A program made the translations under genes and the position numbers. A DNA stretch of 64,000 nt from Afipia sp. (GTDB taxonomy: Bacteria; Pseudomonadota; Alphaproteobacteria; Rhizobiales; Xanthobacteraceae): assembly GCA_016201045.1 (NCBI GenBank), contig JACQDM010000001.1, positions 186,001-250,000 of the forward strand, read 5' to 3'. This document shows, piece after piece, positions 1-64,000 of the stretch (its first letter is position 1; each line of letters starts with the position of its first letter). Under the pieces are notes generated by a model that saw only the letters and a program-made list of their open reading frames with translations, ran no database searches and was not told the DNA's origin.

Positions 1-627
1 GTTCAATGCGCCGAGCAGATCATTGAGCAGGCTCTGATGGCGGCGGTCGCGGAAGAATCCACGCAGCGCGCCGGCCGCCAGCGGCGCCACATCGATGTCT
101 TTCACCTGCGCCAGCACGCGGCGGGTGACGAAATCCTTCAGACCTGAGGTTTCAGCCGCGTCGAGCGCGGCAGGCAAGAGCCGCAGGATGAAGCGCGCAA
201 GGTCGCTGCTCTTCTTGCGGTCCTGTAGCCAGTCAGAAATGAATTTGGCGAAATCCACTTCGCGCAGCTTGCTGTTGACGGGCGCGGCCGAGAGAAAATG
301 CACCTCGATGAACTCGCCGAGCTTTTCCGCGATGCGATGCTGGTTCTGCTGGATGATGGCAGTGTGCGGGATCGGCAATCCGAGAGGGCGGCGAAACAGC
401 GCGACCACGGCGTACCAGTCGGCGAGGCCGCCAATGGTCGCAGCCTCGGCAAAGGCCGCGAGATAGCCAAGCGCAGGAAATTGGCGCTCGTAGATTTTCG
501 CAACGACAAGCACGCCGACGCAGGCGACGAGCACCAGCGTAGCGAGCATCTTGATGCGGCGCAGGTCTGCGGCGCGGGAAACATCGCCGCCATCTGCCAC
601 CAGCACGAATTTATCCGCGTCGGCCAT
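1..627 (-). CDS. DUF445 family membrane-associated protein, 3' part cut off by window edge
   Basis: An open frame runs from an ATG at 627 to base 1 with no stop, giving 209 N-terminal residues. An in-frame TGA lies two codons upstream, so the start is well fixed. A hydrophobic helix spans about residues 27-42 (MLATLVLVACVGVLVV). It is followed by the DUF445 hallmark at about 59-80, with EAATIGGLADWYAVVALFRR and then PLGLPIPHTAII. The rest is charged and helical. Family members are conserved inner-membrane proteins of unknown role (YjiN in E. coli). The C-terminal half lies outside the window. I am sure of the family, not of the function. Confidence 0.85.
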   Translation of the reverse strand, partial: MADADKFVLVADGGDVSRAADLRRIKMLATLVLVACVGVLVVAKIYERQFPALGYLAAFAEAATIGGLADWYAVVALFRRPLGLPIPHTAIIQQNQHRIAEKLGEFIEVHFLSAAPVNSKLREVDFAKFISDWLQDRKKSSDLARFILRLLPAALDAAETSGLKDFVTRRVLAQVKDIDVAPLAAGALRGFFRDRRHQSLLNDLLGALN

Positions 628-702
628 CAGTGGTCACCGCAACTCGGATTCGACAATGCACCCGGACGCCGTCCGTTTCAAAGACGACGCGGGCGATAAA
701 AC

Positions 703-726
703 GAAGGCCCGCGTGTGCGGGCCTTC
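703..726 (-). terminator. Rho-independent terminator of the phasin gene
   Basis: A perfect 10-bp stem (GAAGGCCCGC, 703-712, with its complement at 717-726) encloses a GTGT loop. Read on the minus strand it is followed by CGTTTTATCG, a short U-run. It lies about 30 bases past the phasin stop codon and between that gene and the DUF445 gene, so it probably insulates the two. Confidence 0.75.
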
Positions 727-754
727 GAACTCGAATGCGGAACTGAACTAGAGC

Positions 755-1243
755 TTAGGCCTGCTTCGCGAAGTTCGTGACCTTTGCGAAGTTGTCCTGA
801 GCCGACTTCGCACCGTCAGCAATCACCTTGCCGAGGTATTCGGTCGTGGCCTTCGCGCGGCCGACGATCACTTCGCCCTGCGCCTTGAGCGCATCGGTGT
901 TGATCTGCACGGCTTCGTTGATCGACTTCGCCGAAGCGAGCTTGTCGATGGTCGTGAACAGCGCCTGCGCGTCGGCAAGAGCGGCCTGCGAGACGTTGCG
1001 GGCGATCTTTGCGGTTTCCGAAACGGAGCCTGCAACGGCGGTTTCGATGGCCGAGGTCACCTTGTCCGAGTTGGTGTGCAGCTCGGCAGCGCGGGTCTGC
1101 GCGGTCGCGGCCTGCTTCTTCACGAAGTCGCGGGCAGCTTCAGGAACTTCCATGTTCTGGAGCTTGCTGAAAGCGTCGGTGACCGGCTGGAAAGCGGTCT
1201 TGACGTTGTTGATGACGGTCTCGGTGTTGAAAGAATTGGTCAT
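755..1243 (-). CDS. phasin family protein (PHA granule-associated)
   Basis: This 162-residue protein is almost entirely amphipathic helix, rich in Ala, Lys, Thr and Val and without Cys. The Phasin_2 pattern is visible as FQPVTDAFSKLQNMEVPEAARDF-like text near the N-terminus and long heptad-like stretches to the end. Phasins coat polyhydroxyalkanoate granules and influence granule size. The ATG at 1243 is preferred over the one at 1255 because GGAG sits seven bases before it. The gene lies 153 bases downstream of the PHA synthase operon on the same strand, which supports the assignment. A candidate regulatory palindrome lies upstream and a strong terminator follows. Confidence 0.88.
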   Translation of the reverse strand: MTNSFNTETVINNVKTAFQPVTDAFSKLQNMEVPEAARDFVKKQAATAQTRAAELHTNSDKVTSAIETAVAGSVSETAKIARNVSQAALADAQALFTTIDKLASAKSINEAVQINTDALKAQGEVIVGRAKATTEYLGKVIADGAKSAQDNFAKVTNFAKQA

Positions 1244-1328
1244 GTTTGTCTCCATCCTCAGGTGTTTGAGCGATTGGCCCGCCCCGTCCGAATGGCCCGG
1301 GGTGAGAGCTATATGGCATGCTTAATGG

Positions 1329-1359
1329 TGCGACGCAACAATGATGTTGCAGCGCGACA
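1329..1359. promoter_or_regulatory. candidate PhaR/AniA-type operator upstream of the phasin gene
   Basis: Two overlapping dyads occur here. GCAACA-ATGA-TGTTGC (1335-1350) is perfect, and TGTTGC-AGC-GCGACA (1345-1359) has one mismatch. TGC/GCA-rich palindromes are the known binding sites of PhaR-type repressors in front of alphaproteobacterial phasin genes. The site is about 90-115 bases upstream of the phasin ATG. The link to PhaR is inference from motif style and position; no phaR gene is in the window. Confidence 0.35.
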
Positions 1360-1396
1360 TCACGAACCTGTGATTAAGTTAAGTATTTGACTTTAT

Positions 1397-1987
1397 TCAG
1401 CTAACAGCTGCAGGGACGCCATAGGCCTCAAGCTGGGCACGGACCTGTGCGACATTATGGCCCAGAACCACGATGTCGTAGGTCTTGCCGGTCTTGTCCT
1501 TTACCTGCTCGCGCAGAAGGGCTTCGGCCTTGAAGCCGAGGCTCTCGAACAGCGCAATCGCGCCGCGCTGGTCCACCGTCATCTGCGCCACGATCTTCTC
1601 GAGGCCCATCTCCAGCGCGAGCGCAAAAATCTCCTGCGACAGCGAGCGGCCGACGCCGGTGCCGCGCACGTCCTTCGATACGACCATGCGGATCTCGCCG
1701 ACATGCGGCGACCACGACAGTTCATCGCGCACGATGGTGCCGCAGCCGACGACTTCGCTGCCCTTCACGGCCAAGAGACTCGTCAGTCCGCCGCGCTCCA
1801 TTTCCTTGATCCAGGCCGTCAGCACTTTCGGATTGCTGATATCGCGCGGAATGAACAGCAGATCGTGGACCGGCAGTTTTTTTGCGAAGGACAATACGGC
1901 GGCCTCATCCGCTGCCGTCATATGGCAGAATTCGATTTCGCCCGCCTCGGTCTTCACGCGGCGCGGATAGGTACGTTTGCTGCTCAT
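1397..1987 (-). CDS. GNAT family N-acetyltransferase
   Basis: This is a 196-residue single-domain GNAT protein. The acetyl-CoA binding motif A reads VRGTGVGRSLSQEIFALA (about residues 120-137), preceded by the beta4 segment VGEIRMVV. The C-terminal strand contains FESLGFKAEA. Its ATG (1987) overlaps the phaC stop as ATGA, so it is the third gene of a translationally coupled phaE-phaC-GNAT operon. The substrate cannot be read from the sequence. The position suggests a role linked to PHA metabolism, perhaps protein acetylation, but that is inference. Confidence 0.8.
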   Translation of the reverse strand: MSSKRTYPRRVKTEAGEIEFCHMTAADEAAVLSFAKKLPVHDLLFIPRDISNPKVLTAWIKEMERGGLTSLLAVKGSEVVGCGTIVRDELSWSPHVGEIRMVVSKDVRGTGVGRSLSQEIFALALEMGLEKIVAQMTVDQRGAIALFESLGFKAEALLREQVKDKTGKTYDIVVLGHNVAQVRAQLEAYGVPAAVS

Positions 1988-3093
1988 GTCGATCGCTCGC
2001 TCAACCAGGAATCCAGTTTCGGCCACAGCCGCTTGATGGCGTTCGCGCCGGCCACAAGGCTGACGTGTCCGCCTTTGAGAATGACTTCGGTTTTATCCGT
2101 CGATGCCACCTTCGGAATGAGATGCTTGGCCGCATCGTAAGGGACGATGTGGTCGTGTTCGGCGACCGCGTGCAGGATCGGCACGTTGATCTTGGAAATA
2201 TCCGCCGTGCGTCCGCCGACCTTCATCGTGCCGTCGAATAGTTTGTTGTCCCACATCAGGTCCTTGACAGTCGTTCTGAAATATTCGCCTGCAAGAGGAA
2301 GCGTATCGACCGCCCAGCGGTCGAACATGCGATAGGATTTCACGAACTCGTCGTTCCAGATGTTTTCCCACAGCGTCACCTGGCTCACGGCGCGCGAGGC
2401 AGGCCGCAGCATTTCAAATGACGACAGGATCATTTCCGGCGGCACGTTACCGATCGTATCGACCAGCTGATCGACGTCGAAATAGCGGCGATCGGAGAAG
2501 TTCTGGAACAGCTTCATTTCGCGGAAGTCGATGGGCGTCGTGAAACACACCAGATTCTTCATCGGGCCTTCGGGATGCGTCGACTGATAAAGCAGCGACA
2601 GCACGCCGCCGAAACAATAGCCGATAACGCTGACATCGGTTTCGCCGGAATCCTCCTGAACCTTCTTGATGCTCTGCGGAATGAAATCGAGAACGTAATC
2701 CTCCATCCGCAGCGATTTCTCGTCGGGCCGCGGCGCGGTCCAGTCGAGCATGTAGACGTCGTAACCCTTCTTGAGCAGGAACTCGATGAAGCTCTGGCCC
2801 GGCACCATGTCGAGAATGTAGCCGCGATTGGTGGTGGCCATCACGATCAGGATCGGCACGCGGTAGATTTCATCCGCGAGCGGCCGGTAGTGATAGAGAT
2901 TCATCGTGCCCTTGGAGATCAGCACATCTTTCGGTGTCGAGCCGAGCGTCGGACCGGACGACGAAATATATTCGACGCCTTTGATGCTGCGCTGAATCGT
3001 GCGCTCGATCTCCGACTGGATGCGCTTGCTGATGTCTTCGGGATCGAAAACCGGCGTGGCGTTCGCCGCCGGATTTCCTGCGTTGGCGTTCAT
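1984..3093 (-). CDS. phaC: class III poly(R)-hydroxyalkanoate synthase subunit PhaC
   Basis: The protein polymerises (R)-3-hydroxyacyl-CoA into cytoplasmic PHA granules. At 369 residues it has class III size; class I enzymes are near 590. The lipase-like box GYCFGG places the nucleophile at Cys160. AEHDHIVP supplies Asp314 and GGHVS supplies His343, which is the expected Cys/Asp/His order and spacing. The upstream phaE-like gene overlaps it by four bases (ATGA) and the GNAT gene overlaps its end the same way. Class III PhaC needs a partner subunit, and the neighbour is the obvious candidate. Confidence 0.9.
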   Translation of the reverse strand: MNANAGNPAANATPVFDPEDISKRIQSEIERTIQRSIKGVEYISSSGPTLGSTPKDVLISKGTMNLYHYRPLADEIYRVPILIVMATTNRGYILDMVPGQSFIEFLLKKGYDVYMLDWTAPRPDEKSLRMEDYVLDFIPQSIKKVQEDSGETDVSVIGYCFGGVLSLLYQSTHPEGPMKNLVCFTTPIDFREMKLFQNFSDRRYFDVDQLVDTIGNVPPEMILSSFEMLRPASRAVSQVTLWENIWNDEFVKSYRMFDRWAVDTLPLAGEYFRTTVKDLMWDNKLFDGTMKVGGRTADISKINVPILHAVAEHDHIVPYDAAKHLIPKVASTDKTEVILKGGHVSLVAGANAIKRLWPKLDSWLSERST

Positions 3094-3470
3094 GCCGAAT
3101 TGCCCCCGGACGATGGCGGCTGCTTGGTGCGCGGCGGACGCGCCACGCCTGCGCCGTCGCCCGTCATCGCTTCGGGATAGGCGCGATAGAGAACCGCCTT
3201 GATCTCGTTAAGCTGCGCTTCGATTGTTTGCAGACGTTCGCCCATGCTCACCATCTGCGCGCGGCTCGGCATATTCATGCTGAGCAGATAGCGCTCCATC
3301 ATATCGCCCATGGTTTTCTGGGCGCCGACGGACGCACCCGTCAACTGATGCGCGGCCTTGGAGAACTGCTCTGAGCCCATGACCTGCGTGGCCATGGCGT
3401 TGAAACCCTTTTCCATCTCCGCCAGCATGCTGTGCCACAACTGCACAGGATCGTTCGGCTTGTCGGCCAT
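3090..3470 (-). CDS. phaE: short PhaE/PhaR-like subunit of PHA synthase
   Basis: This 126-residue helical protein starts at the ATG at 3470 after a strong GGAGGG site; a longer open frame upstream lacks support. The region MNMPSRAQMVSMGERLQTIE (about residues 69-88) matches the conserved C-terminal part of PhaE/PhaR, where an N-x-P-S-R motif precedes a coiled coil. It is much shorter than classical PhaE (about 350 residues) and closer to Bacillus PhaR in size. The C-terminus is Pro/Gly-rich and looks disordered. Coupling to phaC by ATGA overlap supports a synthase-partner role. The symbol is tentative. Confidence 0.7.
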   Translation of the reverse strand: MADKPNDPVQLWHSMLAEMEKGFNAMATQVMGSEQFSKAAHQLTGASVGAQKTMGDMMERYLLSMNMPSRAQMVSMGERLQTIEAQLNEIKAVLYRAYPEAMTGDGAGVARPPRTKQPPSSGGNSA

Positions 3471-3651
3471 CAAACCCTCCCCGTCACAGCGAGCGCCTGC
3501 TTTAGGTTTTTTGGGCGCATCGTCTTTTTTGCCATTCCATACCCTCGCAGAATGCCGGTCAACAGCGATAGCGCCATTTGCCGCGCTGCGGCCGATTGCG
3601 CCACTTTTGCCGGACGGCAAAGCGTGCAATAGAAATTGCATATTTAAGGCT

Positions 3652-4581
3652 ATGGAGAGCGCCGACGTGACCGCAGTTCCTTATCAAGCGCCGAAGCTGG
3701 CGAAGACCAACGGCATTGAGCTTTGCTACGACATTTTCGGCGACGCCAATGCCGAGCCGCTGGTGCTCATCATGGGGCTCGGCGCGCAGATGATTTTCTG
3801 GGAAGACGAATTCTGCCAGGACCTCGCCACGCGCGGTTTTCGCGTCATCCGTTTCGACAACCGCGACATCGGGCTCTCGACCAAGATGAGCGGCGGCAAG
3901 CCGATCAAACCGATGGACATGATCAAGCTGCGTCTGTTCAAGATCCCGCCGGAGTCCTCATACAAGCTGTGGGACATGGCAAACGATGTCGTCGGCCTTC
4001 TGGACGTGCTCGGCATCAGGAAGGCGCACATCGTCGGCTTGTCGATGGGCGGAGCCATCGCACAGGAAATTACGATGCATCATCCCGACCGGGTGCTGTC
4101 GCTGACCTCGATCATGGCGACCAGCGGCAATCCGCGATTGCCGAACCCGACGAAAGAAGCGATGGCGATGCTGCTTGCGCCTGCGCCGAAGACCAAGGAC
4201 GAGTATGTCCAGCGCTTCGCATCGAACTGGAAAATCCTTCGCGTGGGAAGTTTCCCGGAGGAAGAAGCAAAGGACGGCGAGCGCGCGGAAAAAACCTTCG
4301 CGCGCGGCCTCAGTCCCGCGGGCGTCGGCCGGCAGTTGCGCGCGATCCTCGCATCGGGCGACCGCACATCGCGGCTTCGCGGCGTGAAGGCGCGCACGCT
4401 CGTCATTCACGGTACCGTCGATCCGCTGGTGCGCGTCGAACACGGCAAGCAAGTCGCCGCGACCATTCCCGGCGCGAAGTTGCTGCTGGTCGAGAACATG
4501 GGCCACGCTTTGCCGAAAAAATTCTGGCCGGCGGTGATCGGCGGCGTCGCGGATCATGCGCATGGCGCGACGAAGCATTGA
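3652..4581 (+). CDS. alpha/beta-fold hydrolase
   Basis: This 309-residue hydrolase has the nucleophile elbow GLSMGG (Ser131), an acid in GTVDPLVRVEHG and the catalytic His in NMGHALP. The strand text RVIRFDNRDIGLS is typical of small esterases related to aclacinomycin methylesterase RdmC and the 3-oxoadipate enol-lactonase family. The ATG at 3652 was chosen because the family homology begins shortly after it; a GTG at 3667 is possible. It is divergent from the phaE-like gene. The thioesterase gene that follows starts 11 bases after its stop, so the two probably form an operon. Substrate unknown. Confidence 0.8.
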   Translation: MESADVTAVPYQAPKLAKTNGIELCYDIFGDANAEPLVLIMGLGAQMIFWEDEFCQDLATRGFRVIRFDNRDIGLSTKMSGGKPIKPMDMIKLRLFKIPPESSYKLWDMANDVVGLLDVLGIRKAHIVGLSMGGAIAQEITMHHPDRVLSLTSIMATSGNPRLPNPTKEAMAMLLAPAPKTKDEYVQRFASNWKILRVGSFPEEEAKDGERAEKTFARGLSPAGVGRQLRAILASGDRTSRLRGVKARTLVIHGTVDPLVRVEHGKQVAATIPGAKLLLVENMGHALPKKFWPAVIGGVADHAHGATKH

Positions 4582-4592
4582 TTGAGGGCGTC

Positions 4593-5024
4593 GTGGATTA
4601 CGCCGAACGCATCAGAACGAGCTTCGCCAAGCAAGGAATGATGACGACCTTGGGCGCGACACTCGGGAAAGTTTCATCGGGTGCGGTCGAAATCGAAATG
4701 CGCCCCTCGCCCGCAATCGCGCAACAACACGGCTTCGTCCATGCCGGTGCTATTACGGCGATTGCCGACAATGCCTGCGGTTTTTCAGCGCTCAGTCTGA
4801 TGCCTGAGGGAACGGGCGTTTTGACCACCGAGTTCAAATTGAATCTCGTCGCACCTGCGGCGGCGGACTTGATCGTTGCGCGCGGCCGCGTGGTGAAAGC
4901 CGGCCGCACGCTCAGCCTGTGTCAGGCCGAGGTCTTTGCCGTCAGTGACGGACAGGAAAAGCTGGTTGCGCTCATGACCGCCACGATGATGAACATTGTC
5001 GGGCGCGACGGCATCAGCGACTAG
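4593..5024 (+). CDS. PaaI-family hotdog-fold thioesterase
   Basis: This 143-residue protein has the PaaI hotdog pattern QQHGFVHAGAITAIADNACG, where the Asp/Asn-bearing helix forms the acyl-CoA thioesterase active site. It is followed by LTTEFKLNLVAPA and ARGRVVKAGRTLSLCQAEV. The start is the GTG at 4593, preceded five bases upstream by GAGG; no in-frame ATG fits. It follows the alpha/beta hydrolase by 11 bases. A role in releasing CoA from aromatic or short acyl thioesters is typical of the family but unproven here. Confidence 0.82.
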   Translation: MDYAERIRTSFAKQGMMTTLGATLGKVSSGAVEIEMRPSPAIAQQHGFVHAGAITAIADNACGFSALSLMPEGTGVLTTEFKLNLVAPAAADLIVARGRVVKAGRTLSLCQAEVFAVSDGQEKLVALMTATMMNIVGRDGISD

Positions 5025-5132
5025 ATTCGTCCGTCCGGTCCCAAGAGCGCTTGACATTTTCCGTACTAGGATTATATTCCTTCGCGTTATCGCGCGGGTG
5101 GCCGATCACCATTCGCGCGAGGCCTTAAGACA

Positions 5133-5294
5133 ACGGTGGAGCGCCGGGAGGCGCAGCGCCTGTCGTCAACGGGCGCGCACGGTTCGCGGATGAGTCTCGC
5201 AAACTTATTTGCAAACCGCGCGAGATGGGCCGATCGCAAGGCTTGTCTCAAGGATGTCTCGCAAACATCCTGGCGCCTCCCCGCGCTCCACCGT
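5133..5294. repeat. nested inverted/direct repeat between convergent genes
   Basis: The 326-base gap between the thioesterase and the P450 gene holds no convincing gene but is highly structured. ACGGTGGAGCGCCGGGAGGC (with GC following, 5133-5154) pairs with 5273-5294 over 22 bases with one mismatch. Inside the arms lie an 11-base direct repeat GTCTCGCAAAC (5194-5204 and 5256-5266) and a small hairpin AGGATGT/ACATCCT (5251-5257 with 5265-5271). The pattern resembles a dispersed palindromic repeat unit rather than a simple terminator. Confidence 0.55.
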
Positions 5295-5350
5295 CAGGCC
5301 CGCGCGTTGACGGCGCAGCAGGCGGCTTTGCCGTGCGCGAATGAAAGCCG

Positions 5351-8300
5351 CTAGCCGCCGGCCCAGACGTCGAGCACGTAGCGATTGTCGGTGCCCATCT
5401 TGTCGATCCACGCCGCCGCTGCACTTTCGCTAGAGCCGGATTTTTCGCGATAGATGTCGGTGAGCGTCTTCTTCACGCCCGGCTCCATCTTGCTGCCGTC
5501 GCCGCAGACATAAATGATCGCGCCCTGCTCGATCAGCTTCCAGACCTTGTCCTTTTGGGCTGCGATCTGGTCCTGCACATAGGTCTTCGGCGTCGATGCG
5601 CGCGAAAACGCGGTGTGCAATTCTGTGATGTTGTCATGCGCGAATTTTTTCAGTTCATCCGCATAGAGAAAATCCTGATCGGGATTGCGGCATCCGAAGA
5701 ACAGCATCGACGGACCGAGATTCTTGCCGCTCGCCTTCATCGCGGCACGTTCCTGCAGGAACCCGCGAAACGGCGCGAGACCAGTTCCGGGCCCGATCAT
5801 GATGATGGGAATCGCAGGATTTTCAGGAAGCCGGAAACCGGCTTTGGTTTCGCGCACCATTGCATGCACCGTGTCGCCCGCGCGACGGCCGGCGAGATAG
5901 TTCGAGCTGACGCCTTTATAGATGCCGCGCCCCGAAATCGCCGGACCTTCGACAACGCCGACGGTGACGGTGCACTTGTTCTTGCCGACCACCGCAGGCG
6001 ACGACGAGATCGAATAATAGCGCGGCGACAGCAGCGACAGCATCTCTAGATAAGTGTGGAACGGCAACTCACACGCGGGATGCTCCTCGAGCAGATTGTA
6101 GACGGACTTGCGCTTGTTGAGAATTTCGGCGCGATAGTGTTCGTCGTCGCCGGCGAATTTTTCCAGCTTCGGCTTCGTCATCGGGCAGCGCGTGTGCTCG
6201 GACATGATCTGGATCTGCTTGCGGGTCGCAACCTGCTGCAGTTCGACAAATTCGGTGAGCAAGCGTCCGACCGAAACCGCGTTATCGGTGGGAAGCTGCG
6301 CGCGGCGGCCGGTCGCCACATGCAGTCTGACCTGATCCGCAGGCAGAAACCCGAAACGACGCGCGACCGCATCGACCAGAACCGGATCGTTGCGCGGCAC
6401 GATGCTCAAGTGATCGCCAACCCGATAGGTGACGTTCTCCGGCAGTTCCACTTCAATGTGGCGCGTGGAACGATCCGACGGATTGGCACCATCGCGCTTC
6501 TGCAATTCGTCGTTTGCGAGAATCTTGATCGGCACCGCGCCGCCGGACGCCGTAATCGTGTTGACCGCGCTATGCGCGACCGGCTCAATTTTATAAAGCG
6601 GCTCATCATTGGCATCGCGTGCAAATCCGGTCTGGACGCCGAATTCCTTCACTGCGATTTCGCGCAATGAGGCAAACCAATGCTCGAACTGGCCGTCGAG
6701 ATCGTCGCGCGCATCGCCCTCGCCGCGCGGACAGGCTGCGGTCGCGCCATGCTTGGCAAGTTGCTCGTCGATGACGCGCGGAATGGATTGATAGGTCGCA
6801 AGCCAGTCGCTGTTGCCGCAGCCGAACACGGCATAGCGCACGTCTTTGAATTCGTCCTTCGCCAGATCGCTTTGCAGCCATTTGACGAACTGCGTGGCGT
6901 TGTCCGGCGGCGCGCCGTTATACGACGCACAGAAGATGATAACTCCGCCCTGGCCCTTCAGATTGCCGACATAGTCGTCGAGCGGTCCGAGTTTCGTGGC
7001 GAAGCCGTTGACTTCGGCCAGGTCCGCGACGCGATGCGCGAGGTCTTCCGCGGTGCCGAGGTTGGAGCCGTAGAGAATAAGCAGCGGCGTATTGTGGCCG
7101 GGACGCACGCGCGCGGGCGCACTTCCGCCTGCGCTTTCCGCAACGGCAGCGCCGGGCCGCGCAACGACGGTCCGATCCTTGTCGCTGCGCGCGCGCACCT
7201 TGATCTTGAAGCCGTCAGGCTTGATCGTCAGCGTTTCCTTCAGGTGCATCTGGTAACGCTCGTGATCGACCAGCTTGAACCGCTGCAGGATCATGCCGAG
7301 CGCCAGTGCTGCCTCATGCATGGCAAAGCCGCGGCCGATGCAGGCGCGCTGGCCGTTACCGAACGGCTTCCACGCATTCGCCGGGCGCTTGGATTCCACT
7401 TCGCGGCTGAAATTTTCCGGGTCGAACTTGTCGGGGTTCGGTCCCCAGACTTTCGGATCGCGGTGCAACGCCATCACCAGAACGGTAACAAACGTGCCTT
7501 TCTTCAATTTGTATTTGCCGCCGATCACCTCGTCCTTCAGCGGCGACACACCGTAAGCCGGCGCGGGTGGCCACATGCGCAGCGTTTCTTTCAGAATTTT
7601 CGAAATATAATGAAGCTGCGTCACCTGCTGGAAGGTCGGTTTCGCATTTACATCCGCACCCAGCACGCGATCGACTTCCTCATACGCCTTCGCCAGAACC
7701 TCGGGATGTTTGAGCATCGCGTAGATTGCGCAGGACAAGAGGCCAGATGTCGTCTCATGGCCCGCGATCAGAAACGTGTTGATCTGGTAGCGGATATTAA
7801 CGTCGTCGAGCTGCTCGCCCGTAACTTTGTCGACGCCCGTCATCATGGCGTTGAGCATGTCCTTCGTGTCGGCTGCGGCATCCGCATTTTTGCGCCGCTC
7901 GGCCACGATCTCGTCCACCATCTTGTTCATGAAGGCGACGTCTTCGGCCATGCCGGCGCGGCGCGAACGCATGAAGACATTTTCCAGCGGCAGGCCGCGC
8001 GTCATCATGATGGTTTCTAACGACCGCACCAGGGCGCCGACGAAGGGGTGATAGTCCTCGCGATAGAACGAATTGAAGCGATAGTCGAAGCCGCACAGCC
8101 CGATGGTGTCGAGCGTCAGCGCTGTCATGTCGTGGACGACGTCGATCTCGTCGTCGGCGTTCAGCCGTTCCCATTTTTTGACGAGCTGCTCGGCGATATC
8201 GACCATCATCGGATGGTATGACTGCATCGCGCGGCCGCCGAACGGCGACAGCAAAATGTTGTGCGCCTTGCTCCAGTTGGGCTCCGTCGTATCCGCCGTG

Positions 8301-8575
8301 AACAATCCGTCGCCGCCGATGGCGCGCACACGGCGCAGCGCACCGCGCACTGCCTTGTCGAAGCGCTTTTCGTCGCTGAGTTCATCGACCAGATCGAAGC
8401 CGCCGACGATCACCAGCGGCTGACCCATCATGTCGAGCCAGAAGATCGGCCCGAGTTCCTTGGTCTTGCGGACGAGGTCCTGAACGGGAGCCGTCGAATC
8501 CAGCGACAGCATGTTGCCGATCACCGGCTGCTTCGGCGGATGGGGAATTGGATTCAGCGCATTGGAGGACGCCAT
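5351..8575 (-). CDS. self-sufficient cytochrome P450/NADPH-P450 reductase (CYP102 type)
   Basis: This 1074-residue fusion of P450 and diflavin reductase is predicted to hydroxylate or epoxidise fatty acids with NADPH and O2 in the cytosol. The P450 part has the I-helix AGHETTS (271-277), ExxR in KETLRM (Glu330, Arg333) and the haem loop FGNGQRACIG with Cys412. GDGLF puts Phe92 at the place of BM3 Phe87, which controls regioselectivity. A linker (about 463-496) leads to the flavodoxin domain (LILYGSNLGTAED). The FAD motif RYYSISSSP (852-860), NADPH motif GPGTGLAPF (928-936) and C-terminal DVWAGG (Trp1071) follow. The length is close to BM3 (1048). The gene is the last of a minus-strand lipid cluster, 131 bases after the epoxide hydrolase start-distal end, so it may also have its own promoter. 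Confidence 0.95.
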   Translation of the reverse strand: MASSNALNPIPHPPKQPVIGNMLSLDSTAPVQDLVRKTKELGPIFWLDMMGQPLVIVGGFDLVDELSDEKRFDKAVRGALRRVRAIGGDGLFTADTTEPNWSKAHNILLSPFGGRAMQSYHPMMVDIAEQLVKKWERLNADDEIDVVHDMTALTLDTIGLCGFDYRFNSFYREDYHPFVGALVRSLETIMMTRGLPLENVFMRSRRAGMAEDVAFMNKMVDEIVAERRKNADAAADTKDMLNAMMTGVDKVTGEQLDDVNIRYQINTFLIAGHETTSGLLSCAIYAMLKHPEVLAKAYEEVDRVLGADVNAKPTFQQVTQLHYISKILKETLRMWPPAPAYGVSPLKDEVIGGKYKLKKGTFVTVLVMALHRDPKVWGPNPDKFDPENFSREVESKRPANAWKPFGNGQRACIGRGFAMHEAALALGMILQRFKLVDHERYQMHLKETLTIKPDGFKIKVRARSDKDRTVVARPGAAVAESAGGSAPARVRPGHNTPLLILYGSNLGTAEDLAHRVADLAEVNGFATKLGPLDDYVGNLKGQGGVIIFCASYNGAPPDNATQFVKWLQSDLAKDEFKDVRYAVFGCGNSDWLATYQSIPRVIDEQLAKHGATAACPRGEGDARDDLDGQFEHWFASLREIAVKEFGVQTGFARDANDEPLYKIEPVAHSAVNTITASGGAVPIKILANDELQKRDGANPSDRSTRHIEVELPENVTYRVGDHLSIVPRNDPVLVDAVARRFGFLPADQVRLHVATGRRAQLPTDNAVSVGRLLTEFVELQQVATRKQIQIMSEHTRCPMTKPKLEKFAGDDEHYRAEILNKRKSVYNLLEEHPACELPFHTYLEMLSLLSPRYYSISSSPAVVGKNKCTVTVGVVEGPAISGRGIYKGVSSNYLAGRRAGDTVHAMVRETKAGFRLPENPAIPIIMIGPGTGLAPFRGFLQERAAMKASGKNLGPSMLFFGCRNPDQDFLYADELKKFAHDNITELHTAFSRASTPKTYVQDQIAAQKDKVWKLIEQGAIIYVCGDGSKMEPGVKKTLTDIYREKSGSSESAAAAWIDKMGTDNRYVLDVWAGG

Positions 8576-8706
8576 CTTGGACTTGTCTCCTGAAACCCAC
8601 GTGGACTTGTTTTTGTCCCGGCAGACGCCGGATTTACCGTCAGGCTAATGCGCTATACGCCCTTTGCAAAGCAATTTGGCCGGCGGCCGATCTGGCATGC
8701 AACATC

Positions 8707-9711
8707 TTAAGAAAAGCGCCGTTTACGCCATTCGATGATCTTGGCACTCACTTCCTCAGGCTTCTCCTGTTGCGTCCAATGGCCGCTGCCCTTGACCAGA
8801 TATTTCTCCAGATCGGGGACAATCTTTTCCATGCCGTCGCACGCCGAGGGCGGCAGCACCTCGTCAAGCTCGGCCATGATCATCAGCGACGGCACGCGCA
8901 CGGTGTGATCGATATGCGCCGAGCGCTGCCAGTTGCCGGTCATGTTGCGATACCAGTTGATGCCGCCGGTGAACCCGGATTTCTTGAAGGCATCGACGAA
9001 CACCTGCATTTCCTCCGGCAACAGAATTTTCTCGCGCGGATCGAATTTGGCATCGTAAGCCGCAACCATCTGCGGAAACGCCATGTTCAGCTTCGGCGAC
9101 GCGCCGAGGCCCGCAGCGGGCGGACCGTCCGATGCTACGGCAGGCTCTGGCTTGCGCGGCACAGGCTTGCGCATGAATGCGTCGAACACCTGTTCGACGC
9201 GGCTGTCGAAAATCTTATCGGCCTTGCGCGAGGGATCCTGGAACTGCGCGATGTAGAGATGATCGCCATATTTCTTCCGCAACAGCGCGATAGGATCTTC
9301 CGATGTGCGCGGCGTATGCGGCGTGTTGACGCCCACCACCCCCGCCACACGCTGCGGATAGCGCAGCGGCATTTGCCAGACGATGAACCCGCCCCAGTCG
9401 TGGCCGACGAAAATCGCTTTTTCGATTTTCAGATGATCGAGCAGTCCGACAAGATCGGCGGTGAGATTCTCGATCGAATAGTCTTCGATCTTTTCAGGCC
9501 TGTCGGTTGCGCCGTAGCCGCGCTGATCCGGCGCGATGACGCGAAGTCCCGCTTCACTCAGCGCCTTGATCTGGTGACGCCAGGAAAACGCCATTTCCGG
9601 CCAGCCGTGACACAGCACTATTGGAATAGCGTCCGACTTCGGACCGGCTTCGTAGAATCCCAAGCGAATGCCATTGACGTTCGCATGCTGCAGCGGCGGC
9701 ATTTCAATCAT
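8707..9711 (-). CDS. alpha/beta-hydrolase-fold epoxide hydrolase
   Basis: This 334-residue enzyme opens epoxides to vicinal diols. The oxyanion motif HGWPE lies at 35-39, the nucleophile is Asp105 in GHDWGG, and His311 in GSGHWTQ completes the triad with an acid near ELDE (281-284). Tyr153 and Tyr254 (NWYRNM) fit the two lid tyrosines that activate the oxirane. An Asp nucleophile rather than Ser separates it from esterases; haloalkane dehalogenases share Asp but lack HGWPE and the Tyr pair. It starts 15 bases after the wax ester synthase stop and precedes the CYP102 gene, so a P450-made fatty acid epoxide is a plausible substrate. Confidence 0.88.
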   Translation of the reverse strand: MIEMPPLQHANVNGIRLGFYEAGPKSDAIPIVLCHGWPEMAFSWRHQIKALSEAGLRVIAPDQRGYGATDRPEKIEDYSIENLTADLVGLLDHLKIEKAIFVGHDWGGFIVWQMPLRYPQRVAGVVGVNTPHTPRTSEDPIALLRKKYGDHLYIAQFQDPSRKADKIFDSRVEQVFDAFMRKPVPRKPEPAVASDGPPAAGLGASPKLNMAFPQMVAAYDAKFDPREKILLPEEMQVFVDAFKKSGFTGGINWYRNMTGNWQRSAHIDHTVRVPSLMIMAELDEVLPPSACDGMEKIVPDLEKYLVKGSGHWTQQEKPEEVSAKIIEWRKRRFS

Positions 9712-9726
9712 CGCAGTCGCCGCGTA

Positions 9727-11274
9727 TCAGCTTGCCGCGCTCGACACAGTTTCGGGCGGCGCCGCGAATGCCGCCTGCAACTTCGCGAACTCCTCCGGCA
9801 ACATGTCGGCCAGATGCTTCACATCGGGAATGACATTGGCACCCGCGATAAAGCCGAAATCGAGCTGATCGCGATAACTCTGCACGGTGATGTTGAGCGC
9901 GAGGCTATGGGTCGCAATCGACACCGGGAAGATGTGCAGAAGCTCGGCACCGACCGCATATAATGTCTGGCGCGGACCCGGCACGTTCGAGATCGTCACG
10001 TTCGCAGCGGGCGGCAACACATCGGAGAGACTTGAGCGGCTGTAGAGCAGCGCCAGAACCTGGACCATGATCGGCGCACCGAGCATCGAGATGTTCGACA
10101 TCGACGGCATCAGCGCGCGAAGCGGATGCGACATTTCCTTCGACTTCGCCGACTGCGCGATAATGGCTTCCATCCGCTCCTTCGGGTCTTCGATGTTGGT
10201 GGCAAGCGAGCACACCATGCCGAACACCTGATTGTTGGCATCGGTATTGCCTTCTTCACGCAGCGAAATTGGAACGCCTGCGGTCAGCGACTTAGCTGGC
10301 AGCGCGCCTTCCTCAAGCAGAAAGCGCCGCAACACGCCGCTCGAAACGGCCATGACAACATCATTGAGCTTGCCGCCGGACTTCTTGGCCAGTGCCTTTG
10401 CTTCCGGCAGCGAAATCGACACCGCTGCGAAACTGCGTTCGGACGACACGGCTTTATTGAGCACTGATGGCGGCGAGATGAGACCGGCGATATCCTGCCG
10501 GGTTTTCGGGTCGGCGATCTTGCTTACCATGTCGGTGACGCTTTTCACCATCTCCGGCACGTTGCCGAGGAATTTCATGCCGGTCTCGAGCTGGAACATC
10601 GCGTTGTCGAACAGGATCGAACCGATATCGCTCTTGCCGCTGCGCGGCAGATCGAAATTCTTGGCGCTCGACGCATCCAGCGGCTTGCGCCACAGCGTCG
10701 TGTAGGAATCGACGAAGTTCGCCGCGATGTCGCGCGGCTCGTTGGATTGCACGACGCGCGCGGTCGGCGGCGGGACTTCGCGCGGGGTCGGCGAAATGTC
10801 GTAGACCATGTTGGTCAGCGCCGCGCCCGCGCCGCCGTCGATGCAGGCGTGATGAATTTTCGAGTAGAGTCCGATCTCGCCGTTCTCCATGCCCTCGAAG
10901 ACATAGAATTCCCACAATGGGCGCGCACGGTTGAGAAGTTTCGCGTGGATCCACCCCACCGTCTGTTCGAGGATGTGACGATTGGCTGGCTCCGGAAGAC
11001 TGGCGCGGAAGATGTGGCGATTGATGTCGAACTGCTCATCCTCCACCCAGCTCGGATGATCGATATCGACCGGCGCTTTCTCAAGCCGAGATTTCAAGAT
11101 CGGCGCGACGTGCAAACGCCCTGCGATCATCTTCTTGAAATCTTCGAAAAAATTTCCCTCATAGCCTTCGCGCGGCTTGAAGATCGCCATGCTGCCGACA
11201 TGCATCGGCGTCTCGGGCGTTTCGAGATACAGGAACGACGCGTCCATCGACGACAGCTTCTTCGCCTTACTCAT
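9727..11274 (-). CDS. wax ester synthase/acyl-CoA:diacylglycerol acyltransferase (WS/DGAT)
   Basis: This 515-residue acyltransferase of the WS/DGAT family condenses acyl-CoA with long-chain alcohols or diacylglycerol to make storage lipids at the inner membrane. The catalytic HHxxxDG motif reads HHACIDG with His141, His142 and Asp146. The N-terminal MDASFLYLETPETPMHVGS is typical of the family, as are the late motifs NVPGP and the C-terminal GFIAGANVIPDVKHLADM region. The length is normal. It lies 56 bases after the lipase-like gene and 15 before the epoxide hydrolase on the same strand. PHA genes lie 6 kb away, so the organism may make both kinds of storage polymer. Confidence 0.93.
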   Translation of the reverse strand: MSKAKKLSSMDASFLYLETPETPMHVGSMAIFKPREGYEGNFFEDFKKMIAGRLHVAPILKSRLEKAPVDIDHPSWVEDEQFDINRHIFRASLPEPANRHILEQTVGWIHAKLLNRARPLWEFYVFEGMENGEIGLYSKIHHACIDGGAGAALTNMVYDISPTPREVPPPTARVVQSNEPRDIAANFVDSYTTLWRKPLDASSAKNFDLPRSGKSDIGSILFDNAMFQLETGMKFLGNVPEMVKSVTDMVSKIADPKTRQDIAGLISPPSVLNKAVSSERSFAAVSISLPEAKALAKKSGGKLNDVVMAVSSGVLRRFLLEEGALPAKSLTAGVPISLREEGNTDANNQVFGMVCSLATNIEDPKERMEAIIAQSAKSKEMSHPLRALMPSMSNISMLGAPIMVQVLALLYSRSSLSDVLPPAANVTISNVPGPRQTLYAVGAELLHIFPVSIATHSLALNITVQSYRDQLDFGFIAGANVIPDVKHLADMLPEEFAKLQAAFAAPPETVSSAAS

Positions 11275-11330
11275 GCTACTCTCCTCTGAAAGCCGGTCGT
11301 CACCTTGAGGCGCTTCTGTCCGGTCGTTTC

Positions 11331-12125
11331 CTAACTGCGAAATTTCTCCGGGCGTGCGTAAGCGAGCGCGAACGGACCTGATCGGTCGAACGGATGAAAC
11401 TCGCCCTCATGCTGTGCGAGGCGATCCGCGACAGCCCACAACGCGGCCGCGTTGACGCCGATACCGATGTGGCTCGCCAGCGTGATCTCGATGTTTTCCG
11501 CCGTGTCGTTTTCCTTCACGAGGCAGGTTTCCCAGTTCACGATGCCGTCGGTGCGCGTGAACAGCGAACTCGTCGGTACCGGAAGATCGCCCGCGAGTTT
11601 TTGAATATCCCGTATGTCGGCATCGTCGATGGTCTCGCCCGATACCATCTCATAGACACGCTTGGCATTGGTCGCGGTGATATCGCCGGAAAACGGGCTG
11701 CCCATCGTGACGACGTAACGCACCATGTCGGGCATGTGCAGGGCCAGATCGCGTGCGTAGACTCCGCCGAGCGACCAGCCGACGAGACTGACCCTGCGGC
11801 CTGTCGTGTTGTGCACGCTCATCAGAAGTTTGCGCAGCTTGTCGCGCATGGAGTAGACGCCGCCGACATTGCGCCCAAGTCCCCAAGGATGCGACGAGAA
11901 TCCCTGCACATCGAGATACCGGCGCAGGATCAGCGTGGAGACATCGGTTGCAAGAAGACCCGGCAAAACCAGGACGGGATGACCGTCGCCGCGAGGTGCT
12001 GCCAGCAAAGCCGGCGACAGCATCAGCGTCGCGTTGAGTTCGAACAATCCGCGGCCTTCAGCCAGAAACAATCCGAGATTCGGTGGCCGAAGCCGCTTGT
12101 TGCCATTCACATCGGTTTCCATCAT
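11331..12125 (-). CDS. alpha/beta-hydrolase, lipase-like
   Basis: This 264-residue hydrolase carries the nucleophile elbow GWSLGG (Ser118), an HP-x-LVLPGLL oxyanion strand at about 49-58, a likely acid in FTRTDGIVNW and a His in LASHIGIG. No signal peptide is evident. The pattern resembles small triacylglycerol lipase/PGAP1-like esterases found next to WS/DGAT genes. As first gene of the lipase-WS/DGAT-epoxide hydrolase row it may turn over or remodel neutral lipid. The start could be Met1 or Met2. The exact substrate is unknown. Confidence 0.78.
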   Translation of the reverse strand: MMETDVNGNKRLRPPNLGLFLAEGRGLFELNATLMLSPALLAAPRGDGHPVLVLPGLLATDVSTLILRRYLDVQGFSSHPWGLGRNVGGVYSMRDKLRKLLMSVHNTTGRRVSLVGWSLGGVYARDLALHMPDMVRYVVTMGSPFSGDITATNAKRVYEMVSGETIDDADIRDIQKLAGDLPVPTSSLFTRTDGIVNWETCLVKENDTAENIEITLASHIGIGVNAAALWAVADRLAQHEGEFHPFDRSGPFALAYARPEKFRS

Positions 12126-12309
12126 TGCATCACTCTAGAAGCATGTTGAACGTCATGCCAACGGGCGTTTCGCTTGCTTGCCATTGGATGCCGGTCGTGG
12201 TGAATTTTATTGCTTTGCAGCAATACTGCCGCTGGCGTGGCATACATGCGGCTGAGTGCCTCGCTTCGGCGTCACGCATCGACCACAGCTTCTCGGTAAA
12301 CGGATTTCG

Positions 12310-15012
12310 ATGAGCACGTATCGCCTCGACCACATGTTTGCGCCGCGCTCGATCGCGCTGGTCGGCGGCAGCCCGAAGGCGAATTCGGTGGGCGGCGCGA
12401 CGCTGCGCAACCTGAAGGCTGGCGGCTTCGACGGTCCCATCGACATCATCAACCGCAAATACTCCGAAATCGAAGGCATCAAGACAAAGCGCGATTTCAA
12501 GGATCTGCCGTATGTGCCGGATCTGACGATCATCTGCACGCCGCCTTCCGCCGTTCAGGGCGTGGTGAAAGCGGCCGGCGCGCATGGTTGTCCGTGCGCG
12601 ATGGTTCTGACGGCCGGCCTCGGAATTGGCACCGGATCGTTCACCGAAGCGATCTCGCAAACCGCGCGCACAACGGGATTGCGTCTGATTGGCCCTTCAC
12701 TCGGAATTCTCGTGCCGCGTGCGAAGCTCAACGCGAGTTTTGCCGCGCGATTGCCTGCCGATGGCGATCTTGCGGTGATTTCCCAATCCGGCGCGATCTC
12801 GACCACGCTTGCCGAGTGGGCATCCAATCGCAGCATCGGCTTTTCCGCGATCACCTCGATGGGCGAAAGCCTCGACGTCGATTTCGGCGACCTGCTGGAT
12901 TACTTCGCGCTCGACACTCAGACCCGCGCCATCCTGATGTACATCGAGTCGGTCAGCGATCCGCGCAAGTTCATGTCGGCGGCGCGCGCTGCGGCGCGCG
13001 TCAAACCCGTCGTCGTCATCAAATCGGGCCGACATCGACAAGGCGCGCGCGCGGCTGCGACCCATACCGGCGCGCTCGCTGGCTCGGATGAGGTCTATGA
13101 GGCGGCCTTTCGCCGCGCGGGCCTCTTGCGCGTGCTCGACATGGAGGAACTGTTCTCCGCCGCCGAAACGCTCGGCCATCTCCAATCCTCGCATGGCCAT
13201 CGTCTTGCCATTCTGACCAACGGCGGCGGGCTCGGCGTACTGGCCGTGGATCGGCTGATCGATCTCGGCGGCGAACTCGCGCCGCTGTCCGATGAGGTGA
13301 GAAAGGCGCTCGGCAAAATTCTCCCCGAGCGATGGTCCAACGCAAATCCCGTCGACATTCTCGGCGACGCCGACGGCGAGCGTTACGCGCGCGCCTGCGA
13401 GCACATTCTCGGCGACACCGCCAACAACGCGCTTCTGGTGATGAACGCGCCGAACACGCTGGCCTCTCCGATTGAATCGGCGATGGCGGTGGCGAAAGCC
13501 GTGCAGAAATTCCGCGACGAGAACCACTCGCGTAAGCCGGTGTTCGCGGCATGGGTCGGCGACAGCGGAACGGCGACCGGCGTGTTCAGCGCCGTCAATA
13601 TTCCGCATTTCACCAATGAGGCCGATGCCGTGCGCGGCTTCATGCATATCGTGCGCTATCGCGAAGGTCTCGACGTCGCGATGCAGACGCCGCCGAGTTT
13701 GCCGGAGAATTTCGCGCCAGACGTCGCCGCCGCCCGCGCCGTCGTGCAGGGCGCGCTGAAGCAAAAGCGAACTTGGCTGAATCCCGTCGAAATCACCGAA
13801 CTGTTTGCGGCCTACTCCATTCCGATTGCTTCGGCGGTTCTGGCACGCGATCCCGACCAGGCGGCGCGGGCGGCGATGCCGCTATTGGCGGAAGGCAATA
13901 CTGTTATTGTGAAAATCAGCTCACCGGACATCCTGAGCAAGTCCGATGTCGGCGGCGTGCGGCTGAACCTCACCAGCGAACGCGCAGTTTACGACGCGAC
14001 CGCCGATATTATGCAGCGCGCGAGGGCAGCGAAGCCTCGCGCCGTCATCGAAGGCGTCACGGTTCATCCGATGATCCTGCGGCCCAAGGCACGCGAACTG
14101 ATCGCAGGCCTCGCCGACGATCCAACGTTCGGACCGATTGTGGTGTTCGGGCGCGGCGGTACGGCGGTGGAGGTCATCAACGACAAGGCCTTAGCGTTGC
14201 CGCCGCTCGATCTCAATCTCGCGAAAGACCTGATCGCACGCACGCGCGTCTCGCGCATTCTCAAGAGCTACCGCGACGTCCCGGCCGTGGACGAAGGCGC
14301 GGTTGCGCTGTTGCTGGTGAAGATCGCGCAGATGGCGGCGGACCTGCCTGAAATCCGCGAACTCGATATCAACCCGCTGCTGGCCGACAAGGATGGTGTG
14401 ATCGCGGCCGATGCGCGCGTGTCGGTCGCGCCTTTGAGTGAAACCGTTCGCGGCTCCGGCCACTATCGCTTTGCGATCAAACCGTATCCGAAAGAGTGGG
14501 AGCGGCACGCGACGCTGAAGGACGGTCGGGGCGTTTTCCTGCGCCCCGTGCGTCCGGAAGACGAGCACCTCTATCCCGAATTTTTCAAACAAGTCAGCAC
14601 GGAAGACGTCCGCCTGCGGTTTTTCTCGGCGATGAAAGAACTCACCCATGCCTTCATCGCGCGCCTGACGCAGCTCGACTACGCACGCGCGATGGCATTC
14701 ATCGCCATCGAGGAGACCACCGGCAAGATGCTGGGCGTCGTGCGGCTGCATACGGATGCCGATTTTGCCAGCGCCGAATACGCGGTGCTGGTGCGATCCG
14801 ATCTCAAGGGACTGGGTCTCGGCTGGATGCTGATGCAGCTGATCATCGAATACGCCCGCGCCGAGGGCGTCCGCGCCATTCGCGGTCAGGTGATGGGCCA
14901 GAACAAGACCATGCTGGATATGAACGCTCGGCTTGGCTTTACGATCAAGCCGGACCCGCACAACACCGACCTGATGCTCGTCGTGTTGCCGATCGAGAAG
15001 AAATCGAACTAG
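12310..15012 (+). CDS. Pat-like fusion: NDP-forming acyl-CoA synthetase domains plus GNAT acetyltransferase
   Basis: The 900 residues contain a CoA-binding Rossmann domain (about 8-140, SIALVGGSPKANSVGG), succinyl-CoA-ligase-like domains (about 150-460), an ATP-grasp domain (about 480-700, VKISSPDILSKSDVGGV) and a C-terminal GNAT domain (about 735-900, VLVRSDLKGLGLGWMLMQ). This is the architecture of protein lysine acetyltransferase Pat/YfiQ, which acetylates and inactivates acyl-CoA synthetases. His252 in ATHTGALAG occupies the place of the phosphohistidine of true ADP-forming acetyl-CoA synthetases. From memory, E. coli PatZ lacks it, so the synthetase half may still be active here. ATG 12310 was chosen because homology starts at once. 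It is divergent from the lipid operon. Confidence 0.88.
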   Translation: MSTYRLDHMFAPRSIALVGGSPKANSVGGATLRNLKAGGFDGPIDIINRKYSEIEGIKTKRDFKDLPYVPDLTIICTPPSAVQGVVKAAGAHGCPCAMVLTAGLGIGTGSFTEAISQTARTTGLRLIGPSLGILVPRAKLNASFAARLPADGDLAVISQSGAISTTLAEWASNRSIGFSAITSMGESLDVDFGDLLDYFALDTQTRAILMYIESVSDPRKFMSAARAAARVKPVVVIKSGRHRQGARAAATHTGALAGSDEVYEAAFRRAGLLRVLDMEELFSAAETLGHLQSSHGHRLAILTNGGGLGVLAVDRLIDLGGELAPLSDEVRKALGKILPERWSNANPVDILGDADGERYARACEHILGDTANNALLVMNAPNTLASPIESAMAVAKAVQKFRDENHSRKPVFAAWVGDSGTATGVFSAVNIPHFTNEADAVRGFMHIVRYREGLDVAMQTPPSLPENFAPDVAAARAVVQGALKQKRTWLNPVEITELFAAYSIPIASAVLARDPDQAARAAMPLLAEGNTVIVKISSPDILSKSDVGGVRLNLTSERAVYDATADIMQRARAAKPRAVIEGVTVHPMILRPKARELIAGLADDPTFGPIVVFGRGGTAVEVINDKALALPPLDLNLAKDLIARTRVSRILKSYRDVPAVDEGAVALLLVKIAQMAADLPEIRELDINPLLADKDGVIAADARVSVAPLSETVRGSGHYRFAIKPYPKEWERHATLKDGRGVFLRPVRPEDEHLYPEFFKQVSTEDVRLRFFSAMKELTHAFIARLTQLDYARAMAFIAIEETTGKMLGVVRLHTDADFASAEYAVLVRSDLKGLGLGWMLMQLIIEYARAEGVRAIRGQVMGQNKTMLDMNARLGFTIKPDPHNTDLMLVVLPIEKKSN

Positions 15013-15039
15013 AACCACGCGACAACAAGGGGAAACGTC

Positions 15040-15129
15040 ATGTCCAGATTGGTGATTTCAATGATCATTGCGGCCGCGATCATCATCGGCGTCTATTTCG
15101 CAGCGCCCGACGCGATCCTGACCCGCTAA
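15040..15129 (+). CDS. 29-residue single-span membrane microprotein
   Basis: A short frame encodes MSRLVISMIIAAAIIIGVYF followed by AAPDAILTR and a TAA stop. Residues 4-20 form one clear transmembrane helix with an Arg near the N-terminus and a small C-terminal tail. A strong AAGGGGA site lies seven bases before the ATG. It starts 28 bases after the Pat-like gene and ends three bases before the convergent alcohol dehydrogenase stop, so it fills the gap exactly. Ribosome site, composition and position argue for a real gene; function is unknown. Confidence 0.6.
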   Translation: MSRLVISMIIAAAIIIGVYFAAPDAILTR

Positions 15130-15132
15130 CCT

Positions 15133-16185
15133 TCAAGGAATCAGAACGGCCCGCCCGACCAGCTTGCCCTTGTGCAGATCCCTCAGCGTCTCATCGGCCT
15201 TGGCCAGCGGGCGCAGGGTGACCGGGATCGGCGCGATTTTCTTCTCGATCACCAGATCGATCAGCTCTTGAGTTTCCTTGACGTTGCCGACATAGCTGCC
15301 TTCGATAGTGATCGCGCGCATCGGAATCAGCGGTAGCGCCCAGGTCGCCCCGCCGCCGAACAAGCCGACCATCACGAGCTTGCCGCCCTTACTGAGACAA
15401 TCGAAACCGAGTTGCGAGGTCTGCGCGTTGCCGACGAGATCGATCGCGCCGTAGATCGGCCCTCCTGCTTTCGCCATGATCTGTTGAAGTGCGTCCGGTG
15501 CCGCACCATCGACAGCCGCCAGTGCGCCGGATTTCATCGCTGCTTCGCGTTTGTCCTTATCGATATCGACGACGATGGCACCCTTGCCGCCCATCGCCTT
15601 CAACAATGAGAGAGCCATGAGACCCAAACCGCCCGCGCCGAAGATCACGATTGGATGCTTCAGATGCGGCTTGAGTTTCTTGATTGCGCTATAGGTCGTG
15701 ACGCCCGAGCAGGCGTAGGGTGCTGCCGTCACCGGGTCGAGACCCTTCAGATCGACCAGATGACGCGGGTTCGGCACCATGATGTAGTCGGAATAGCCGC
15801 CATCGCAGTAGACGCCGAGCGAATTGGGCTTCAGACACATATTCTCTTCATCGGCCAGACACAGATCGCATTTGCCGCAACCGAGCCACGGATAGACGAG
15901 GCGCACGTCGCCGACCTTTACGCCCTTCGCATCCGGCCCCATCGCGACGACTTCACCGACCGTTTCGTGGCCCATCGTCAGCGGCAGCGAGACACCGCGA
16001 TCCTTCAGCGACAGCGGCTTGCGGCCGTGGCCGAGTTCGTAACCGCCCTGCCAGATGTGCAGGTCGCTGTGGCACACACCCGCCGCTTTTACTTTTAAGA
16101 GAACCTGCGTGCCGGTCGGCTGCGGCGTTGCGGAATCGACTTCCGCCAACGGTCCGTTGAATTCGGTCACTCGAAAACTCTTCAT
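15133..16185 (-). CDS. zinc-dependent alcohol dehydrogenase (MDR family)
   Basis: This 350-residue medium-chain dehydrogenase has the catalytic zinc Cys and the GHETVGEVVAMG motif (His about 73), and a four-Cys structural zinc lobe in CGKCDLCLADEENMC. The nucleotide-binding GxGGLG motif reads GAGGLGLMAL, followed by VDIDKDKREAA, where Asp suggests NAD(H). It converts alcohols to aldehydes; the chain length is not readable. A conventional spacer separates it from the divergent amidase gene. Its neighbours do not fix a pathway, though the lipid cluster would supply long-chain alcohols. Confidence 0.88.
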   Translation of the reverse strand: MKSFRVTEFNGPLAEVDSATPQPTGTQVLLKVKAAGVCHSDLHIWQGGYELGHGRKPLSLKDRGVSLPLTMGHETVGEVVAMGPDAKGVKVGDVRLVYPWLGCGKCDLCLADEENMCLKPNSLGVYCDGGYSDYIMVPNPRHLVDLKGLDPVTAAPYACSGVTTYSAIKKLKPHLKHPIVIFGAGGLGLMALSLLKAMGGKGAIVVDIDKDKREAAMKSGALAAVDGAAPDALQQIMAKAGGPIYGAIDLVGNAQTSQLGFDCLSKGGKLVMVGLFGGGATWALPLIPMRAITIEGSYVGNVKETQELIDLVIEKKIAPIPVTLRPLAKADETLRDLHKGKLVGRAVLIP

Positions 16186-16337
16186 CTGCGCCTCCCGGCT
16201 CTTTTGTTTTGCGCCAGCTTTGGATCGAAGCTAGGCGATTGCCGGCCATGCAGCCACCGTCAAATTCTCCTGACGCTGCGAGTTGTCATTATCCACGCGC
16301 GCGGATAAGCAGCTATAGTCCGCACAACAACAAGAAT

Positions 16338-17771
16338 ATGCGAGGAACCGTGCCCGCCAGCGAACTTATTCGCGCCACCGCCTGCGAACTGGTCGACCGC
16401 CTCCGCTCAGGCGACATCACCCCGCACGACCTGCTCGACGCGCTCGAAAAGCGCGTTGCCGAAGTCGACGGCAAGGTGAACGCTCTCCCCACCCTCTGTT
16501 TCGATCGCGCCCATGCCCATGCTGACCGGCTGATGAAACTGCCGGTCGAAAAGCGCGGCGTGTTGGCGGGAATGCCGGTCGCGATCAAGGACCTCACCGA
16601 GGTCGCTGGCGTTTTGACCACGCAAGGTTCTCCGATTTTCAAAAATCACGTTGCAGAAAAGTCGAACATCGTCGTCGAACATCTCGAAGCGAACGGCGGC
16701 GTCGTCTACGCGAAGTCCAACACACCGGAGTTCGGCGCAGGCGCGCAGACGTTCAACGAAGTGTTCGGCGCAACGCGCAATCCATGGAATCTGTCGCGCT
16801 CGGCTTCAGGTTCATCAGGTGGCGCGGCGGCGGCCCTCGCCAGCGGCACGGCGTGGCTCGCGCACGGCACTGATGTCGGCGGATCGCTGCGCAATCCTGC
16901 AAGTTTCTGCGGCGTAACCGGCATGCGGCCCAGCATCGGCCGCGTTGCGCATACGCCGAGCGGAATGGTGGATCGCACATTGAGTGCCGACGGGCCGATG
17001 GCGCGTAATGTCGAGGATCTGGCGCTGATGCTGGATGCGATGTCCGGCGAGGAAGCGCGCGATCCGCTGTCGCTTCCAGCGTTGCCGACATCGTTTCTGT
17101 CCGCCGCGCGTTCGGGCGCAAAGCCGAAGCGCGTCGCCTATTCTGCCGATCTTGGCATTTCACCTGTCGATCCGGAAATCGCCGATATCACGCGAAAGGC
17201 CGCGCATCGCCTTTCGGAAGCTGGCGTGATCGTCGAGGAAGCGCATCCCGATTTACACGAAGCCGCCGAATGCGCGCACGTCCTTCGCGCCTTCGACTAT
17301 GCGATAACGAAATCGCATTTGCTCAGACAGCACCGCGACCTGCTCAAGCCGGAGGTGATCTGGAATATCGAGCAGGGTCTCAAGCTCAGCCTGGAAGACA
17401 TCCAACGCGCCGAAGCGCAGCGCGTCGCAATGACGGCTCGGGCGTTTAACTTTTTCGAAACTTACGATATGTTGCTGTGCCCGACGACAATCGTCGGACC
17501 GTTCCCGGTCGAACAGCGCTATCTTGCCGAATGCAACGGCAAAAAATTCACCAACTATGTCGAATGGCTCACCATCGTCTCGGCGATCACGATGATCTGT
17601 TCGCCGGCCCTGTCGATCCCGTGCGGCTTTACGGGCGAAGGCCTGCCAGTCGGATTACAGATTGTCGCGGCACCGCGCGGCGAGGCAAGGATACTGGCAG
17701 CAGGCAAATTGCTCGAAGATATTTTCGGCCTGCGCAACCGGACGCCAATCGATCCGCGGCCCGGATCGTGA
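16338..17771 (+). CDS. amidase signature family protein
   Basis: This 477-residue amidase carries the Ser-cisSer-Lys triad: Lys84 in MPVAIKDLTEVAG, the cis-Ser in SASGSSGGAAAAL (about 159) and the nucleophile Ser183 in GTDVGGSLRNPASF. These enzymes hydrolyse amides or aryl-acyl amides in the cytosol. The GatA role is unlikely because no gatB/gatC neighbours it and the text LSIPCGFTGEGLPVGLQ is shared by all amidases. The ATG at 16338 or the GTG at 16350, which has GAGGAA just before it, may be the true start; a longer frame upstream lacks homology. Substrate unknown. Confidence 0.85.
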   Translation: MRGTVPASELIRATACELVDRLRSGDITPHDLLDALEKRVAEVDGKVNALPTLCFDRAHAHADRLMKLPVEKRGVLAGMPVAIKDLTEVAGVLTTQGSPIFKNHVAEKSNIVVEHLEANGGVVYAKSNTPEFGAGAQTFNEVFGATRNPWNLSRSASGSSGGAAAALASGTAWLAHGTDVGGSLRNPASFCGVTGMRPSIGRVAHTPSGMVDRTLSADGPMARNVEDLALMLDAMSGEEARDPLSLPALPTSFLSAARSGAKPKRVAYSADLGISPVDPEIADITRKAAHRLSEAGVIVEEAHPDLHEAAECAHVLRAFDYAITKSHLLRQHRDLLKPEVIWNIEQGLKLSLEDIQRAEAQRVAMTARAFNFFETYDMLLCPTTIVGPFPVEQRYLAECNGKKFTNYVEWLTIVSAITMICSPALSIPCGFTGEGLPVGLQIVAAPRGEARILAAGKLLEDIFGLRNRTPIDPRPGS

Positions 17772-17833
17772 TCGGGATGCTTGCAATCGTGCCGCCTGCA
17801 TGAAAGACAATTTGCGACAGTCACGAGGACGAG

Positions 17834-19129
17834 ATGGCCGCGCCGAAGCCCCCTGCATTTGAAACGCTGAGCCTGCATGCGGGCCAGCACCCCGATCCCG
17901 TCACCGGATCGCGCGCCACACCGATTCATCAAACCACGTCATACGTCTTTCAGGACGCGGATCACGCGGCCGCACTGTTCAATCTCGAGCGCGCGGGTCA
18001 CATCTATACGCGCATTTCCAATCCGACGACAGCGGTGCTTGAGGAACGCCTCGCGGCGCTTGAAAACGGCGTCGGCGCTGTATGTACCGCGAGCGGCATG
18101 GCGGCGCTGCATCTGGCCATCGCGACAATTCTCGATGCCGGCGATCACGTCGTTGCCTCCGCGTCGTTGTACGGCGGCACGATCAATCTTCTGACGCATA
18201 CTCTGCCGCGCTTCGGCATCACAACAACGTTCGTCAAGCCGCGCGACCTCGACGGCATCCGCAAAGCCATCGGCCCGAAGACGAAACTCGTGATCGGCGA
18301 AACCATCGGCAATCCGGGCCTTGAAGTGCTCGACATTCCCGCTGTCGCCGACATCGCGCACAAGGCAGGCATTCCGCTTTTGATCGACAACACCTTCGCG
18401 ACGCCCTATCTCTCTCGTCCCATCGAGCTGGGCGCCGACATCGTGATGAACTCGATCACGAAATGGATCGGCGGCCACGGCATCGCCATCGGCGGCGTCA
18501 TTGTCGACGGCGGCCATTTCGACTGGGATAAATCCGGCAAGTTTCCGACGCTCACGACACCCTATGCCGGTTATCACGGCATCGTCTTCGCCGAAGAATT
18601 CGGACCCGCAGCCTTCATCATGCGCGCGCGGGCGGAAGGTTTGCGCGATTTCGGCGCGTGCATCTCGCCGACCAATGCGTTTCAGATTCTGCAAGGCATT
18701 GAGACGCTGCATGTGCGGATGCAGCGCCACATCGACAACACCGTTGCCGTGCTCGCATTTTTGAAAGACAGCAAAGCTGTCGAATGGGTTCTGCATCCAA
18801 CGCTCGACAACCACCCCGACCATGCCCTCGCGAAAAAACTTCTGCCGCGCGGTGCGGGATCGATCGTCACTTTCGGCATCAAGGGTGGCCGAGACGCGGG
18901 ACGAAGATTCATCGAAGCGCTCAAACTCGTCAGCCATGTCGCAAACGTCGGCGACGCCAAGACGCTTGTGATTCATCCGGCCAGCACGACGCATCAGCAA
19001 ATGAGCGCCGAACAGCTCAAGACTGCGGGCATCGGTGAAGAACTGATCCGGCTGTCCATCGGCATTGAAGCAGCTGAGGATATTATTGGCGATCTCGGCC
19101 AGGCGCTCCGTTTTTCGCAGAAGGCATGA
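17834..19129 (+). CDS. metY: O-acetylhomoserine aminocarboxypropyltransferase (sulfhydrylase)
   Basis: This 431-residue PLP enzyme makes homocysteine from O-acetylhomoserine and sulfide. The PLP lysine is Lys210 in NSITKWIGGHG. YTRISNPTT (58-66) and SLYGGTINLL (111-120) are phosphate and substrate motifs of the Cys/Met metabolism family. The length near 430, and not 390, favours MetY over MetB/MetZ. The 62-base upstream gap is too short and lacks the conserved bases for a SAM-II riboswitch. A hydrolase gene follows with overlapping stop and start. The sulfide-handling locus at 51-54 kb may share sulfide supply. Confidence 0.92.
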   Translation: MAAPKPPAFETLSLHAGQHPDPVTGSRATPIHQTTSYVFQDADHAAALFNLERAGHIYTRISNPTTAVLEERLAALENGVGAVCTASGMAALHLAIATILDAGDHVVASASLYGGTINLLTHTLPRFGITTTFVKPRDLDGIRKAIGPKTKLVIGETIGNPGLEVLDIPAVADIAHKAGIPLLIDNTFATPYLSRPIELGADIVMNSITKWIGGHGIAIGGVIVDGGHFDWDKSGKFPTLTTPYAGYHGIVFAEEFGPAAFIMRARAEGLRDFGACISPTNAFQILQGIETLHVRMQRHIDNTVAVLAFLKDSKAVEWVLHPTLDNHPDHALAKKLLPRGAGSIVTFGIKGGRDAGRRFIEALKLVSHVANVGDAKTLVIHPASTTHQQMSAEQLKTAGIGEELIRLSIGIEAAEDIIGDLGQALRFSQKA

Positions 19130-19131
19130 CC

Positions 19132-19914
19132 ATGAAACTCAACGTCGACGGTCACGAGGTTTACGCAGCGACGGGCGGCAAGCCGTTCGACCCCAAGTTG
19201 CCGCTCGTCGTTTTTCTGCACGGCGCGGGATTCGATCATTCGATCTGGGCGCTGTTCGCGCGCTGGTTCGCGCATCATGGCTATAGCGTGCTGGCACCTG
19301 ACCTTCCGGGACACGGCCGCTCAAAAGGCGCGCTGCTCACCTCGATCGGCGCAATGGCGGACTGGACCGTTAAATTGATCGGGGCTGCGGGCGCGACCAA
19401 AGCTCGTCTCGTCGGCCATTCGATGGGCGCGCTGGTCGCACTCGACGCAGCCTCGCGGCATCCCGAGAAAATCTCCGGCCTCTCGCTGATCGGCGTCGGC
19501 GCGGCGATGCCGGTGTCGGACGACTTGCTGACAGCGGCGAAATCGAACGATCACGCGGCCGTCGACATGGTTTCGATCTGGGGTTTCGGCTACGCGGCAG
19601 GTCTCGGCGGCTCGCTGTCGCCCGGTCTCTGGATGATGGGCGGCGGACAGCGGCTGCTCGAACGAAATCCCGGCGGCGTGCTGTTCAACGATCTGTCCGC
19701 CTGCAACGCCTATAAGGCTGCTTCGGAAGCTGCCGCAAAAATCAAAGTGCCGACCACGCTCATTCTCGGCGAGCGTGACATGATGACTCCGCTCAAGTCA
19801 GGGCGGCAACTGACGTCAGCTATTGCCGGATCGAAAGAGATTGTCCTCCACGGAGCCGGGCACATGTCGATGGCCGAGCGGCCCGATGAGGTGCTGGCCG
19901 CCTTGCGCGCCTAA
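19132..19914 (+). CDS. alpha/beta-fold hydrolase
   Basis: This hydrolase of about 260 residues has FLHGAGFDHSIW (oxyanion), the elbow GHSMGALVAL (Ser), an acid in LGERDMMTP and His in GAGHMSMAERP. It is a small cytosolic esterase or C-C hydrolase type. AGAAGG lies seven bases before the ATG at 19132, which is therefore preferred over the ATG at 19126 that overlaps the metY stop. Co-transcription with metY is likely. It is not MetX, which is larger and has other motifs. It overlaps the convergent DUF6894 gene by four bases at the 3' end. Confidence 0.8.
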   Translation: MKLNVDGHEVYAATGGKPFDPKLPLVVFLHGAGFDHSIWALFARWFAHHGYSVLAPDLPGHGRSKGALLTSIGAMADWTVKLIGAAGATKARLVGHSMGALVALDAASRHPEKISGLSLIGVGAAMPVSDDLLTAAKSNDHAAVDMVSIWGFGYAAGLGGSLSPGLWMMGGGQRLLERNPGGVLFNDLSACNAYKAASEAAAKIKVPTTLILGERDMMTPLKSGRQLTSAIAGSKEIVLHGAGHMSMAERPDEVLAALRA

Positions 19915-20168
19915 TGCTTCGATAGCGACGTGCCGGGCATATCCATCAGCACTTCGCTGAACGGAAATTCGAGCACGATCTCTCCGTCCTCGCCGGTGAC
20001 TTCGAGAACGGCGTTCAGCAGCCGCGGCGTCTGGCCCTCTTCTCTCAGCAATTCCGTGATCGTCACGCGCGCGACCATCCAGGCCTGATCGGGGTCGCGG
20101 AGTTCGACTCCATCGGGGTCCGGCACGTAGGAGTCGTCGATCCGCGTATTGAAGAAATAGCGAGGCAT
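19911..20168 (-). CDS. DUF6894 family small protein
   Basis: This 85-residue protein begins MPRYFFNTRIDDSYVPDPDG and continues with ELRDPDQAW. That is the pattern of the small DUF6894 proteins (MPRYFF..., Asp-Gly, then an alpha helix) numerous in Bradyrhizobium relatives. There is no signal peptide or membrane span. The gene is convergent with the hydrolase and shares four bases with its end. Function unknown. Confidence 0.75.
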   Translation of the reverse strand: MPRYFFNTRIDDSYVPDPDGVELRDPDQAWMVARVTITELLREEGQTPRLLNAVLEVTGEDGEIVLEFPFSEVLMDMPGTSLSKH

Positions 20169-20286
20169 GGCTGAGATTTATTGCGGACGAGGCATGCGCG
20201 CAAGGCCGGTATCGCAGTCGTGAATTGCGGTTGATTTCGGCGCGCGAATGGGCGCCTAACTGACGCTCTCAATCCGGAATACATTC

Positions 20287-21045
20287 TTGCCAGCCATTAT
20301 TACCGATCCGATCTTCTATTGCGTGGCGATCCCTGCCGTTCTGCTTCTGGGTCTCGCCAAAGGCGGATTCGCCGGGCTCGGCATCGCATCGACGCCCATG
20401 CTTGCGCTCTATCTTCCGCCGCTCGAAGCCGCCGCCCTCATCCTGCCCATCCTGATCACACAAGATCTGATTTCCGTTTACGTCTATCGCAAGGACTGGG
20501 ACGCCTGGAATCTGAAGGTGATGCTGCCGGGAGCCGTGATCGGCATGGCGCTCGCTTGGCTGCTCGCAGCGCATCTCTCCGACGCACTCGTCCGCATCAT
20601 CGTCGGCGGCATCGGTCTGGCGTTCGTCGCCAACACGTGGCTGCGGCCAGCGAAAATCAAACCGCATCCGACCACGGCCGCAAGCGGCGTTCTCTGGGGC
20701 GCGGTTTCAGGCTTCACATCCTTCATGACGCAGGGCGGCGGCCCACCGTTTCAGGTTCACGTCCTGCCGCAGAAATTGCCGAAGATGACGCTGGTCGGCA
20801 CCACAACGATCTTCTTCACCGTCGTCAATCTTCTGAAAATATGGCCCTACTTCGCACTCGCCCAGTTCACGCCGAAAAATTTTGTCACGTCGCTCCTGTT
20901 GCTGCCGATTGCTGTGATCGCGAATTTCTGCGGAATCTGGCTGGTACGGCGAACGCCGACCGATCTGTTCTACCGGATCGCCTACGTTCTGCTGTTCGTG
21001 ATTTCGCTGATCCTGTTCTGGCAGGGCATCTCGGCGGTGCGTTGA
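20287..21045 (+). CDS. TauE/SafE family sulfite/sulfonate exporter-like permease
   Basis: This 252-residue membrane protein has about eight hydrophobic spans. The N-terminal GLAKGGFAGLG and the mid-protein FTSFMTQGGGPPFQ are the two conserved loops of the TauE/SafE family, which exports small organic or inorganic anions such as sulfite or sulfoacetate. The only usable start is TTG at 20287, since no ATG lies before the first conserved loop; the ribosome site is weak. It is divergent from the DUF6894 gene and alone. A second TauE/SafE gene at 51.9 kb belongs to a persulfide operon; this one has no such context. Confidence 0.82.
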   Translation: MPAIITDPIFYCVAIPAVLLLGLAKGGFAGLGIASTPMLALYLPPLEAAALILPILITQDLISVYVYRKDWDAWNLKVMLPGAVIGMALAWLLAAHLSDALVRIIVGGIGLAFVANTWLRPAKIKPHPTTAASGVLWGAVSGFTSFMTQGGGPPFQVHVLPQKLPKMTLVGTTTIFFTVVNLLKIWPYFALAQFTPKNFVTSLLLLPIAVIANFCGIWLVRRTPTDLFYRIAYVLLFVISLILFWQGISAVR

Positions 21046-21056
21046 ACAAGCATGTG

Positions 21057-21896
21057 TCAGATCATCGGCAGGCTTGACGGCTCCTTGCCGAGCGGAAATG
21101 CCTTTTCAATCGCCGCGATCTCCTGTGGATCAAGAACGATACCGCCCGCAGCGGCATTTTCCGCCGCGTGCTGCGCCGACGCTGCCTTCGGAATGGCAAA
21201 CACCGATTTGGCGCGTGTGAGAAAACTCAGCGCGACCTGACGCGGGGTGGCACCGACCCGCGCGCCGATCTCCTGCAACACTTTGCCCTTCGGCGACTGC
21301 GGCGCCGGGAAATCGTCATGCCCGAAAGGCGAATAAGCAACTACGGCGACGCCGTTTGCCTCGCACCACGGAATGACAGAATGCTCGATAGCGCGTTCGT
21401 TCAGATGATAGAGCACCTGATTGCAGGCAATCCGCCCCTTCCCCGCTACCGCAAGCAGTTCGTCCAGATCGTCGGCGTCGAAATTGCTCACGCCCCATGA
21501 GCGGATTTTCCCGGTACGCACCAGTTCGTCGAATGCGGCGACCGTCTCCTCGAGCGGATATTGTCCGCGCCAGTGCAGCAGAAAGCAGTCGAGACGATCG
21601 GTTTTCAGCCGCTTCAACGAGCGCTCGCAGGCCTGAATGGTTCCCTTGCGAGACGCATTGCTTGGTAAAACTTTGGAAACGAGAAACACATCATTCCGCC
21701 GCCCCTCGATAGCATCCGCGACAACAAGTTCCGCGTCGCCGTACATCTCGGCGGTATCGATATGCGTCATGCCGAGATCGATACCCTTGCGTAGCGCAGC
21801 GATGGCAGCAGCGCGGTCGCCGTGATCGATATACCAGGTACCCTGCCCGATGACGGACACCTCGCAGAGCGCGTTGCCGAATGTTCTCTGCTTCAT
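21057..21896 (-). CDS. aldo/keto reductase
   Basis: This 279-residue TIM-barrel oxidoreductase has the tetrad Asp/Tyr in HIDTAEMYGDAELV (about 46-59), Lys in FLVSKVLPSN and His in CFLLHWRGQYP, plus the AKR signature GVSNFDADDL. It reduces aldehydes or ketones with NADPH. Family details resemble the YeaE/DkgA branch. Its ATG lies four bases after the AttH-like gene stop region on the same strand, so it may be the last gene of the ABC transporter operon. Substrate not known. Confidence 0.88.
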   Translation of the reverse strand: MKQRTFGNALCEVSVIGQGTWYIDHGDRAAAIAALRKGIDLGMTHIDTAEMYGDAELVVADAIEGRRNDVFLVSKVLPSNASRKGTIQACERSLKRLKTDRLDCFLLHWRGQYPLEETVAAFDELVRTGKIRSWGVSNFDADDLDELLAVAGKGRIACNQVLYHLNERAIEHSVIPWCEANGVAVVAYSPFGHDDFPAPQSPKGKVLQEIGARVGATPRQVALSFLTRAKSVFAIPKAASAQHAAENAAAGGIVLDPQEIAAIEKAFPLGKEPSSLPMI

Positions 21897-21899
21897 GAT

Positions 21900-22985
21900 C
21901 TAGTATCCCGTCATTTCAAGATAGCCGACGCCTTCGTAGGTGCCATGAAAGGCTATCGGTCCCTCCCAATAGGCAAATCGGGTACTCATCCAGCTCTTCG
22001 GGTTGAGTGGCACAATCTCGATTTTGAATCCGCGATCCGCAACCGCGACTGTCCACGATGTCGGAACATTGCGCCCCTCAATCTCCGTGAGCTGCGCCGG
22101 TTCCATCGAAATAGATGAAGGCGTCAGTTGCACGGATCTTCCGTCGGCACCAATCCAGTTGCCGGAAAAATAATGGCTGCCGTTTTTCTGACGCAAGCGG
22201 AACAGCATTACCTTTTCGCCGGATGCGAGATGCAGGGCGAACCAGTCCCATCCGGTCTGATCGGAGGCGAGCGGCTGGCTGCTCCACTCTCGATCCATCC
22301 ACGCCTGTCCGGTAACATCGGCTGGCTTGCCATCGATTTCGATCTTGCCCGTAACCGTAAAAAACGGCTGACTGAAATAATACGATGCCTGCCCCTGTTC
22401 TGACTTTCGGCTGTATCCAGCGTCGCCCTGAAGCACGAGCGGTTTGAGTGAGTTCAAACGCAGAGAAAACTCAAAGCCGCGCCCAATCGCCGACACATTG
22501 AGCGGCGACAATGTCTGCGGAAAAAATTGGTCGCCCGACTTCATCTCCCAGGAGTCGATCCAGGCGCGAAACGGATTGGCTTCGACCCCCGCCTGCCCCA
22601 CCCCTCCGCGCGCAAGACGCTCCGCAAACAAGTGTTTACTTGCACTGGTGACAGCCGCGTTTCCCATCCAGAGCTGGCGACTGTCCCAGCCGGAATCGGA
22701 CACACCCGGAATCGTCGCCTGCCGAAATAGCGTCCATTGCACACCGTAACGAGTGCCGGATGAATCCTGCAGGTTCGCGGTGACGTACCACCACTCGATA
22801 CGAAAATCGGGATGTGCACCGTGGTCCCGCGGAAACTCAAGCGTCACGCCCTGCGTGACCGGCGCAAACCCTTTCGACTCGCCGCCGAGTCCGGCAAAGC
22901 CTTGCGCGCGGGCGCTCGTGCCGAAAGCGCTTAGCAAGCCATACGCAACGACCGCGCGGCGTCCGATTCTTCCGTCAGCGTTCAT
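21900..22985 (-). CDS. secreted lipocalin-like (CrtC/AttH family) protein
   Basis: This 361-residue protein has an N-terminal signal (GRRAVVAYGLLSAFGTSARAQG, cleavage near residue 28) with Arg-Arg before the core. The mature part carries the AttH/hydroxyneurosporene-synthase pattern: FRIEWWYVTANLQD (about 61-74), VQWTLFRQA and GQAWMDREWSSQPL. The family is a double lipocalin-like beta barrel. In Agrobacterium the relative AttH is encoded with the AttEFG ABC transporter, and here the gene overlaps the permease gene by 11 bases. A periplasmic partner that receives or chaperones a hydrophobic substrate is a reasonable guess. True carotenoid hydratase activity is unlikely without carotenoid genes. 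Confidence 0.8.
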   Translation of the reverse strand: MNADGRIGRRAVVAYGLLSAFGTSARAQGFAGLGGESKGFAPVTQGVTLEFPRDHGAHPDFRIEWWYVTANLQDSSGTRYGVQWTLFRQATIPGVSDSGWDSRQLWMGNAAVTSASKHLFAERLARGGVGQAGVEANPFRAWIDSWEMKSGDQFFPQTLSPLNVSAIGRGFEFSLRLNSLKPLVLQGDAGYSRKSEQGQASYYFSQPFFTVTGKIEIDGKPADVTGQAWMDREWSSQPLASDQTGWDWFALHLASGEKVMLFRLRQKNGSHYFSGNWIGADGRSVQLTPSSISMEPAQLTEIEGRNVPTSWTVAVADRGFKIEIVPLNPKSWMSTRFAYWEGPIAFHGTYEGVGYLEMTGY

Positions 22986-25440
22986 TGGCGAATATCTTGG
23001 CGAGGTTTGCCGGCTGAAGCCGCAGCAGCTTCAGAATTGGAAACAGCATTGCGACGAGCGCGGCGAGGATCGCGACGGCGAACAATTCGGCCAACGAAGC
23101 CGGAAAGATGTAAAGCGGCAGTCGCCAGCCGAATGCCTTGACATTGACAACCGCCAAAAGACACCACGCAACAAGCAATCCCAACGGCAATGCAAGCAAC
23201 GCCGTCAGAAACGCGACGAACATCGTCTTCAACAGTTCGATTGCTGCGAGCCGGCGTCGCGTCACGCCAATGCCCCAGAGCGGGGCAAGCTGCGGCAAGC
23301 GGCTGTTCGCAAGCGTGAGCAGACTCGTCAGCAACGCAATTCCGGCCACGCCGAGCGTGAACGCGTTCAACGCCGACGTTACCGAGAACGTGCGGTTGAA
23401 GATCCGCTTCGATTCCGCCTTCAAGGTCGCCTGATCGACAAGCCGGCCGCCATCGAGGCCGAACGTCTCGCGCAGCGCGGCGATGAGACCGGCGACTTTC
23501 TCGGGAGCAACGCGCAGCCCGAAACGGGTTCGCGCAACATCGGGCCAATGCGACGTCAGGGCGTCGATGTCTACTCCGATTTGTCCTTTGGGATTGCCGT
23601 AGTCCGGATAGATCCCTGCGATTGTCACCATCCACGATCCGCTTGCCGTGGGGAGCTGGACGGTATCGCCGACATTGAGCCGAAGACGCCGCGCCAATTG
23701 CTCACTGAAAAGCGCGGCATTGCCGCCCCGCACCTGGTCCCATACATCGGACTGAGATTGAAGCAGCGGCCATCGTTCGCGATAGGTCGCATGGTCGGTG
23801 AAGCCGAGAACTTCGACCGGCAACCCGTCCATCGTCACGTCGGTCCGCCATGCCGGCAGAATCGCATCGACCTCGGGCCGCTGGCGCAGCCATGAGACGA
23901 TCTCCCGGCCCTGCTTATCGCTCAGTGCATTCAAATAAATATCGGCGGCAAGCCGGTCGTCGAGCCAGCCTGTAAAGGTCTTGCTGAAGCTCTGAACCAT
24001 CGTACCGACGCCGACATTCACGGCGAGCGCCAATAACAATGCCATCAGCGCCAGCGACAGACCCGATAGCTGCTGGCGGCTGTCAGCCCAGAACCATTTC
24101 ACCATCGGCCCATTGGCGTAACGCTGCCCCATCCACAGGACGACGCCCAAAACCACGGGCAGCGCCAATGCCGCCGACAATAGAAGCGCACCCAGAACCG
24201 CAAATCCGGACGATAGCGAGTCTCCGAAATACAGCGCGGATCCACCGGCTGCCGCGATAAGAAGCGCCAAGGCACCCTGCACTCTCAATCGTTTCTGCTG
24301 CGTTTGCTGCCATGCATAGGGCTGCGCCGAAACCAGCAACGGCAGACGATAGACGCGCAACAAACCGTCGGCTGCGGCAGCGAGCGCACCAAAAACGCTC
24401 ATTCCCAGACCCGCTATCCACCAGTCGGGGCGCAACGAGAGACTTCCCGAAACCTGCGCTCCATAAAGTCCGCGCAGGCTTGCCGAAACATCCGGCAGGA
24501 GAAGCGACGCAACGAAATAGCCTGCGACCAAGCCTATAAGCCCGGAGGCGACCGCGAGCAGCACCAATTCGCCGGCAAGAACCGAAGTCAGCGAGATCGC
24601 CGACACGCCGCATGCGCGAAGCGTGCGAAACATCGGCAGCCGCTGCTCAATCGCCAGTCCGATAGCCGAGTGCACGATAAAAAGTCCGACAAAAAACGAC
24701 AACAGGCCGAAGGCAGTCAGATTGAGGTGAAAGCTGCTGGTAAGACGTTCGAAGTCGCTTGGTTGTCCGGCTTCGACAAAACGTAGCTCTTCGCCTGCGA
24801 TTTCTTTTAGCGGCTTGCGGCTGCCGACATTCTCCTCACCAATCAAGAGACGCGAGATCTGACCGTCCATCTTCAAAATTTTCTGCGCGGTTCCGATGTC
24901 GACCACGAGGATCCCGGGAGCTAGCTGATCCTGCACGGCCAGCGGCGGAAGCGACGAGCCGCCTTCAACCGGCAGCGATTGGCCATACGCGGCTCTCAAA
25001 TCAGCGAATGTCTCAGGACCTACGAAAGTTTGTCCCGGCGGTGTCAGAAACTCCGAGAGCCGATCTTTTTCGAGCGTGGGAGCCGGGCCCGCATTCGCAG
25101 GCAACGTAATCGGTTCAACCCCAAGCAGTCGGTACCACCGATCTTGAATCCGCACGCGGCCCTCAACAACAGGTGAGACGGACCAGTTGCCGCGCCTCAA
25201 ATCGAGGAAGAGTTGTTGCGAGAACGCCGGAATGTCACGGCCGACCAGCATCGCTGTTTTCGCTCCGCCAAATGCAGCTGCAGCCCGGTCGTAACTGTTG
25301 CGCGCCTGCTGATTGAGAGCCTGCACGCCGCTCCAGAGAGCAGTCGCCGAAATCAAGCCGACGAGCAAGGTGACGAGTTGCGTGCGATGGCGCGGCCAGT
25401 GACTGAGAAGTACCTTTAGGATCCAAGACAAGCGGCTCAT
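22975..25440 (-). CDS. fused FtsX-like ABC transporter permease (AttF/AttG or MacB-type)
   Basis: This 821-residue membrane protein has an N-terminal span (about 16-36), a large extracytoplasmic domain and two FtsX-type three-span units, one around 240-400 and one at the C-terminus (about 690-815). A central block of spans (about 405-480) joins the halves. This duplicated form corresponds to AttF plus AttG in one chain and resembles the YbbP permease architecture. The ATG at 25440 overlaps the ATPase stop as ATGA, which fixes the start. It probably drives lipid or lipoprotein movement out of the inner membrane with the ATPase and AttH-like partner. Confidence 0.82.
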   Translation of the reverse strand: MSRLSWILKVLLSHWPRHRTQLVTLLVGLISATALWSGVQALNQQARNSYDRAAAAFGGAKTAMLVGRDIPAFSQQLFLDLRRGNWSVSPVVEGRVRIQDRWYRLLGVEPITLPANAGPAPTLEKDRLSEFLTPPGQTFVGPETFADLRAAYGQSLPVEGGSSLPPLAVQDQLAPGILVVDIGTAQKILKMDGQISRLLIGEENVGSRKPLKEIAGEELRFVEAGQPSDFERLTSSFHLNLTAFGLLSFFVGLFIVHSAIGLAIEQRLPMFRTLRACGVSAISLTSVLAGELVLLAVASGLIGLVAGYFVASLLLPDVSASLRGLYGAQVSGSLSLRPDWWIAGLGMSVFGALAAAADGLLRVYRLPLLVSAQPYAWQQTQQKRLRVQGALALLIAAAGGSALYFGDSLSSGFAVLGALLLSAALALPVVLGVVLWMGQRYANGPMVKWFWADSRQQLSGLSLALMALLLALAVNVGVGTMVQSFSKTFTGWLDDRLAADIYLNALSDKQGREIVSWLRQRPEVDAILPAWRTDVTMDGLPVEVLGFTDHATYRERWPLLQSQSDVWDQVRGGNAALFSEQLARRLRLNVGDTVQLPTASGSWMVTIAGIYPDYGNPKGQIGVDIDALTSHWPDVARTRFGLRVAPEKVAGLIAALRETFGLDGGRLVDQATLKAESKRIFNRTFSVTSALNAFTLGVAGIALLTSLLTLANSRLPQLAPLWGIGVTRRRLAAIELLKTMFVAFLTALLALPLGLLVAWCLLAVVNVKAFGWRLPLYIFPASLAELFAVAILAALVAMLFPILKLLRLQPANLAKIFANER

Positions 25441-26093
25441 GCGATCAGCCCTTCGCTGAGATGCACTTGCCGGTTCATTGTCGAGGCGAGCCGCGCGCTG
25501 TGCGTCACCATCAAAAACGCGCAACTGGTCCGCCGGACGAGATCGCGCGCAAGCCTCAGCACATCGTCTGCAGTCTTCTCGTCGAGGTTGCCGGTCGGCT
25601 CGTCCGCGAGGAGCACAGCCGGCTTAATCGCCAGCGCGCGGCCGATGGCGACACGCTGCTGCTGGCCACCGGAGAGTTGTTCGGGATATCGATCCAGCAG
25701 ATCCCCGAGACCGAGACGCTCGACAAGTTCGATCTGCCACGCAGCGTCGAAAAGTCCGGCAATCCGCGCCTGAAACGCGAGATTGTCGGCGACCGGCAAA
25801 CTGGGGATGAGATTGAACTGTTGAAACACCAATCCCAGACGATCCCGCCGCAGCGCGGCTCTTTCACTATCTGACATCGCGGAAATCACATCGCCGTCGA
25901 GCACGATCTCACCGCTATCCGCAGCATCGAGGCCCGCGATCAGATGCAGCAAAGTGCTCTTGCCGCTGCCGGACTCGCCGGTCAGCGCGACGCTCTCGCC
26001 GGCGGATAACGTAAGGTTGACGCCTCGCAAAACCGCGAGTCTTTCACCCGACGCTCGATAGGATTTATGCAGATCGCGCACGCTCAACAGCAT
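25437..26093 (-). CDS. ABC transporter ATP-binding protein (LolD/AttE-like)
   Basis: This 218-residue ATPase has Walker A GESGSGKST (about 37-45), Q-loop LVFQQFNLIPSL, signature LSGGQQQRVAIGRAL and Walker B VLLADEPTGNLDE. Its size and the LIPSLPVADNL text are those of the LolD/MacB/YbbA group that works with FtsX-type permeases. It is the first gene of the coupled ATPase-permease-AttH set. The energy-coupling role is certain, the cargo is not. Confidence 0.9.
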   Translation of the reverse strand: MLLSVRDLHKSYRASGERLAVLRGVNLTLSAGESVALTGESGSGKSTLLHLIAGLDAADSGEIVLDGDVISAMSDSERAALRRDRLGLVFQQFNLIPSLPVADNLAFQARIAGLFDAAWQIELVERLGLGDLLDRYPEQLSGGQQQRVAIGRALAIKPAVLLADEPTGNLDEKTADDVLRLARDLVRRTSCAFLMVTHSARLASTMNRQVHLSEGLIA

Positions 26094-26135
26094 AAGCGCA
26101 GCCTACACGCCAGTCAGCCTGACACAAACCTGTCC

Positions 26136-26155
26136 GATACGGCGCACGCCGTATC
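26136..26155 (-). terminator. hairpin overlapping the RND pump stop codon, possible terminator
   Basis: GATACGGC and GCCGTATC (26136-26143 and 26148-26155) form a perfect 8-bp stem around a four-base loop. The stem includes the TGA stop of the RND gene. On the minus strand the downstream sequence GGACAGGTTTG has only a weak U-run, so termination may be partial. It separates the pump operon from the ABC operon. Confidence 0.4.
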
Positions 26156-29100
26156 AGGTGAGGCTAAGCTCGTAGGCCTTGATGTTTTTCGCACGCTCGG
26201 ATTCCGCGTTCGCGCGGTGGTCGGTCGCGATCGCCGTATAGACCGCCGGCAGAACGAACAGCGTGAACAGCGTTCCGATCGACATGCCGGCAACCACAAC
26301 GAGGCCGATAGAGAAACGGCTCGCGGCACCCGCGCCGCTTGCGGTCAAAAGCGGCAGAAGGCCAGTCACCATCGCAGCCGTCGTCATCAGAATCGGACGA
26401 AGGCGAACGCGGGCGGCGTGCTCGATCGCCGTGCGCCGGTCGAGACCTTCCTTGAGCTGAAGTTCGTTGGCGAATTCTACCATCAGAATGCCGTGCTTGC
26501 TGATAAGGCCGATCAGCGTGACAAGACCGACCTGCGTGTAGATGTTGATCGTGGCAAGCCCGAAGAATAGCGGGATCAGCGCACCCGAGATCGCCATCGG
26601 CACCGAAATCAGAATGACCAATGGATCGCGCAGGCTTTCGAACTGCGCCGCCAGCACGAGGAAGATGATGATCAGCGCGAAGACGAACGTCACCGCGAGC
26701 TGATTGCCCTCCTGAACATACTGCCGCGCGTCGGCGAGATAATCGTGGCTATAGCCCGACGGCAGTTGCTTGGCTTGCGTTTCGAGGAACTCAACCGCTT
26801 TGCCGACGGTGACGCCCGGCATCGGCACAGCCTGGAACGTCGCCGAGTTCAACTGGTTGAAATGCGTCAGCGCATTCGGGTTCGTGCTCGTCGTAATCTT
26901 GACGACGGTCGATAGCGGCACCTGTTTCCCGCCGGATGTCGGCACGTAATAGTTGTTCAGCGACTCGGGCGACAGACGAAGCCCGCGCGGGACCTGCGGA
27001 ATGACCTGATACGAGCGCCCGTCGAGATTAAAGCGGTTGACGTAATTGCCGCCGAGCAGCGTCGCGAGCGAATTGCCGACCGCAGCCATCGTAATTCCGA
27101 GATCGTTGGCTTTGGATCTGTCGATGTCGACCTTCACGACCGGCTGGTTGAACGCAAGATCGCTATCGGCCACGATGAAAAGACCGCTCTTGCGCGCCGC
27201 AGCCTTCAGCTTTTCCATCTCCTCGAACACGGACTGGAAGCCGCTTGTCGTGCTTAGCACCATCTGAACAGGCAAACCGCCGGGCCCGCCCGGTAGTGGC
27301 GGCAGGTTGAATGCGAATGCGTTGACGCCCTCGACCTTGCTCAGTTCAGCCTGCACCAGCGGCTTCAGCGCAAGCGATGAGCGCTTTCGTTCGTCCCACG
27401 GCTTCAGGATCATGCCGGAGATGCCGTTGTTCGGCCCGTTCGTGCCGTTAATGATGAAACGCAGGTCCGTTTCCGGAAATTTCGCGAACGCAGCGTCGAG
27501 CTTCTTGCCGTAGAAATCTGTGTAGTCGATGTTGGCGTATTGCGGCGCTTTCGTCACCGAGAACAGAATGCCTTGATCTTCCTCGGGCGCCAATTCCTTC
27601 GATGAATAGGAATACATGAAGCCGACGAGGAACAGGATCGTCAGCGCGAACAGCGCCGTAATCGGACGATAGTCGAGCGAACGGTCGAGCTTGCGGCCAT
27701 ACCAGCGCGTCACGCTGGAGAACACCTCGTCGACCTTCTTTGCGAACTGGCCCTGCTCTCCTCCGCTTCGCAGCAGGACCGAACACATCATCGGCGACAG
27801 TGTCAGCGCGACGACGCCGGAAATGATAACGGAGCCGGCGAGTGTGAACGCGAACTCGCGGAACAGCGAGCCCGTCAGGCCGCCGAGGAAGCCGATGGGT
27901 GCATACACGGCCGCGAGCGTAATCGTCATCGAAATAACCGGGCCGACGATTTCGCGCGCACCGATCAGCGATGCTTCGACCGGCGACTTGCCTTCTTCCA
28001 GATGGCGGTGGATGTTTTCGACGACCACGATCGCGTCGTCGACCACAAGGCCGATCGCGAGCACCATCGCCAGAAGCGTCAGAAGATTGAGCGTGAAGCC
28101 CATCGCCAGCATCAGCATACAGGCACCGATCAGCGATAGCGGAATGGTCACGACCGGAATGATGACTGATCTGAACGACGCTAGGAACAGGAAGATCACG
28201 ACCACGACGATGACGACCGCTTCGATCAGCGTATTCCGCACTTCTTCGATCGACGACCGGATGAACTTGGTCGAATCGTAAGCCACAGTCATTTTCAGCG
28301 ACGGCGGAAGGTTGCGCTGGATTTCCGGAAACAGTGCGCGCACGCCAGTGACGATATTGAGCGGGTTGCCTTGAGGCGTGGCCTGAACGCCAATGAAAAT
28401 TGCATGCTGACCGTTCAGCGAGACGCTGGAATCGGTGCTCTGCGCTCCGAGTTCGACCACCGCGATATCTTCGAGCCGAACGAATCCGCCGTCCTTGGCT
28501 TTCACCGTCATACGCTTGAACTGATCGATGTTGGTCAGGTCGGCGTTGGTTGTAACGTTGGAGACGATGAAATAGCCCTTCGACTGTCCGGCCGCGGCCT
28601 GGAAGTTGTTGGCGCGAATGGCGGCGGCGACATCGTCCGGCGAAACATTGCGGCCTGCCATACGCGCAGGATCGAGCCAAATTCTTGTGGCGAGCGTTTG
28701 CGCTCCGAGAATATCGGCGGAGGCCACACCATCGACGGTCGAAAGCACGGGTTGGACAACGCGCGTCAGGTAGTCTGAAATCTGCGGGCCGCCGAGTTCG
28801 TCGCTCGAGAATCCGAGATACATCACGGCCGTCGTCTGGCCGGTAGACTTGGTGATGACAGGGTCGTTCGATTCTTTTGGTATCAAATATTTGACCGAGT
28901 TCACCTTCGCGCTGACTTCGGTGAGCGCGAAGTCAGGCTCGAAGTTCAGCTTGATATAAACCGAAATTGTGCTCGTGCCCTGCACCGACGACGAGGTGAT
29001 GTAGTCAACACCTTCCGCCGACGCGACAGCCTGTTCGATCGGCTGCGTGATAAAGCCCTGCATCAATGCCGGCGACGCTCCGGGATACGACGTCGTGACA

Positions 29101-29237
29101 GTGATCACGGTATTCGACAACTTTGGATACTGTCGCACGCCAAGACTGGTTGCCGCCTTGAGTCCAATCAAAAGGATCAAAAGGCTGACAACCAGCGACA
29201 GCACCGGCCGTTTGATGAAGAGATCTGTGAAGGCCAT
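26154..29237 (-). CDS. RND multidrug efflux pump, inner-membrane subunit (HAE1 family)
   Basis: This 1027-residue protein is an AcrB/MdtB-type trimeric proton-drug antiporter. It shows MAFTDLFIKRPVLSLVVSLL at the N-terminus, a large periplasmic loop, the proton-relay span with AIGLVVDDAIVVVENIHRH (Asp-Asp pair), and the second half beginning after about residue 530. Length and the 12-span layout are normal. Its ATG follows the adaptor gene stop by 21 bases. No outer-membrane factor gene is nearby, so a TolC-like channel must come from elsewhere. Regulation by the adjacent TetR repressor is likely. Confidence 0.93.
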   Translation of the reverse strand: MAFTDLFIKRPVLSLVVSLLILLIGLKAATSLGVRQYPKLSNTVITVTTSYPGASPALMQGFITQPIEQAVASAEGVDYITSSSVQGTSTISVYIKLNFEPDFALTEVSAKVNSVKYLIPKESNDPVITKSTGQTTAVMYLGFSSDELGGPQISDYLTRVVQPVLSTVDGVASADILGAQTLATRIWLDPARMAGRNVSPDDVAAAIRANNFQAAAGQSKGYFIVSNVTTNADLTNIDQFKRMTVKAKDGGFVRLEDIAVVELGAQSTDSSVSLNGQHAIFIGVQATPQGNPLNIVTGVRALFPEIQRNLPPSLKMTVAYDSTKFIRSSIEEVRNTLIEAVVIVVVVIFLFLASFRSVIIPVVTIPLSLIGACMLMLAMGFTLNLLTLLAMVLAIGLVVDDAIVVVENIHRHLEEGKSPVEASLIGAREIVGPVISMTITLAAVYAPIGFLGGLTGSLFREFAFTLAGSVIISGVVALTLSPMMCSVLLRSGGEQGQFAKKVDEVFSSVTRWYGRKLDRSLDYRPITALFALTILFLVGFMYSYSSKELAPEEDQGILFSVTKAPQYANIDYTDFYGKKLDAAFAKFPETDLRFIINGTNGPNNGISGMILKPWDERKRSSLALKPLVQAELSKVEGVNAFAFNLPPLPGGPGGLPVQMVLSTTSGFQSVFEEMEKLKAAARKSGLFIVADSDLAFNQPVVKVDIDRSKANDLGITMAAVGNSLATLLGGNYVNRFNLDGRSYQVIPQVPRGLRLSPESLNNYYVPTSGGKQVPLSTVVKITTSTNPNALTHFNQLNSATFQAVPMPGVTVGKAVEFLETQAKQLPSGYSHDYLADARQYVQEGNQLAVTFVFALIIIFLVLAAQFESLRDPLVILISVPMAISGALIPLFFGLATINIYTQVGLVTLIGLISKHGILMVEFANELQLKEGLDRRTAIEHAARVRLRPILMTTAAMVTGLLPLLTASGAGAASRFSIGLVVVAGMSIGTLFTLFVLPAVYTAIATDHRANAESERAKNIKAYELSLT

Positions 29238-29258
29238 GTCTCGGCGCTCCTTGTCGGA

Positions 29259-30455
29259 TCAGTTACGCGGCGGCTGCGCTGGTACGGGCGGAGGCGGGTC
29301 GGCGGAAATCGTGACGGCCGAACCGGATTGCAGCTTGAGTTGTCCTGCAGCAACGACACGGTCGCCGGCCTTGATGCCGCTCAGGATGACAGCTTTTCCA
29401 TTCACACGGTTGCCCGTCTTGACGAAGGTGCGCGTTGCTTTGAAGCCGTTGGCCTTTCCTTCGTCATCCTTCGTCTCTTCGACGAGATAGACGGAATCGC
29501 CGTAGAGCGTGTAGTCGACCGAGGTTTCCGGCACGACGACCACCGCACCATCCGGCGGCAGTTCGACCTTTGTTGTCGCAAACATGCCGGGCTTCAGGAT
29601 TCGATCCGGGTTGTCCAGCGTTGCCTGAATTCGCACGTTGCGCGTATCGGCACTGATCTGCGGCTCGATCGTCGTGATCTTGCCCTCGAATGTGCGGTTC
29701 GGATAGGCGTCGACAGCGACGCGAACCGTCTGTCCGACATCGAGGATCGCGCGATCCTTTTCAGTTGCCGTGAAATTCAGATAAAGCCGCGAAAGATCGG
29801 TCAGCGACACAATCTGAGTGCCGGCACTGAGATACTGACCGAGCTCAACCTTGCGCGTGCCGAGATCGCCGTCGAACGGCGCCTTGATACGTTTTTGCGA
29901 AATGATTGCTTCGGTTTTCGCGACGGCTGCGTTGGCCTGATCGTAAGCCGCTTGCGCTTGATCCACCGTTGCCTGTGGACCGAACTGTTTGGCAGCGAGC
30001 GCTTTGGCGCGGTCGAGCGCGAGCTGTGCCGCGAGCGTCTGTGCCTTGAAACTTGCAAGATCACTCTGGTCCGGAGCATCGTAAATCTGGATCAGCGGAT
30101 CACCTGCCTTCACCTGCGCGCCTGGCGTAAACAGAATCTCGGTTACGCGGCCATTCACGTCGGTTGTCACATCGACCTGATGGACCGCCGCGAGATCGCC
30201 GATACCAACGAGCTGGCGCGGCAGCACTTCCGATTTCGCGTCGGTGACGCTGACGGAAACCGGGGGTGGCTTGTTGTTGGCAAAAAATCTCGCAATCATG
30301 AAACTGCGAAACGCATTGAAGCCGACGAACAGGAAGACCAGCAACGCAAGCGCGCTACCGACGATGATGAGCCATCGCTTCATGCGCACCGGCGGAGAGC
30401 GCGGCCGTTCGCTGGAGGACGTTGTTTTTTGTGACGGGGAAGTTTTAGCGTCCAT
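29259..30455 (-). CDS. RND efflux periplasmic adaptor (HlyD/MFP family)
   Basis: This 398-residue adaptor has one N-terminal membrane anchor (about 27-47, LIIVGSALALLVFLFVGFNA), a lipoyl half-motif VDVTTDVNGRVTEILFTPG, an alpha-helical hairpin rich in Ala/Gln, and the beta-barrel motif LGQYLSAGTQIVSLTDLS. It bridges the RND pump to an outer-membrane channel. The ATG at 30455 follows the tetR stop by one base; an earlier frame start lies inside tetR and is rejected. The tail ends in a Pro-rich PPPPVPAQPP. The order tetR-adaptor-pump is a single transcription unit. Confidence 0.9.
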   Translation of the reverse strand: MDAKTSPSQKTTSSSERPRSPPVRMKRWLIIVGSALALLVFLFVGFNAFRSFMIARFFANNKPPPVSVSVTDAKSEVLPRQLVGIGDLAAVHQVDVTTDVNGRVTEILFTPGAQVKAGDPLIQIYDAPDQSDLASFKAQTLAAQLALDRAKALAAKQFGPQATVDQAQAAYDQANAAVAKTEAIISQKRIKAPFDGDLGTRKVELGQYLSAGTQIVSLTDLSRLYLNFTATEKDRAILDVGQTVRVAVDAYPNRTFEGKITTIEPQISADTRNVRIQATLDNPDRILKPGMFATTKVELPPDGAVVVVPETSVDYTLYGDSVYLVEETKDDEGKANGFKATRTFVKTGNRVNGKAVILSGIKAGDRVVAAGQLKLQSGSAVTISADPPPPVPAQPPRN

Positions 30456-30456
30456 G

Positions 30457-31158
30457 TCATACACCTTCCGCAATGCGCGGTGCCGCCCGATAGGGTGACG
30501 GCTCTGCATTCAAATAAGTGGTGATCGCTTTTTCGTTCAGTCCGATACCGCGCAGGATAAACTGGCAAATGTGCCGCTCGAATGTCGCTGTTTCGGGATA
30601 TGGCAAAGATGGAACCGGCGGCAGCTTCGTCAAGGCGATCATGTGAACGACCTGATGCGCGAACCAAAACAGGCCCAACTGTTCGCCCTCGACCCGCGAG
30701 GCATCGCCTGCGGCGATAGCGGCCTCGAGCGACGCCGTGAAGACAGGGCCAATTAAATTGCCGATTTTTTCGAACAGAAGACGTGCAAACTCGCCGTCGC
30801 CGAGTTGGCTGGACACCATCAACCGGATGCGCTGCGCTTCCTCCTGATCGGGAGCCTCGGTTGCGCGGATGAAATGCGCCACCATGTCGCGGATCAAAAT
30901 CACCAGCGTCGATGTCGAAGGCTCAAGTTCAAGCAGACGATGCATCTCCGGATCGGCCTCGCAGGCCTCAGCCAGAATCTCAGCGTAGAGCGCGGCCTTG
31001 GTCGGGAAATGCTTGAACAACAAGCCTTCGGAAATCGCTGCAGCAGCCGCGACGCTTTTGGTCGTGGTGCCGGCATAGCCGTAGAGCGCGAAGCATCGCC
31101 GCGCGGCCTCGAGAATTTGCTCCCGGCGCAAATCGCCTGTGAGTCGAAGTGTGCTCAT
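30457..31158 (-). CDS. TetR/AcrR family repressor of the adjacent RND pump
   Basis: The 233 residues carry an N-terminal helix-turn-helix (about 12-58) with YGYAGTTTKSVAAAAAISEG and FKHFPTKAALYAEIL, typical of TetR. The C-terminal part is the ligand and dimer domain. Translation is set at the ATG at 31158, because a GTG at 31179 would put the operator inside the gene. No ribosome site precedes the ATG and the predicted transcription start coincides with it, suggesting a leaderless mRNA. Autoregulation with derepression by a pump substrate is the usual mode. Confidence 0.88.
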   Translation of the reverse strand: MSTLRLTGDLRREQILEAARRCFALYGYAGTTTKSVAAAAAISEGLLFKHFPTKAALYAEILAEACEADPEMHRLLELEPSTSTLVILIRDMVAHFIRATEAPDQEEAQRIRLMVSSQLGDGEFARLLFEKIGNLIGPVFTASLEAAIAAGDASRVEGEQLGLFWFAHQVVHMIALTKLPPVPSLPYPETATFERHICQFILRGIGLNEKAITTYLNAEPSPYRAAPRIAEGV

Positions 31159-31193
31159 GGGTTGTGAGTAAGCACTCACTTGATCTAAGTCAA
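31158..31193 (-). promoter_or_regulatory. promoter and TetR operator of the efflux operon
   Basis: On the minus strand TTGACT (31193-31188) and TACTCA (31170-31165) form a -35/-10 pair with 17-base spacing. The perfect dyad GTGAGT-4-ACTCAC (31164-31179) covers the -10 box and fits the GTGAGT-spacer-ACTCAC style of AcrR/TetR operators. The predicted start point lies seven bases below the -10 box at the A of the ATG (31158). The divergent amidohydrolase gene begins at 31265, so the same operator could also affect it. Confidence 0.65.
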
Positions 31194-31264
31194 ATGTTTT
31201 GCTGCACTGCGATTATGACATGGCTTCGGTTTCCGGCCGCACCGAAGCTGGGCTATCGATATGT

Positions 31265-32533
31265 ATGGCCAGCACAAAATCCAATTTACAGATCGATTCC
31301 ACCCGCCTCTGGAACGCAATCCACGAGACCGCAAAATTCGGAGCCACGCCCAAGGGCGGCGTGCGGCGGCTCACGTTAGGTGCCGAAGACAAGCAGGTCC
31401 GCGACTGGTTTCGCGACGCCTGCGAGGCCGCCGGATGCGAAGTGAGCGTGGACGCCTTGGGCACGATGTTCGCGGTACGCCGGGGCCGTGACATGTCGAA
31501 ACTTCCGATTGCCATCGGGTCTCATCTCGACACCCAGCCGACCGGCGGAAAATTTGACGGCGTGCTAGGCACGCTTGCTGCGCTCGAAGCGATCCGCGCG
31601 ATGAACGACGCGGGGATCGAAACAGAAGCGCCAATCTGCATCTGCAACTGGACCAACGAAGAAGGCTCGCGCTTTGCGCCGGCGATGATGGCGTCCGCGG
31701 CCTACGCGGGCGACTACACCAGCGAGGATATTCTCAGCCGCAAGGACGCGGATGGAGTCACAGTTGCCTCGGCGCTTGACACCATCGGCTATCGCGGCGC
31801 GGAGCCTGTCGGCGCGCGAAAATTTAGCGCTTTCGTGGAGTTGCACATCGAGCAAGGGCCTCTGCTGGAGGCAGAGGAGAAAATAATCGGCGTCGTCGAA
31901 CGCGGTCAAGGCATCATCTGGTACAATGGAACGATCTCAGGTTTCGCGAGTCATGCGGGCACGACCCCGATGCCGTTGCGGCGCGACGCGCTTGCAGCAT
32001 TTTCCGAAGTCGTGCTCGCCGTCGAGACGATTGCAAAAAATCACGGACCGCATGCGGTCGGCACCATCGGCGAAGTTACGATTGATAATTCATCTCGCAA
32101 TGTCGTTGCGGGCGATCTGAAGTTTTCGGCTGAATTCCGCAGCCCGGAAGCCGCGACGATGGATAAGCTCCACGCTGCACTTCAGGCCGCGATTGCTGAC
32201 ATCGCATCGCGCCGCAAAGTCACGATCAATCTCGAACAAATCTGGCGCAAGGAACCGACGGTGTTCGATCCGCAGATCGTCGGCACAGTCGAAGGCGCAA
32301 CCAAACAGCTTGGATATGCGTATCGCCGCATCACCTCAGGTGCAGGTCACGACGCCTGCAATCTCGCAAGCGTGATGCCGGCAGCAATGATTTTCGTTCC
32401 GTGCAAGGACGGCGTCAGCCACAACGAGCTTGAAGATGCGACGCAAGCCGACTGCACGGCCGGTGCCAATGTCCTGCTTCACACCACACTCGCCTTGGCC
32501 GGCGTTGTATCTGCTCTAAAAACAAATAGCTGA
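31265..32533 (+). CDS. Zn-dependent M20-family amidase/N-carbamoyl-L-amino-acid hydrolase
   Basis: This protein of about 422 residues belongs to the hydantoinase/carbamoylase (AmaB) group of M20. Metal ligands are visible in GSHLDTQPTGGKFDG, NWTNEEGSRF and VELHIEQGP, and a late His in GVSHNELE; SGAGHDACN holds another conserved His. The family hydrolyses N-carbamoyl amino acids, allantoate or ureidoglycolate-like compounds. The ATG at 31265 starts just before the conserved NLQIDSTRLW; no good ribosome site is seen. It is divergent from tetR and precedes oligopeptidase B by 29 bases. Confidence 0.87.
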   Translation: MASTKSNLQIDSTRLWNAIHETAKFGATPKGGVRRLTLGAEDKQVRDWFRDACEAAGCEVSVDALGTMFAVRRGRDMSKLPIAIGSHLDTQPTGGKFDGVLGTLAALEAIRAMNDAGIETEAPICICNWTNEEGSRFAPAMMASAAYAGDYTSEDILSRKDADGVTVASALDTIGYRGAEPVGARKFSAFVELHIEQGPLLEAEEKIIGVVERGQGIIWYNGTISGFASHAGTTPMPLRRDALAAFSEVVLAVETIAKNHGPHAVGTIGEVTIDNSSRNVVAGDLKFSAEFRSPEAATMDKLHAALQAAIADIASRRKVTINLEQIWRKEPTVFDPQIVGTVEGATKQLGYAYRRITSGAGHDACNLASVMPAAMIFVPCKDGVSHNELEDATQADCTAGANVLLHTTLALAGVVSALKTNS

Positions 32534-32562
32534 ACACCTCAAGTTCGCTAGAAACGAGTTTC

Positions 32563-34659
32563 ATGGTTGACCGCAAATCCGTTCCCGCCCCCGTTGCCGC
32601 GCGGCGGCCGTATCAATTCACGGCTCACGGCATCACCGTCACGGACGACTACGCATGGCTCAAGGATCCGAAATGGCAAGAGGTATTGCGCGATCCGTCC
32701 ATTCTCGATCCGGACATTCGCGCCTATCTGGAAGACGAAAACAAATACAGCGAATCCATTCTCGGCGGCACCGAAGGGCTTCAGAAGAAGCTGGTTGCAG
32801 AAATGCGCGGCCGCATCAAGGAAGACGATTCCAGCGTCCCCTCACCTGACGGGCCGTTCGCGTATTTCCACAAATTCCGCGACGGCGGCCAACACGAGTT
32901 GCTTGCACGCCAGCCGCGCGACGGCGGCGAGGCGCATATCATCATCGATGGCGATGCTCAGGCTGCTCAATCCGACTATTTCAAATTTGGCGGCGCGCGC
33001 CATTCGCCCGACCACAAACTGCACGCATGGAGCGCCGACGTTCGCGGCTCTGAATATTTCACCATCCGGGTCCGCGATTGGGCGACCGGCCACGATAGTA
33101 CCGATGTCGTTGAAGAGACCGATGGCGGAGTCGTCTGGAGCGCGGACTCAAAATCGTTCTTCTACGTCAAGCTCGACGGCAATCATCGCCCGATGCAAGT
33201 ATTCCGGCACGTGCTCGGTACCGCGCAAAGCGATGACACCCTGATCTATGAGGAAAAAGATTCAGGCTGGTTCACCCATATTCATGAAAGCTCGAGCGGA
33301 CGCTTCTGCATCATTGCAGGCGGCGATCACGAAACGTCCGAGCAGCGGCTCGTCGATCTTCGCGATTCGTCGACGACACCGCGCTTGGTCGCTGCCCGCG
33401 AAGTCGGTGTCCAGTATTCGGTGAACGATCGTGGCGATCAGCTTTTCATTCTTACAAATGCTGGCGGCGCTATCGACTTCAAGATTCAGACAACGCTGCT
33501 CGACAGGCCGGAACGCGCGAACTGGAAAGATTTGATCCCCTATCGTCCGGGCGTTTACGTCATCGATGTCGAGCTTTACGCAAACCACATGGTACGCTTG
33601 GAGCGGGCCAATGCGCTGCCTTCGATCGTCATCCGCGATCTCCGCAACGGCAACGAGCATGCCATCACATTCGATGAGGCGGCCTACTCGCTCAACACGA
33701 TGGGCAGTTACGAGTTCGAGACCACCACGCTGCGGTTCGCCTACTCGTCGATGACGACGCCAGCCGAAGTGTTCGACTACGAAATGGAATCGCGTTCGCG
33801 CACCTTGCGAAAACGTCAGGAGATTCCGTCAGGCCATGATCCCGCAAACTATGCGACAACGCGCATCATGGCGCGCACCACCGACGGCGCCGAGGTGCCG
33901 GTGTCGATCCTGCATCGAAGCGATTTCAAGCCGGATGGAAAATCACCGCTGTTACTTTACGGCTACGGCTCCTACGGCCACGCCATACCGGCGTCTTTTT
34001 CCGCCAACCGGCTTTCGTTGGTCGATCGCGGCTTTGTCTATGCTATCGCGCATGTTCGCGGCGGCGCGGACAAAGGCTGGGGATGGTATCTCGACGGCAA
34101 GCGCGACAAGAAGACAAACACCTTCGACGATTTCGTGGCCACCGGGCGAGCGCTCATCGAAGCGAAATACACGTCCGCGAAAAGAATCGTCGGGCATGGC
34201 GGCAGCGCCGGCGGCATGCTGATGGGCGCGGCCGCAAATCGTGCAGGCGATTTGTTTGCGGGAATTGTCGCGGAAGTGCCGTTCGTCGATGTCCTCAACA
34301 CCATGATGGATGCAAGTTTGCCGCTAACGCCGCCGGAATGGCCGGAATGGGGAAATCCGATCACGGACGAAAAGGCTTTCAGGGCTATCTTGTCCTATTC
34401 GCCCTATGACAACGTTGCGGCCCAAAATTATCCGGCCATTCTAGCAATGGCCGGCCTTACCGACCCGCGCGTGACTTATTGGGAGCCGGCCAAATGGATC
34501 GCGCGATTGCGAGCGACGATGACCGGCGGCGGACCCGTTTTGCTGCGCACAAATATGGGTGCAGGCCACGGCGGTGCTTCAGGACGGTTCAACCGGCTGG
34601 ACGAAGTCGCTCTGGCTTATGCCTTTGCATTGTGGGCTGCCGGGCTTGCCGACTCGTAG
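32563..34659 (+). CDS. ptrB: oligopeptidase B (S9 family serine peptidase)
   Basis: This 698-residue enzyme cleaves short peptides after basic residues in the cytosol. An N-terminal seven-bladed propeller (about 1-415, with YAWLKDPKWQEVL at the start) precedes the hydrolase domain. The nucleophile is Ser548 in GHGGSAGGML, and GAGHGGASGRF near the C-terminus holds the catalytic His. GLTDPRVTYWEPAKW is the OpB-type strand with the catalytic Asp. The length is normal. It probably shares a transcript with the preceding amidohydrolase. Confidence 0.92.
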   Translation: MVDRKSVPAPVAARRPYQFTAHGITVTDDYAWLKDPKWQEVLRDPSILDPDIRAYLEDENKYSESILGGTEGLQKKLVAEMRGRIKEDDSSVPSPDGPFAYFHKFRDGGQHELLARQPRDGGEAHIIIDGDAQAAQSDYFKFGGARHSPDHKLHAWSADVRGSEYFTIRVRDWATGHDSTDVVEETDGGVVWSADSKSFFYVKLDGNHRPMQVFRHVLGTAQSDDTLIYEEKDSGWFTHIHESSSGRFCIIAGGDHETSEQRLVDLRDSSTTPRLVAAREVGVQYSVNDRGDQLFILTNAGGAIDFKIQTTLLDRPERANWKDLIPYRPGVYVIDVELYANHMVRLERANALPSIVIRDLRNGNEHAITFDEAAYSLNTMGSYEFETTTLRFAYSSMTTPAEVFDYEMESRSRTLRKRQEIPSGHDPANYATTRIMARTTDGAEVPVSILHRSDFKPDGKSPLLLYGYGSYGHAIPASFSANRLSLVDRGFVYAIAHVRGGADKGWGWYLDGKRDKKTNTFDDFVATGRALIEAKYTSAKRIVGHGGSAGGMLMGAAANRAGDLFAGIVAEVPFVDVLNTMMDASLPLTPPEWPEWGNPITDEKAFRAILSYSPYDNVAAQNYPAILAMAGLTDPRVTYWEPAKWIARLRATMTGGGPVLLRTNMGAGHGGASGRFNRLDEVALAYAFALWAAGLADS

Positions 34660-34726
34660 AACAAGCGGCTAACAAATCGGGCAGCAACGCCGACGACCTT
34701 CATCACGCCTTTCCGGGACAATGAGA

Positions 34727-36019
34727 ATGCGCCGCCTGCCGTTTTACTATGGTTGGGTCATCGTCGCCATCACCTTCATCAGCATGGGAATTGGCGTCAA
34801 CGCGCGCACATCATTCTCGCTTCTCTTTTCTCCAATCATCGATGAATTTCACTGGGAGCGGGGGCTCACTGCCGGCGCTTTTTCATTCGGCTTTTTTGTT
34901 TCGGCGATTCTCAGCCCGTTACTGGGAAAGTTGATGGACCGCACGGGGCCGCGCACGGTGATGGAGCTGGGCACGCTGCTCATGGCGAGCGGCCTCTTGC
35001 TTGCGCCACTGACGACGGAGCCGTGGCACCTTTATCTGACAATCGGCGTGCTGGTCGGTAGCGGCAGCATCTGTCTCGGCTATTCCGGCCAGTCGCTGTT
35101 TCTGCCGAACTGGTTTGTGAGGCGCAGGGGCCTGGCCGTCGGAATTGCGTTTGCCGGTGTCGGCATCGGTTCGGTCACATTGCTGCCCTGGATGCAATTA
35201 CTGATCGATCATACGGGATGGCGCTCGGCCAGTCTTGCGATGGGAATTCTCGTTCTCGTCGTGCTGTTTCCCCTCAATCTCCTGCTGCGAAAACGGCCCG
35301 AAGATTTGGGACTGCTCCCTGACGGTGAAAAGGCTGCGGTGGCAGGTGCCGCACCTCCTCCATCGAACGTGGTCGATGCCGAATGGACCGCGATCGACTG
35401 GACACTGTCGCGCGCGATGCGTACATCGCGCTTCTGGTGGCTCGCACTGGGATATTTCTGCGGCCTGTATGTCTGGTACGCCGTTCAGGTTCATCAAACC
35501 AAATATCTGGTCGAGATCGGATTTACTTCGACGGCGGCGGCGTGGGCGCTCGGACTTGTCAGCCTGTTTGGAATTCCGGGGCAGATCGCGCTCGGCCATC
35601 TGTCAGACCGGATCGGCCGCGAATGGGTCTGGACCATTTCGACGCTAGGGTTTGCGATCTGTTTCTTGGCGTTGATTGCCCTGCAATACACGCCGACATT
35701 ATTGTTGGTTTACGTGATGGTGATCGCGCAGGGATTCCTCGGCTACGGCTGCACATCGATCATGGGCGCTGTCGTATCGGAAATCTTCCAAGGAAAAAAT
35801 TACGGCACGATCTTCGGCACCATCATGTTCGCTGCGCTGTCGGGCGGCGCGGCCGGTCCCTGGGTCACGGGATTACTGCACGATATCTATGGCGACTACG
35901 TTGCCGCGTTCTGCATCGGCATCGGCATCAGCCTGTTATCGGTTGTGTCGATCTGGCTTGCAGCGCCGCGCCATGTCCGCGCCGTCGCCGGGCGCATGAA
36001 ACTGCAGACCGCGTCTTAG
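34727..36019 (+). CDS. MFS transporter, oxalate/formate antiporter-like group
   Basis: This carrier of about 430 residues has twelve hydrophobic spans. FYYGWVIVAITF at the start, GxLxDRTGPR in the 2-3 loop (GKLMDRTGPRTVME) and a second-half GHLSDRIGREW mark the major facilitator superfamily. Monocarboxylate or organic-anion carriers of this type often begin with YYGW. Two ATGs (34721, 34727) are six bases apart; the second has the better ribosome-site spacing. It follows ptrB by 67 bases. Substrate unknown. Confidence 0.85.
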   Translation: MRRLPFYYGWVIVAITFISMGIGVNARTSFSLLFSPIIDEFHWERGLTAGAFSFGFFVSAILSPLLGKLMDRTGPRTVMELGTLLMASGLLLAPLTTEPWHLYLTIGVLVGSGSICLGYSGQSLFLPNWFVRRRGLAVGIAFAGVGIGSVTLLPWMQLLIDHTGWRSASLAMGILVLVVLFPLNLLLRKRPEDLGLLPDGEKAAVAGAAPPPSNVVDAEWTAIDWTLSRAMRTSRFWWLALGYFCGLYVWYAVQVHQTKYLVEIGFTSTAAAWALGLVSLFGIPGQIALGHLSDRIGREWVWTISTLGFAICFLALIALQYTPTLLLVYVMVIAQGFLGYGCTSIMGAVVSEIFQGKNYGTIFGTIMFAALSGGAAGPWVTGLLHDIYGDYVAAFCIGIGISLLSVVSIWLAAPRHVRAVAGRMKLQTAS

Positions 36020-36022
36020 CGC

Positions 36023-36250
36023 CTAGTTGCAGGCACGTATCGTGGTGATCGCCAGCTCGGCATCCTTTTGGCTTTGGTACGGTCCGCTACCCCAAAGGAT
36101 CGGGCCAATCGGTCCATCGATCACGGGATTCGAAGTAACGATGCTGCAACTGGGCTGGCGCGTGTCCTTGATCACCCAAAAGCCGGAATAATTCCACCCG
36201 GCGGTTGTAATAAGAGCGGTTGTTGCGGCCGCGAGGACTGCGATTTTCAT
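36023..36250 (-). CDS. small secreted protein with two cysteines
   Basis: The 75-residue product starts at the ATG at 36250, six bases after AAGGAGG; a longer frame upstream has no such support. Residues 1-19 (MKIAVLAAATTALITTAGW) form a signal peptide. The mature part holds two Cys, in QPSCSIV and at the end in RACN, which could form a disulfide, and ends with an alpha helix KDAELAITTI. It belongs to a type of small periplasmic proteins seen in this group of bacteria; no function is known. Confidence 0.7.
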   Translation of the reverse strand: MKIAVLAAATTALITTAGWNYSGFWVIKDTRQPSCSIVTSNPVIDGPIGPILWGSGPYQSQKDAELAITTIRACN

Positions 36251-36381
36251 GGCGGCCTCCTTCATGGCTGCAACCGCGACCATGATCCGAGGTTCCGCCG
36301 AAGGCTACCGAAAGACGCTGCGATGGTTAAGCGCGCGGCGAGGCGCCGCACTCGAATAAAGTTAAGCGAAAGATTTCCACG

Positions 36382-37005
36382 TCAATTCGGGTGGAACATG
36401 CCGGGATCGAAGTCCAGTCGATATCCGGCGCGAAATGCGCGCACAGTGGATGGCGGCGTTAATAATTTCGCATTTTCCAGAGCCGCAGTTTTTCGCTTGT
36501 AGCCTGCGAACGACCAGAGCCACGCCTGCCCGTCTTTAATGAGGTAGGCTCGGCCACTTTCAGCGACCATCGCACCATCGGGCAGACTCAACGCGGATGC
36601 ACGCAGCGAATGAAGTCGTTTGGCGCGACGATCCAACCGCTCCTCGTGCAACACCTTATCGATGTATTTTGCGGAAACCTTCGCGATGCGGTTTCCCGCC
36701 ATCCAGGCGTCGCGAAACTTCATCGCGTCGGCACGGCGACAATAAAAACATGGGCGATGACCAGCGGCGAACGACGTCGCCTCGTCAAGGAAAAACAACT
36801 CTGTCCAGCTTTGCGTGCTCATCACCTTGCGCCGGCGGCCGCGAAATTCGCACACGCACGTGATCCATGCTCTCGACGACCAGCGTCTTTTGAGCAGCGT
36901 CCTCGTATTGGGATCGTGAATAATCCCGCGATTGCCCGTAAAGCTGCCGCGATCCGGCGTCGAAACGATCTCTCCGAACGGCGTGACGCGGTTTTGCAGC
37001 GACAT
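36382..37005 (-). CDS. conserved hypothetical protein with possible zinc site
   Basis: I do not recognise a named family for this 207-residue protein. It holds two Cys pairs, WITCVCEFRGR (about 48-58) and GHRPCFYCRRADAMKFRDAW (about 82-101), which could bind one zinc; the second resembles the HRPCxxCRR pattern of Ada-type zinc modules. A WSFAGYKR motif follows near 165. There are no membrane spans or signal. It begins nine bases after the hydroxyacid dehydrogenase stop, so it is the second gene of that operon. Nucleic-acid binding is a guess. Confidence 0.65.
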   Translation of the reverse strand: MSLQNRVTPFGEIVSTPDRGSFTGNRGIIHDPNTRTLLKRRWSSRAWITCVCEFRGRRRKVMSTQSWTELFFLDEATSFAAGHRPCFYCRRADAMKFRDAWMAGNRIAKVSAKYIDKVLHEERLDRRAKRLHSLRASALSLPDGAMVAESGRAYLIKDGQAWLWSFAGYKRKTAALENAKLLTPPSTVRAFRAGYRLDFDPGMFHPN

Positions 37006-37014
37006 AGTCCGCTC

Positions 37015-38004
37015 TCAGGTCAAAACATCCTGATTGATGACGTTCTCACGGATCGGATTCCCGTCAAGTGCGCTCAGAATATTTCTCGCCGTCTGCAATC
37101 CCATCCGGTCGAGTGCTTCACGGGTCACGCCGGCGACGTGCGGTGCGGTGATGACGTTCTGCAACTTGAACAGCGGATTGTCCGAGGGCGGAGGTTCTTT
37201 CTCGAACACATCGACGCCGGCTCCTGCAATCTTGCCCTTGACGAGAGCCTCGTGAAGCGCAGCCTCGTTGACGATGCCGCCGCGCGCTGTGTTGATGAGA
37301 AACGCCGTCGGCTTCATACGCGCGATCCGCGCCGTGTCGAACATGTTCAAGGTCGCGGCCGATTTCGGACAGTTCACGGATACGAAATCGGCCAGCGCGA
37401 TCGCAGCATCGAGGCCGGCGACATGTTCCGCGCCCGCTGCCTTTACTTCGGCCACCGACTTGTAAGGATCGTAGACCAGCACGTTCATTTCCATCGCTAC
37501 AAGACGCTTTACGAGCCGCGTCCCGATGCGGCCAAAGCCGACAACGAGGGCGGTCTTGCCAAGTAAATCGTAGGGAATTTTCTTCAGGCGCGTATTCCAG
37601 TTACCGCTTTTCACCAACTCATCGAGTTCTGCGGCGCGCTTGGCCAACGCCAGCATCATGAAAAGCGCGCATTCCGCAACCGATGGCGAATTGGCGATGC
37701 CAGTGGTCATCAACGGGATTTTCCGCGCGCTGAGAGCGGTCACATCCACCGCGTCGTAGCCAACGCCGATCCGCGCCACGACCATCATCTCGCCGGACGA
37801 CTCGATCTCGTCCGGTCCGAACGCCGTGCCGCCGAGCGCGACACCGTTAACCGGCGCATGCTGCTTGAGCAGTGTGTTGAAATCCGCTTTGGAAATTGCG
37901 TTGGAAAATTCAATCGCCTCGATATCGCTGCGCTCGCGAAATAGTGCCCAACCCTGCGGGGCCATCGATTCAACGATCATCAATTTCTTCTTGTTCGTCG
38001 CCAT
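37015..38004 (-). CDS. D-2-hydroxyacid dehydrogenase (phosphoglycerate dehydrogenase-like)
   Basis: This 329-residue NAD-dependent dehydrogenase has the Rossmann motif VVGFGRIGTRLVKR (about 153-166), the signature NTARGGIVNEAAL with Arg, the Glu in DVFEKEPP and the His in TAPHVAGVT. Missing C-terminal ACT/regulatory domains set it apart from full-length SerA. It reduces 2-oxo acids or oxidises D-2-hydroxy acids. It is divergent from the RraA-like gene, whose family acts on related 2-oxo acid aldols; the two may serve one catabolic route. Confidence 0.87.
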   Translation of the reverse strand: MATNKKKLMIVESMAPQGWALFRERSDIEAIEFSNAISKADFNTLLKQHAPVNGVALGGTAFGPDEIESSGEMMVVARIGVGYDAVDVTALSARKIPLMTTGIANSPSVAECALFMMLALAKRAAELDELVKSGNWNTRLKKIPYDLLGKTALVVGFGRIGTRLVKRLVAMEMNVLVYDPYKSVAEVKAAGAEHVAGLDAAIALADFVSVNCPKSAATLNMFDTARIARMKPTAFLINTARGGIVNEAALHEALVKGKIAGAGVDVFEKEPPPSDNPLFKLQNVITAPHVAGVTREALDRMGLQTARNILSALDGNPIRENVINQDVLT

Positions 38005-38180
38005 TTCCTGCCCCGATATGTTTTGTTTTTGAGTGCCTTCCGGCCTAGCGCAGGATCGCTATTCCGGCAATATGCCGGCGCGCGACGCAGCCTTTCTTCC
38101 GAATGCTTGCGGAACGGCGGCGTGCGGGTCTAACTGGTGTCGCTACAACCGGCACCGCCGCAAGACACTGGAGATAACCC

Positions 38181-38900
38181 GTGAAGCACGCGACCATCGA
38201 TCCCCTTCCGGCCTCCCTGCTCGAGGCACTCGCAAAGATCGACACGCCGACAATCTGCAACGCAATGGAGATCGTCGCGCCCGAGCGCCGCCTCACCGGC
38301 TACACGGTCAAGCCGCTGGTCTGCCCCTTTCCAGATCTGCCGCCGATGGTCGGTTACGCCCGCACCGCCACAATTCGCGCCACGTCCGCATCGAGCCTTT
38401 CGGCGGCGGACGCCCGCGCTCAGCGGACGGCCTATTACGAATATTGCGGCACCGGACACGGCCCGCGCATCAGCATCATTCAAGATCTCGACGGCGCGAA
38501 TGTCGGCTTCGGTGCATTCTGGGGCGAAGTGCAAAGCAGCGTCCACAAAGCTCTTGGCGTGCTCGGCGTGGTTACCGACGGCTCGATCCGCGACATTCCG
38601 CAATGGGCACCGGGCTTCCAGGCGTTGGCCGGCAGCATCGGCCCGTCGCACGCGCATGTGCATCTCGATGGTTTCGGCGATGACGTCTGTGTGGCCGGAA
38701 TGACCGTTCGATCGGGCGACCTCATTCATGCGGACCGTCATGGCGCGATCGTCATTCCCTTCGAGAGCGCCGCGAAACTTGTCGATGCCGCCAAGCTCTG
38801 CGAACGGCGCGAAGAACCGATCCTGAGCATCGCGCGCAGCTCGTCGTTCTCGCTGGAGAAACTGAAAGAGGCTCTGTCGCGCGCCGCTGAAATTCACTGA
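38181..38900 (+). CDS. RraA-like protein / 4-hydroxy-4-methyl-2-oxoglutarate aldolase family
   Basis: This 239-residue protein has the RraA/HMG-aldolase core. DTPTICNAME lies near the N-terminus, and GVLGVVTDGSIRDIPQWAPG holds the Arg-Asp pair that binds Mg and 2-oxo acid. GDLIHADRHGAIVIP closes the fold. Family members are either aldolases for 4-carboxy-4-hydroxy-2-oxo acids or RNase E inhibitors; metabolic neighbours favour the former. It precedes selO by 11 bases. Confidence 0.82.
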   Translation: MKHATIDPLPASLLEALAKIDTPTICNAMEIVAPERRLTGYTVKPLVCPFPDLPPMVGYARTATIRATSASSLSAADARAQRTAYYEYCGTGHGPRISIIQDLDGANVGFGAFWGEVQSSVHKALGVLGVVTDGSIRDIPQWAPGFQALAGSIGPSHAHVHLDGFGDDVCVAGMTVRSGDLIHADRHGAIVIPFESAAKLVDAAKLCERREEPILSIARSSSFSLEKLKEALSRAAEIH

Positions 38901-38911
38901 CGGCACACGCG

Positions 38912-40330
38912 ATGCCTGTTTCACCTGCGTATCGCGCCTCGATAAGACATTCGACGCTCGGCTCCGAATTTTACGACGCGGTCTCGGCCGCCCCGTTTCC
39001 GAAGCAGATTCTGCGCTATCGCAACCAGCGCTCCGCCAAAACAGTTGGACTCGACGCGCTGACCGACGAAGAATGGATCGCGCATTTCGGTCGCTTTCAG
39101 CCATTACCGGACGCCATCGAAAAGCCGCTCGCGCTTCGCTACCACGGCCATCAGTTTCGCGTTTACAATCCCGATCTCGGCGACGGGCGTGGATTTCTGT
39201 TCGCGCAACTGCACGACGACACGGACCGGCTGCTCGATCTTGCCACCAAAGGCAGCGGACAAACGCCGTGGTCGCGCAGCGGTGACGGGCGGCTCACGTT
39301 GAAAGGCGGCGTTCGCGAGGTTCTTGCCACAACCATGCTGGAAGCGCTCGGCGTCGATACATCGAAATCGTTCAGCCTGATCGAGACCGGCGAAGACCTT
39401 GTACGCGGCGACGAGCCGTCGCCGACACGCTCGTCAGTTCTGGTGCGATTAAGCCACTCGCATATCCGCATCGGATCTTTTCAACGCTTCGCCTTTCTGC
39501 GGCAACCTGAGAACATCGCAAAGCTGCTCGATTACACGATCCAAACCTATATGCCCCGCCTCTGGCATGACGAGCCTTCGGCACGCGCGGTTGCGTTTCT
39601 CGAAGAGGTCTGCCGCCGCGTCGCGCGGGTCGGCGCGCAATGGATGGTCGCAGGCTTCGTCCATGGCGTGCTAAACACCGACAACACCAACATCACCGGC
39701 GAGAGCTTCGACTACGGCCCTTGGCGCTTCGTGCCGACGTTGGAGCCGAATTTCACTGCTGCCTATTTCGATGAGACAGGTCTTTACGCTTACGGACGCC
39801 AGCCCGATGCGCTGTTCTGGAATGTGACGCGTCTCGCCGAATGCTTGCTTGGTATCGCGGAGCGCGAGCCGCTCGAAGCCGCACTCGGTGTATTCGCACC
39901 GGCGCTGCAGGACGAATTCATGCACAAGATGGTCTGGCGGCTTGGGCTCTCATCATTGGGCAAAGAAAGCGACTCTGAGCTTGTGCGCGCGGTGTGGATG
40001 TTTCTCGCGCAATCGCAAATGGCGTTCGAACGTTTTTTCTTCGACTGGTATGGCGGGCGCGCGAGCGAGTCGCGAGCGAAAGCAAGCCAGTCTAAAGATG
40101 CGTACCAGATTGAAGCCTTCGCGCCGTTGCGCGAGAGGCTTTTCGCCTACTCGCCTGCGCCCACCGCGAAGCTCGGTCACCCTTACTTCAAGCGGCCAGC
40201 GCCTTGCACCATGCTGATCGGCGAGGTCGAGGCGCTGTGGGCGCCGATCGCGGAGAAAGACGACTGGTCGGTCTTTCACGCCAAGCTCGAAGCAATCAAT
40301 GAAATGCGGGACGCATTCGAACAAAAATAA
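38912..40330 (+). CDS. selO: SelO family protein adenylyltransferase (pseudokinase, UPF0061)
   Basis: At 472 residues the protein has family size. DLATKGSGQTPWSRSGDGRL is the nucleotide-binding loop region and FVHGVLNTDNTNITGESFDYGPW is the conserved catalytic/metal segment. SelO transfers AMP to Ser, Thr or Tyr of proteins and is linked to redox stress. This version lacks the C-terminal selenocysteine/Cys found in eukaryotic forms; it ends DAFEQK. A bidirectional terminator follows directly after the stop codon. Co-transcription with the RraA-like gene is likely from the 11-base gap. Confidence 0.9.
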   Translation: MPVSPAYRASIRHSTLGSEFYDAVSAAPFPKQILRYRNQRSAKTVGLDALTDEEWIAHFGRFQPLPDAIEKPLALRYHGHQFRVYNPDLGDGRGFLFAQLHDDTDRLLDLATKGSGQTPWSRSGDGRLTLKGGVREVLATTMLEALGVDTSKSFSLIETGEDLVRGDEPSPTRSSVLVRLSHSHIRIGSFQRFAFLRQPENIAKLLDYTIQTYMPRLWHDEPSARAVAFLEEVCRRVARVGAQWMVAGFVHGVLNTDNTNITGESFDYGPWRFVPTLEPNFTAAYFDETGLYAYGRQPDALFWNVTRLAECLLGIAEREPLEAALGVFAPALQDEFMHKMVWRLGLSSLGKESDSELVRAVWMFLAQSQMAFERFFFDWYGGRASESRAKASQSKDAYQIEAFAPLRERLFAYSPAPTAKLGHPYFKRPAPCTMLIGEVEALWAPIAEKDDWSVFHAKLEAINEMRDAFEQK

Positions 40331-40354
40331 TCCGGGTTCGCGAACGAACCCGGA
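40331..40354 (-). terminator. bidirectional terminator between selO and the nitronate monooxygenase-like gene
   Basis: TCCGGGTTCG and its perfect complement (40331-40340, 40345-40354) enclose a CGAA tetraloop. On the minus strand it is followed by TTATTTTTGT, a good U-tract, so it chiefly ends the monooxygenase transcript. It begins at the base after the selO TAA. Confidence 0.8.
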
Positions 40355-40395
40355 TCAAGTCTGCCTCGAACCTCAGATGGCCTTCTGCTTCGGCT

Positions 40396-41406
40396 TCATG
40401 CAACTTTCTGTTTCGCAGGGGCCGGAATTTTTCCGTCGAGAAAACCAACAAGGCGACTACGAATAATCGCCTCGGCTTCGGACATGATGCGATCAATAAG
40501 CTCCTTGCAGCTCGGGATGTCGTGGATCAGGCCGACCACCATCCCGCAGCTCCAAGCTCCGGCATCCATATCGCCATCGATCATCACCTTCGGATAGACG
40601 CCCGCAACCTGCTCCATGATATCTGCGATCTTGATGCTTGCGCCCTTCTCGCGCTCGATCTCCAAAAGTTTCTCGACGTTCTTGTTGTCGAGCACGCGCT
40701 CGGTATTGCGCAGTTGTCGCATAATCAAGCGCGTATCGAGTTCGGTCGCCTTCAGGAGCGCGTTCTTCACATTTGGATGCACCGGCGCTTCTTTCGTCGC
40801 GATGAAGCGCGTGCCCATGTTCATGCCCTGCGCGCCGAGCGCGAGCGCCGCGACGAGGCTGCGTGCATCGGCCATGCCGCCGGACGCAACGAACGGGATT
40901 TTCAATTCCTCTGCCGCGCGCGGCAGCAAAATCATATTCGGCATGTCGTCTTCGCCAGGGTGACCGCCGCACTCAAAGCCGTCAACGCTCACGGCATCGC
41001 AGCCGATCGCCTCGGCCTTCAGCGAGTGGCGGACCGATGTGCATTTGTGAATGACCTTGATGCCGGCCGCCTTCAGCGCAGGCATGTACTGCTCGGGACT
41101 GCGGCCTGCGGTTTCCACGATCTTGATGCCGCCTTCGCGGATCGCGGCGATGTATTCGGGATAGGGCGGCGATGTGAAGGCTGGGAGGAATGTGAGATTC
41201 ACGCCGAACGGCTTGTCGGTCATGTCTTGGCAGCGCGCGATTTCCTTAGCCAGCAGTTCGGGCGTCTTCTGCGTGAGACCTGTGATGATGCCGAGACCAC
41301 CGGCGTTCGAGACCGCAGCCGCCAGTTCTGCAAATCCGACATAGTGCATTCCGCCCTGAATGATCGGGTGCTGGATGCCGAACAGTTCGGTGATGGCAGT
41401 CTTCAT
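40396..41406 (-). CDS. nitronate monooxygenase family FMN protein
   Basis: This 336-residue TIM-barrel flavoprotein has IQHPIIQGGMHYVG at the N-terminus, GFECGGHPGEDD (FMN/phosphate loop) and PFVASGGMADARSLVAALALGAQGMNMGTRF, the standard 2-nitropropane dioxygenase/FabK-like pattern. It may oxidise nitroalkanes or act as an enoyl reductase-like enzyme. GGAGGG seven bases before the ATG fixes the start. A strong terminator follows. It is a single-gene unit. Confidence 0.85.
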   Translation of the reverse strand: MKTAITELFGIQHPIIQGGMHYVGFAELAAAVSNAGGLGIITGLTQKTPELLAKEIARCQDMTDKPFGVNLTFLPAFTSPPYPEYIAAIREGGIKIVETAGRSPEQYMPALKAAGIKVIHKCTSVRHSLKAEAIGCDAVSVDGFECGGHPGEDDMPNMILLPRAAEELKIPFVASGGMADARSLVAALALGAQGMNMGTRFIATKEAPVHPNVKNALLKATELDTRLIMRQLRNTERVLDNKNVEKLLEIEREKGASIKIADIMEQVAGVYPKVMIDGDMDAGAWSCGMVVGLIHDIPSCKELIDRIMSEAEAIIRSRLVGFLDGKIPAPAKQKVA

Positions 41407-41540
41407 GGATTCCCTCCGTAGGCTTTGGTTGAATTGATAGCGCAGATTTTGTCAGTTCTACAATGGAATTGACTTGCCGGTCTTCCATGCAGGGCTCATT
41501 CGGGACCGAAATCCGCAGGGAAACAAGTGCCTAGCTGCGT

Positions 41541-43013
41541 TCAGGCTTTATTGTCGCGCGCCCGCTTGACCAGCGATGTCGTGCTGTGCCCCGGCAGTAT
41601 ATCGACCAGCACCACTTCGCCGCCATTAGCCGCGACGATCTCGTGCCCGACCACCTGCTCGCGCGTGTAATCGCCGCCCTTCACCAGCACGCTGGGCTTG
41701 ATGCGCTCAATGAGTCTCAGCGGTGTGTCCTCGGCAAAAATCGCGACAAGGTCGACCGCCTCCAGCGCCGCCAGCACTTCCGCCCGCGCACGCTCGTCTT
41801 GCACCGGACGATCTGCGCCCTTCAGACGCCGCACAGAGGCATCGCTATTGAGGCCGACAATCAGGCGGTCGCAGGCCGCGCGTGCCTGCGTCAGCACGCG
41901 AACGTGACCCGGATGAAGAATGTCGAAGCAGCCGTTGGTAAAACCGACGCGCAGACCTTCGCTGCGCCAATCTTTAACGCGCAAATCGAGATCGGTATCG
42001 CTTGAAGCGATTTTTTCCTCTGCCGTGAGCGAGGCGTGCGGCAGAATTTTTCGTCGCAATTCATCCTGTGAGACTGTCGCCGTGCCCGGCTTGCTGACGG
42101 CAACGGCAGCGGCAGCGGCGGCGCAACGCAGAGCGTTTTCCCAGTTAGTTCCAGCCGCCAGCGTGACGGCAAGAACCGCAACCACCGTGTCGCCCGCGCC
42201 GGAGACGTCGCGCACTTTCGCAGGCTGGGCTGGAACATGGATCAGCGTGCCGTCACGATGCGCCAGCGTCATGCCGTGCTCGCTTTGCGTCACCAGTACG
42301 GCTTCGGCATCCGCCGTTCTCAATGCCTCAATCGAGGCATCGGCGATGTCAGCGTCGGACGCAATCTTGCGGCGGGTCGCCTCAGCGAATTCTTTGCGGT
42401 TCGGCGTGAGCAGCGTCGCGCCGCGATAGATTGCGAGGTTTGCGCTCTTCGGATCGACGATCACCCGCTTGCCGAGTTTTCTCGCCTCGTCGATAACATG
42501 CCGGATCACGCGTGCGGTGAGAACGCCTTTGGCATAGTCCGACAGCAGTACAATGTCGGCGCGCGGAAGCGCCTTCACTACGGAGTCAATCAACTTTCGC
42601 TCGGTCCCCTCGGATGCCGGCGCGGCCAATTCCCAGTCGGCGCGCAGCATATGAGTGGAGAAATGTTCCGACACAAAGCGAACCTTGCGCGTTGTCGGGC
42701 GGTCTTTGTCGACGACCAGAATTGGATCAATCAGCTTCTCGGCGGAGAGTTCGGCTGCCAGTGTTTTGGCCGCGGCATCGTCTCCCATAAGCCCGACGAA
42801 AATGCATTTTGCGCCGAGAGCTGCGATATTGCGCGCCACGTTGCCAGCGCCACCGACGTTGGTTTCGCTATGCCGGGCGGCGATAACAGGCGCGGGCGCT
42901 TCCGGCGAGATACGCGACACCTCACCATAGACGAACTCATCGAGCATCAGATCGCCGATGCAAAGCACCGTCTGCTTGCCGATTGTCTTTGATAGCGCGT
43001 CGAAATCGAACAT
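41541..43013 (-). CDS. hldE: bifunctional heptose-7-phosphate kinase / heptose-1-phosphate adenylyltransferase
   Basis: This 490-residue enzyme makes ADP-D-glycero-beta-D-manno-heptose for LPS core. The ribokinase-like half (about 1-325) has [16 protein letters not shown] and the anion hole [13 protein letters not shown] with catalytic Asp. The adenylyltransferase half starts at residue 357 with [15 protein letters not shown], whose HxGH-type motif binds ATP. hldD follows 19 bases after it in the same transcription direction, reading hldD first. Both halves look intact. Confidence 0.95.
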
Positions 43014-43031
43014 AAGCGTCCTGTTGCGCGA

Positions 43032-44012
43032 TCAGCGGTAACGGTCAGGCTGGTTGAGATAAGTATTCACGTAAGCACCGACGGCTTCTTCCAGCGGCGT
43101 GAAGCCGCCATTGTAACCCGCGCCAAGCAGCCGATCGACGCTCGCCTGCGTGAAATACTGATAGCTGCCGCGAATCTGTTCCGGCATGTCGATATATTCG
43201 ATGTTGGGCTTCGTGCCGAGCGCTCCGTAAGCGGAGACGATCAGATTCTTGAAACTGCGCGCTTGCCCCGTACCGACATTGTAGATGCCGTTGACCTTCG
43301 GCAATGTCAGCAACCACATCACAACTCGCATCACATCGTCCACGTAGATGAAATCGCGGCGCTGGTCGCCGTCGGCAATTCCGTCGCGGTGTGACTTGAA
43401 AAGCTGAACCTTGTTTCCCGACTTCACGTCGTCGAAGCGCTTGGCGAGCACGCTCATCATCGCGCCTTTATGGTATTCGTTCGGCCCGAACACGTTGAAG
43501 AATTTCAAACCTGCCCAGTGCGGCGGCATCTTCTGCTTTTTCGCGACACGCTCGGCCACCGCGAGATCGAACAGCGACTTGCTCCACCCGTAGAGATTCA
43601 TCGGCCGCAATTGCTTAAGCGCAGCGAGAGAATTGTCATCGACGAAACCTTTATCGCCATCGCCATAGGTCGCGGCCGACGACGCGTAGATGAACGGCAC
43701 GCCGTTCGCCGCGCACCAGTCGAGCAGGCGTATCGACAGGCGGAAATTGGTTTCGATCACGAGGTCGCCGTCGGTCGCAGTCGTCTCCGAAATCGCGCCC
43801 ATGTGGATAACGGCGTCGAGCTTCCGTCCCTTGAGCCACTCCATCAGTTCGGCGGGCGGTACGACATCGGCGAGTTGGCGTTTGGCAAGATTGCGCCACT
43901 TGCCCTCGTCGCCGAGAAAATCGGAGACGACGACATCCGCGCGGCCGGAATCGTTGAGCGCGGCCACGATATTGGACCCGATAAAACCGGCGCCGCCGGT
44001 CACTAAGATCAT
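43032..44012 (-). CDS. hldD: ADP-L-glycero-D-manno-heptose 6-epimerase
   Basis: This 326-residue SDR epimerase converts the ADP-D,D-heptose made by HldE to the L,D form. MILVTGGAGFIGSNI is the NAD(P)-binding motif at the very start, which fixes the ATG at 44012; the frame extends upstream without homology. The catalytic Ser/Tyr/Lys set shows in YASSAATYGDG and PMNLYGWSK. FKSHRDGIADGDQRRDFIYVDD is typical of HldD. It is the upstream gene of the hldD-hldE pair. Confidence 0.95.
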   Translation of the reverse strand: MILVTGGAGFIGSNIVAALNDSGRADVVVSDFLGDEGKWRNLAKRQLADVVPPAELMEWLKGRKLDAVIHMGAISETTATDGDLVIETNFRLSIRLLDWCAANGVPFIYASSAATYGDGDKGFVDDNSLAALKQLRPMNLYGWSKSLFDLAVAERVAKKQKMPPHWAGLKFFNVFGPNEYHKGAMMSVLAKRFDDVKSGNKVQLFKSHRDGIADGDQRRDFIYVDDVMRVVMWLLTLPKVNGIYNVGTGQARSFKNLIVSAYGALGTKPNIEYIDMPEQIRGSYQYFTQASVDRLLGAGYNGGFTPLEEAVGAYVNTYLNQPDRYR

Positions 44013-44206
44013 TGATAAGTCCCGTAAATTCGACGCGGGCCAGCTTTGCCCCACTCCCGAGCGGCAGGCAACCGAAGACGGTTAACGTGGTGAAGATAGA
44101 AGCCCTTGGTCAGATTGCCGAAAACGCGCTGGACGGCGTGGATACACCGCGCTAACCGGCTATTCCGGCACGGGAATGCCCCCTCGAAACCCTCAGACCG
44201 CCTAGA

Positions 44207-45289
44207 ATGATGAATCAAGGCTCCTTTTTGTCGGACATCGGGGTCGCGCCCGATCCGTCCGAGACCAGCCCGGTCCTGATCATTCCCTATATGTGGATCG
44301 GCGATTTCGTGCGCGGCCATACCGTCGTCCGCGTCCTGAAAGAGCGCTGGCCGAACCGGCCTGTGGATTTGCTGACGACCACCCTCTGCGCTCCGATCGT
44401 CGATTACATGCCGGGCGTCCGGCGGGGCATCGTCTGGGATCTGCCGCGCGGACGGCTCGCGCTCGACAAGCAACGGGCGCTTGCCAAGCAATTCCGCGAA
44501 GCAGGTTACGGCACGGCACTCGTGATGCCGCGCACGTGGAAATCTGCAATCGCGCCGACGCTCGCCGGTATCCCGCAACGGACCGGCTGGGTCGGCGAGT
44601 TTCGGTTCGGTCTCATCAACGATTTCCGCTGGGGCGAATTGTCGATGCCGCGCTTCATCGACAAGAACGCGATGCTTGCTTTGCCCGCCAATGCACGGCG
44701 ACCCGAAGAATGGCCGGTGCCGCAGCTTGTCGTGCCGGCAGCTGAAGCCGCGGCATGGCGGCAGAGGAATGGATTCGGCAATACGAATGCCATCGCGCTC
44801 GCGCCGGGCTCAGTCGGCACCTCGAAGCGCTGGACCTATTTCGCCGAAGCGGCCAAGAATTTTGCCGATCAAGGACTCGACGTGTGGGTGATCGGCGGTC
44901 CCAATGAGAAGGCTATCGCGACCGAAATTGTCAACGCAGGCGGGCCGCGCGTGCGCGATCTTACCGGCTCCGACCTGCGCAACGGCATCATGGCGATGGC
45001 GGCAGCGAAGGTCGCGGTCTCCAACGACTCCGGCCTGATGCATATCGCGGCGGGTATCGGCACGCCGACCATCGGCATTTTCGGCCCCACCAGTCCTTAC
45101 CACTGGGCGCCGCTCAATGGTCTCGACGCCACGATCAAGCGGGCGACCGACCTACCCTGTCAGCCGTGCCACAAGCCGGTGTGCACCCAGAATGACCATC
45201 ACTGCATGCGCGACATTCCTGCTTCTCAGGTCGTCGAGGCTGCGCAGCGCGCGATGGCAAAAGCGGCGGGTGCGCATGCGGCTCATTAA
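44207..45289 (+). CDS. waaF: lipopolysaccharide heptosyltransferase II
   Basis: This 360-residue GT9 glycosyltransferase adds the second heptose to the inner core. Typical text is the N-terminal IIPYMWIGDFVRGHTVVRVL, LAPGSVGTSKRWTYFAEAAK in the donor domain and VSNDSGLMHIAAGIGTPTIGIFGPTSPYHWAP with the acceptor/ADP-heptose site. The C-terminal cysteines in CQPCHKPVC are common in WaaF. It is divergent from hldD over a 194-base promoter region and heads waaF-gmhA-gmhB. Confidence 0.93.
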   Translation: MMNQGSFLSDIGVAPDPSETSPVLIIPYMWIGDFVRGHTVVRVLKERWPNRPVDLLTTTLCAPIVDYMPGVRRGIVWDLPRGRLALDKQRALAKQFREAGYGTALVMPRTWKSAIAPTLAGIPQRTGWVGEFRFGLINDFRWGELSMPRFIDKNAMLALPANARRPEEWPVPQLVVPAAEAAAWRQRNGFGNTNAIALAPGSVGTSKRWTYFAEAAKNFADQGLDVWVIGGPNEKAIATEIVNAGGPRVRDLTGSDLRNGIMAMAAAKVAVSNDSGLMHIAAGIGTPTIGIFGPTSPYHWAPLNGLDATIKRATDLPCQPCHKPVCTQNDHHCMRDIPASQVVEAAQRAMAKAAGAHAAH

Positions 45290-45367
45290 GCTCGTTGACG
45301 CCAAGCGCTTGAACTATGAGTGCAGAATGCTACCACACGTGAATTGCATCAACGATTGCGGTGACCT

Positions 45368-45961
45368 GTGAGCCAGGATCGTATCGCGGCCCATTTTCAG
45401 AGTTCGCTTGGCGGCCTGACAAAGGCCGCTCAGGATCGCAATCTCCTCGCACTCACGCAGATAATCGCGAAAGCGACTGCGGATGCGATCCGCTCAGGCA
45501 AGAAATTACTGTTGATCGGCAATGGCGGCAGCGCCGCCGACGCACAGCACATCGCCGCCGAAATCGTCGGGCGCTACAAGCAGGAGCGCGCCGCGTGGCC
45601 CGCGATTGCGCTGACCACCGATACGTCCGCCCTGACCGCCATCGCCAACGATTACGGCTTCGAGCAGATTTTCGCGCGTCAACTGCAAGGTCTCGGCCAG
45701 CGCGGCGACGTTCTGTTTGCGTTGACGACATCAGGACGCTCGCCAAATATTCTGGCGGCTTTGAAGATAGCGCGCGAGCTTGGAATTACGACGATCGGCT
45801 TCACCGGCACCAAGGGCGAAAGCCTGCGCGCATCGTGCGATCACCTGTTTGTTTCACCCAGCGACGACACGCCGGTGATCCAGCAGATTCACATGGTGGC
45901 AATGCATGCGATCTGCGATGAAGTCGAAAACACGTTGATCGGTGGGAAACCGAAGGCATGA
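45368..45961 (+). CDS. gmhA: sedoheptulose-7-phosphate isomerase (phosphoheptose isomerase)
   Basis: This 197-residue SIS-domain enzyme is the first step of ADP-heptose synthesis. [20 protein letters not shown] is the substrate-binding and metal region and [14 protein letters not shown] the second SIS loop. The start is GTG at 45368. The stop overlaps the gmhB ATG by four bases, so the two are translationally coupled. Length is normal for GmhA. Confidence 0.93.
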
Positions 45962-46464
45962 AGCCGGCCGCGTTTCTCGACCGCGACGGCGTCATCAATA
46001 TCGACGACGACTATATTGGCACGCGCGACCGGATACGCTGGATGCCGGGCGCGGGGTCAGGGATCAAGAAACTCAACGACGCGGGTTACTACGTTTTCGT
46101 CTTCACCAATCAGTCCGGCGTTGCGCGCGGCATGTTCGGTGAGGATGAGGTTCGCGCCCTCCACGAATGGATGCGCGGTGAGCTGATGCGCGAAGGGGCT
46201 CGTATCGACGATTTTCGGTTCTGTCCGCATCATCCCGACGGGGTAGTCGCCGGGTACACGAAAGAATGCGACTGGCGCAAACCGCAGCCCGGCATGCTGC
46301 TCGATCTGATAAAGCACTGGCCGGTAGACAAGGACCGCAGCTTCGTCATCGGCGACCGGCAGCGCGATCTTGATGCAGGGGCAGCCCTTGGAATTGAGGG
46401 CTATCTGTTCGCGGAAAGTGACTTCGCCAAGTTCGTTGATAACATTCTGGCAAAACGCAAATAG
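45958..46464 (+). CDS. gmhB: D-glycero-beta-D-manno-heptose-1,7-bisphosphate 7-phosphatase
   Basis: The 168-residue HAD phosphatase removes the 7-phosphate before HldE's adenylylation step. FLDRDGVIN is the DxD nucleophile motif, [11 protein letters not shown] motif II, and [12 protein letters not shown] motif [14 protein letters not shown] and [11 protein letters not shown] give the Cys/His zinc loop usual in GmhB, although the second Cys region is reduced to one Cys. It is coupled to gmhA. Its stop lies three bases from the end of the convergent waaC gene. Confidence 0.92.
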
Positions 46465-46467
46465 CGC

Positions 46468-47415
46468 CTAAGCCAGCTTCATTGCCTGCACAGCTTCGAT
46501 AACGCGCTCGAACGACGGATACGCATTCTTTCCTCCGACCACCGTGATCGATCCGCTACCGACAGGTCCGGTCAGTCCCGGATCGGTCGTAAGGAACACC
46601 GCAATCAGCGGTACACTGTAAGCGGCCGCAAGATGCAGCAACCCCGTATCGACGCCGACGACGAGTGACGCACTCGCGATGATCTTTGCGACTTCATTTA
46701 GAGGCTGGCGTTCGAGAACGCGCGCGCCCGGAATTGCGGCGGCGATGCGCTCGCTGCGAATACGCTCCGCATCCGTCCCCCAAGGCAGCAACACGTCGAG
46801 CCCTCGCCCGCGAAGCCATTTGCCGGTGCCGATCCAGTCCACCTCGCGCCACTCTTTTGAGGCGCGTGATGTGCCGTGAAGCAAAACGGCGTAAGGCGCG
46901 CCGCCGGTCTTTGCGGGTTTGACTAGCCCATAGTCGATCGCCGCATCCGGCGCATAACCGAGGCTCAGTCCCGTCAAGAGCCGGTTGCGCGTCACCGCGT
47001 GCTGCTTGCGCGCCACCTTATGCCTGACGTCATAGAGAAGTGCCGCGACCGGCTCGCGGATGCTCATCGCGTCATAGCCATGGCGTTCGCCGTCGGAAAT
47101 GCGAGCAATGAGAGCGGAGCGAACGAGGCCTTGCGTGTCGATCACCTTTTCCGCGTCGATTTCCTTTACACGCGCGCGGAATTCGGAAATTTCCGGCCAC
47201 GTCGAAGCGCGAAGAATTTGCGTCCGCCAGCGCCGCGTCGAAACGGCGATCACCTCATCGACCGCAGGATGAAGCCGCGCGAGAGGCACGAACGCCTCCT
47301 CGACGATCCATGTGATCCTTGTATCGGGAAAATGCCGCCGCGCGTCGGTCATCGCCGGCATCTGATGCACCACGTCGCCGAGCGACGATGTCTTTATTAT
47401 CAATATACCGGGCAT
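46468..47415 (-). CDS. waaC: lipopolysaccharide heptosyltransferase I
   Basis: This 315-residue GT9 transferase adds the first heptose to Kdo2-lipid A. It begins ILIIKTSSLGDVVHQMPAMTD, a signature of WaaC, and carries HGTSRASKEWREVDWIGTG and VGVDTGLLHLAAAYSVPLIAVF with the ADP-heptose site. It lies convergent to gmhB and divergent from galE. Together with waaF, hldD/E and gmhA/B it completes the inner-core heptose set. Confidence 0.93.
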   Translation of the reverse strand: MPGILIIKTSSLGDVVHQMPAMTDARRHFPDTRITWIVEEAFVPLARLHPAVDEVIAVSTRRWRTQILRASTWPEISEFRARVKEIDAEKVIDTQGLVRSALIARISDGERHGYDAMSIREPVAALLYDVRHKVARKQHAVTRNRLLTGLSLGYAPDAAIDYGLVKPAKTGGAPYAVLLHGTSRASKEWREVDWIGTGKWLRGRGLDVLLPWGTDAERIRSERIAAAIPGARVLERQPLNEVAKIIASASLVVGVDTGLLHLAAAYSVPLIAVFLTTDPGLTGPVGSGSITVVGGKNAYPSFERVIEAVQAMKLA

Positions 47416-47596
47416 CGGCGAGACAGGCGTGAAACTCGAATATCGGCGTTACGATTTGGAAACCATAAAGCAGTTTCCGGCAGCAAAAGCGATGAATTGA
47501 GAGTGTGCGTTTCGGCTTTATACCCAATTCCACGCTTCAAATGCGCGCATCTGGCCACGATTCAAAGCGTGCGCCACCCGAATTCGAGGCGTTGGA

Positions 47597-48610
47597 ATGA
47601 CAGTCCTGGTCACAGGCGGAGCGGGCTACATCGGCAGCCATACGGTGCGTGCGCTGGTTGACGCCGGCATGAGCGTCGTCGTGATTGACAATCTGTCGAC
47701 CGGCTTTTCGCAGTTCCTGCCTGAGGGCGTTCCGCTGTTCATCGGCGACGCGGCGGATGAAAACCTCGTCGAGAACGTCATCGCACAGCACAAGGTCGGA
47801 GCGATCATCCATTTCGCCGGCTCCGTCGTTGTTCCGGAATCGATGCGCGATCCGCTCGCCTACTATCGCAACAACACCATGACGACGCGCAATCTGCTCA
47901 ATGCCGCCGTGAAGTGCAACGTCGAACGTTTCATCTTCTCGTCCACCGCCGCCGTTTACGGCAACCCGGATCGCACGCCGGTCTCCGAGGAAGCGCCGAC
48001 GCGACCGCTGTCACCTTACGGCTCGTCGAAGCTGATGACCGAGATCATGCTGCACGATGTCGCGACGGCGCACGGCATGAACTATGTCGTGCTGCGCTAT
48101 TTCAACGTCGCGGGCGCGGACCCGCAGGCGCGCATCGGTCTCGCAACCGTCGGCGCGACACATCTGCTCAAAATCGCCGTCGAGGCCGCGACCGGACAAC
48201 GCGCCAAGATCGACGTATTCGGCACGGATTATCCAACACAGGACGGAAGCTGCATTCGTGACTTCATTCACGTCACGGATCTGGCGCAGGCGCACGTCGC
48301 CGCGCTCAAATATCTCGATCAGGGCGGTCATTCGGCGACGCTCAATTGCGGCTACGGGCGCGGATATTCGGTGCTGGAAACCATCGAAGCCGTGCGCCGC
48401 GCATCGGGCCGCAACTTCGCCGTTTCATATGCCGAGCGCCGGCCGGGCGACATCATGACCATGATCGCCGACACCGCGCGCATCCGTGCGACGCTCGACT
48501 GGACGCCGCAATACGACAGCCTCGACACCATCGCGCGCCATGCGCTGGCGTGGGAAGAAAAGCTGCTGTCACAGCGGCCCGATCAGGCGCTTTCCGCAGT
48601 CCCCGCATAA
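47597..48610 (+). CDS. galE: UDP-glucose 4-epimerase
   Basis: This 337-residue extended SDR interconverts UDP-glucose and UDP-galactose for surface polysaccharide. VLVTGGAGYIGSHTVRALV binds NAD, FIFSSTAAVYGNPD and SPYGSSKLMTEIML hold Ser/Tyr/Lys, and YFNVAGADPQARIG follows. The sugar-binding end reads GSCIRDFIHVTDLAQAHVAAL. It precedes the MsbA-like exporter by about 105 bases. Confidence 0.93.
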   Translation: MTVLVTGGAGYIGSHTVRALVDAGMSVVVIDNLSTGFSQFLPEGVPLFIGDAADENLVENVIAQHKVGAIIHFAGSVVVPESMRDPLAYYRNNTMTTRNLLNAAVKCNVERFIFSSTAAVYGNPDRTPVSEEAPTRPLSPYGSSKLMTEIMLHDVATAHGMNYVVLRYFNVAGADPQARIGLATVGATHLLKIAVEAATGQRAKIDVFGTDYPTQDGSCIRDFIHVTDLAQAHVAALKYLDQGGHSATLNCGYGRGYSVLETIEAVRRASGRNFAVSYAERRPGDIMTMIADTARIRATLDWTPQYDSLDTIARHALAWEEKLLSQRPDQALSAVPA

Positions 48611-48715
48611 TCGTTAATAGCCCTGTTTTGACTTGAAAATTTGCCCCAGTGCGGGCAAACGGACCTCTCGCATCAATCGCGGGGGGCCATAATCGCGCTC
48701 CTCGATGGAACGCGG

Positions 48716-50518
48716 ATGGCCGAGCTTCCACGCAAAATTACCGATGATCCCTATGGCGCAGCAGCGCTAATCCGCCGTCTCGTCACCGAACAGGGCATGG
48801 CGTATTGGCGGCGCTACGCGGCGGCGTTCTCGCTCATGGCCGTGTCTGCCGGGGCAACGGCGGCTTCGGCCTGGCTGCTCGGCGAAGTCATCAACCAGAC
48901 CTATGTCGATCGCAGCGTGCGCGGCATCGTCCTGCTGTCGCTTGTCATCATCGCGCTGTTCGCCGCGAAAGGTGCAGCGACCTACGGCCATACGGTGATT
49001 CTTTCGAGGATCAGCAACGCCATTCTCGCCAATAACCAGCGACGCCTGTTCGCCAAGCTGATGCGCGAGAATGTCGGCTTCTATTCCGAACGGCATTCGT
49101 CTGAATTTCTCGCGCGACTGACCGCTGGAGCACAGTCCGTGACGCAAGTGCTGAGCTTGCTCGTGAGCGCGGTCGGCCGCGATTTCCTGTCGCTGGTCGG
49201 ACTTGCTGCCGTGATGGTGATTCAGGATCCGTGGATGTCGCTGTTTGGATTGCTGATCGCGCCACCTGCGCTGTTCTTCATCCGCAAACTGGTGCGGCGC
49301 ATCCGGCATCTTGCGCACGATCAGTTCACCGGAACTGCCGACATTCTCGAAACCATGCAGGAATCGCTGCAGGGCATCCGCACCGTGAAGGCCTTCACGC
49401 TCGAACAGACGATGCAGGCTCGCATCGACAAGAGCATCGCGATGGTGGAAGCCAACGCCAACAAGATGGCGCGGGTGCAGAGCCGCTCAAGTCCATTGAT
49501 GGAAACGCTTGGCGGCATCGCAATCGCCGGTACTCTTATGTACGGCGGCTACCGCGTGATCGCGACGGGCGCGACGCCGGGGCAATTTTTCTCGTTCATC
49601 ACCGCGTTCCTGCTGGCCTATGAACCGGCGAAGCGCCTCGCGCGGCTCAACATCGAACTCAATTCCTATTTGATCGGCGCGCGCAAGCTGCTCGAAATCG
49701 TCGACAGCCCTGCCACCGAACCCGATGACAGCTATAAACCCGCTCTGAATCTCACCAATGCGCAGGTCGAATTCCGCGATGTGACCTTTGCGTATCGCGA
49801 GAACGAGATCGTGCTGAACCGTATGAGCTTCGTTGCGGAGCCGGGCAAGGTCACTGCATTGGTTGGGCCATCCGGCGGCGGCAAGTCCACGGTATTGGCG
49901 CTCTTGCTTCGCCTTTATGAAGTGAAGTTCGGCGCTATCGTCATCGACCAGCAGATCGTCTCCGACGTGTCTCGCAAATCGCTTCGCCAGCAGACGGCCT
50001 ATGTCGGGCAGGACGTGTATCTTTTCCGCGATACCATTCGTGAGAACATCGCGTTCGGCCGACCCGGCGCGACCGAGGCCGAGATTGTCGACGCCGCGAA
50101 GGCCGCCTGCGCGCACGATTTCATCATGAGCTTTCCCTTGGGCTATGACACTCCCGTCGGCGAGCACGGCACGCAGCTTTCAGGCGGCCAGCGCCAGCGC
50201 ATTGCGATTGCGCGCGCGTTGATCAAGAACGCGCAGATCATCCTGCTGGATGAAGCGACCGCCGCGCTCGATTCCGAGTCCGAAAAGTTCGTGCAGGAAG
50301 CCATCGAACATCTGTGCCGTGGCCGCACCACCATCGTGATCGCACACCGGCTGCACACCATCATGCACTCGGACAATATTCTCGTCGTCGAAGGCGGCCA
50401 GATCGTCGAACAAGGCAAGCACGAAGAACTGCTGCGCCGGAACGGCCGCTACGCTTCGTTTTTCCGCCTGCAGCATCGCGAAACGAGCCAACCCTCTCCC
50501 ATCGCCATCGGCGCATAA
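48716..50518 (+). CDS. msbA: MsbA-like ABC exporter (lipid A/LPS or glycolipid flippase)
   Basis: This half-transporter of 600 residues has six membrane spans (about 30-320) and a nucleotide-binding domain with Walker A GPSGGGKST, Q-loop YVGQDVYLF, signature LSGGQRQRIAIARAL and Walker B IILLDEATAALDSES. Size and domain order match MsbA; neighbouring LPS core genes make lipid A-core export the likely role, though beta-glucan or drug exporters look similar. GGA lies six bases before the ATG at 48716; the longer frame upstream is not supported. A hydrolase gene follows by 23 bases. Confidence 0.83.
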   Translation: MAELPRKITDDPYGAAALIRRLVTEQGMAYWRRYAAAFSLMAVSAGATAASAWLLGEVINQTYVDRSVRGIVLLSLVIIALFAAKGAATYGHTVILSRISNAILANNQRRLFAKLMRENVGFYSERHSSEFLARLTAGAQSVTQVLSLLVSAVGRDFLSLVGLAAVMVIQDPWMSLFGLLIAPPALFFIRKLVRRIRHLAHDQFTGTADILETMQESLQGIRTVKAFTLEQTMQARIDKSIAMVEANANKMARVQSRSSPLMETLGGIAIAGTLMYGGYRVIATGATPGQFFSFITAFLLAYEPAKRLARLNIELNSYLIGARKLLEIVDSPATEPDDSYKPALNLTNAQVEFRDVTFAYRENEIVLNRMSFVAEPGKVTALVGPSGGGKSTVLALLLRLYEVKFGAIVIDQQIVSDVSRKSLRQQTAYVGQDVYLFRDTIRENIAFGRPGATEAEIVDAAKAACAHDFIMSFPLGYDTPVGEHGTQLSGGQRQRIAIARALIKNAQIILLDEATAALDSESEKFVQEAIEHLCRGRTTIVIAHRLHTIMHSDNILVVEGGQIVEQGKHEELLRRNGRYASFFRLQHRETSQPSPIAIGA

Positions 50519-50541
50519 CACGCCCAACATCCGGAATTGCC

Positions 50542-51228
50542 ATGACCTCCTACGTCATTCCCGCCCTCGCCCAACCGTCGCTCCCTGTTGCGGGCGAGTC
50601 CAAATCCTTTCCGGTGCGGCGAATCTGGTGCGTCGGGCGAAACTATCTCGAGCACATTCGCGAGATGGGAAATGACGAGCGTCAGCCTCCCTTCTTCTTC
50701 GCCAAGCACGCGGACATGATCGTCGGCGAAGGCGCCGAGATTCCTTATCCGTCGCTGACCAAGGATTTCCAGCACGAGGTCGAGATGGTGGTCGCGCTGA
50801 AATCCGGCGGCGCGAATATCGACCCGAAGAACGCGCTCGATCATGTTTACGGCTACGGCGTCGGCATCGATCTGACGCGCCGCGACCTTCAGATGGCGTC
50901 GCGCAAGAAGGAGCAGCCTTGGGAAATCGGCAAGTCGTTCGATTTCTCCGCGCCTTGCGGCGCGCTGCGTCCGGCGTCAGAAATCGGTCATCCGGCGAAG
51001 GGCAAGATCTGGCTCAATGTCAACGGCGTCGAGAAACAGAAGGGCGACCTGACCGAACTGATCTGGAACGTGTCGGAAATCATCGCAAAATTGTCACTTC
51101 AAGTCACGCTCGGGGCCGGCGATATCATTCTCACCGGCACACCGGCCGGTGTCGCAGCGCTCAAGCCGGGCGACAAGATCGAATGCGGCATCGATGGGAT
51201 CGGCACGCTGAAGGTGTCGATCAAGTAG
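50542..51228 (+). CDS. fumarylacetoacetate hydrolase family protein
   Basis: This 228-residue metal-dependent C-C hydrolase of the FAH family has RRIWCVGRNYLEHIREMGN, FFFAKHADMIVG and HEVEMVVALKSGG, which carries metal-binding Glu residues. GYGVGIDLTRRDLQ and TGTPAGVAALKPGD are the remaining core motifs. Closest in style are fumarylpyruvate hydrolases and maleylpyruvate pathway enzymes. The ATG at 50542 is the natural start. It is downstream of msbA but functionally unrelated. Confidence 0.87.
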   Translation: MTSYVIPALAQPSLPVAGESKSFPVRRIWCVGRNYLEHIREMGNDERQPPFFFAKHADMIVGEGAEIPYPSLTKDFQHEVEMVVALKSGGANIDPKNALDHVYGYGVGIDLTRRDLQMASRKKEQPWEIGKSFDFSAPCGALRPASEIGHPAKGKIWLNVNGVEKQKGDLTELIWNVSEIIAKLSLQVTLGAGDIILTGTPAGVAALKPGDKIECGIDGIGTLKVSIK

Positions 51229-51397
51229 CTTGTGGCGCTACCAGTGAACGCTCTGGCTCGGCACCATGGTCCTTCGGCATCGACCGCACTCCTTTGCGTG
51301 GAGCTGCAAAATCAATGTGGATGATGCGTTCAAGCTCCTTGTGCGTCCGCAGCAAAATGCGTGGCCCACGTTCGCGGCTACCCTTTCGCACCTTCAT
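51221..51397 (-). CDS. possible 58-residue basic protein coupled to doxX
   Basis: An ATG at 51397 overlaps the doxX-like stop as ATGA and opens a frame that ends at 51221, eight bases inside the convergent hydrolase gene. It fills the whole gap between those genes. The product starts MKVRKGSRERGPRILLRTHK and is rich in Arg and Lys. GAGG is only two bases from the ATG, which is too close for good initiation. I recognise no family. Position favours a gene, composition is neutral. Confidence 0.3.
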   Translation of the reverse strand: MKVRKGSRERGPRILLRTHKELERIIHIDFAAPRKGVRSMPKDHGAEPERSLVAPQAT

Positions 51398-51849
51398 ATC
51401 CTCGTGTAGTTGCCTGAAACCAGAAGGCGATCGATAGCGTATGCCCCCGAGCCGTTGAACATAAAATGGATCAACGCGCCAAGGATCGCAATATTCTTCA
51501 GGAACGGGCCAACGTGACCCGGCGCGATGTGAACCGCAATCGTGACAGGTATCAGCGTCAGGAAAAGCGCGAGCGCCGAAAGCCGCACGATCAGGCCGAT
51601 GGCCAGCGCAGCGCCTGCGACCACAAAGACAATTCCAGATAACCACAAAAGCATGGACGGATTTCCGATGGCATTGACGACGTTCACCCACGGCGATTCG
51701 GCGATGCGATCCAGCATCTGGCGGTGCTGAACGAAATGGCCAAGCCCGCCCACAACAAATATGAGGCTCAGGCTGACCCGAAAAACTATATCGGAAAGTC
51801 CGGATTTAGCTTTCAGCGCCCCGGCAATTTTCTGCGCGAAAATCATCAC
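51394..51849 (-). CDS. DoxX family membrane protein
   Basis: This 151-residue protein has four hydrophobic spans in the DoxX layout, with FRVSLSLIFVVGGLGHFVQH near the N-terminus and FLKNIAILGALIHFMFNGSG near the end. DoxX-like proteins accompany sulfur oxidation and thiol stress systems. The gene is last, or second to last, in the arsR-rhodanese-tauE-doxX operon, seven bases after the TauE/SafE stop. Its biochemical role is uncertain. Confidence 0.83.
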   Translation of the reverse strand: MMIFAQKIAGALKAKSGLSDIVFRVSLSLIFVVGGLGHFVQHRQMLDRIAESPWVNVVNAIGNPSMLLWLSGIVFVVAGAALAIGLIVRLSALALFLTLIPVTIAVHIAPGHVGPFLKNIAILGALIHFMFNGSGAYAIDRLLVSGNYTRI

Positions 51850-51856
51850 GCCTCCA

Positions 51857-52636
51857 TCAGAGTGCCGCAGAGGTCCGGTAGATCATGTAGATCGCAACCG
51901 CAAAAATCAGCGCCACAAAAACCTTGTTGAGCGCGCCGCGTTTGACCGACAGATGTTTCGACAGTTGCGCACCGGCCAATCCACCGGCAACAGCACCCGC
52001 AAGAAACAGCGCCGCGATCCGCCAATCCACCAGCCCCGAAAACGCATAGTTCGCGGCGGTCGTGAGACCGAACGCTGTGACTGCGACGAGCGACGATCCG
52101 ATTGCATTGGAAATCGGCATGCCAGTCGCGAGCATCAGTCCCGGTACGATCAGAAATCCGCCGCCGATGCCGAAGAAGCCCGCCAGCGCGCCCGACGCAA
52201 ATCCTGCCGCCATCAGCGCCGGAAAATTGCCGCGCGTCAGGGTTACGGTCGGATTTCCGATATCCGAGCGCCGGCGCAGCATCAAAAAACCGATCGCCAT
52301 CATCAGAAGCGCAAACAAAAAGATTAGTTTCTGCCCGTCGACAATCTTGCCGAGGCTCGATCCGCCGAAAGCACCGGCAACGCCGGCGGCGGCAAACACC
52401 AGCGCGCAATGCCAGCGCACGGTTCCATGACGGGCGTGGTTGACGAGGTTCGTCGCAGCACTCGCCGCGACCGCCACCGCACTGGTGCCGATGGCGACAT
52501 GCGGGTTCTTCACGCCGACGACGTAAAGAATGAGCGGTACCGCCAAAATCGATCCGCCGCCGCCGATCAGGCCGAGCGAAAATCCGACCAGCGTTCCCGA
52601 GACAACGCCAAGAATATCCTGAATCAGTGGCGTCAT
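51857..52636 (-). CDS. TauE/SafE family permease, probable sulfite exporter of the persulfide operon
   Basis: This 259-residue protein has about eight spans and two conserved repeats, GFSLGLIGGGGSILAVPLI near the N-terminus and GALAGFFGIGGGFLIVPGL in the middle. Each repeat of the family carries the Gly-rich loop. In BigR-type operons this permease is thought to export the sulfite released when persulfide dioxygenase oxidises glutathione persulfide. It starts 33 bases after the rhodanese gene and is followed after seven bases by doxX. Confidence 0.88.
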   Translation of the reverse strand: MTPLIQDILGVVSGTLVGFSLGLIGGGGSILAVPLILYVVGVKNPHVAIGTSAVAVAASAATNLVNHARHGTVRWHCALVFAAAGVAGAFGGSSLGKIVDGQKLIFLFALLMMAIGFLMLRRRSDIGNPTVTLTRGNFPALMAAGFASGALAGFFGIGGGFLIVPGLMLATGMPISNAIGSSLVAVTAFGLTTAANYAFSGLVDWRIAALFLAGAVAGGLAGAQLSKHLSVKRGALNKVFVALIFAVAIYMIYRTSAAL

Positions 52637-52669
52637 TGTCGATACCGCACCGGAAGACTTGGCGTTCGT

Positions 52670-53200
52670 TCAGTTGGCGTTGATTGCTACGCGATTCCAA
52701 GGGGCATGCATCAGAATTCTCGCCATTCCACAAAATCCTGTCACGCCCGCGAACAGCAACCCCGCGCCGACGAAGGCAGGGACGATATAGAAGATCGGCG
52801 ACACGAGAAATCCCAGCGCTGTTCCGAGAAACCCCATGCTTCCGGCAACGATCTGAACTTGTCGCTGCAATTCGATCGGCTGGCTGCGATCGACCGTGAT
52901 CGGCAGACCGGCGCGGCGCAACTCGTCGAGGCCACCTTCGACCAGATAGACATCGCAGGAATCGCCGGCCCTGGCTTTCAGTCGCTGCGCATTCGCAGCC
53001 GTTCGCGCGCCGGATTTGCAGTGAAAAATAATGCGGCCTGAATTCAGCGGCGCGGCGTCAGTAAGCGCTGACAACGGCCAGTGGATAGCACTGTCGATAC
53101 GTTCGCGCGCACGCTCGTTCGGTTCGCGGATATCCACAAGCGTGGCGCCCTCGGCCAGCATCTGCGCGGCCTGCTTCGCGGTGATCGTTGGAATTGTCAT
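52670..53200 (-). CDS. rhodanese domain fused to DUF2892 membrane domain
   Basis: Residues 1-110 are a rhodanese domain with active Cys61 in FHCKSGARTAAN, which transfers sulfane sulfur. Residues 115-176 form two hydrophobic segments with GSMGFLGTALGFLVSP and GVTGFCGMARIL, the DUF2892 pattern. The C-terminal module anchors the enzyme to the inner membrane. It lies 27 bases after the ArsR-type repressor gene. Its job is probably to pass sulfur between persulfide carriers next to the exporter. Confidence 0.88.
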   Translation of the reverse strand: MTIPTITAKQAAQMLAEGATLVDIREPNERARERIDSAIHWPLSALTDAAPLNSGRIIFHCKSGARTAANAQRLKARAGDSCDVYLVEGGLDELRRAGLPITVDRSQPIELQRQVQIVAGSMGFLGTALGFLVSPIFYIVPAFVGAGLLFAGVTGFCGMARILMHAPWNRVAINAN

Positions 53201-53227
53201 AGCTACTCCTCAACTTGACTGAATATT

Positions 53228-53560
53228 TCAGCGGCTGGCGCGCCGCTTGGGCGGATTGCAGAACAGGCCGTGCATGGTGGCGAACAGCTTTTCGATGCGC
53301 GCGTCGGCGATGCGGTACCACAGCGTCTGTCCGTCGCGCCGGTAAGCCACGATGCCTTCGTTGCGCATTTTCGCCAGATGCTGCGACAGTGCCGATTGCG
53401 CCAGCCCGACATCCTCGGCGAGCGCCGACACATTCGCCTCGCCCAGTTCGACGAGCTTGCACAGAATCATCAGCCGCTTTTCGTTCGCGAGTGCGCGAAG
53501 AATGTCGGCGACTTCCAGCGCCTGGGCTTCGAAGCTTTTGGTATCGAGTTTGTCGGCCAC
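53228..53560 (-). CDS. ArsR/SmtB repressor of BigR/SqrR type (persulfide sensor)
   Basis: This 110-residue winged-helix repressor has a recognition helix in AQSALSQHLAKMRNEG. Cys34 (MILCKLVE) and Cys101 (GLFCNPP) match in place and spacing the two cysteines that BigR and SqrR link by a polysulfide bridge, releasing DNA. The start is GTG at 53560 with AAAGGA seven bases upstream; the longer frame starting with TTG at 53617 would run through the operator. It is first gene of the sulfur operon and surely autoregulated. Confidence 0.87.
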   Translation of the reverse strand: MADKLDTKSFEAQALEVADILRALANEKRLMILCKLVELGEANVSALAEDVGLAQSALSQHLAKMRNEGIVAYRRDGQTLWYRIADARIEKLFATMHGLFCNPPKRRASR

Positions 53561-53576
53561 CGCGCAGTCCTTTAGA

Positions 53577-53606
53577 TTAGATGATGCTAATTTAGATATT
53601 GCTAAT
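53577..53606. promoter_or_regulatory. tandem operator of the persulfide regulon
   Basis: Two adjacent 15-base units, TTAGATGATGCTAAT (53577-53591) and TTAGATATTGCTAAT (53592-53606), differ at three central bases. Each is a partial dyad, TTAG...CTAA. They lie in the AT-rich 93-base gap between the divergent repressor and dioxygenase genes, 17 bases before the arsR GTG, and are the natural binding site for the BigR-like dimer. A promoter for each direction must overlap this block. Confidence 0.7.
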
Positions 53607-53653
53607 ATATTTGTCAACTGCTATTGATGGCAAATCAAATTGAGGAGAACGCC

Positions 53654-54526
53654 ATGACGGGCGCGCCGGACATTCGGGCCTATTTCGATGAGCCTACCAA
53701 CACGATCAGCTACCTGGTCTCGGACCCCGCGTCCAAGCAGGCGGCGGTGATCGATCCCGTGCTCGACTACGATCATCATTCAGGAGAGGTCGATACGCGT
53801 TCGGTCGAGAAAATTCTGGCCGATGCAAAGGCGGCCGGTCTCTCGATCGTATGGGCGCTGGAGACGCACGCCCATGCCGATCACCTTTCCGGCGCGCCTT
53901 ACATCAAGGCCAAGACCGGCGCGAAAATCGGAATCGGCGAACACATCAAGGACGTGCAGCGCATCTTCCGGCCGCTGTTCAACATCCAGGACCTGAAAGC
54001 CGACGGCAGCGACTTCGACCATCTGTTCAAGGATGGAGAAGTTTTCAAAGTCGGCAATCTCGATATCGAGGTGATGTATACGCCCGGCCACACGCCTGCG
54101 GATATTTCATACAAGGCCGGTAACGCGATGTTCGTCGGCGACACGCTGTTCATGCCGGACTATGGAACGGCGCGGGCGGATTTTCCCGGCGGCGACGCCC
54201 ATCAGCTCTATAAGTCGATCAAGAAAGTCCTGTCGCTGCCACCGGCCACGCGGCTCTTCATGTGCCACGACTACAAGGCGCCGGGACGCAGCGTCTATGC
54301 ATGGGAAACCACCGTACAGGAACAGCGCGACCGCAACGTGCATCTCGCCAACGGCCGCAGCGAGGAGGATTTCGTCAAGATGAGACAAGCGCGTGACGCG
54401 ACGCTGTCAGCGCCGACGCTTCTGCTGCCGTCAATTCAGGTGAACATTCGCGCCGGCGCGTTTCCGGCGGCCGAGGACAACGGGGTGCCGTACCTAAAAA
54501 TCCCCGTCACTTTTAAGCGTCACTAG
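53654..54526 (+). CDS. blh: metallo-beta-lactamase-fold persulfide dioxygenase-like protein (Blh/ETHE1 type)
   Basis: This 290-residue protein has the motif THAHADHLSG (His72, His74, Asp76, His77), then TPGHTPADIS, VGDTLFMPDYGTARADFPGG and MCHDYKAPGR. That is the ETHE1/Blh layout with a mononuclear iron site that oxidises glutathione persulfide to sulfite. GAGGAG six bases before the ATG at 53654 fixes the start. The gene is divergent from the BigR-like repressor across its operator. ETHE1 enzymes are usually near 240-250; the extra length is the C-terminal tail seen in Blh proteins. Confidence 0.88.
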   Translation: MTGAPDIRAYFDEPTNTISYLVSDPASKQAAVIDPVLDYDHHSGEVDTRSVEKILADAKAAGLSIVWALETHAHADHLSGAPYIKAKTGAKIGIGEHIKDVQRIFRPLFNIQDLKADGSDFDHLFKDGEVFKVGNLDIEVMYTPGHTPADISYKAGNAMFVGDTLFMPDYGTARADFPGGDAHQLYKSIKKVLSLPPATRLFMCHDYKAPGRSVYAWETTVQEQRDRNVHLANGRSEEDFVKMRQARDATLSAPTLLLPSIQVNIRAGAFPAAEDNGVPYLKIPVTFKRH

Positions 54527-54539
54527 TCCGCAAAAAGCA

Positions 54540-56012
<1,473 letters not shown>

Positions 56013-56069
56013 GGCGTATCCCGGATGAGGCTTTATCATAACCGTCCTGGCCGGGCTTGTCCGCACTCT

Positions 56070-56160
56070 TGTCATCGCCGGGCTCGTCCCGGCGATCCCG
56101 AATTATGGAGCACGGTGCCCTGTTTGTCGGGATGGCCGGAACAAGTCCGGCCATGACAAA
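56070..56160. repeat. twin-hairpin dispersed repeat
   Basis: Two perfect 9-bp hairpins stand side by side: ATCGCCGGG/CCCGGCGAT (56074-56082, 56088-56096) and ATGGCCGGA/TCCGGCCAT (56132-56140, 56146-56154). Flanking TTGTCAT and ATGACAA make the pair one larger imperfect inverted repeat. Sequences of this type (GTCATCGCCGGGCTTGTCC-like) are scattered in intergenic DNA of many Hyphomicrobiales. No coding content is seen. Confidence 0.65.
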
Positions 56161-56182
56161 TGATAGAAGACAAATGATAGAA
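56155..56182. repeat. perfect 14-base tandem duplication
   Basis: GACAAATGATAGAA occurs twice head to tail (56155-56168 and 56169-56182). It touches the right arm of the twin-hairpin repeat. A replication-slippage or insertion scar is the simple explanation. Confidence 0.8.
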
Positions 56183-56767
56183 ACAGTCACGCGCCAACAG
56201 CCCTGTTCTTTAAGGCGCGGGCGCGCCGTCGTCTTTCGCCTACCTCCGCGCCAGCGCGCGTGAGGTGTTCCTCATTCGCGCCATCAAAATGAGGGCGCGC
56301 GGAACGCCGGACGCGCCATGCGCATCCGCAGCCTCGCGTGCAAAAGTGAAAAAGCACACGAGTGGAGTCACCACGAAAGCGCCGGTCATGTCCGGCGTTC
56401 CGCACGCGGTGGGGCTATCGGCCTGCTTCGTGATCTCCCCGGTGGGCTGCTGTGCCACCGTTCTGGACCGTGAGTGTCTTCCACCGCCTTTCGGCGACGG
56501 ACCCTCCCCGTCCTTTCGACGTCAGCATTGCGACGCCGGGACCGCACGACTTGAGCCGCCGCGCGACAACGTCGCCGTCATGCGGAATGCTTTTCACATC
56601 CCGCATCGAGCGCCGCGCGCGACCACCGCACCCGCCCCGCGCATCGTGACGATCGCGAAACGCCCCTCAGATTGGGGCGGGATGGATAGGAATATAGTCC
56701 GCATTACTAATTTATGTCAAGTGAATTTTGATGATTTCGCTTCTCTCAAGTCACCGTTAAACTTGAA
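56183..56767. other. gene-poor accessory spacer
   Basis: I see no credible gene in these roughly 580 bases. Short frames on both strands lack start signals and show Arg/Pro/Ser-rich shadow-type composition. The left part is GC-rich and contains CCGGCGTTCCGC-like repeats of the kind found in non-coding repetitive DNA of Bradyrhizobium relatives (56380-56420 mirrors 56290-56330 in inverted sense). The last 80 bases turn AT-rich, leading into the orphan gene. Confidence 0.5.
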
Positions 56768-57415
56768 ATGAGCAACGAAATATTTTTGAAGAATTGCATC
56801 ACGATGTGGGGGAAGCAACGCGATCGTGACGTCTTGCCAGCTACAACGGCTTCGTTGGTCGTATCCATACTCTTCGCGAAAATTTGCTGGATATTAGATG
56901 CATCATCTATGTCACTATATTGGGTCGCACGAATTCCAATCGATAAACACGATTTCAAAAGGCAACAGCCGCAAATACAAATCTCATCTCAGGCGCCACC
57001 AAACACAAAATCCCGACGAACTAGAAAGATTGCGCTCTCTGTTGCTGTTCTTACAGCTTTGGCAGCTCCTTTTGTTACAAAAATATATAAGACACACCCA
57101 ACCTATGGGATTTGGACCCCTCTAAATGCAGAAGAGCAGCGAGAATTAACTGCTTACCTCAACAAGAACGATTGGTGCCGCACATACAATTCAGCCTCAT
57201 TTGCAGCAAAGTATTTTTGCGAATCAGAAAAGCAGCGACTTTTGGATCAGGGAAACTATCAATATTATTTTGACAACGCTAAGTATTTTGGCGCGATAGT
57301 GAGCGTCATGGGCGGGATCTTCGTTATCACCTATTTTTTTATATTGTTAGGGACAGCTGTTTTTCGAGTCGCCGTCAATTTATTTCGTCGTTACTGGTCG
57401 TGGTTGAACGCGTAA
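56768..57415 (+). CDS. AT-rich orphan membrane protein
   Basis: I do not recognise this 215-residue protein. Hydrophobic stretches lie at about 31-44, 86-103 (IALSVAVLTALAAPFV) and 174-200 (IVSVMGGIFVITYFFILLG), so two or three membrane spans are likely. A soluble loop of about 70 residues between the last two contains three Tyr-rich motifs and two Cys (DWCRTYN, KYFCESE). The gene is visibly more AT-rich than its neighbours and uses rare A/T-ending codons, a sign of recent transfer. No ribosome site is clear and the true start could be further in. No partner gene is evident. Confidence 0.5.
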   Translation: MSNEIFLKNCITMWGKQRDRDVLPATTASLVVSILFAKICWILDASSMSLYWVARIPIDKHDFKRQQPQIQISSQAPPNTKSRRTRKIALSVAVLTALAAPFVTKIYKTHPTYGIWTPLNAEEQRELTAYLNKNDWCRTYNSASFAAKYFCESEKQRLLDQGNYQYYFDNAKYFGAIVSVMGGIFVITYFFILLGTAVFRVAVNLFRRYWSWLNA

Positions 57416-57523
57416 ATTGTAGTGCCGGTCAAGAAGCGCGTGAAGAAGGCTTCGACGAGCAAATAGTTCGTCTCAATACCACACCTTCGGAAACAACTCC
57501 CTGCCGTGAGAATCGGAACCACC

Positions 57524-57910
57524 ATGCGCCATCGCAGCGTCGCCGCCTTGGCGATCTTTTCCCCGGCGATCTATTTTCCGGCGATTGAGTCAGTCAGTGC
57601 CGCGGTGTGTCACGGCCGTTTCTATCCCTACAGCTTCTGCCCGCGCTGCACCTCGGTTTCGGTCAAGACGACGAAGCGCGACACGCCCTGCTCGGTCGAC
57701 ATCAATGTCGGCGGCCGCAGGATTTATGTCGGCTCGAAGATCGCCAAGCGCCCGAGCCACGGTCAGGCCGGCGTCGAGGGACCGTCGGTCGCCTATGTCC
57801 CCGCGAGGGGATTTACCGGAACCGACAAATTCACGGTCGAATGGGATTTGCTCGAAGGCGAGAAGGCGCTCGTCATCTTCGTCGAATACACAATCGACGT
57901 GACGCCCTGA
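57524..57910 (+). CDS. small secreted protein with Ig/cadherin-like C-terminal strand motif
   Basis: The 128-residue product starts at the ATG at 57524 with GGAA six bases upstream. Residues 1-26 (ending ESVSAAV) form a signal peptide. Four Cys follow early (VCHGRF, FCPRCT, TPCSVD), suggesting disulfides in the periplasm. The segment VAYVPARGFTGTDKFTVEWD has the look of bacterial Ig or cadherin-like domains (Y-P-GFTGTD-F). I can describe but not name it. Confidence 0.65.
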   Translation: MRHRSVAALAIFSPAIYFPAIESVSAAVCHGRFYPYSFCPRCTSVSVKTTKRDTPCSVDINVGGRRIYVGSKIAKRPSHGQAGVEGPSVAYVPARGFTGTDKFTVEWDLLEGEKALVIFVEYTIDVTP

Positions 57911-57940
57911 GAACGCGCAGCCCTCCTCCGCCCACCAAAA

Positions 57941-57964
57941 AGCCCCGTCATTTCTGACGAGGCT
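57941..57964 (-). terminator. terminator downstream of cspA
   Basis: AGCCCCGTCA (57941-57950) pairs with TGACGAGGCT (57955-57964) around TTTC, with one mismatch. On the minus strand the stem is followed by TTTTTGG, a U-run. It lies about 125 bases past the cold-shock gene stop, so the transcript has a long 3' tail. Confidence 0.55.
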
Positions 57965-58088
57965 CCTGTCCGTTGTTCCAGTACATCCGTGAAACAGCCG
58001 GGAAGCCGAAATCGCGCCGATACATCCACGGCGCAGCTTGGCGGCTTCGATGGCTTGCGCGCGGAAGGCGAACCTTCCGCTGCGCGAT

Positions 58089-58298
58089 TTACGCGACCTT
58101 GAGTTCTTCCGCGCTGGTCTTGCCGCGCGCCTTGTCGGTCTTCAGTTCATAGCTGACCGTCTGGCCTTCATTCAGGTTCTGCAACCCTGCACGCTCGACC
58201 GCGCTGATGTGAACGAACACATCCTGCCCGCCGTCGTTCGGCTGAATGAACCCGAAACCCTTGGTCGCGTTGAACCACTTAACTGTACCTGTCGGCAT
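58089..58298 (-). CDS. cspA: cold shock domain protein
   Basis: This 69-residue OB-fold protein binds single-stranded RNA and DNA. RNP1 reads KGFGFIQP (about 13-20) and RNP2 DVFVHIS (about 26-32); [10 protein letters not shown] begins the domain. Size is exactly that of CspA-type proteins. A GAGAGA purine stretch lies close upstream of the ATG. Cold or stress induction through its 5' leader is usual but not readable here. Confidence 0.93.
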
Positions 58299-58552
58299 CG
58301 TCTCTCTCCAAAAATACGCGCAACCGCGCGCTCGCGCGATGCATCCAACTTTCAGCGATGTCTTTGGAAAGGTGCGAGGGCGAAAACCGCCGAGGCCGTA
58401 CTAACAAAGCAATGCCAGCAATCGAATGCGCGCTCAGTAACAGGTCTGCGTGCGAAAGCAACCGATGAATTGTGTCCATGCGGAGGCGCGGCTCTCGTTT
58501 GCGCCGAATTCGTGCTTATATGCAAAGAGCACGCAGCCTTTGGGGATTTACC

Positions 58553-58792
58553 ATGTCGAAAGTGCCGAGCGCCGAGCAGACTGCGCGCAAGGAACGGATG
58601 CGCGTCGCCGCCGAGGAAGGCATTGTCGCGATGGCCGAGGTGCGCTCGAACGACGTTGCGGTTCGCAAGAACATGGCGCGGCTGCGCGAGCTTCGCCTCG
58701 CCAATGAAGCCGCGGAAGCAGCAAGCGCGCGCGCCGCCGCTGCCGAAGCGCCGAAGAAGAAGCGCGCGAAGAAGGCCGCGACGCCCGCCTGA
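58553..58792 (+). CDS. small Lys/Ala-rich helical protein
   Basis: The 79-residue product starts at the ATG at 58553, preceded by TGGGGA. The first 50 residues are charged helix (EQTARKERMRVAAEEGIVAM, then VRSNDVAVRKNMARLREL). The tail is Ala-rich and ends in EAPKKKRAKKAATPA, a histone-like basic end. Similar short proteins are conserved in Hyphomicrobiales without known function; nucleic-acid binding is a fair guess. Confidence 0.65.
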   Translation: MSKVPSAEQTARKERMRVAAEEGIVAMAEVRSNDVAVRKNMARLRELRLANEAAEAASARAAAAEAPKKKRAKKAATPA

Positions 58793-58922
58793 TCCTCCGT
58801 TCACATTGTTGAATTGTTCGCAGGTTCCCTCGGAACATCGCGCCGCCGATGCGGTTATGCGCCACGGGGCTTGGAGATTCATCACGGCCCGGCTTTGCCG
58901 CGCCGAACGAAGGACCATGCTC

Positions 58923-59495
58923 ATGAAAAAGCTGCTCGTTATCTTCGCCGCGACCACCATGCTGACCGGCGCAGCGCTCGCCGAATCCGTCACCGAGAAA
59001 ACCGGCGTCAATTCCGCGCTCGGCGTTTCGCCCTCGACGCAGGATTTCGTCACGGAAGTGGCAACCAGCGACATGACCGAGATCGCCGCCGGCAAGATTG
59101 CGCAGGAGCGCGGCAACGTCGCCGAGAAGAAGTTCGGCGCGCAGATGGTCGCCGATCACACCAGGACCAGCGAAGAGGTCAAGGCGATGGTCGCAGGCGG
59201 CAAGGTGAAGGCCGAATTGCCGAAGGCGCTGCCCTCGTCCGCGCAGGGCAAGCTCGACGATCTGAAGAACGCCAAGCCTGCGGATTTCTCCGCCGCCTAC
59301 GACCCGATGCAGGTGAGCGCGCATGAGGACGCGGTTTCACTCTTTGAGCGCTACGGCAAGAGCGGCGACAATGCCGAACTGAAGGCATGGGCCAGCAAGA
59401 CCCTGCCCGCGCTCAAGTATCACCTCGACATGGCCAACCAGCTCGACAAGGATCGCATGCGTCCGACCGTCGGCCAGTCCAACGACCGCCGCTGA
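58923..59495 (+). CDS. DUF4142 family periplasmic protein
   Basis: This 190-residue protein has a signal peptide at 1-21 (MKKLLVIFAATTMLTGAALA). The DUF4142 body follows: STQDFVTEVATSDMTEIAAG, KKFGAQMVADHTRTSEEV and AHEDAVSLFERYGKSGDNAEL, a four-helix bundle of ferritin-like appearance without metal ligands I can assign. Members are stress-linked outer-layer or periplasmic proteins. GAAGGA lies eight bases before the ATG at 58923 and only two before an earlier ATG at 58917. A terminator ends the gene. Confidence 0.85.
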   Translation: MKKLLVIFAATTMLTGAALAESVTEKTGVNSALGVSPSTQDFVTEVATSDMTEIAAGKIAQERGNVAEKKFGAQMVADHTRTSEEVKAMVAGGKVKAELPKALPSSAQGKLDDLKNAKPADFSAAYDPMQVSAHEDAVSLFERYGKSGDNAELKAWASKTLPALKYHLDMANQLDKDRMRPTVGQSNDRR

Positions 59496-59511
59496 GTTCC
59501 ACCGAAACGAG

Positions 59512-59539
59512 AAGCCCCGGAGTTTTCTCCGGGGCTTTT
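59512..59539 (+). terminator. Rho-independent terminator of the DUF4142 gene
   Basis: GCCCCGGAG (59514-59522) pairs perfectly with CTCCGGGGC (59527-59535) around TTTT, followed by TTTT. It lies 17 bases after the stop codon. Confidence 0.85.
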
Positions 59540-59617
59540 GCCACTGCGCTCTTCCATGTCCGGCAACACTCAATCAGTCAAGGTCGGACCATAGCTCAAC
59601 TCTCGTCTTGACAAAAG

Positions 59618-59629
59618 GATTATTTTCCC
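59618..59629. repeat. left copy of 12-base direct repeat flanking the transposon
   Basis: GGATTATTTTCC lies directly outside the left inverted end; an identical copy lies directly outside the right end (61745-61756). With one preceding A the match is 13 bases. It is the probable target duplication, although IS1595-family elements normally make 8-base duplications. Confidence 0.7.
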
Positions 59630-59630
59630 A

Positions 59631-59656
59631 ATTACGTAGTTGACACCACAAGCCCT
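59631..59656. repeat. left terminal inverted repeat of the transposon
   Basis: Twenty-six bases, with AATTACGTAG and GACACCACAA as the two conserved blocks. The right end carries AC in place of TT between them and A in place of G after them. It lies 35 bases before the transposase ATG, so it probably also overlaps the transposase promoter. Confidence 0.8.
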
Positions 59657-59690
59657 ATATGCTGTATTCGGGCCATCAGGAGCGATGGTC

Positions 59691-60626
59691 ATGGCTAAAG
59701 GTTTCAAAGCACCCCAGTTTCACAACGAAGACGCCGCCCGCGTATGGCTTGAGGCCGCGCGTTGGCAGGATGGTCCTGTGTGTCCTAACTGCGGTTCGCT
59801 CAAGCATTACAAAAACAAGTCCAAGGCTGGCGTCTATCGCTGCGGCGAGAAGGAGTGCCGCAAGGATTTCACCGTCATGACCAAGAGCGTCATGGAACGT
59901 AGCCACGCGCCTCTCACGGCTTGGGCCACGGCCTTTCATCTCTATGCGTCATCCAAGAAGGGCTTCACCGCTACTCAACTGGAGCGCATCCTAGGCTGTC
60001 AGTACAACACCGCTTGGTTCATCCATCATCGCGTGATGGAAGCAATGCGCCGTGGCGGTCTTGCTCCTCTCGGTGGAGAGGGAAAGATCGTTGAAGCCGA
60101 CGAAACGTATTATGGCGAAGTGCCAGAGTCTAAGCGCCGCAAGGTAACAACCAGCGGTCGTCCGTTCACTAAGTCTGGCCGTGGCGGCCCGTCGAACAAG
60201 CGCAGCATCGTTGCTCTCGTCGAGCGCGGCGGCGATGTTCGCACATTCCATGTGCCGTTCGCTGACGCTGCTACCGTTGCTAACATTGTCAATTCAAACG
60301 TGGCCCGCGAATCGCGTTTGCATACTGACGAGTCGCGCCTCTACACCAAGGTAGGCGCTAACTTTGCGAAGCATGAAACGGTCAATCATTCCGCCAAGGA
60401 ATACGCCCGTGGCGACGTGAATACGAACACCGTTGAAGGCTTCTTCGGTATCTTTAAGCGCGGCATGCGTGGCAACTATCAGCATTGCGCTGAAAAGAAC
60501 TTACACCGCTATCTCGCGGAATTTGAATTTCGTTACAATACTCGCACGATCACTGACGGGGAACGTGCAGCCCTTGCTGTTAAGGGTGCAGACGGCAAGC
60601 GTCTAACGTACCGACAACCTCACTAG
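59691..60626 (+). CDS. IS1595 family transposase
   Basis: This 311-residue transposase has an N-terminal zinc ribbon (Cys31, Cys34, Cys51, Cys56: CPNC and CGEKEC). Then comes a helix-turn-helix-like part (TATQLERILGCQYNTAWFIHH) and the ISXO2-type catalytic domain. Acidic residues are Asp137 (VEADETYYG), Asp213 (HTDESRLY) and Glu249 (NTVEGFFGIFKRGMRG). Length is normal and no frame break is seen, so it looks active. AGGAG eight bases before the ATG at 59691 makes that the better start than the ATG at 59685. Confidence 0.92.
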   Translation: MAKGFKAPQFHNEDAARVWLEAARWQDGPVCPNCGSLKHYKNKSKAGVYRCGEKECRKDFTVMTKSVMERSHAPLTAWATAFHLYASSKKGFTATQLERILGCQYNTAWFIHHRVMEAMRRGGLAPLGGEGKIVEADETYYGEVPESKRRKVTTSGRPFTKSGRGGPSNKRSIVALVERGGDVRTFHVPFADAATVANIVNSNVARESRLHTDESRLYTKVGANFAKHETVNHSAKEYARGDVNTNTVEGFFGIFKRGMRGNYQHCAEKNLHRYLAEFEFRYNTRTITDGERAALAVKGADGKRLTYRQPH

Positions 60627-60688
60627 ACCTAATTACTCTCATTTCGTCGCGCGCCTGAAACGCAATTGGCGCAAAGGGAGAAACAAAT

Positions 60689-60850
60689 ATGAGCGAGATT
60701 AATTCTTGGATTATTGGGTATTTCCGTGACTACGGGACAATGACGATATGTGGATTGCTTTTTGCCGGAGTAATTTATCTGGAAAAGATCAGAAATGATG
60801 TTTCGGTTATCCGTGCCATCATGTGGAAACGTCATTTCAACGAAGGCTAG
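60689..60850 (+). CDS. transposon passenger 1: 53-residue single-span membrane protein
   Basis: AAGGGAG lies eight bases before the ATG. The product begins MSEINSWIIGYFRDYGTMTI and has one membrane helix at about 18-32 (TMTICGLLFAGVIYL). A basic amphipathic tail (EKIRNDVSVIRAIMWKRHF) follows. Size and shape resemble small holin- or type I toxin-like proteins, but I recognise no family. Its TAG stop shares the palindrome CTAG (60847-60850) with the stop of the convergent passenger 2. Confidence 0.6.
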   Translation: MSEINSWIIGYFRDYGTMTICGLLFAGVIYLEKIRNDVSVIRAIMWKRHFNEG

Positions 60851-61017
60851 CCCGTCTTCGATTTCCGCCTTGCGGGCTTATTCTGTCCGCGTGACTCGCC
60901 ATTCTTTTTCGGGATAGCCTTCAATGGTGTTGGGGGACCAGCGAACGCGCCGCGCAATGTGGCTTGCAAACGCTCCCTAGTTTCCTTGTTGCTATATTGC
61001 TCAGAGTCTTTTGCCAT
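60847..61017 (-). CDS. transposon passenger 2: 56-residue basic protein
   Basis: The frame begins MAKDSEQYSNKETRERLQAT and ends in a basic tail (GQNKPARRKSKTG). It has the short helical core plus Lys/Arg/Pro tail seen in small phage- and transposon-linked proteins of Hyphomicrobiales (ET-x-R-x6-L-R-GA.AGPP pattern). The ATG lies on CATG (61015-61018), shared with passenger 3 on the other strand. The upstream ribosome site is weak. Composition supports a real gene; function unknown. Confidence 0.5.
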   Translation of the reverse strand: MAKDSEQYSNKETRERLQATLRGAFAGPPTPLKAIPKKNGESRGQNKPARRKSKTG

Positions 61018-61648
61018 GGCTGATGCCGATCCAGAGATTAAGAAGGCTCTTAATGATTTCGCACTCACTAGAGCCGCTGCGCTAAATACCTACGCCGCCC
61101 TTGAACAATCACTAGCGGGACTTTTCAGCACGCTGATGGGCGCTCAAGGTAAGCCAGTCGATATCCGAAAATCATACCTCGTTTTCGCGCAAATCCTAAG
61201 CTACCGCCATCGCAGAGTAATGCTCACAAACCTTATTAAAATCGAGTATGGCGACCAGTACGACGTTTTCACTAAGAGCCTTATGAAGCGATTGGGAAAA
61301 GTGGAAGACCAAAGAAACAAAGTAGTACACTGGATCGTTTTAAGCGGCACGCCAGGCGGTGAAAAATTCAATGCTGCGCGGGACATTGCATTGCATCAGC
61401 ACCCGAACATTTTTGGGCCTGATAAAATGACAAAAACCGACTTGGAACTGTTCACTTCCAAATCACTATTCTTGAAAGACTTAGTCTTCAACTTTGATTT
61501 TTATCTGAAGTGGGGATCGGCAATGCCGAATTACCCATCAATGGCCACATGGCCTGAAATATTTCAGCGACCAGTGGACTATCCTCTCCCGAGCGACCAT
61601 CCACTATCCCAGACTCATACAGAACCGTCAGGCCAGCCTCAATCATAG
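61016..61648 (+). CDS. transposon passenger 3: HEPN-like helical protein, candidate RNase
   Basis: This 210-residue, mainly helical protein has no membrane span. DQRNKVVHWIVL (98-109) contains Arg100-Asn101-x3-His105, an R-x4-H motif with a polar residue after Arg, as in the active site of HEPN-fold RNases. Helices before it (ALTRAAALNTYAALEQSLAG, then RHRRVMLTNLIK) fit the HEPN bundle. The C-terminus is Pro/His-rich. The ATG sits on the CATG shared with passenger 2 and has no ribosome site; an upstream GTG (60959) is an alternative. The last 161 bases overlap passenger 4. The HEPN call is inference from the motif. Confidence 0.6.
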   Translation: MADADPEIKKALNDFALTRAAALNTYAALEQSLAGLFSTLMGAQGKPVDIRKSYLVFAQILSYRHRRVMLTNLIKIEYGDQYDVFTKSLMKRLGKVEDQRNKVVHWIVLSGTPGGEKFNAARDIALHQHPNIFGPDKMTKTDLELFTSKSLFLKDLVFNFDFYLKWGSAMPNYPSMATWPEIFQRPVDYPLPSDHPLSQTHTEPSGQPQS

Positions 61649-61682
61649 CCGGCGTAATTTCAATTTCAGGCGCGCCAGACAT
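61488..61682 (-). CDS. transposon passenger 4: 64-residue small protein
   Basis: GGAGG lies seven bases before the ATG, a strong site. The product begins MSGAPEIEITPAMIEAGLTV, a pattern (EITPxMIEAG) common in short accessory proteins of rhizobia and their phages. It is acidic and helical with no signal peptide. The gene overlaps the 3' part of passenger 3 in antisense by 161 bases. Because of the overlap the two cannot be varied independently. An antitoxin role is possible but not supported by motif. Confidence 0.55.
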   Translation of the reverse strand: MSGAPEIEITPAMIEAGLTVLYESGIVDGRSGEDSPLVAEIFQAMWPLMGNSALPIPTSDKNQS

Positions 61683-61717
61683 CGGAAACCTCCGTTTTGT
61701 CCGAAGCACTATATCAT

Positions 61718-61743
61718 GGGTTTGTGGTGTCGTCTACGTAATT
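61718..61743. repeat. right terminal inverted repeat of the transposon
   Basis: Read on the minus strand it is AATTACGTAG-AC-GACACCACAA-A-CCC. It matches the left end at 23 of 26 positions. It begins 35 bases beyond the passenger 4 ATG. Confidence 0.8.
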
Positions 61744-61744
61744 A

Positions 61745-61756
61745 GGATTATTTTCC
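61745..61756. repeat. right copy of 12-base direct repeat flanking the transposon
   Basis: GGATTATTTTCC, identical to 59618-59629. Joining the flanks at this repeat gives TTGACA (59609-59614), 15 bases, then TATACC (61757-61762), so the target appears to have been the spacer of a promoter for the downstream gene. Confidence 0.7.
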
Positions 61757-61779
61757 TATACCAGTTTTCTGGAACAGGA

Positions 61780-62148
61780 ATGAGAAAGATAATGAGCCTT
61801 CTTAGAAACCTTGAGCGTAATGTCTTGAATTTGAAAGCAGAGGCAAGTCATGCCGCTGCAGAAGTCAAGTTTCGAAAATTGATGCATGCTATTAAAGCAG
61901 GCTTCGATCCCAGCCAACCGCGAGACGAAAGCGGACGTTGGTCGGACGCTGGCGCTTCGTCCGCCAATAGTGAGGCGGACGTGCAGCCCGCGCTGGCAAG
62001 CTACTCAAACATCGAAGAGTGCAACTTTCAGTTCAAGAAAGACCTCATTCAATGCAAATTCACCGGCCTCAGAAATTGCTATGCTCAGGCGATGGTGCGG
62101 CTCATCGCATGCGAACGCGGCCATCCTATTCCGCCGTTGAACTACTAG
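61780..62148 (+). CDS. small Cys-containing protein with FDPSQPRDESGRW motif, candidate toxin-like effector
   Basis: The 122-residue product has a charged helical N-terminus (about 1-45). The motif AGFDPSQPRDESGRWSDAG (about 45-63), which also occurs in phage head-linked and polymorphic-toxin-type proteins, follows. The C-terminal domain has four Cys: EECNFQF, LIQCKFTGLRNCYAQAM and IACERG. It ends HPIPPLNY. From memory, this end recurs in a Bradyrhizobium small-protein family. AGGA lies one base before the ATG at 61780; the ATG at 61792 is an alternative. The partner gene starts 13 bases after the stop. Toxic function is a guess from layout. Confidence 0.6.
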   Translation: MRKIMSLLRNLERNVLNLKAEASHAAAEVKFRKLMHAIKAGFDPSQPRDESGRWSDAGASSANSEADVQPALASYSNIEECNFQFKKDLIQCKFTGLRNCYAQAMVRLIACERGHPIPPLNY

Positions 62149-62161
62149 GACTCGTTCATCA

Positions 62162-62491
62162 ATGATTATTGCATCAAGAGTCCTTCAATTCACCACCCAC
62201 TCGGGAACAAAGGCTGTTCAGATTGACCTCTTTCGGCCTGAGCAGAACGATGGCGATTGGATCTGTCATTACACAGTCCACTGGCCGGATAAAGCGTGGC
62301 AAAGTTTCGGCGGTGGTTATGATGCGATACAGGCGCTTCTGTCCGCTCTTCAGAAAATAGGGTTTGAGCTTTATGCCAGCGAAGCCAACAAGACCGGAAA
62401 GTTGACATGGGGAAATTGGGAAGGTTTCGGCTTTCCCGTGCCGCAAAATGCGCGCGACCTTTTAAAAGGGGACGACGCTAAATTTCTCTGA
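62162..62491 (+). CDS. DUF6968-like protein, possible partner of the upstream gene
   Basis: This 109-residue protein has ASRVLQFTTHSGTKAVQIDL at the start, then GDWICHYTVHWPDKA, DAIQALLSALQKIGFELYAS and GFGFPVPQNARDLLKGDD. This is the layout I associate with DUF6968, a small beta/alpha domain often found beside toxin-like genes. There is no signal peptide. It follows the Cys-rich gene by 13 bases, so the two form an operon. An immunity role would fit but is unproven. The bidirectional terminator after it ends the unit. Confidence 0.65.
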   Translation: MIIASRVLQFTTHSGTKAVQIDLFRPEQNDGDWICHYTVHWPDKAWQSFGGGYDAIQALLSALQKIGFELYASEANKTGKLTWGNWEGFGFPVPQNARDLLKGDDAKFL

Positions 62492-62498
62492 AACAAAA

Positions 62499-62522
62499 AG
62501 CCCCGGAGCGATCCGGGGCTTC
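62499..62522. terminator. bidirectional terminator between the DUF6968-like gene and ahcY
   Basis: AAGCCCCGGA (62499-62508) pairs perfectly with TCCGGGGCTT (62513-62522) around GCGA. On the minus strand it is followed by TTTGTTTC, so it ends the ahcY transcript; on the plus strand the trailing CCTTATT is weaker. Confidence 0.85.
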
Positions 62523-62544
62523 CTTATTCTGAATTGAGCGTCGC

Positions 62545-63996
62545 TCAATAGCGGTAATGATCGCTCTTGAACGGGCCTTCGGTTTTCACGCCGATATAGT
62601 CGGCCTGATCCTTGCGCAGCTTGGTCAGGTTCACGCCGATCTTGGCGAGGTGAAGCATCGCGACCTTTTCATCCAATGACTTCGGCAACACGTACACTTC
62701 CTTTTTGTACTTGCCGTCCTTGTTGTTGGCGTAGAGTTCGATCTGCGCCAGCGTCTGGTTGGTGAACGACGCCGACATCACGAACGACGGATGCCCCATC
62801 GCGTTGCCGAGGTTCACGAGACGGCCTTCGGAGAGAAGGATCATGCGCTTGCCGTCCGGGAACGTGATTTCGTCCACCTGCGGCTTGATGTTGTCCCACT
62901 TCATGTTCTTCAGATGCGCGACCTGAATCTCGTTGTCGAAGTGACCGATGTTGCAGACGATGGCGCGATCCTTCATCGCGCGCATATGCTCGATGGTGAT
63001 GATGTCCTTGTTGCCCGTCGCGGTGACGAAAATGTCGGCGCGGGGCGCGGCCTGTTCCATCGTCACGACTTCGTAGCCTTCCATCGCCGCCTGCAGCGCG
63101 CAAATAGGATCGATCTCCGACACCATCACGCGGCAACCGGCCTGGCGCAGCGAGGCGGCCGAGCCTTTGCCGACGTCGCCGAAGCCCGCAACCATCGCGG
63201 TCTTACCTGACATCATCACGTCGGTGCCGCGACGGATGCCGTCCACCAGCGACTCGCGGCAACCATAGAGATTGTCGAACTTCGACTTGGTGACCGAGTC
63301 GTTGACATTGATGGCAGGCCACAACAGCGTGCCGGCCTTCTGCATGTCGTAAAGGCGATGCACGCCCGTGGTGGTTTCTTCCGACACACCCTTGATCGAG
63401 TCAGCGATGGCCTTGAAGTAACCCTTCGGCTTTTCCTTCAACTGCTTCTTCAGCAGCGCGAAGAACACTTCTTCTTCCTCCGACTGCGGCTTGTCGAGAA
63501 ACGCCGTGTCGCCGTTCTCGGCGCGCAGGCCGAGATGGACGTACATCGTCGCATCGCCGCCGTCGTCGAGGATCATGTTCGGATGCAGGGATTCACCAGG
63601 CTTTGCACCGTGCCAGTCGAACAGCTTGGCGGTGTAGTCCCAATAATCCTTCAGCGTCTCGCCCTTCACCGCGAACACCGGAATGCCCGCAGCGGCAATC
63701 GCAGCTGCTGCGTGATCCTGCGTCGAATAGATGTTGCACGAGACCCAGCGGATGTCGGCGCCGAGTGCTTTCAGCGTCTCAATAAGAACGCCGGTCTGAA
63801 TCGTCATGTGCAGCGAGCCTGCGATGCGCGCGCCTTTCAACGGCTGCTTCGGGCCGTATTCTTCGCGCGTCGCCATCAGGCCCGGCATTTCGGTTTCGGC
63901 CAGCGACAATTCCTTGCGGCCGAATGGAGCAAGGTCCATGTCGGCGACGATATAGTCGTTGAAGCCTGCGGGGGCTTTGGCGGCTGCGGTGCTCAT
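62545..63996 (-). CDS. ahcY: adenosylhomocysteinase (S-adenosyl-L-homocysteine hydrolase)
   Basis: This complete 483-residue NAD-dependent enzyme splits S-adenosylhomocysteine to adenosine and homocysteine. Substrate residues appear in [16 protein letters not shown] and [16 protein letters not shown], and the NAD fold in [17 protein letters not shown]. The C-terminal KSDHYRY is invariant and reaches the neighbouring subunit. The length, with its insert of about 40 residues, is the bacterial type. The ATG lies only four bases from the window edge, so any upstream SAH riboswitch or promoter is outside view. Confidence 0.97.
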
Positions 63997-64000
63997 GTTC

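Follow-up and report, generated by a model that had tools for sequence, protein, structure and literature searches.

A probable IS1595-family transporter insertion sequence with a candidate HEPN-type RNase in an apparently exchangeable cargo slot

Layout of the element and its target site

In the window (the whole 64,000-nucleotide stretch of Afipia sp. DNA that we analysed), positions 59627-61746 form a 2120-bp element, whose extent we set by comparison with relatives (Table 1). Its transposase is intact, as the original prediction held, and carries both IS1595 domains, DDE_Tnp_IS1595 (PF12762, E=1.1e-34) and Zn_ribbon_IS1595 (PF12760, E=4.1e-11), each above the Pfam cut-off. According to the account in PMC8101967, the IS1595 family makes 8-bp target duplications. 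The duplication of the window element is perfect (8/8), as it is in 95 of 97 complete relatives, where the same type of ends recurs. Both domains and duplication are thus as in the family, which upholds the assignment to IS1595 and the reality of the element.

The ends needed some revision. Inverted repeats are present, with 24 of 28 positions matching rather than the 26 bases with three mismatches first described. The flush 12-base repeat reported outside them is an identical run of 13 bases, AGGATTATTTTCC, at 59616-59628 and 61744-61756, whose copies sit within a 40-nt inverted repeat with 80% complementarity. We reject a target duplication of 12 bases; 8 bp with AGG/CCT context fits the relatives. 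In a consensus drawn from 28 elements with transposases at least 60% identical, the target is palindromic (AGG-N8-CCT) and the element tips imitate its halves. On this comparison, the 12-base repeat is the 8-bp duplication plus GG/CC of the palindrome, and the extra identical bases are target context resembling the tips. No clean empty site emerged when the flanks were searched in 29 genomes of the genus and compared with the flank joined across the insertion: in the closest match to the left flank (L170/L209, 82.7% over 595 nt), the adjoining genes of the right flank are missing as well.

All four short ORFs proposed on alternating strands exist, and three have homologues in related elements. 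The first is without relatives: among the ORFs of 97 elements and their flanks, it matched none but itself (phmmer, E<=1).

Table 1. Features of the window element and its target site.
Feature	Position	Strand	Basis or remark
Left half of target context, AGG	59616..59618		consensus A 23, G 24, G 27 of 28
Left copy of 8-bp target duplication, ATTATTTT	59619..59626		comparison with relatives
Left terminal inverted repeat, first 28 nt compared	59627..59654		right end matched at 24/28
IS1595-family transposase, zinc ribbon and DDE domain, 311 aa	59691..60626	+	Pfam
53-aa ORF with hydrophobic stretch, doubtful gene	60689..60850	+	ORF list only
Small basic protein (MAKDS start), 56 aa	60847..61017	-	family in 50/97 complete elements
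CATG, overlapping start codons of basic (-) and HEPN (+) genes	61015..61018		recurs in relatives
HEPN-type RNase candidate, 210 aa	61016..61648	+	R-x4-H motif in relatives
Small acidic protein (MSGAPEIEITPAMIEAG...), ~64 aa	61488..61682	-	convergent, overlaps 3' end of HEPN gene
Right terminal inverted repeat	61719..61746		24/28 against left end
Right copy of 8-bp target duplication, ATTATTTT	61747..61754		comparison with relatives
Right half of target context, CCT	61755..61757		consensus C 24, C 24, T 25 of 28

Related elements and their cargo

The complete relatives, selected for ends and a duplication of at least 7/8, are 1807-4627 bp long; our loci extend only ~5-6 kb past the transposase, so longer elements would escape the survey. 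From 129 non-redundant transposase matches, 32 were excluded: 24 without ends found (several at contig edges) and eight with weak or implausible ends, one of which (L138) was removed by hand, though above thresholds. The stretch from transposase to right end measures 861-3628 nt (0.86-3.6 kb of cargo) in all 97. Cargo is thus the norm across the clade and no peculiarity of the window element. Since all 97 complete relatives carry cargo, the window element is, by this comparison, one member of a cargo-bearing IS1595 clade, probably a case of the known 'transporter IS' (tIS) concept (Siguier, Gagnevin and Chandler 2009, as cited in PMC11891212, PMC7986276 and PMC8101967).

That the whole unit moves, as had been predicted, is shown by L175 and L177: they are copies, 95.4% identical, of a single 2113-bp element that holds the transposase and the basic, HEPN and acidic genes, and the duplications differ between their two sites. 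Transposase copies are thus not always without these genes. The reverse case, small genes lacking transposase or ends, occurs in a few places: L252 and L261 hold basic, HEPN and acidic genes with no transposase match, and in 14 of the 22 regions examined a HEPN relative is found on its own. Such loci have the look of relics or donors, and they leave the mobility of the window element unaffected. By sequence, transposase, ends and 8-bp duplication form one mobile unit, with accessory genes between transposase and right end. The passenger genes lie between the ends of the window element, and their dispensability is only suggested by cargo exchange.

We scanned 155 of 159 cargo ORFs of at least 100 aa against Pfam (E<=0.01), with the omitted HEPN protein of L042 scanned separately. 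The families found were DUF3800 (12), PIN (5), N6_N4 methylase, ClpP and Mrr_cat (3 each), C5 methylase, GmrSD_N, NYN, RelA_SpoT and DUF4145 (2 each), with single matches to SocA_Panacea, Vsr, Abi_2 and Schlafen AlbA_2. Many cargo ORFs have no family name.

Could such passengers be chance hitch-hikers, caught between the two ends of an ordinary transporter IS and without common purpose? Passenger-carrying IS are established, IS1595 included, as PMC11891212 and PMC7986276 relate. The unnamed ORFs would fit this reading, as would the modest cargo-versus-flank contrast in PADLOC (run with NCBIfam on 148/159 cargo ORFs), which is too weak to serve as sole proof of defence enrichment. Against it, the flank controls differ from cargo in family composition. 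HEPN-like cargo recurs in 34/97 elements, with R-x4-H kept in 34/34, and the RNxxxH motif occurs in 33/159 cargo ORFs versus 10/404 flank ORFs, two of those ten being cargo of a neighbouring element. DUF3800 accounts for 12/155 cargo ORFs versus at most 1/125 length-matched flank ORFs (Fisher 0.008 if 1) among the matches listed; this control took 125 of the 404 flank ORFs and the best 25 of 114 Pfam families, which leaves single flank matches partly unseen. The layout is also fixed, with the CATG overlap and the acidic gene at the HEPN 3' end described below. We consider chance hitch-hiking unlikely.

Transposase and HEPN identities do not correlate (Mantel rho 0.01, 427/1000 permutations as high, n=33). 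L175, a near copy of L177, was excluded from the HEPN Mantel and acidic-protein tests; keeping it gives rho -0.03. Where transposases are at least 75% identical, 14 of 15 pairs, with transposases 75-89% identical, have HEPN proteins only 12-19% identical. L053 and L054, with transposases 98% identical, match at 85-98% per 100 nt of DNA up to ~1000 nt and then at 34-56% across the cargo. These comparisons support the view that cargo changes independently of the transposase, and that the stretch from transposase to right end is an exchangeable slot in the clade. Adjacent elements may bear on how this happens: in all three pairs found, exactly one 8-bp copy lies between the elements, and one sits exactly within the other's duplication.

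The HEPN-type candidate and its small neighbours

In PMC3710099, HEPN domains are described as having an R-x4-6-H motif, in most cases with N, D or H next to the R, together with an acidic residue. This second conserved position lies upstream, as a rule within Ex3[KR]; the HEPN fold is helical, and R-x4-6-H closes its helix 3. The window protein has R100-N-K-V-V-H105, encoded at 61313-61330. Across 34 rows collected by an iterative profile seeded with this protein, R100 and H105 are invariant (34/34), the residue following R is N, H or D in 33 and column E30 is acidic in 30. The same profile caught 2/404 flank ORFs: the cargo of a neighbouring element (L077b), and a 143-aa ORF (L065 3371-3799) with the motif absent at the corresponding place. 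In the AlphaFold model (pLDDT 76), a helix ends with the motif.

Profile and fold searches were less telling. The window protein had no significant match to HEPN profile families in Pfam; one of the 34 rows matched HEPN_RiboL-PSP at 0.0084 and one HEPN_Cthe2314 at 0.14. The hhalign probability was 9%. Structure searches with two AlphaFold models gave no decisive match, and a PDB profile search gave three, none significant (best E 0.03; the third the HEPN RNase Csm6' at E 0.43). No relatives were confirmed in viral contigs. The original prediction of a HEPN-like nuclease accordingly stands as a candidate, on the strength of motif and helical models and with no significant profile or fold match. 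HEPN/MNT toxin-antitoxin systems, as presented in PMC7641770, also have R-x4-H in a small helical protein. They differ in having a nucleotidyltransferase partner, and here no small ORF of the element matches a nucleotidyltransferase (Pfam, E<=1), so that an adjacent MNT antitoxin is missing.

The basic family lies on the minus strand in 50/97 complete elements and is net positive in 50/50; from this recurrence, we take the gene to be a conserved companion of the clade. The acidic family occurs in 21/97, of which 19 have HEPN cargo (Fisher 3.7e-9), and overlaps the HEPN gene convergently by 68-189 nt in 19/19. It might still be argued that the small ORFs are spurious, leaving HEPN as the sole passenger gene, given that their frames overlap others and the 53-aa ORF has no relative. 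We find this very improbable: the basic and acidic families are always on the minus strand, and their flank matches fall only within neighbouring elements. Between L175 and L177, silent changes prevail in the basic gene (8 against 2 replacing ones), with a less clear excess in the acidic gene (5 against 4).

The CATG start overlap is found in 20/27 elements with both basic and HEPN genes, and in 25/50 across all cargo kinds. Promoters at this junction were inspected by eye only, and we make no claim about them. Neighbouring genes with overlapping starts bring to mind a divergent toxin-antitoxin pair, the basic protein being the antitoxin of a HEPN toxin, and the minus-strand basic gene is indeed commoner in HEPN elements (27/34 versus 23/63 others, Fisher 1e-4). 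Yet 23 of the 50 basic genes are in elements without HEPN cargo. Basic-protein identity correlates with transposase identity (Mantel rho 0.45, 0/1000 permutations as high, n=50), and its divergence tracks the transposase (rho 0.45-0.57), not HEPN (rho 0.06), which disfavours the antitoxin reading and makes it, in our estimate, decidedly improbable. The basic protein is found beside cargo of several kinds and tracks the transposase, so it more probably works for the transposon, or in expressing the cargo, than as an antitoxin. Nor was the acidic protein supported as a co-varying specific antitoxin (rho 0.13, n=18).

Proposed exchange mechanism and known systems

We favour, with a probability of about 0.7, a transporter IS with an exchangeable slot, HEPN-type candidate cargo, an inferred mechanism of docking and swapping, and an inferred role in defence or addiction. 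In this element, the evidence supports a slot filled by a HEPN-type RNase candidate that has its CATG start site in common with the basic gene and overlaps the acidic gene at its 3' end. The transposase would insert the element at palindromic AT-rich sites (T-AGG-A-N6-T-CCT-A). Because the tips resemble target halves, insertion would rebuild the target at each junction, and further elements could dock there beside the first. Neighbours with common transposase genes or ends might then recombine, and cargo would be swapped. The HEPN protein may be a metal-independent RNase that its acidic partner, or weak expression, holds in check in normal cells until phage infection or element loss releases it. 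The cargo would then act as a defence or addiction gene, benefiting host and element alike; its defence role is still a guess.

The HEPN and small proteins could instead regulate the transposon itself, for instance by cleaving transposase mRNA, with no phage link. The genes do lie within the element, and the link of the basic protein to the transposase is as close as a transposition factor would show. We think this quite unlikely, as the slot often holds unrelated proteins (DNA methylases, PIN, RelA/SpoT) without apparent loss of mobility, so HEPN does not seem to be needed for movement. Extending the exchangeable-slot reading, it is tempting to speculate that the whole clade serves to trade single immune genes: target mimicry would make elements dock within each other's duplication, and an unchanging core (transposase, basic gene with CATG start site, ends) would take up interchangeable cassettes with their start codon fused at CATG, a small IS doing integron-like work for defence and toxin genes. 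We put this forward tentatively, as less likely than not.

Insertion sequences are usually regarded as transposase-only carriers. A clade with cargo in every complete element examined, much of it nuclease- or toxin-like and reshuffled apart from the transposase, would amount to a neglected store of small immune genes in Alphaproteobacteria and a means of spreading them, and new defence genes could be sought by reading the DNA between IS1595 ends. The CATG start overlap and insertion into an element's own duplication offer concrete, testable ideas for cargo capture and swapping.

The elements resemble IS1595 tIS, as the citing papers describe them, in DDE_Tnp_IS1595 and zinc ribbon, inverted ends, 8-bp duplications and passenger genes. 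They differ from those descriptions in having cargo in every complete relative examined, often nuclease- or toxin-like and varying independently of the transposase, and in the conserved small basic gene with its CATG overlap. Tn3-family transposons carry toxin-antitoxin modules, one HEPN/MNT pair among them (Lima-Mendez et al. 2020, PMC7157771). Going by that account, both kinds of element have toxin-like genes, among them HEPN and PIN types, at a set position next to the transposition genes. Each Tn3 module, located near the res site, joins a toxin to a known antitoxin, whereas the window element has an unnamed acidic partner and, by Pfam, neither resolvase nor MNT. Another transposon family with cargo enriched in defence genes is that of the Tn7-like elements (Benler et al. 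2021, PMC8649781). As portrayed there, they are far larger and have several core genes, whereas the IS1595 clade makes do with one transposase and about 1-3.6 kb of cargo.

Boundaries and target site of the element

The window element has an intact IS1595-family transposase gene and terminal inverted repeats, as the original prediction held, and a direct repeat flanks both ends. The length first proposed for this repeat, a flush 12 bases, did not stand. With relatives as a guide, the boundaries fall at the positions tabulated below and the target duplication is 8 bp, ATTATTTT; the 13 bases identical by eye comprise this duplication plus AGG/CC bases.

Features of the window element (window positions), with cargo genes in their order after the transposase
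Feature	Coordinates	Strand	Length	Remark
Whole element	59627-61746		2120 bp	flanked by the two copies of the 8-bp duplication
IS1595-family transposase gene	59691-60626			intact
First ORF	60689-60850	+	53 aa	no relatives detected
Basic protein	60847-61017	-	56 aa	
HEPN-type protein	61016-61648	+	210 aa	RNase candidate, R-x4-H motif
Acidic protein	61488-61682	-	~64 aa	

Across 28 elements whose transposases share 60% or more identity with that of the window element, the target site has the consensus T-AGG-A-N6-T-CCT-A, with counts of A 23, G 24 and G 27 on the left side, A 25 and T 22 as the outermost bases of the 8-bp duplication, and C 24, C 24 and T 25 on the right side. Element tips are mostly CCC (21/28) and GGG (17/28). 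The exact motif AGG-N8-CCT is the insertion site of 17 of these elements, and its background in the flanks is 21 occurrences in 146,740 nt, about one per 7 kb.

To the right of the element, window positions 61780-62491 hold two small genes, the second encoding a DUF6968 protein (E 1.4e-28). This stretch may itself be an insertion, because most of it has no match in L170/L209, the left flank's closest relative.

Cargo of related elements

Transposase matches were present in 136 of 299 related genomes. We surveyed the surroundings of about 100 of these matches and 28 named loci, including Afipia, Nitrobacter vulgaris, Pseudorhodoplanes and Bradyrhizobiaceae, with transposase identities to the window's of 32 to 100%; elements above about 6 kb lay outside the reach of this survey. 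Both ends and a duplication were found for 97 of 129 non-redundant transposase matches, and the 8-bp duplication was perfect in 95 of the 97. These complete elements are 1807-4627 bp long (median 2487), with 861-3628 nt (median 1499) between transposase and right end, and every one carries at least one cargo ORF of at least 100 aa. Compact elements free of cargo would have been detectable, since the right-end search started 60 nt upstream of the end of the transposase match.

Pfam searches (E<=0.01) of 155 of the 159 cargo ORFs returned DUF3800 (12), PIN (5), N6_N4 methylase, ClpP and Mrr_cat (3 each), C5 methylase, GmrSD_N, NYN, RelA_SpoT, DUF4145 and P63C (2 each), and single cases of SocA_Panacea, Vsr, Abi_2, Schlafen AlbA_2, HEPN_RiboL-PSP, N6_Mtase, Methylase_S, IrrE-like, HNH and others; some of the families in cargo have no defence meaning. 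Among 125 length-matched flank ORFs, TatD DNase (three times) was the sole family of defence-like kind with two or more members, and DUF3800 occurred at most once. PADLOC matched at most 5/148 cargo ORFs, namely methylases and a small number of candidates, and gave scattered matches in flanks (at most 3/125), so that on the PADLOC library alone the contrast is modest. On plasmid pMOC1 of Methylobacterium oryzae (L273), an annotated IS1595 transposase is followed by a hypothetical protein and then a VapC toxin.

IS1595-family transporter IS, which carry passenger genes, are already known; the variant seen here has cargo that is exchangeable and often toxin- or defence-like, a function we infer, in a fixed gene arrangement. 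Literature searches covering openly licensed PMC papers brought up no title or opening part of an abstract on IS1595 passenger genes tied to defence, HEPN, DUF3800 or toxin-antitoxin, and an earlier description is possible.

In more distant elements (L131, L146, L149, L156 and pMOC1), a different cargo recurs, a protein of 260-290 aa followed by a short ORF; PIN domains occur among these sets, and the second gene of pMOC1 is annotated as a VapC-family toxin. At L055 (5077-6318), in an element that occupies another element's duplication, a cargo protein has a RelA/SpoT domain (E 2.2e-17) and is possibly a small alarmone synthetase with toxic activity.

Conserved companion genes and cargo exchange

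Of the 97 elements, 50 have a minus-strand gene of the basic family, whose product carries a net positive charge in every case (median +9), and 26 have a second small family, mostly basic and on the plus strand; at least one of the two is present in 76. Every flank match of these families belongs to a neighbouring element. When the single sequence of the basic protein was searched against the 299 genomes, 17 of 20 matches at E<1e-3 (counted manually) were no more than 2 kb from an IS1595 transposase match. The acidic family occurs in 21 elements, 19 of which have HEPN cargo (Fisher 3.7e-9), and in all 19 it is convergent with the HEPN gene, overlapping it by 68-189 nt.

The start codons of the basic and HEPN genes overlap in one CATG in 20 of the 27 elements having both, and across all cargo kinds such an overlap is seen in 25 of the 50 elements with a basic gene. 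The background is 144 of 2444 minus-strand ATG codons in cargo, those 25 counted in. The start of a cargo gene is therefore often the exact start of the conserved small gene.

Transposase identity is correlated with that of the basic protein (rho 0.45, n=50, 0/1000 permutations as high) and uncorrelated with that of the HEPN protein (rho 0.01, n=33, 427/1000). Fifteen element pairs have transposases sharing 75% identity or more; in 14 of them the HEPN proteins are 12-19% identical, the exception being L175/L177 (97% for both proteins). The transposase nearest to the window's, at L040 (87%), is accompanied by a HEPN protein only 18% identical, yet the nearest HEPN proteins, at L177 (30%) and L058 (27%), accompany transposases of 67% and 50%. 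Elements L053 and L054 carry unrelated cargo despite 98% identical transposases. At L055, L068 and L077, the three places where neighbouring pairs were found, precisely one 8-bp copy separates the two elements, so one element had inserted into the other's duplication. A possible route of exchange would be that element tips rebuild the target and a neighbour inserts into the existing duplication.

The prediction that the element moves as a unit is borne out by L175 and L177, copies of one 2113-bp element that share 95.4% identity and lie at two sites with different flanks and duplications. Silent/replacing changes between them number 47/9 in the transposase, 11/9 in HEPN, 8/2 in the basic gene and 5/4 in the acidic gene. 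Their labels, Xanthobacteraceae and Acidobacteriaceae, may be untrustworthy because both are metagenome bins from one sampling series.

HEPN relatives outside elements and further loci of the same genome

HEPN relatives are also found away from a transposase. In 14 of 22 regions examined, the HEPN gene stands alone; others have transposase fragments. Small genes with no transposase match or end pair, a kind of finding that the original prediction had regarded as evidence against it, were seen in two of the 22: L252 (4103-4983) and L261 (2238-3245) have basic, HEPN and acidic genes in the usual order with no transposase match, and a scripted search found no end pair in either. They do not overturn the mobility of the window element. 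These two are possibly transposase-less derivatives or relics, and HEPN relatives outside elements may in general be relics or donors. In the window's own genome, a stand-alone HEPN relative (L253, contig C4 near 92.6 kb; E 2e-20), beside which neither a transposase nor small partner genes were found, is a possible source of cargo.

The same genome holds a second complete element of this clade outside the window (L004, 1398-4553; contig C10 near 78.4-81.6 kb). It is 3156 bp long and has a transposase about 64% identical, the same small basic gene, the same CATG start, and a different cargo of a DUF3800-like protein (judged from sequence by eye) and a 291-aa ORF. A third, distant element on contig C4 (L163, 1807 bp, transposase 35% identical) lies at the site AGG-ATTATATT-CCT and carries a single cargo ORF of about 250 aa.
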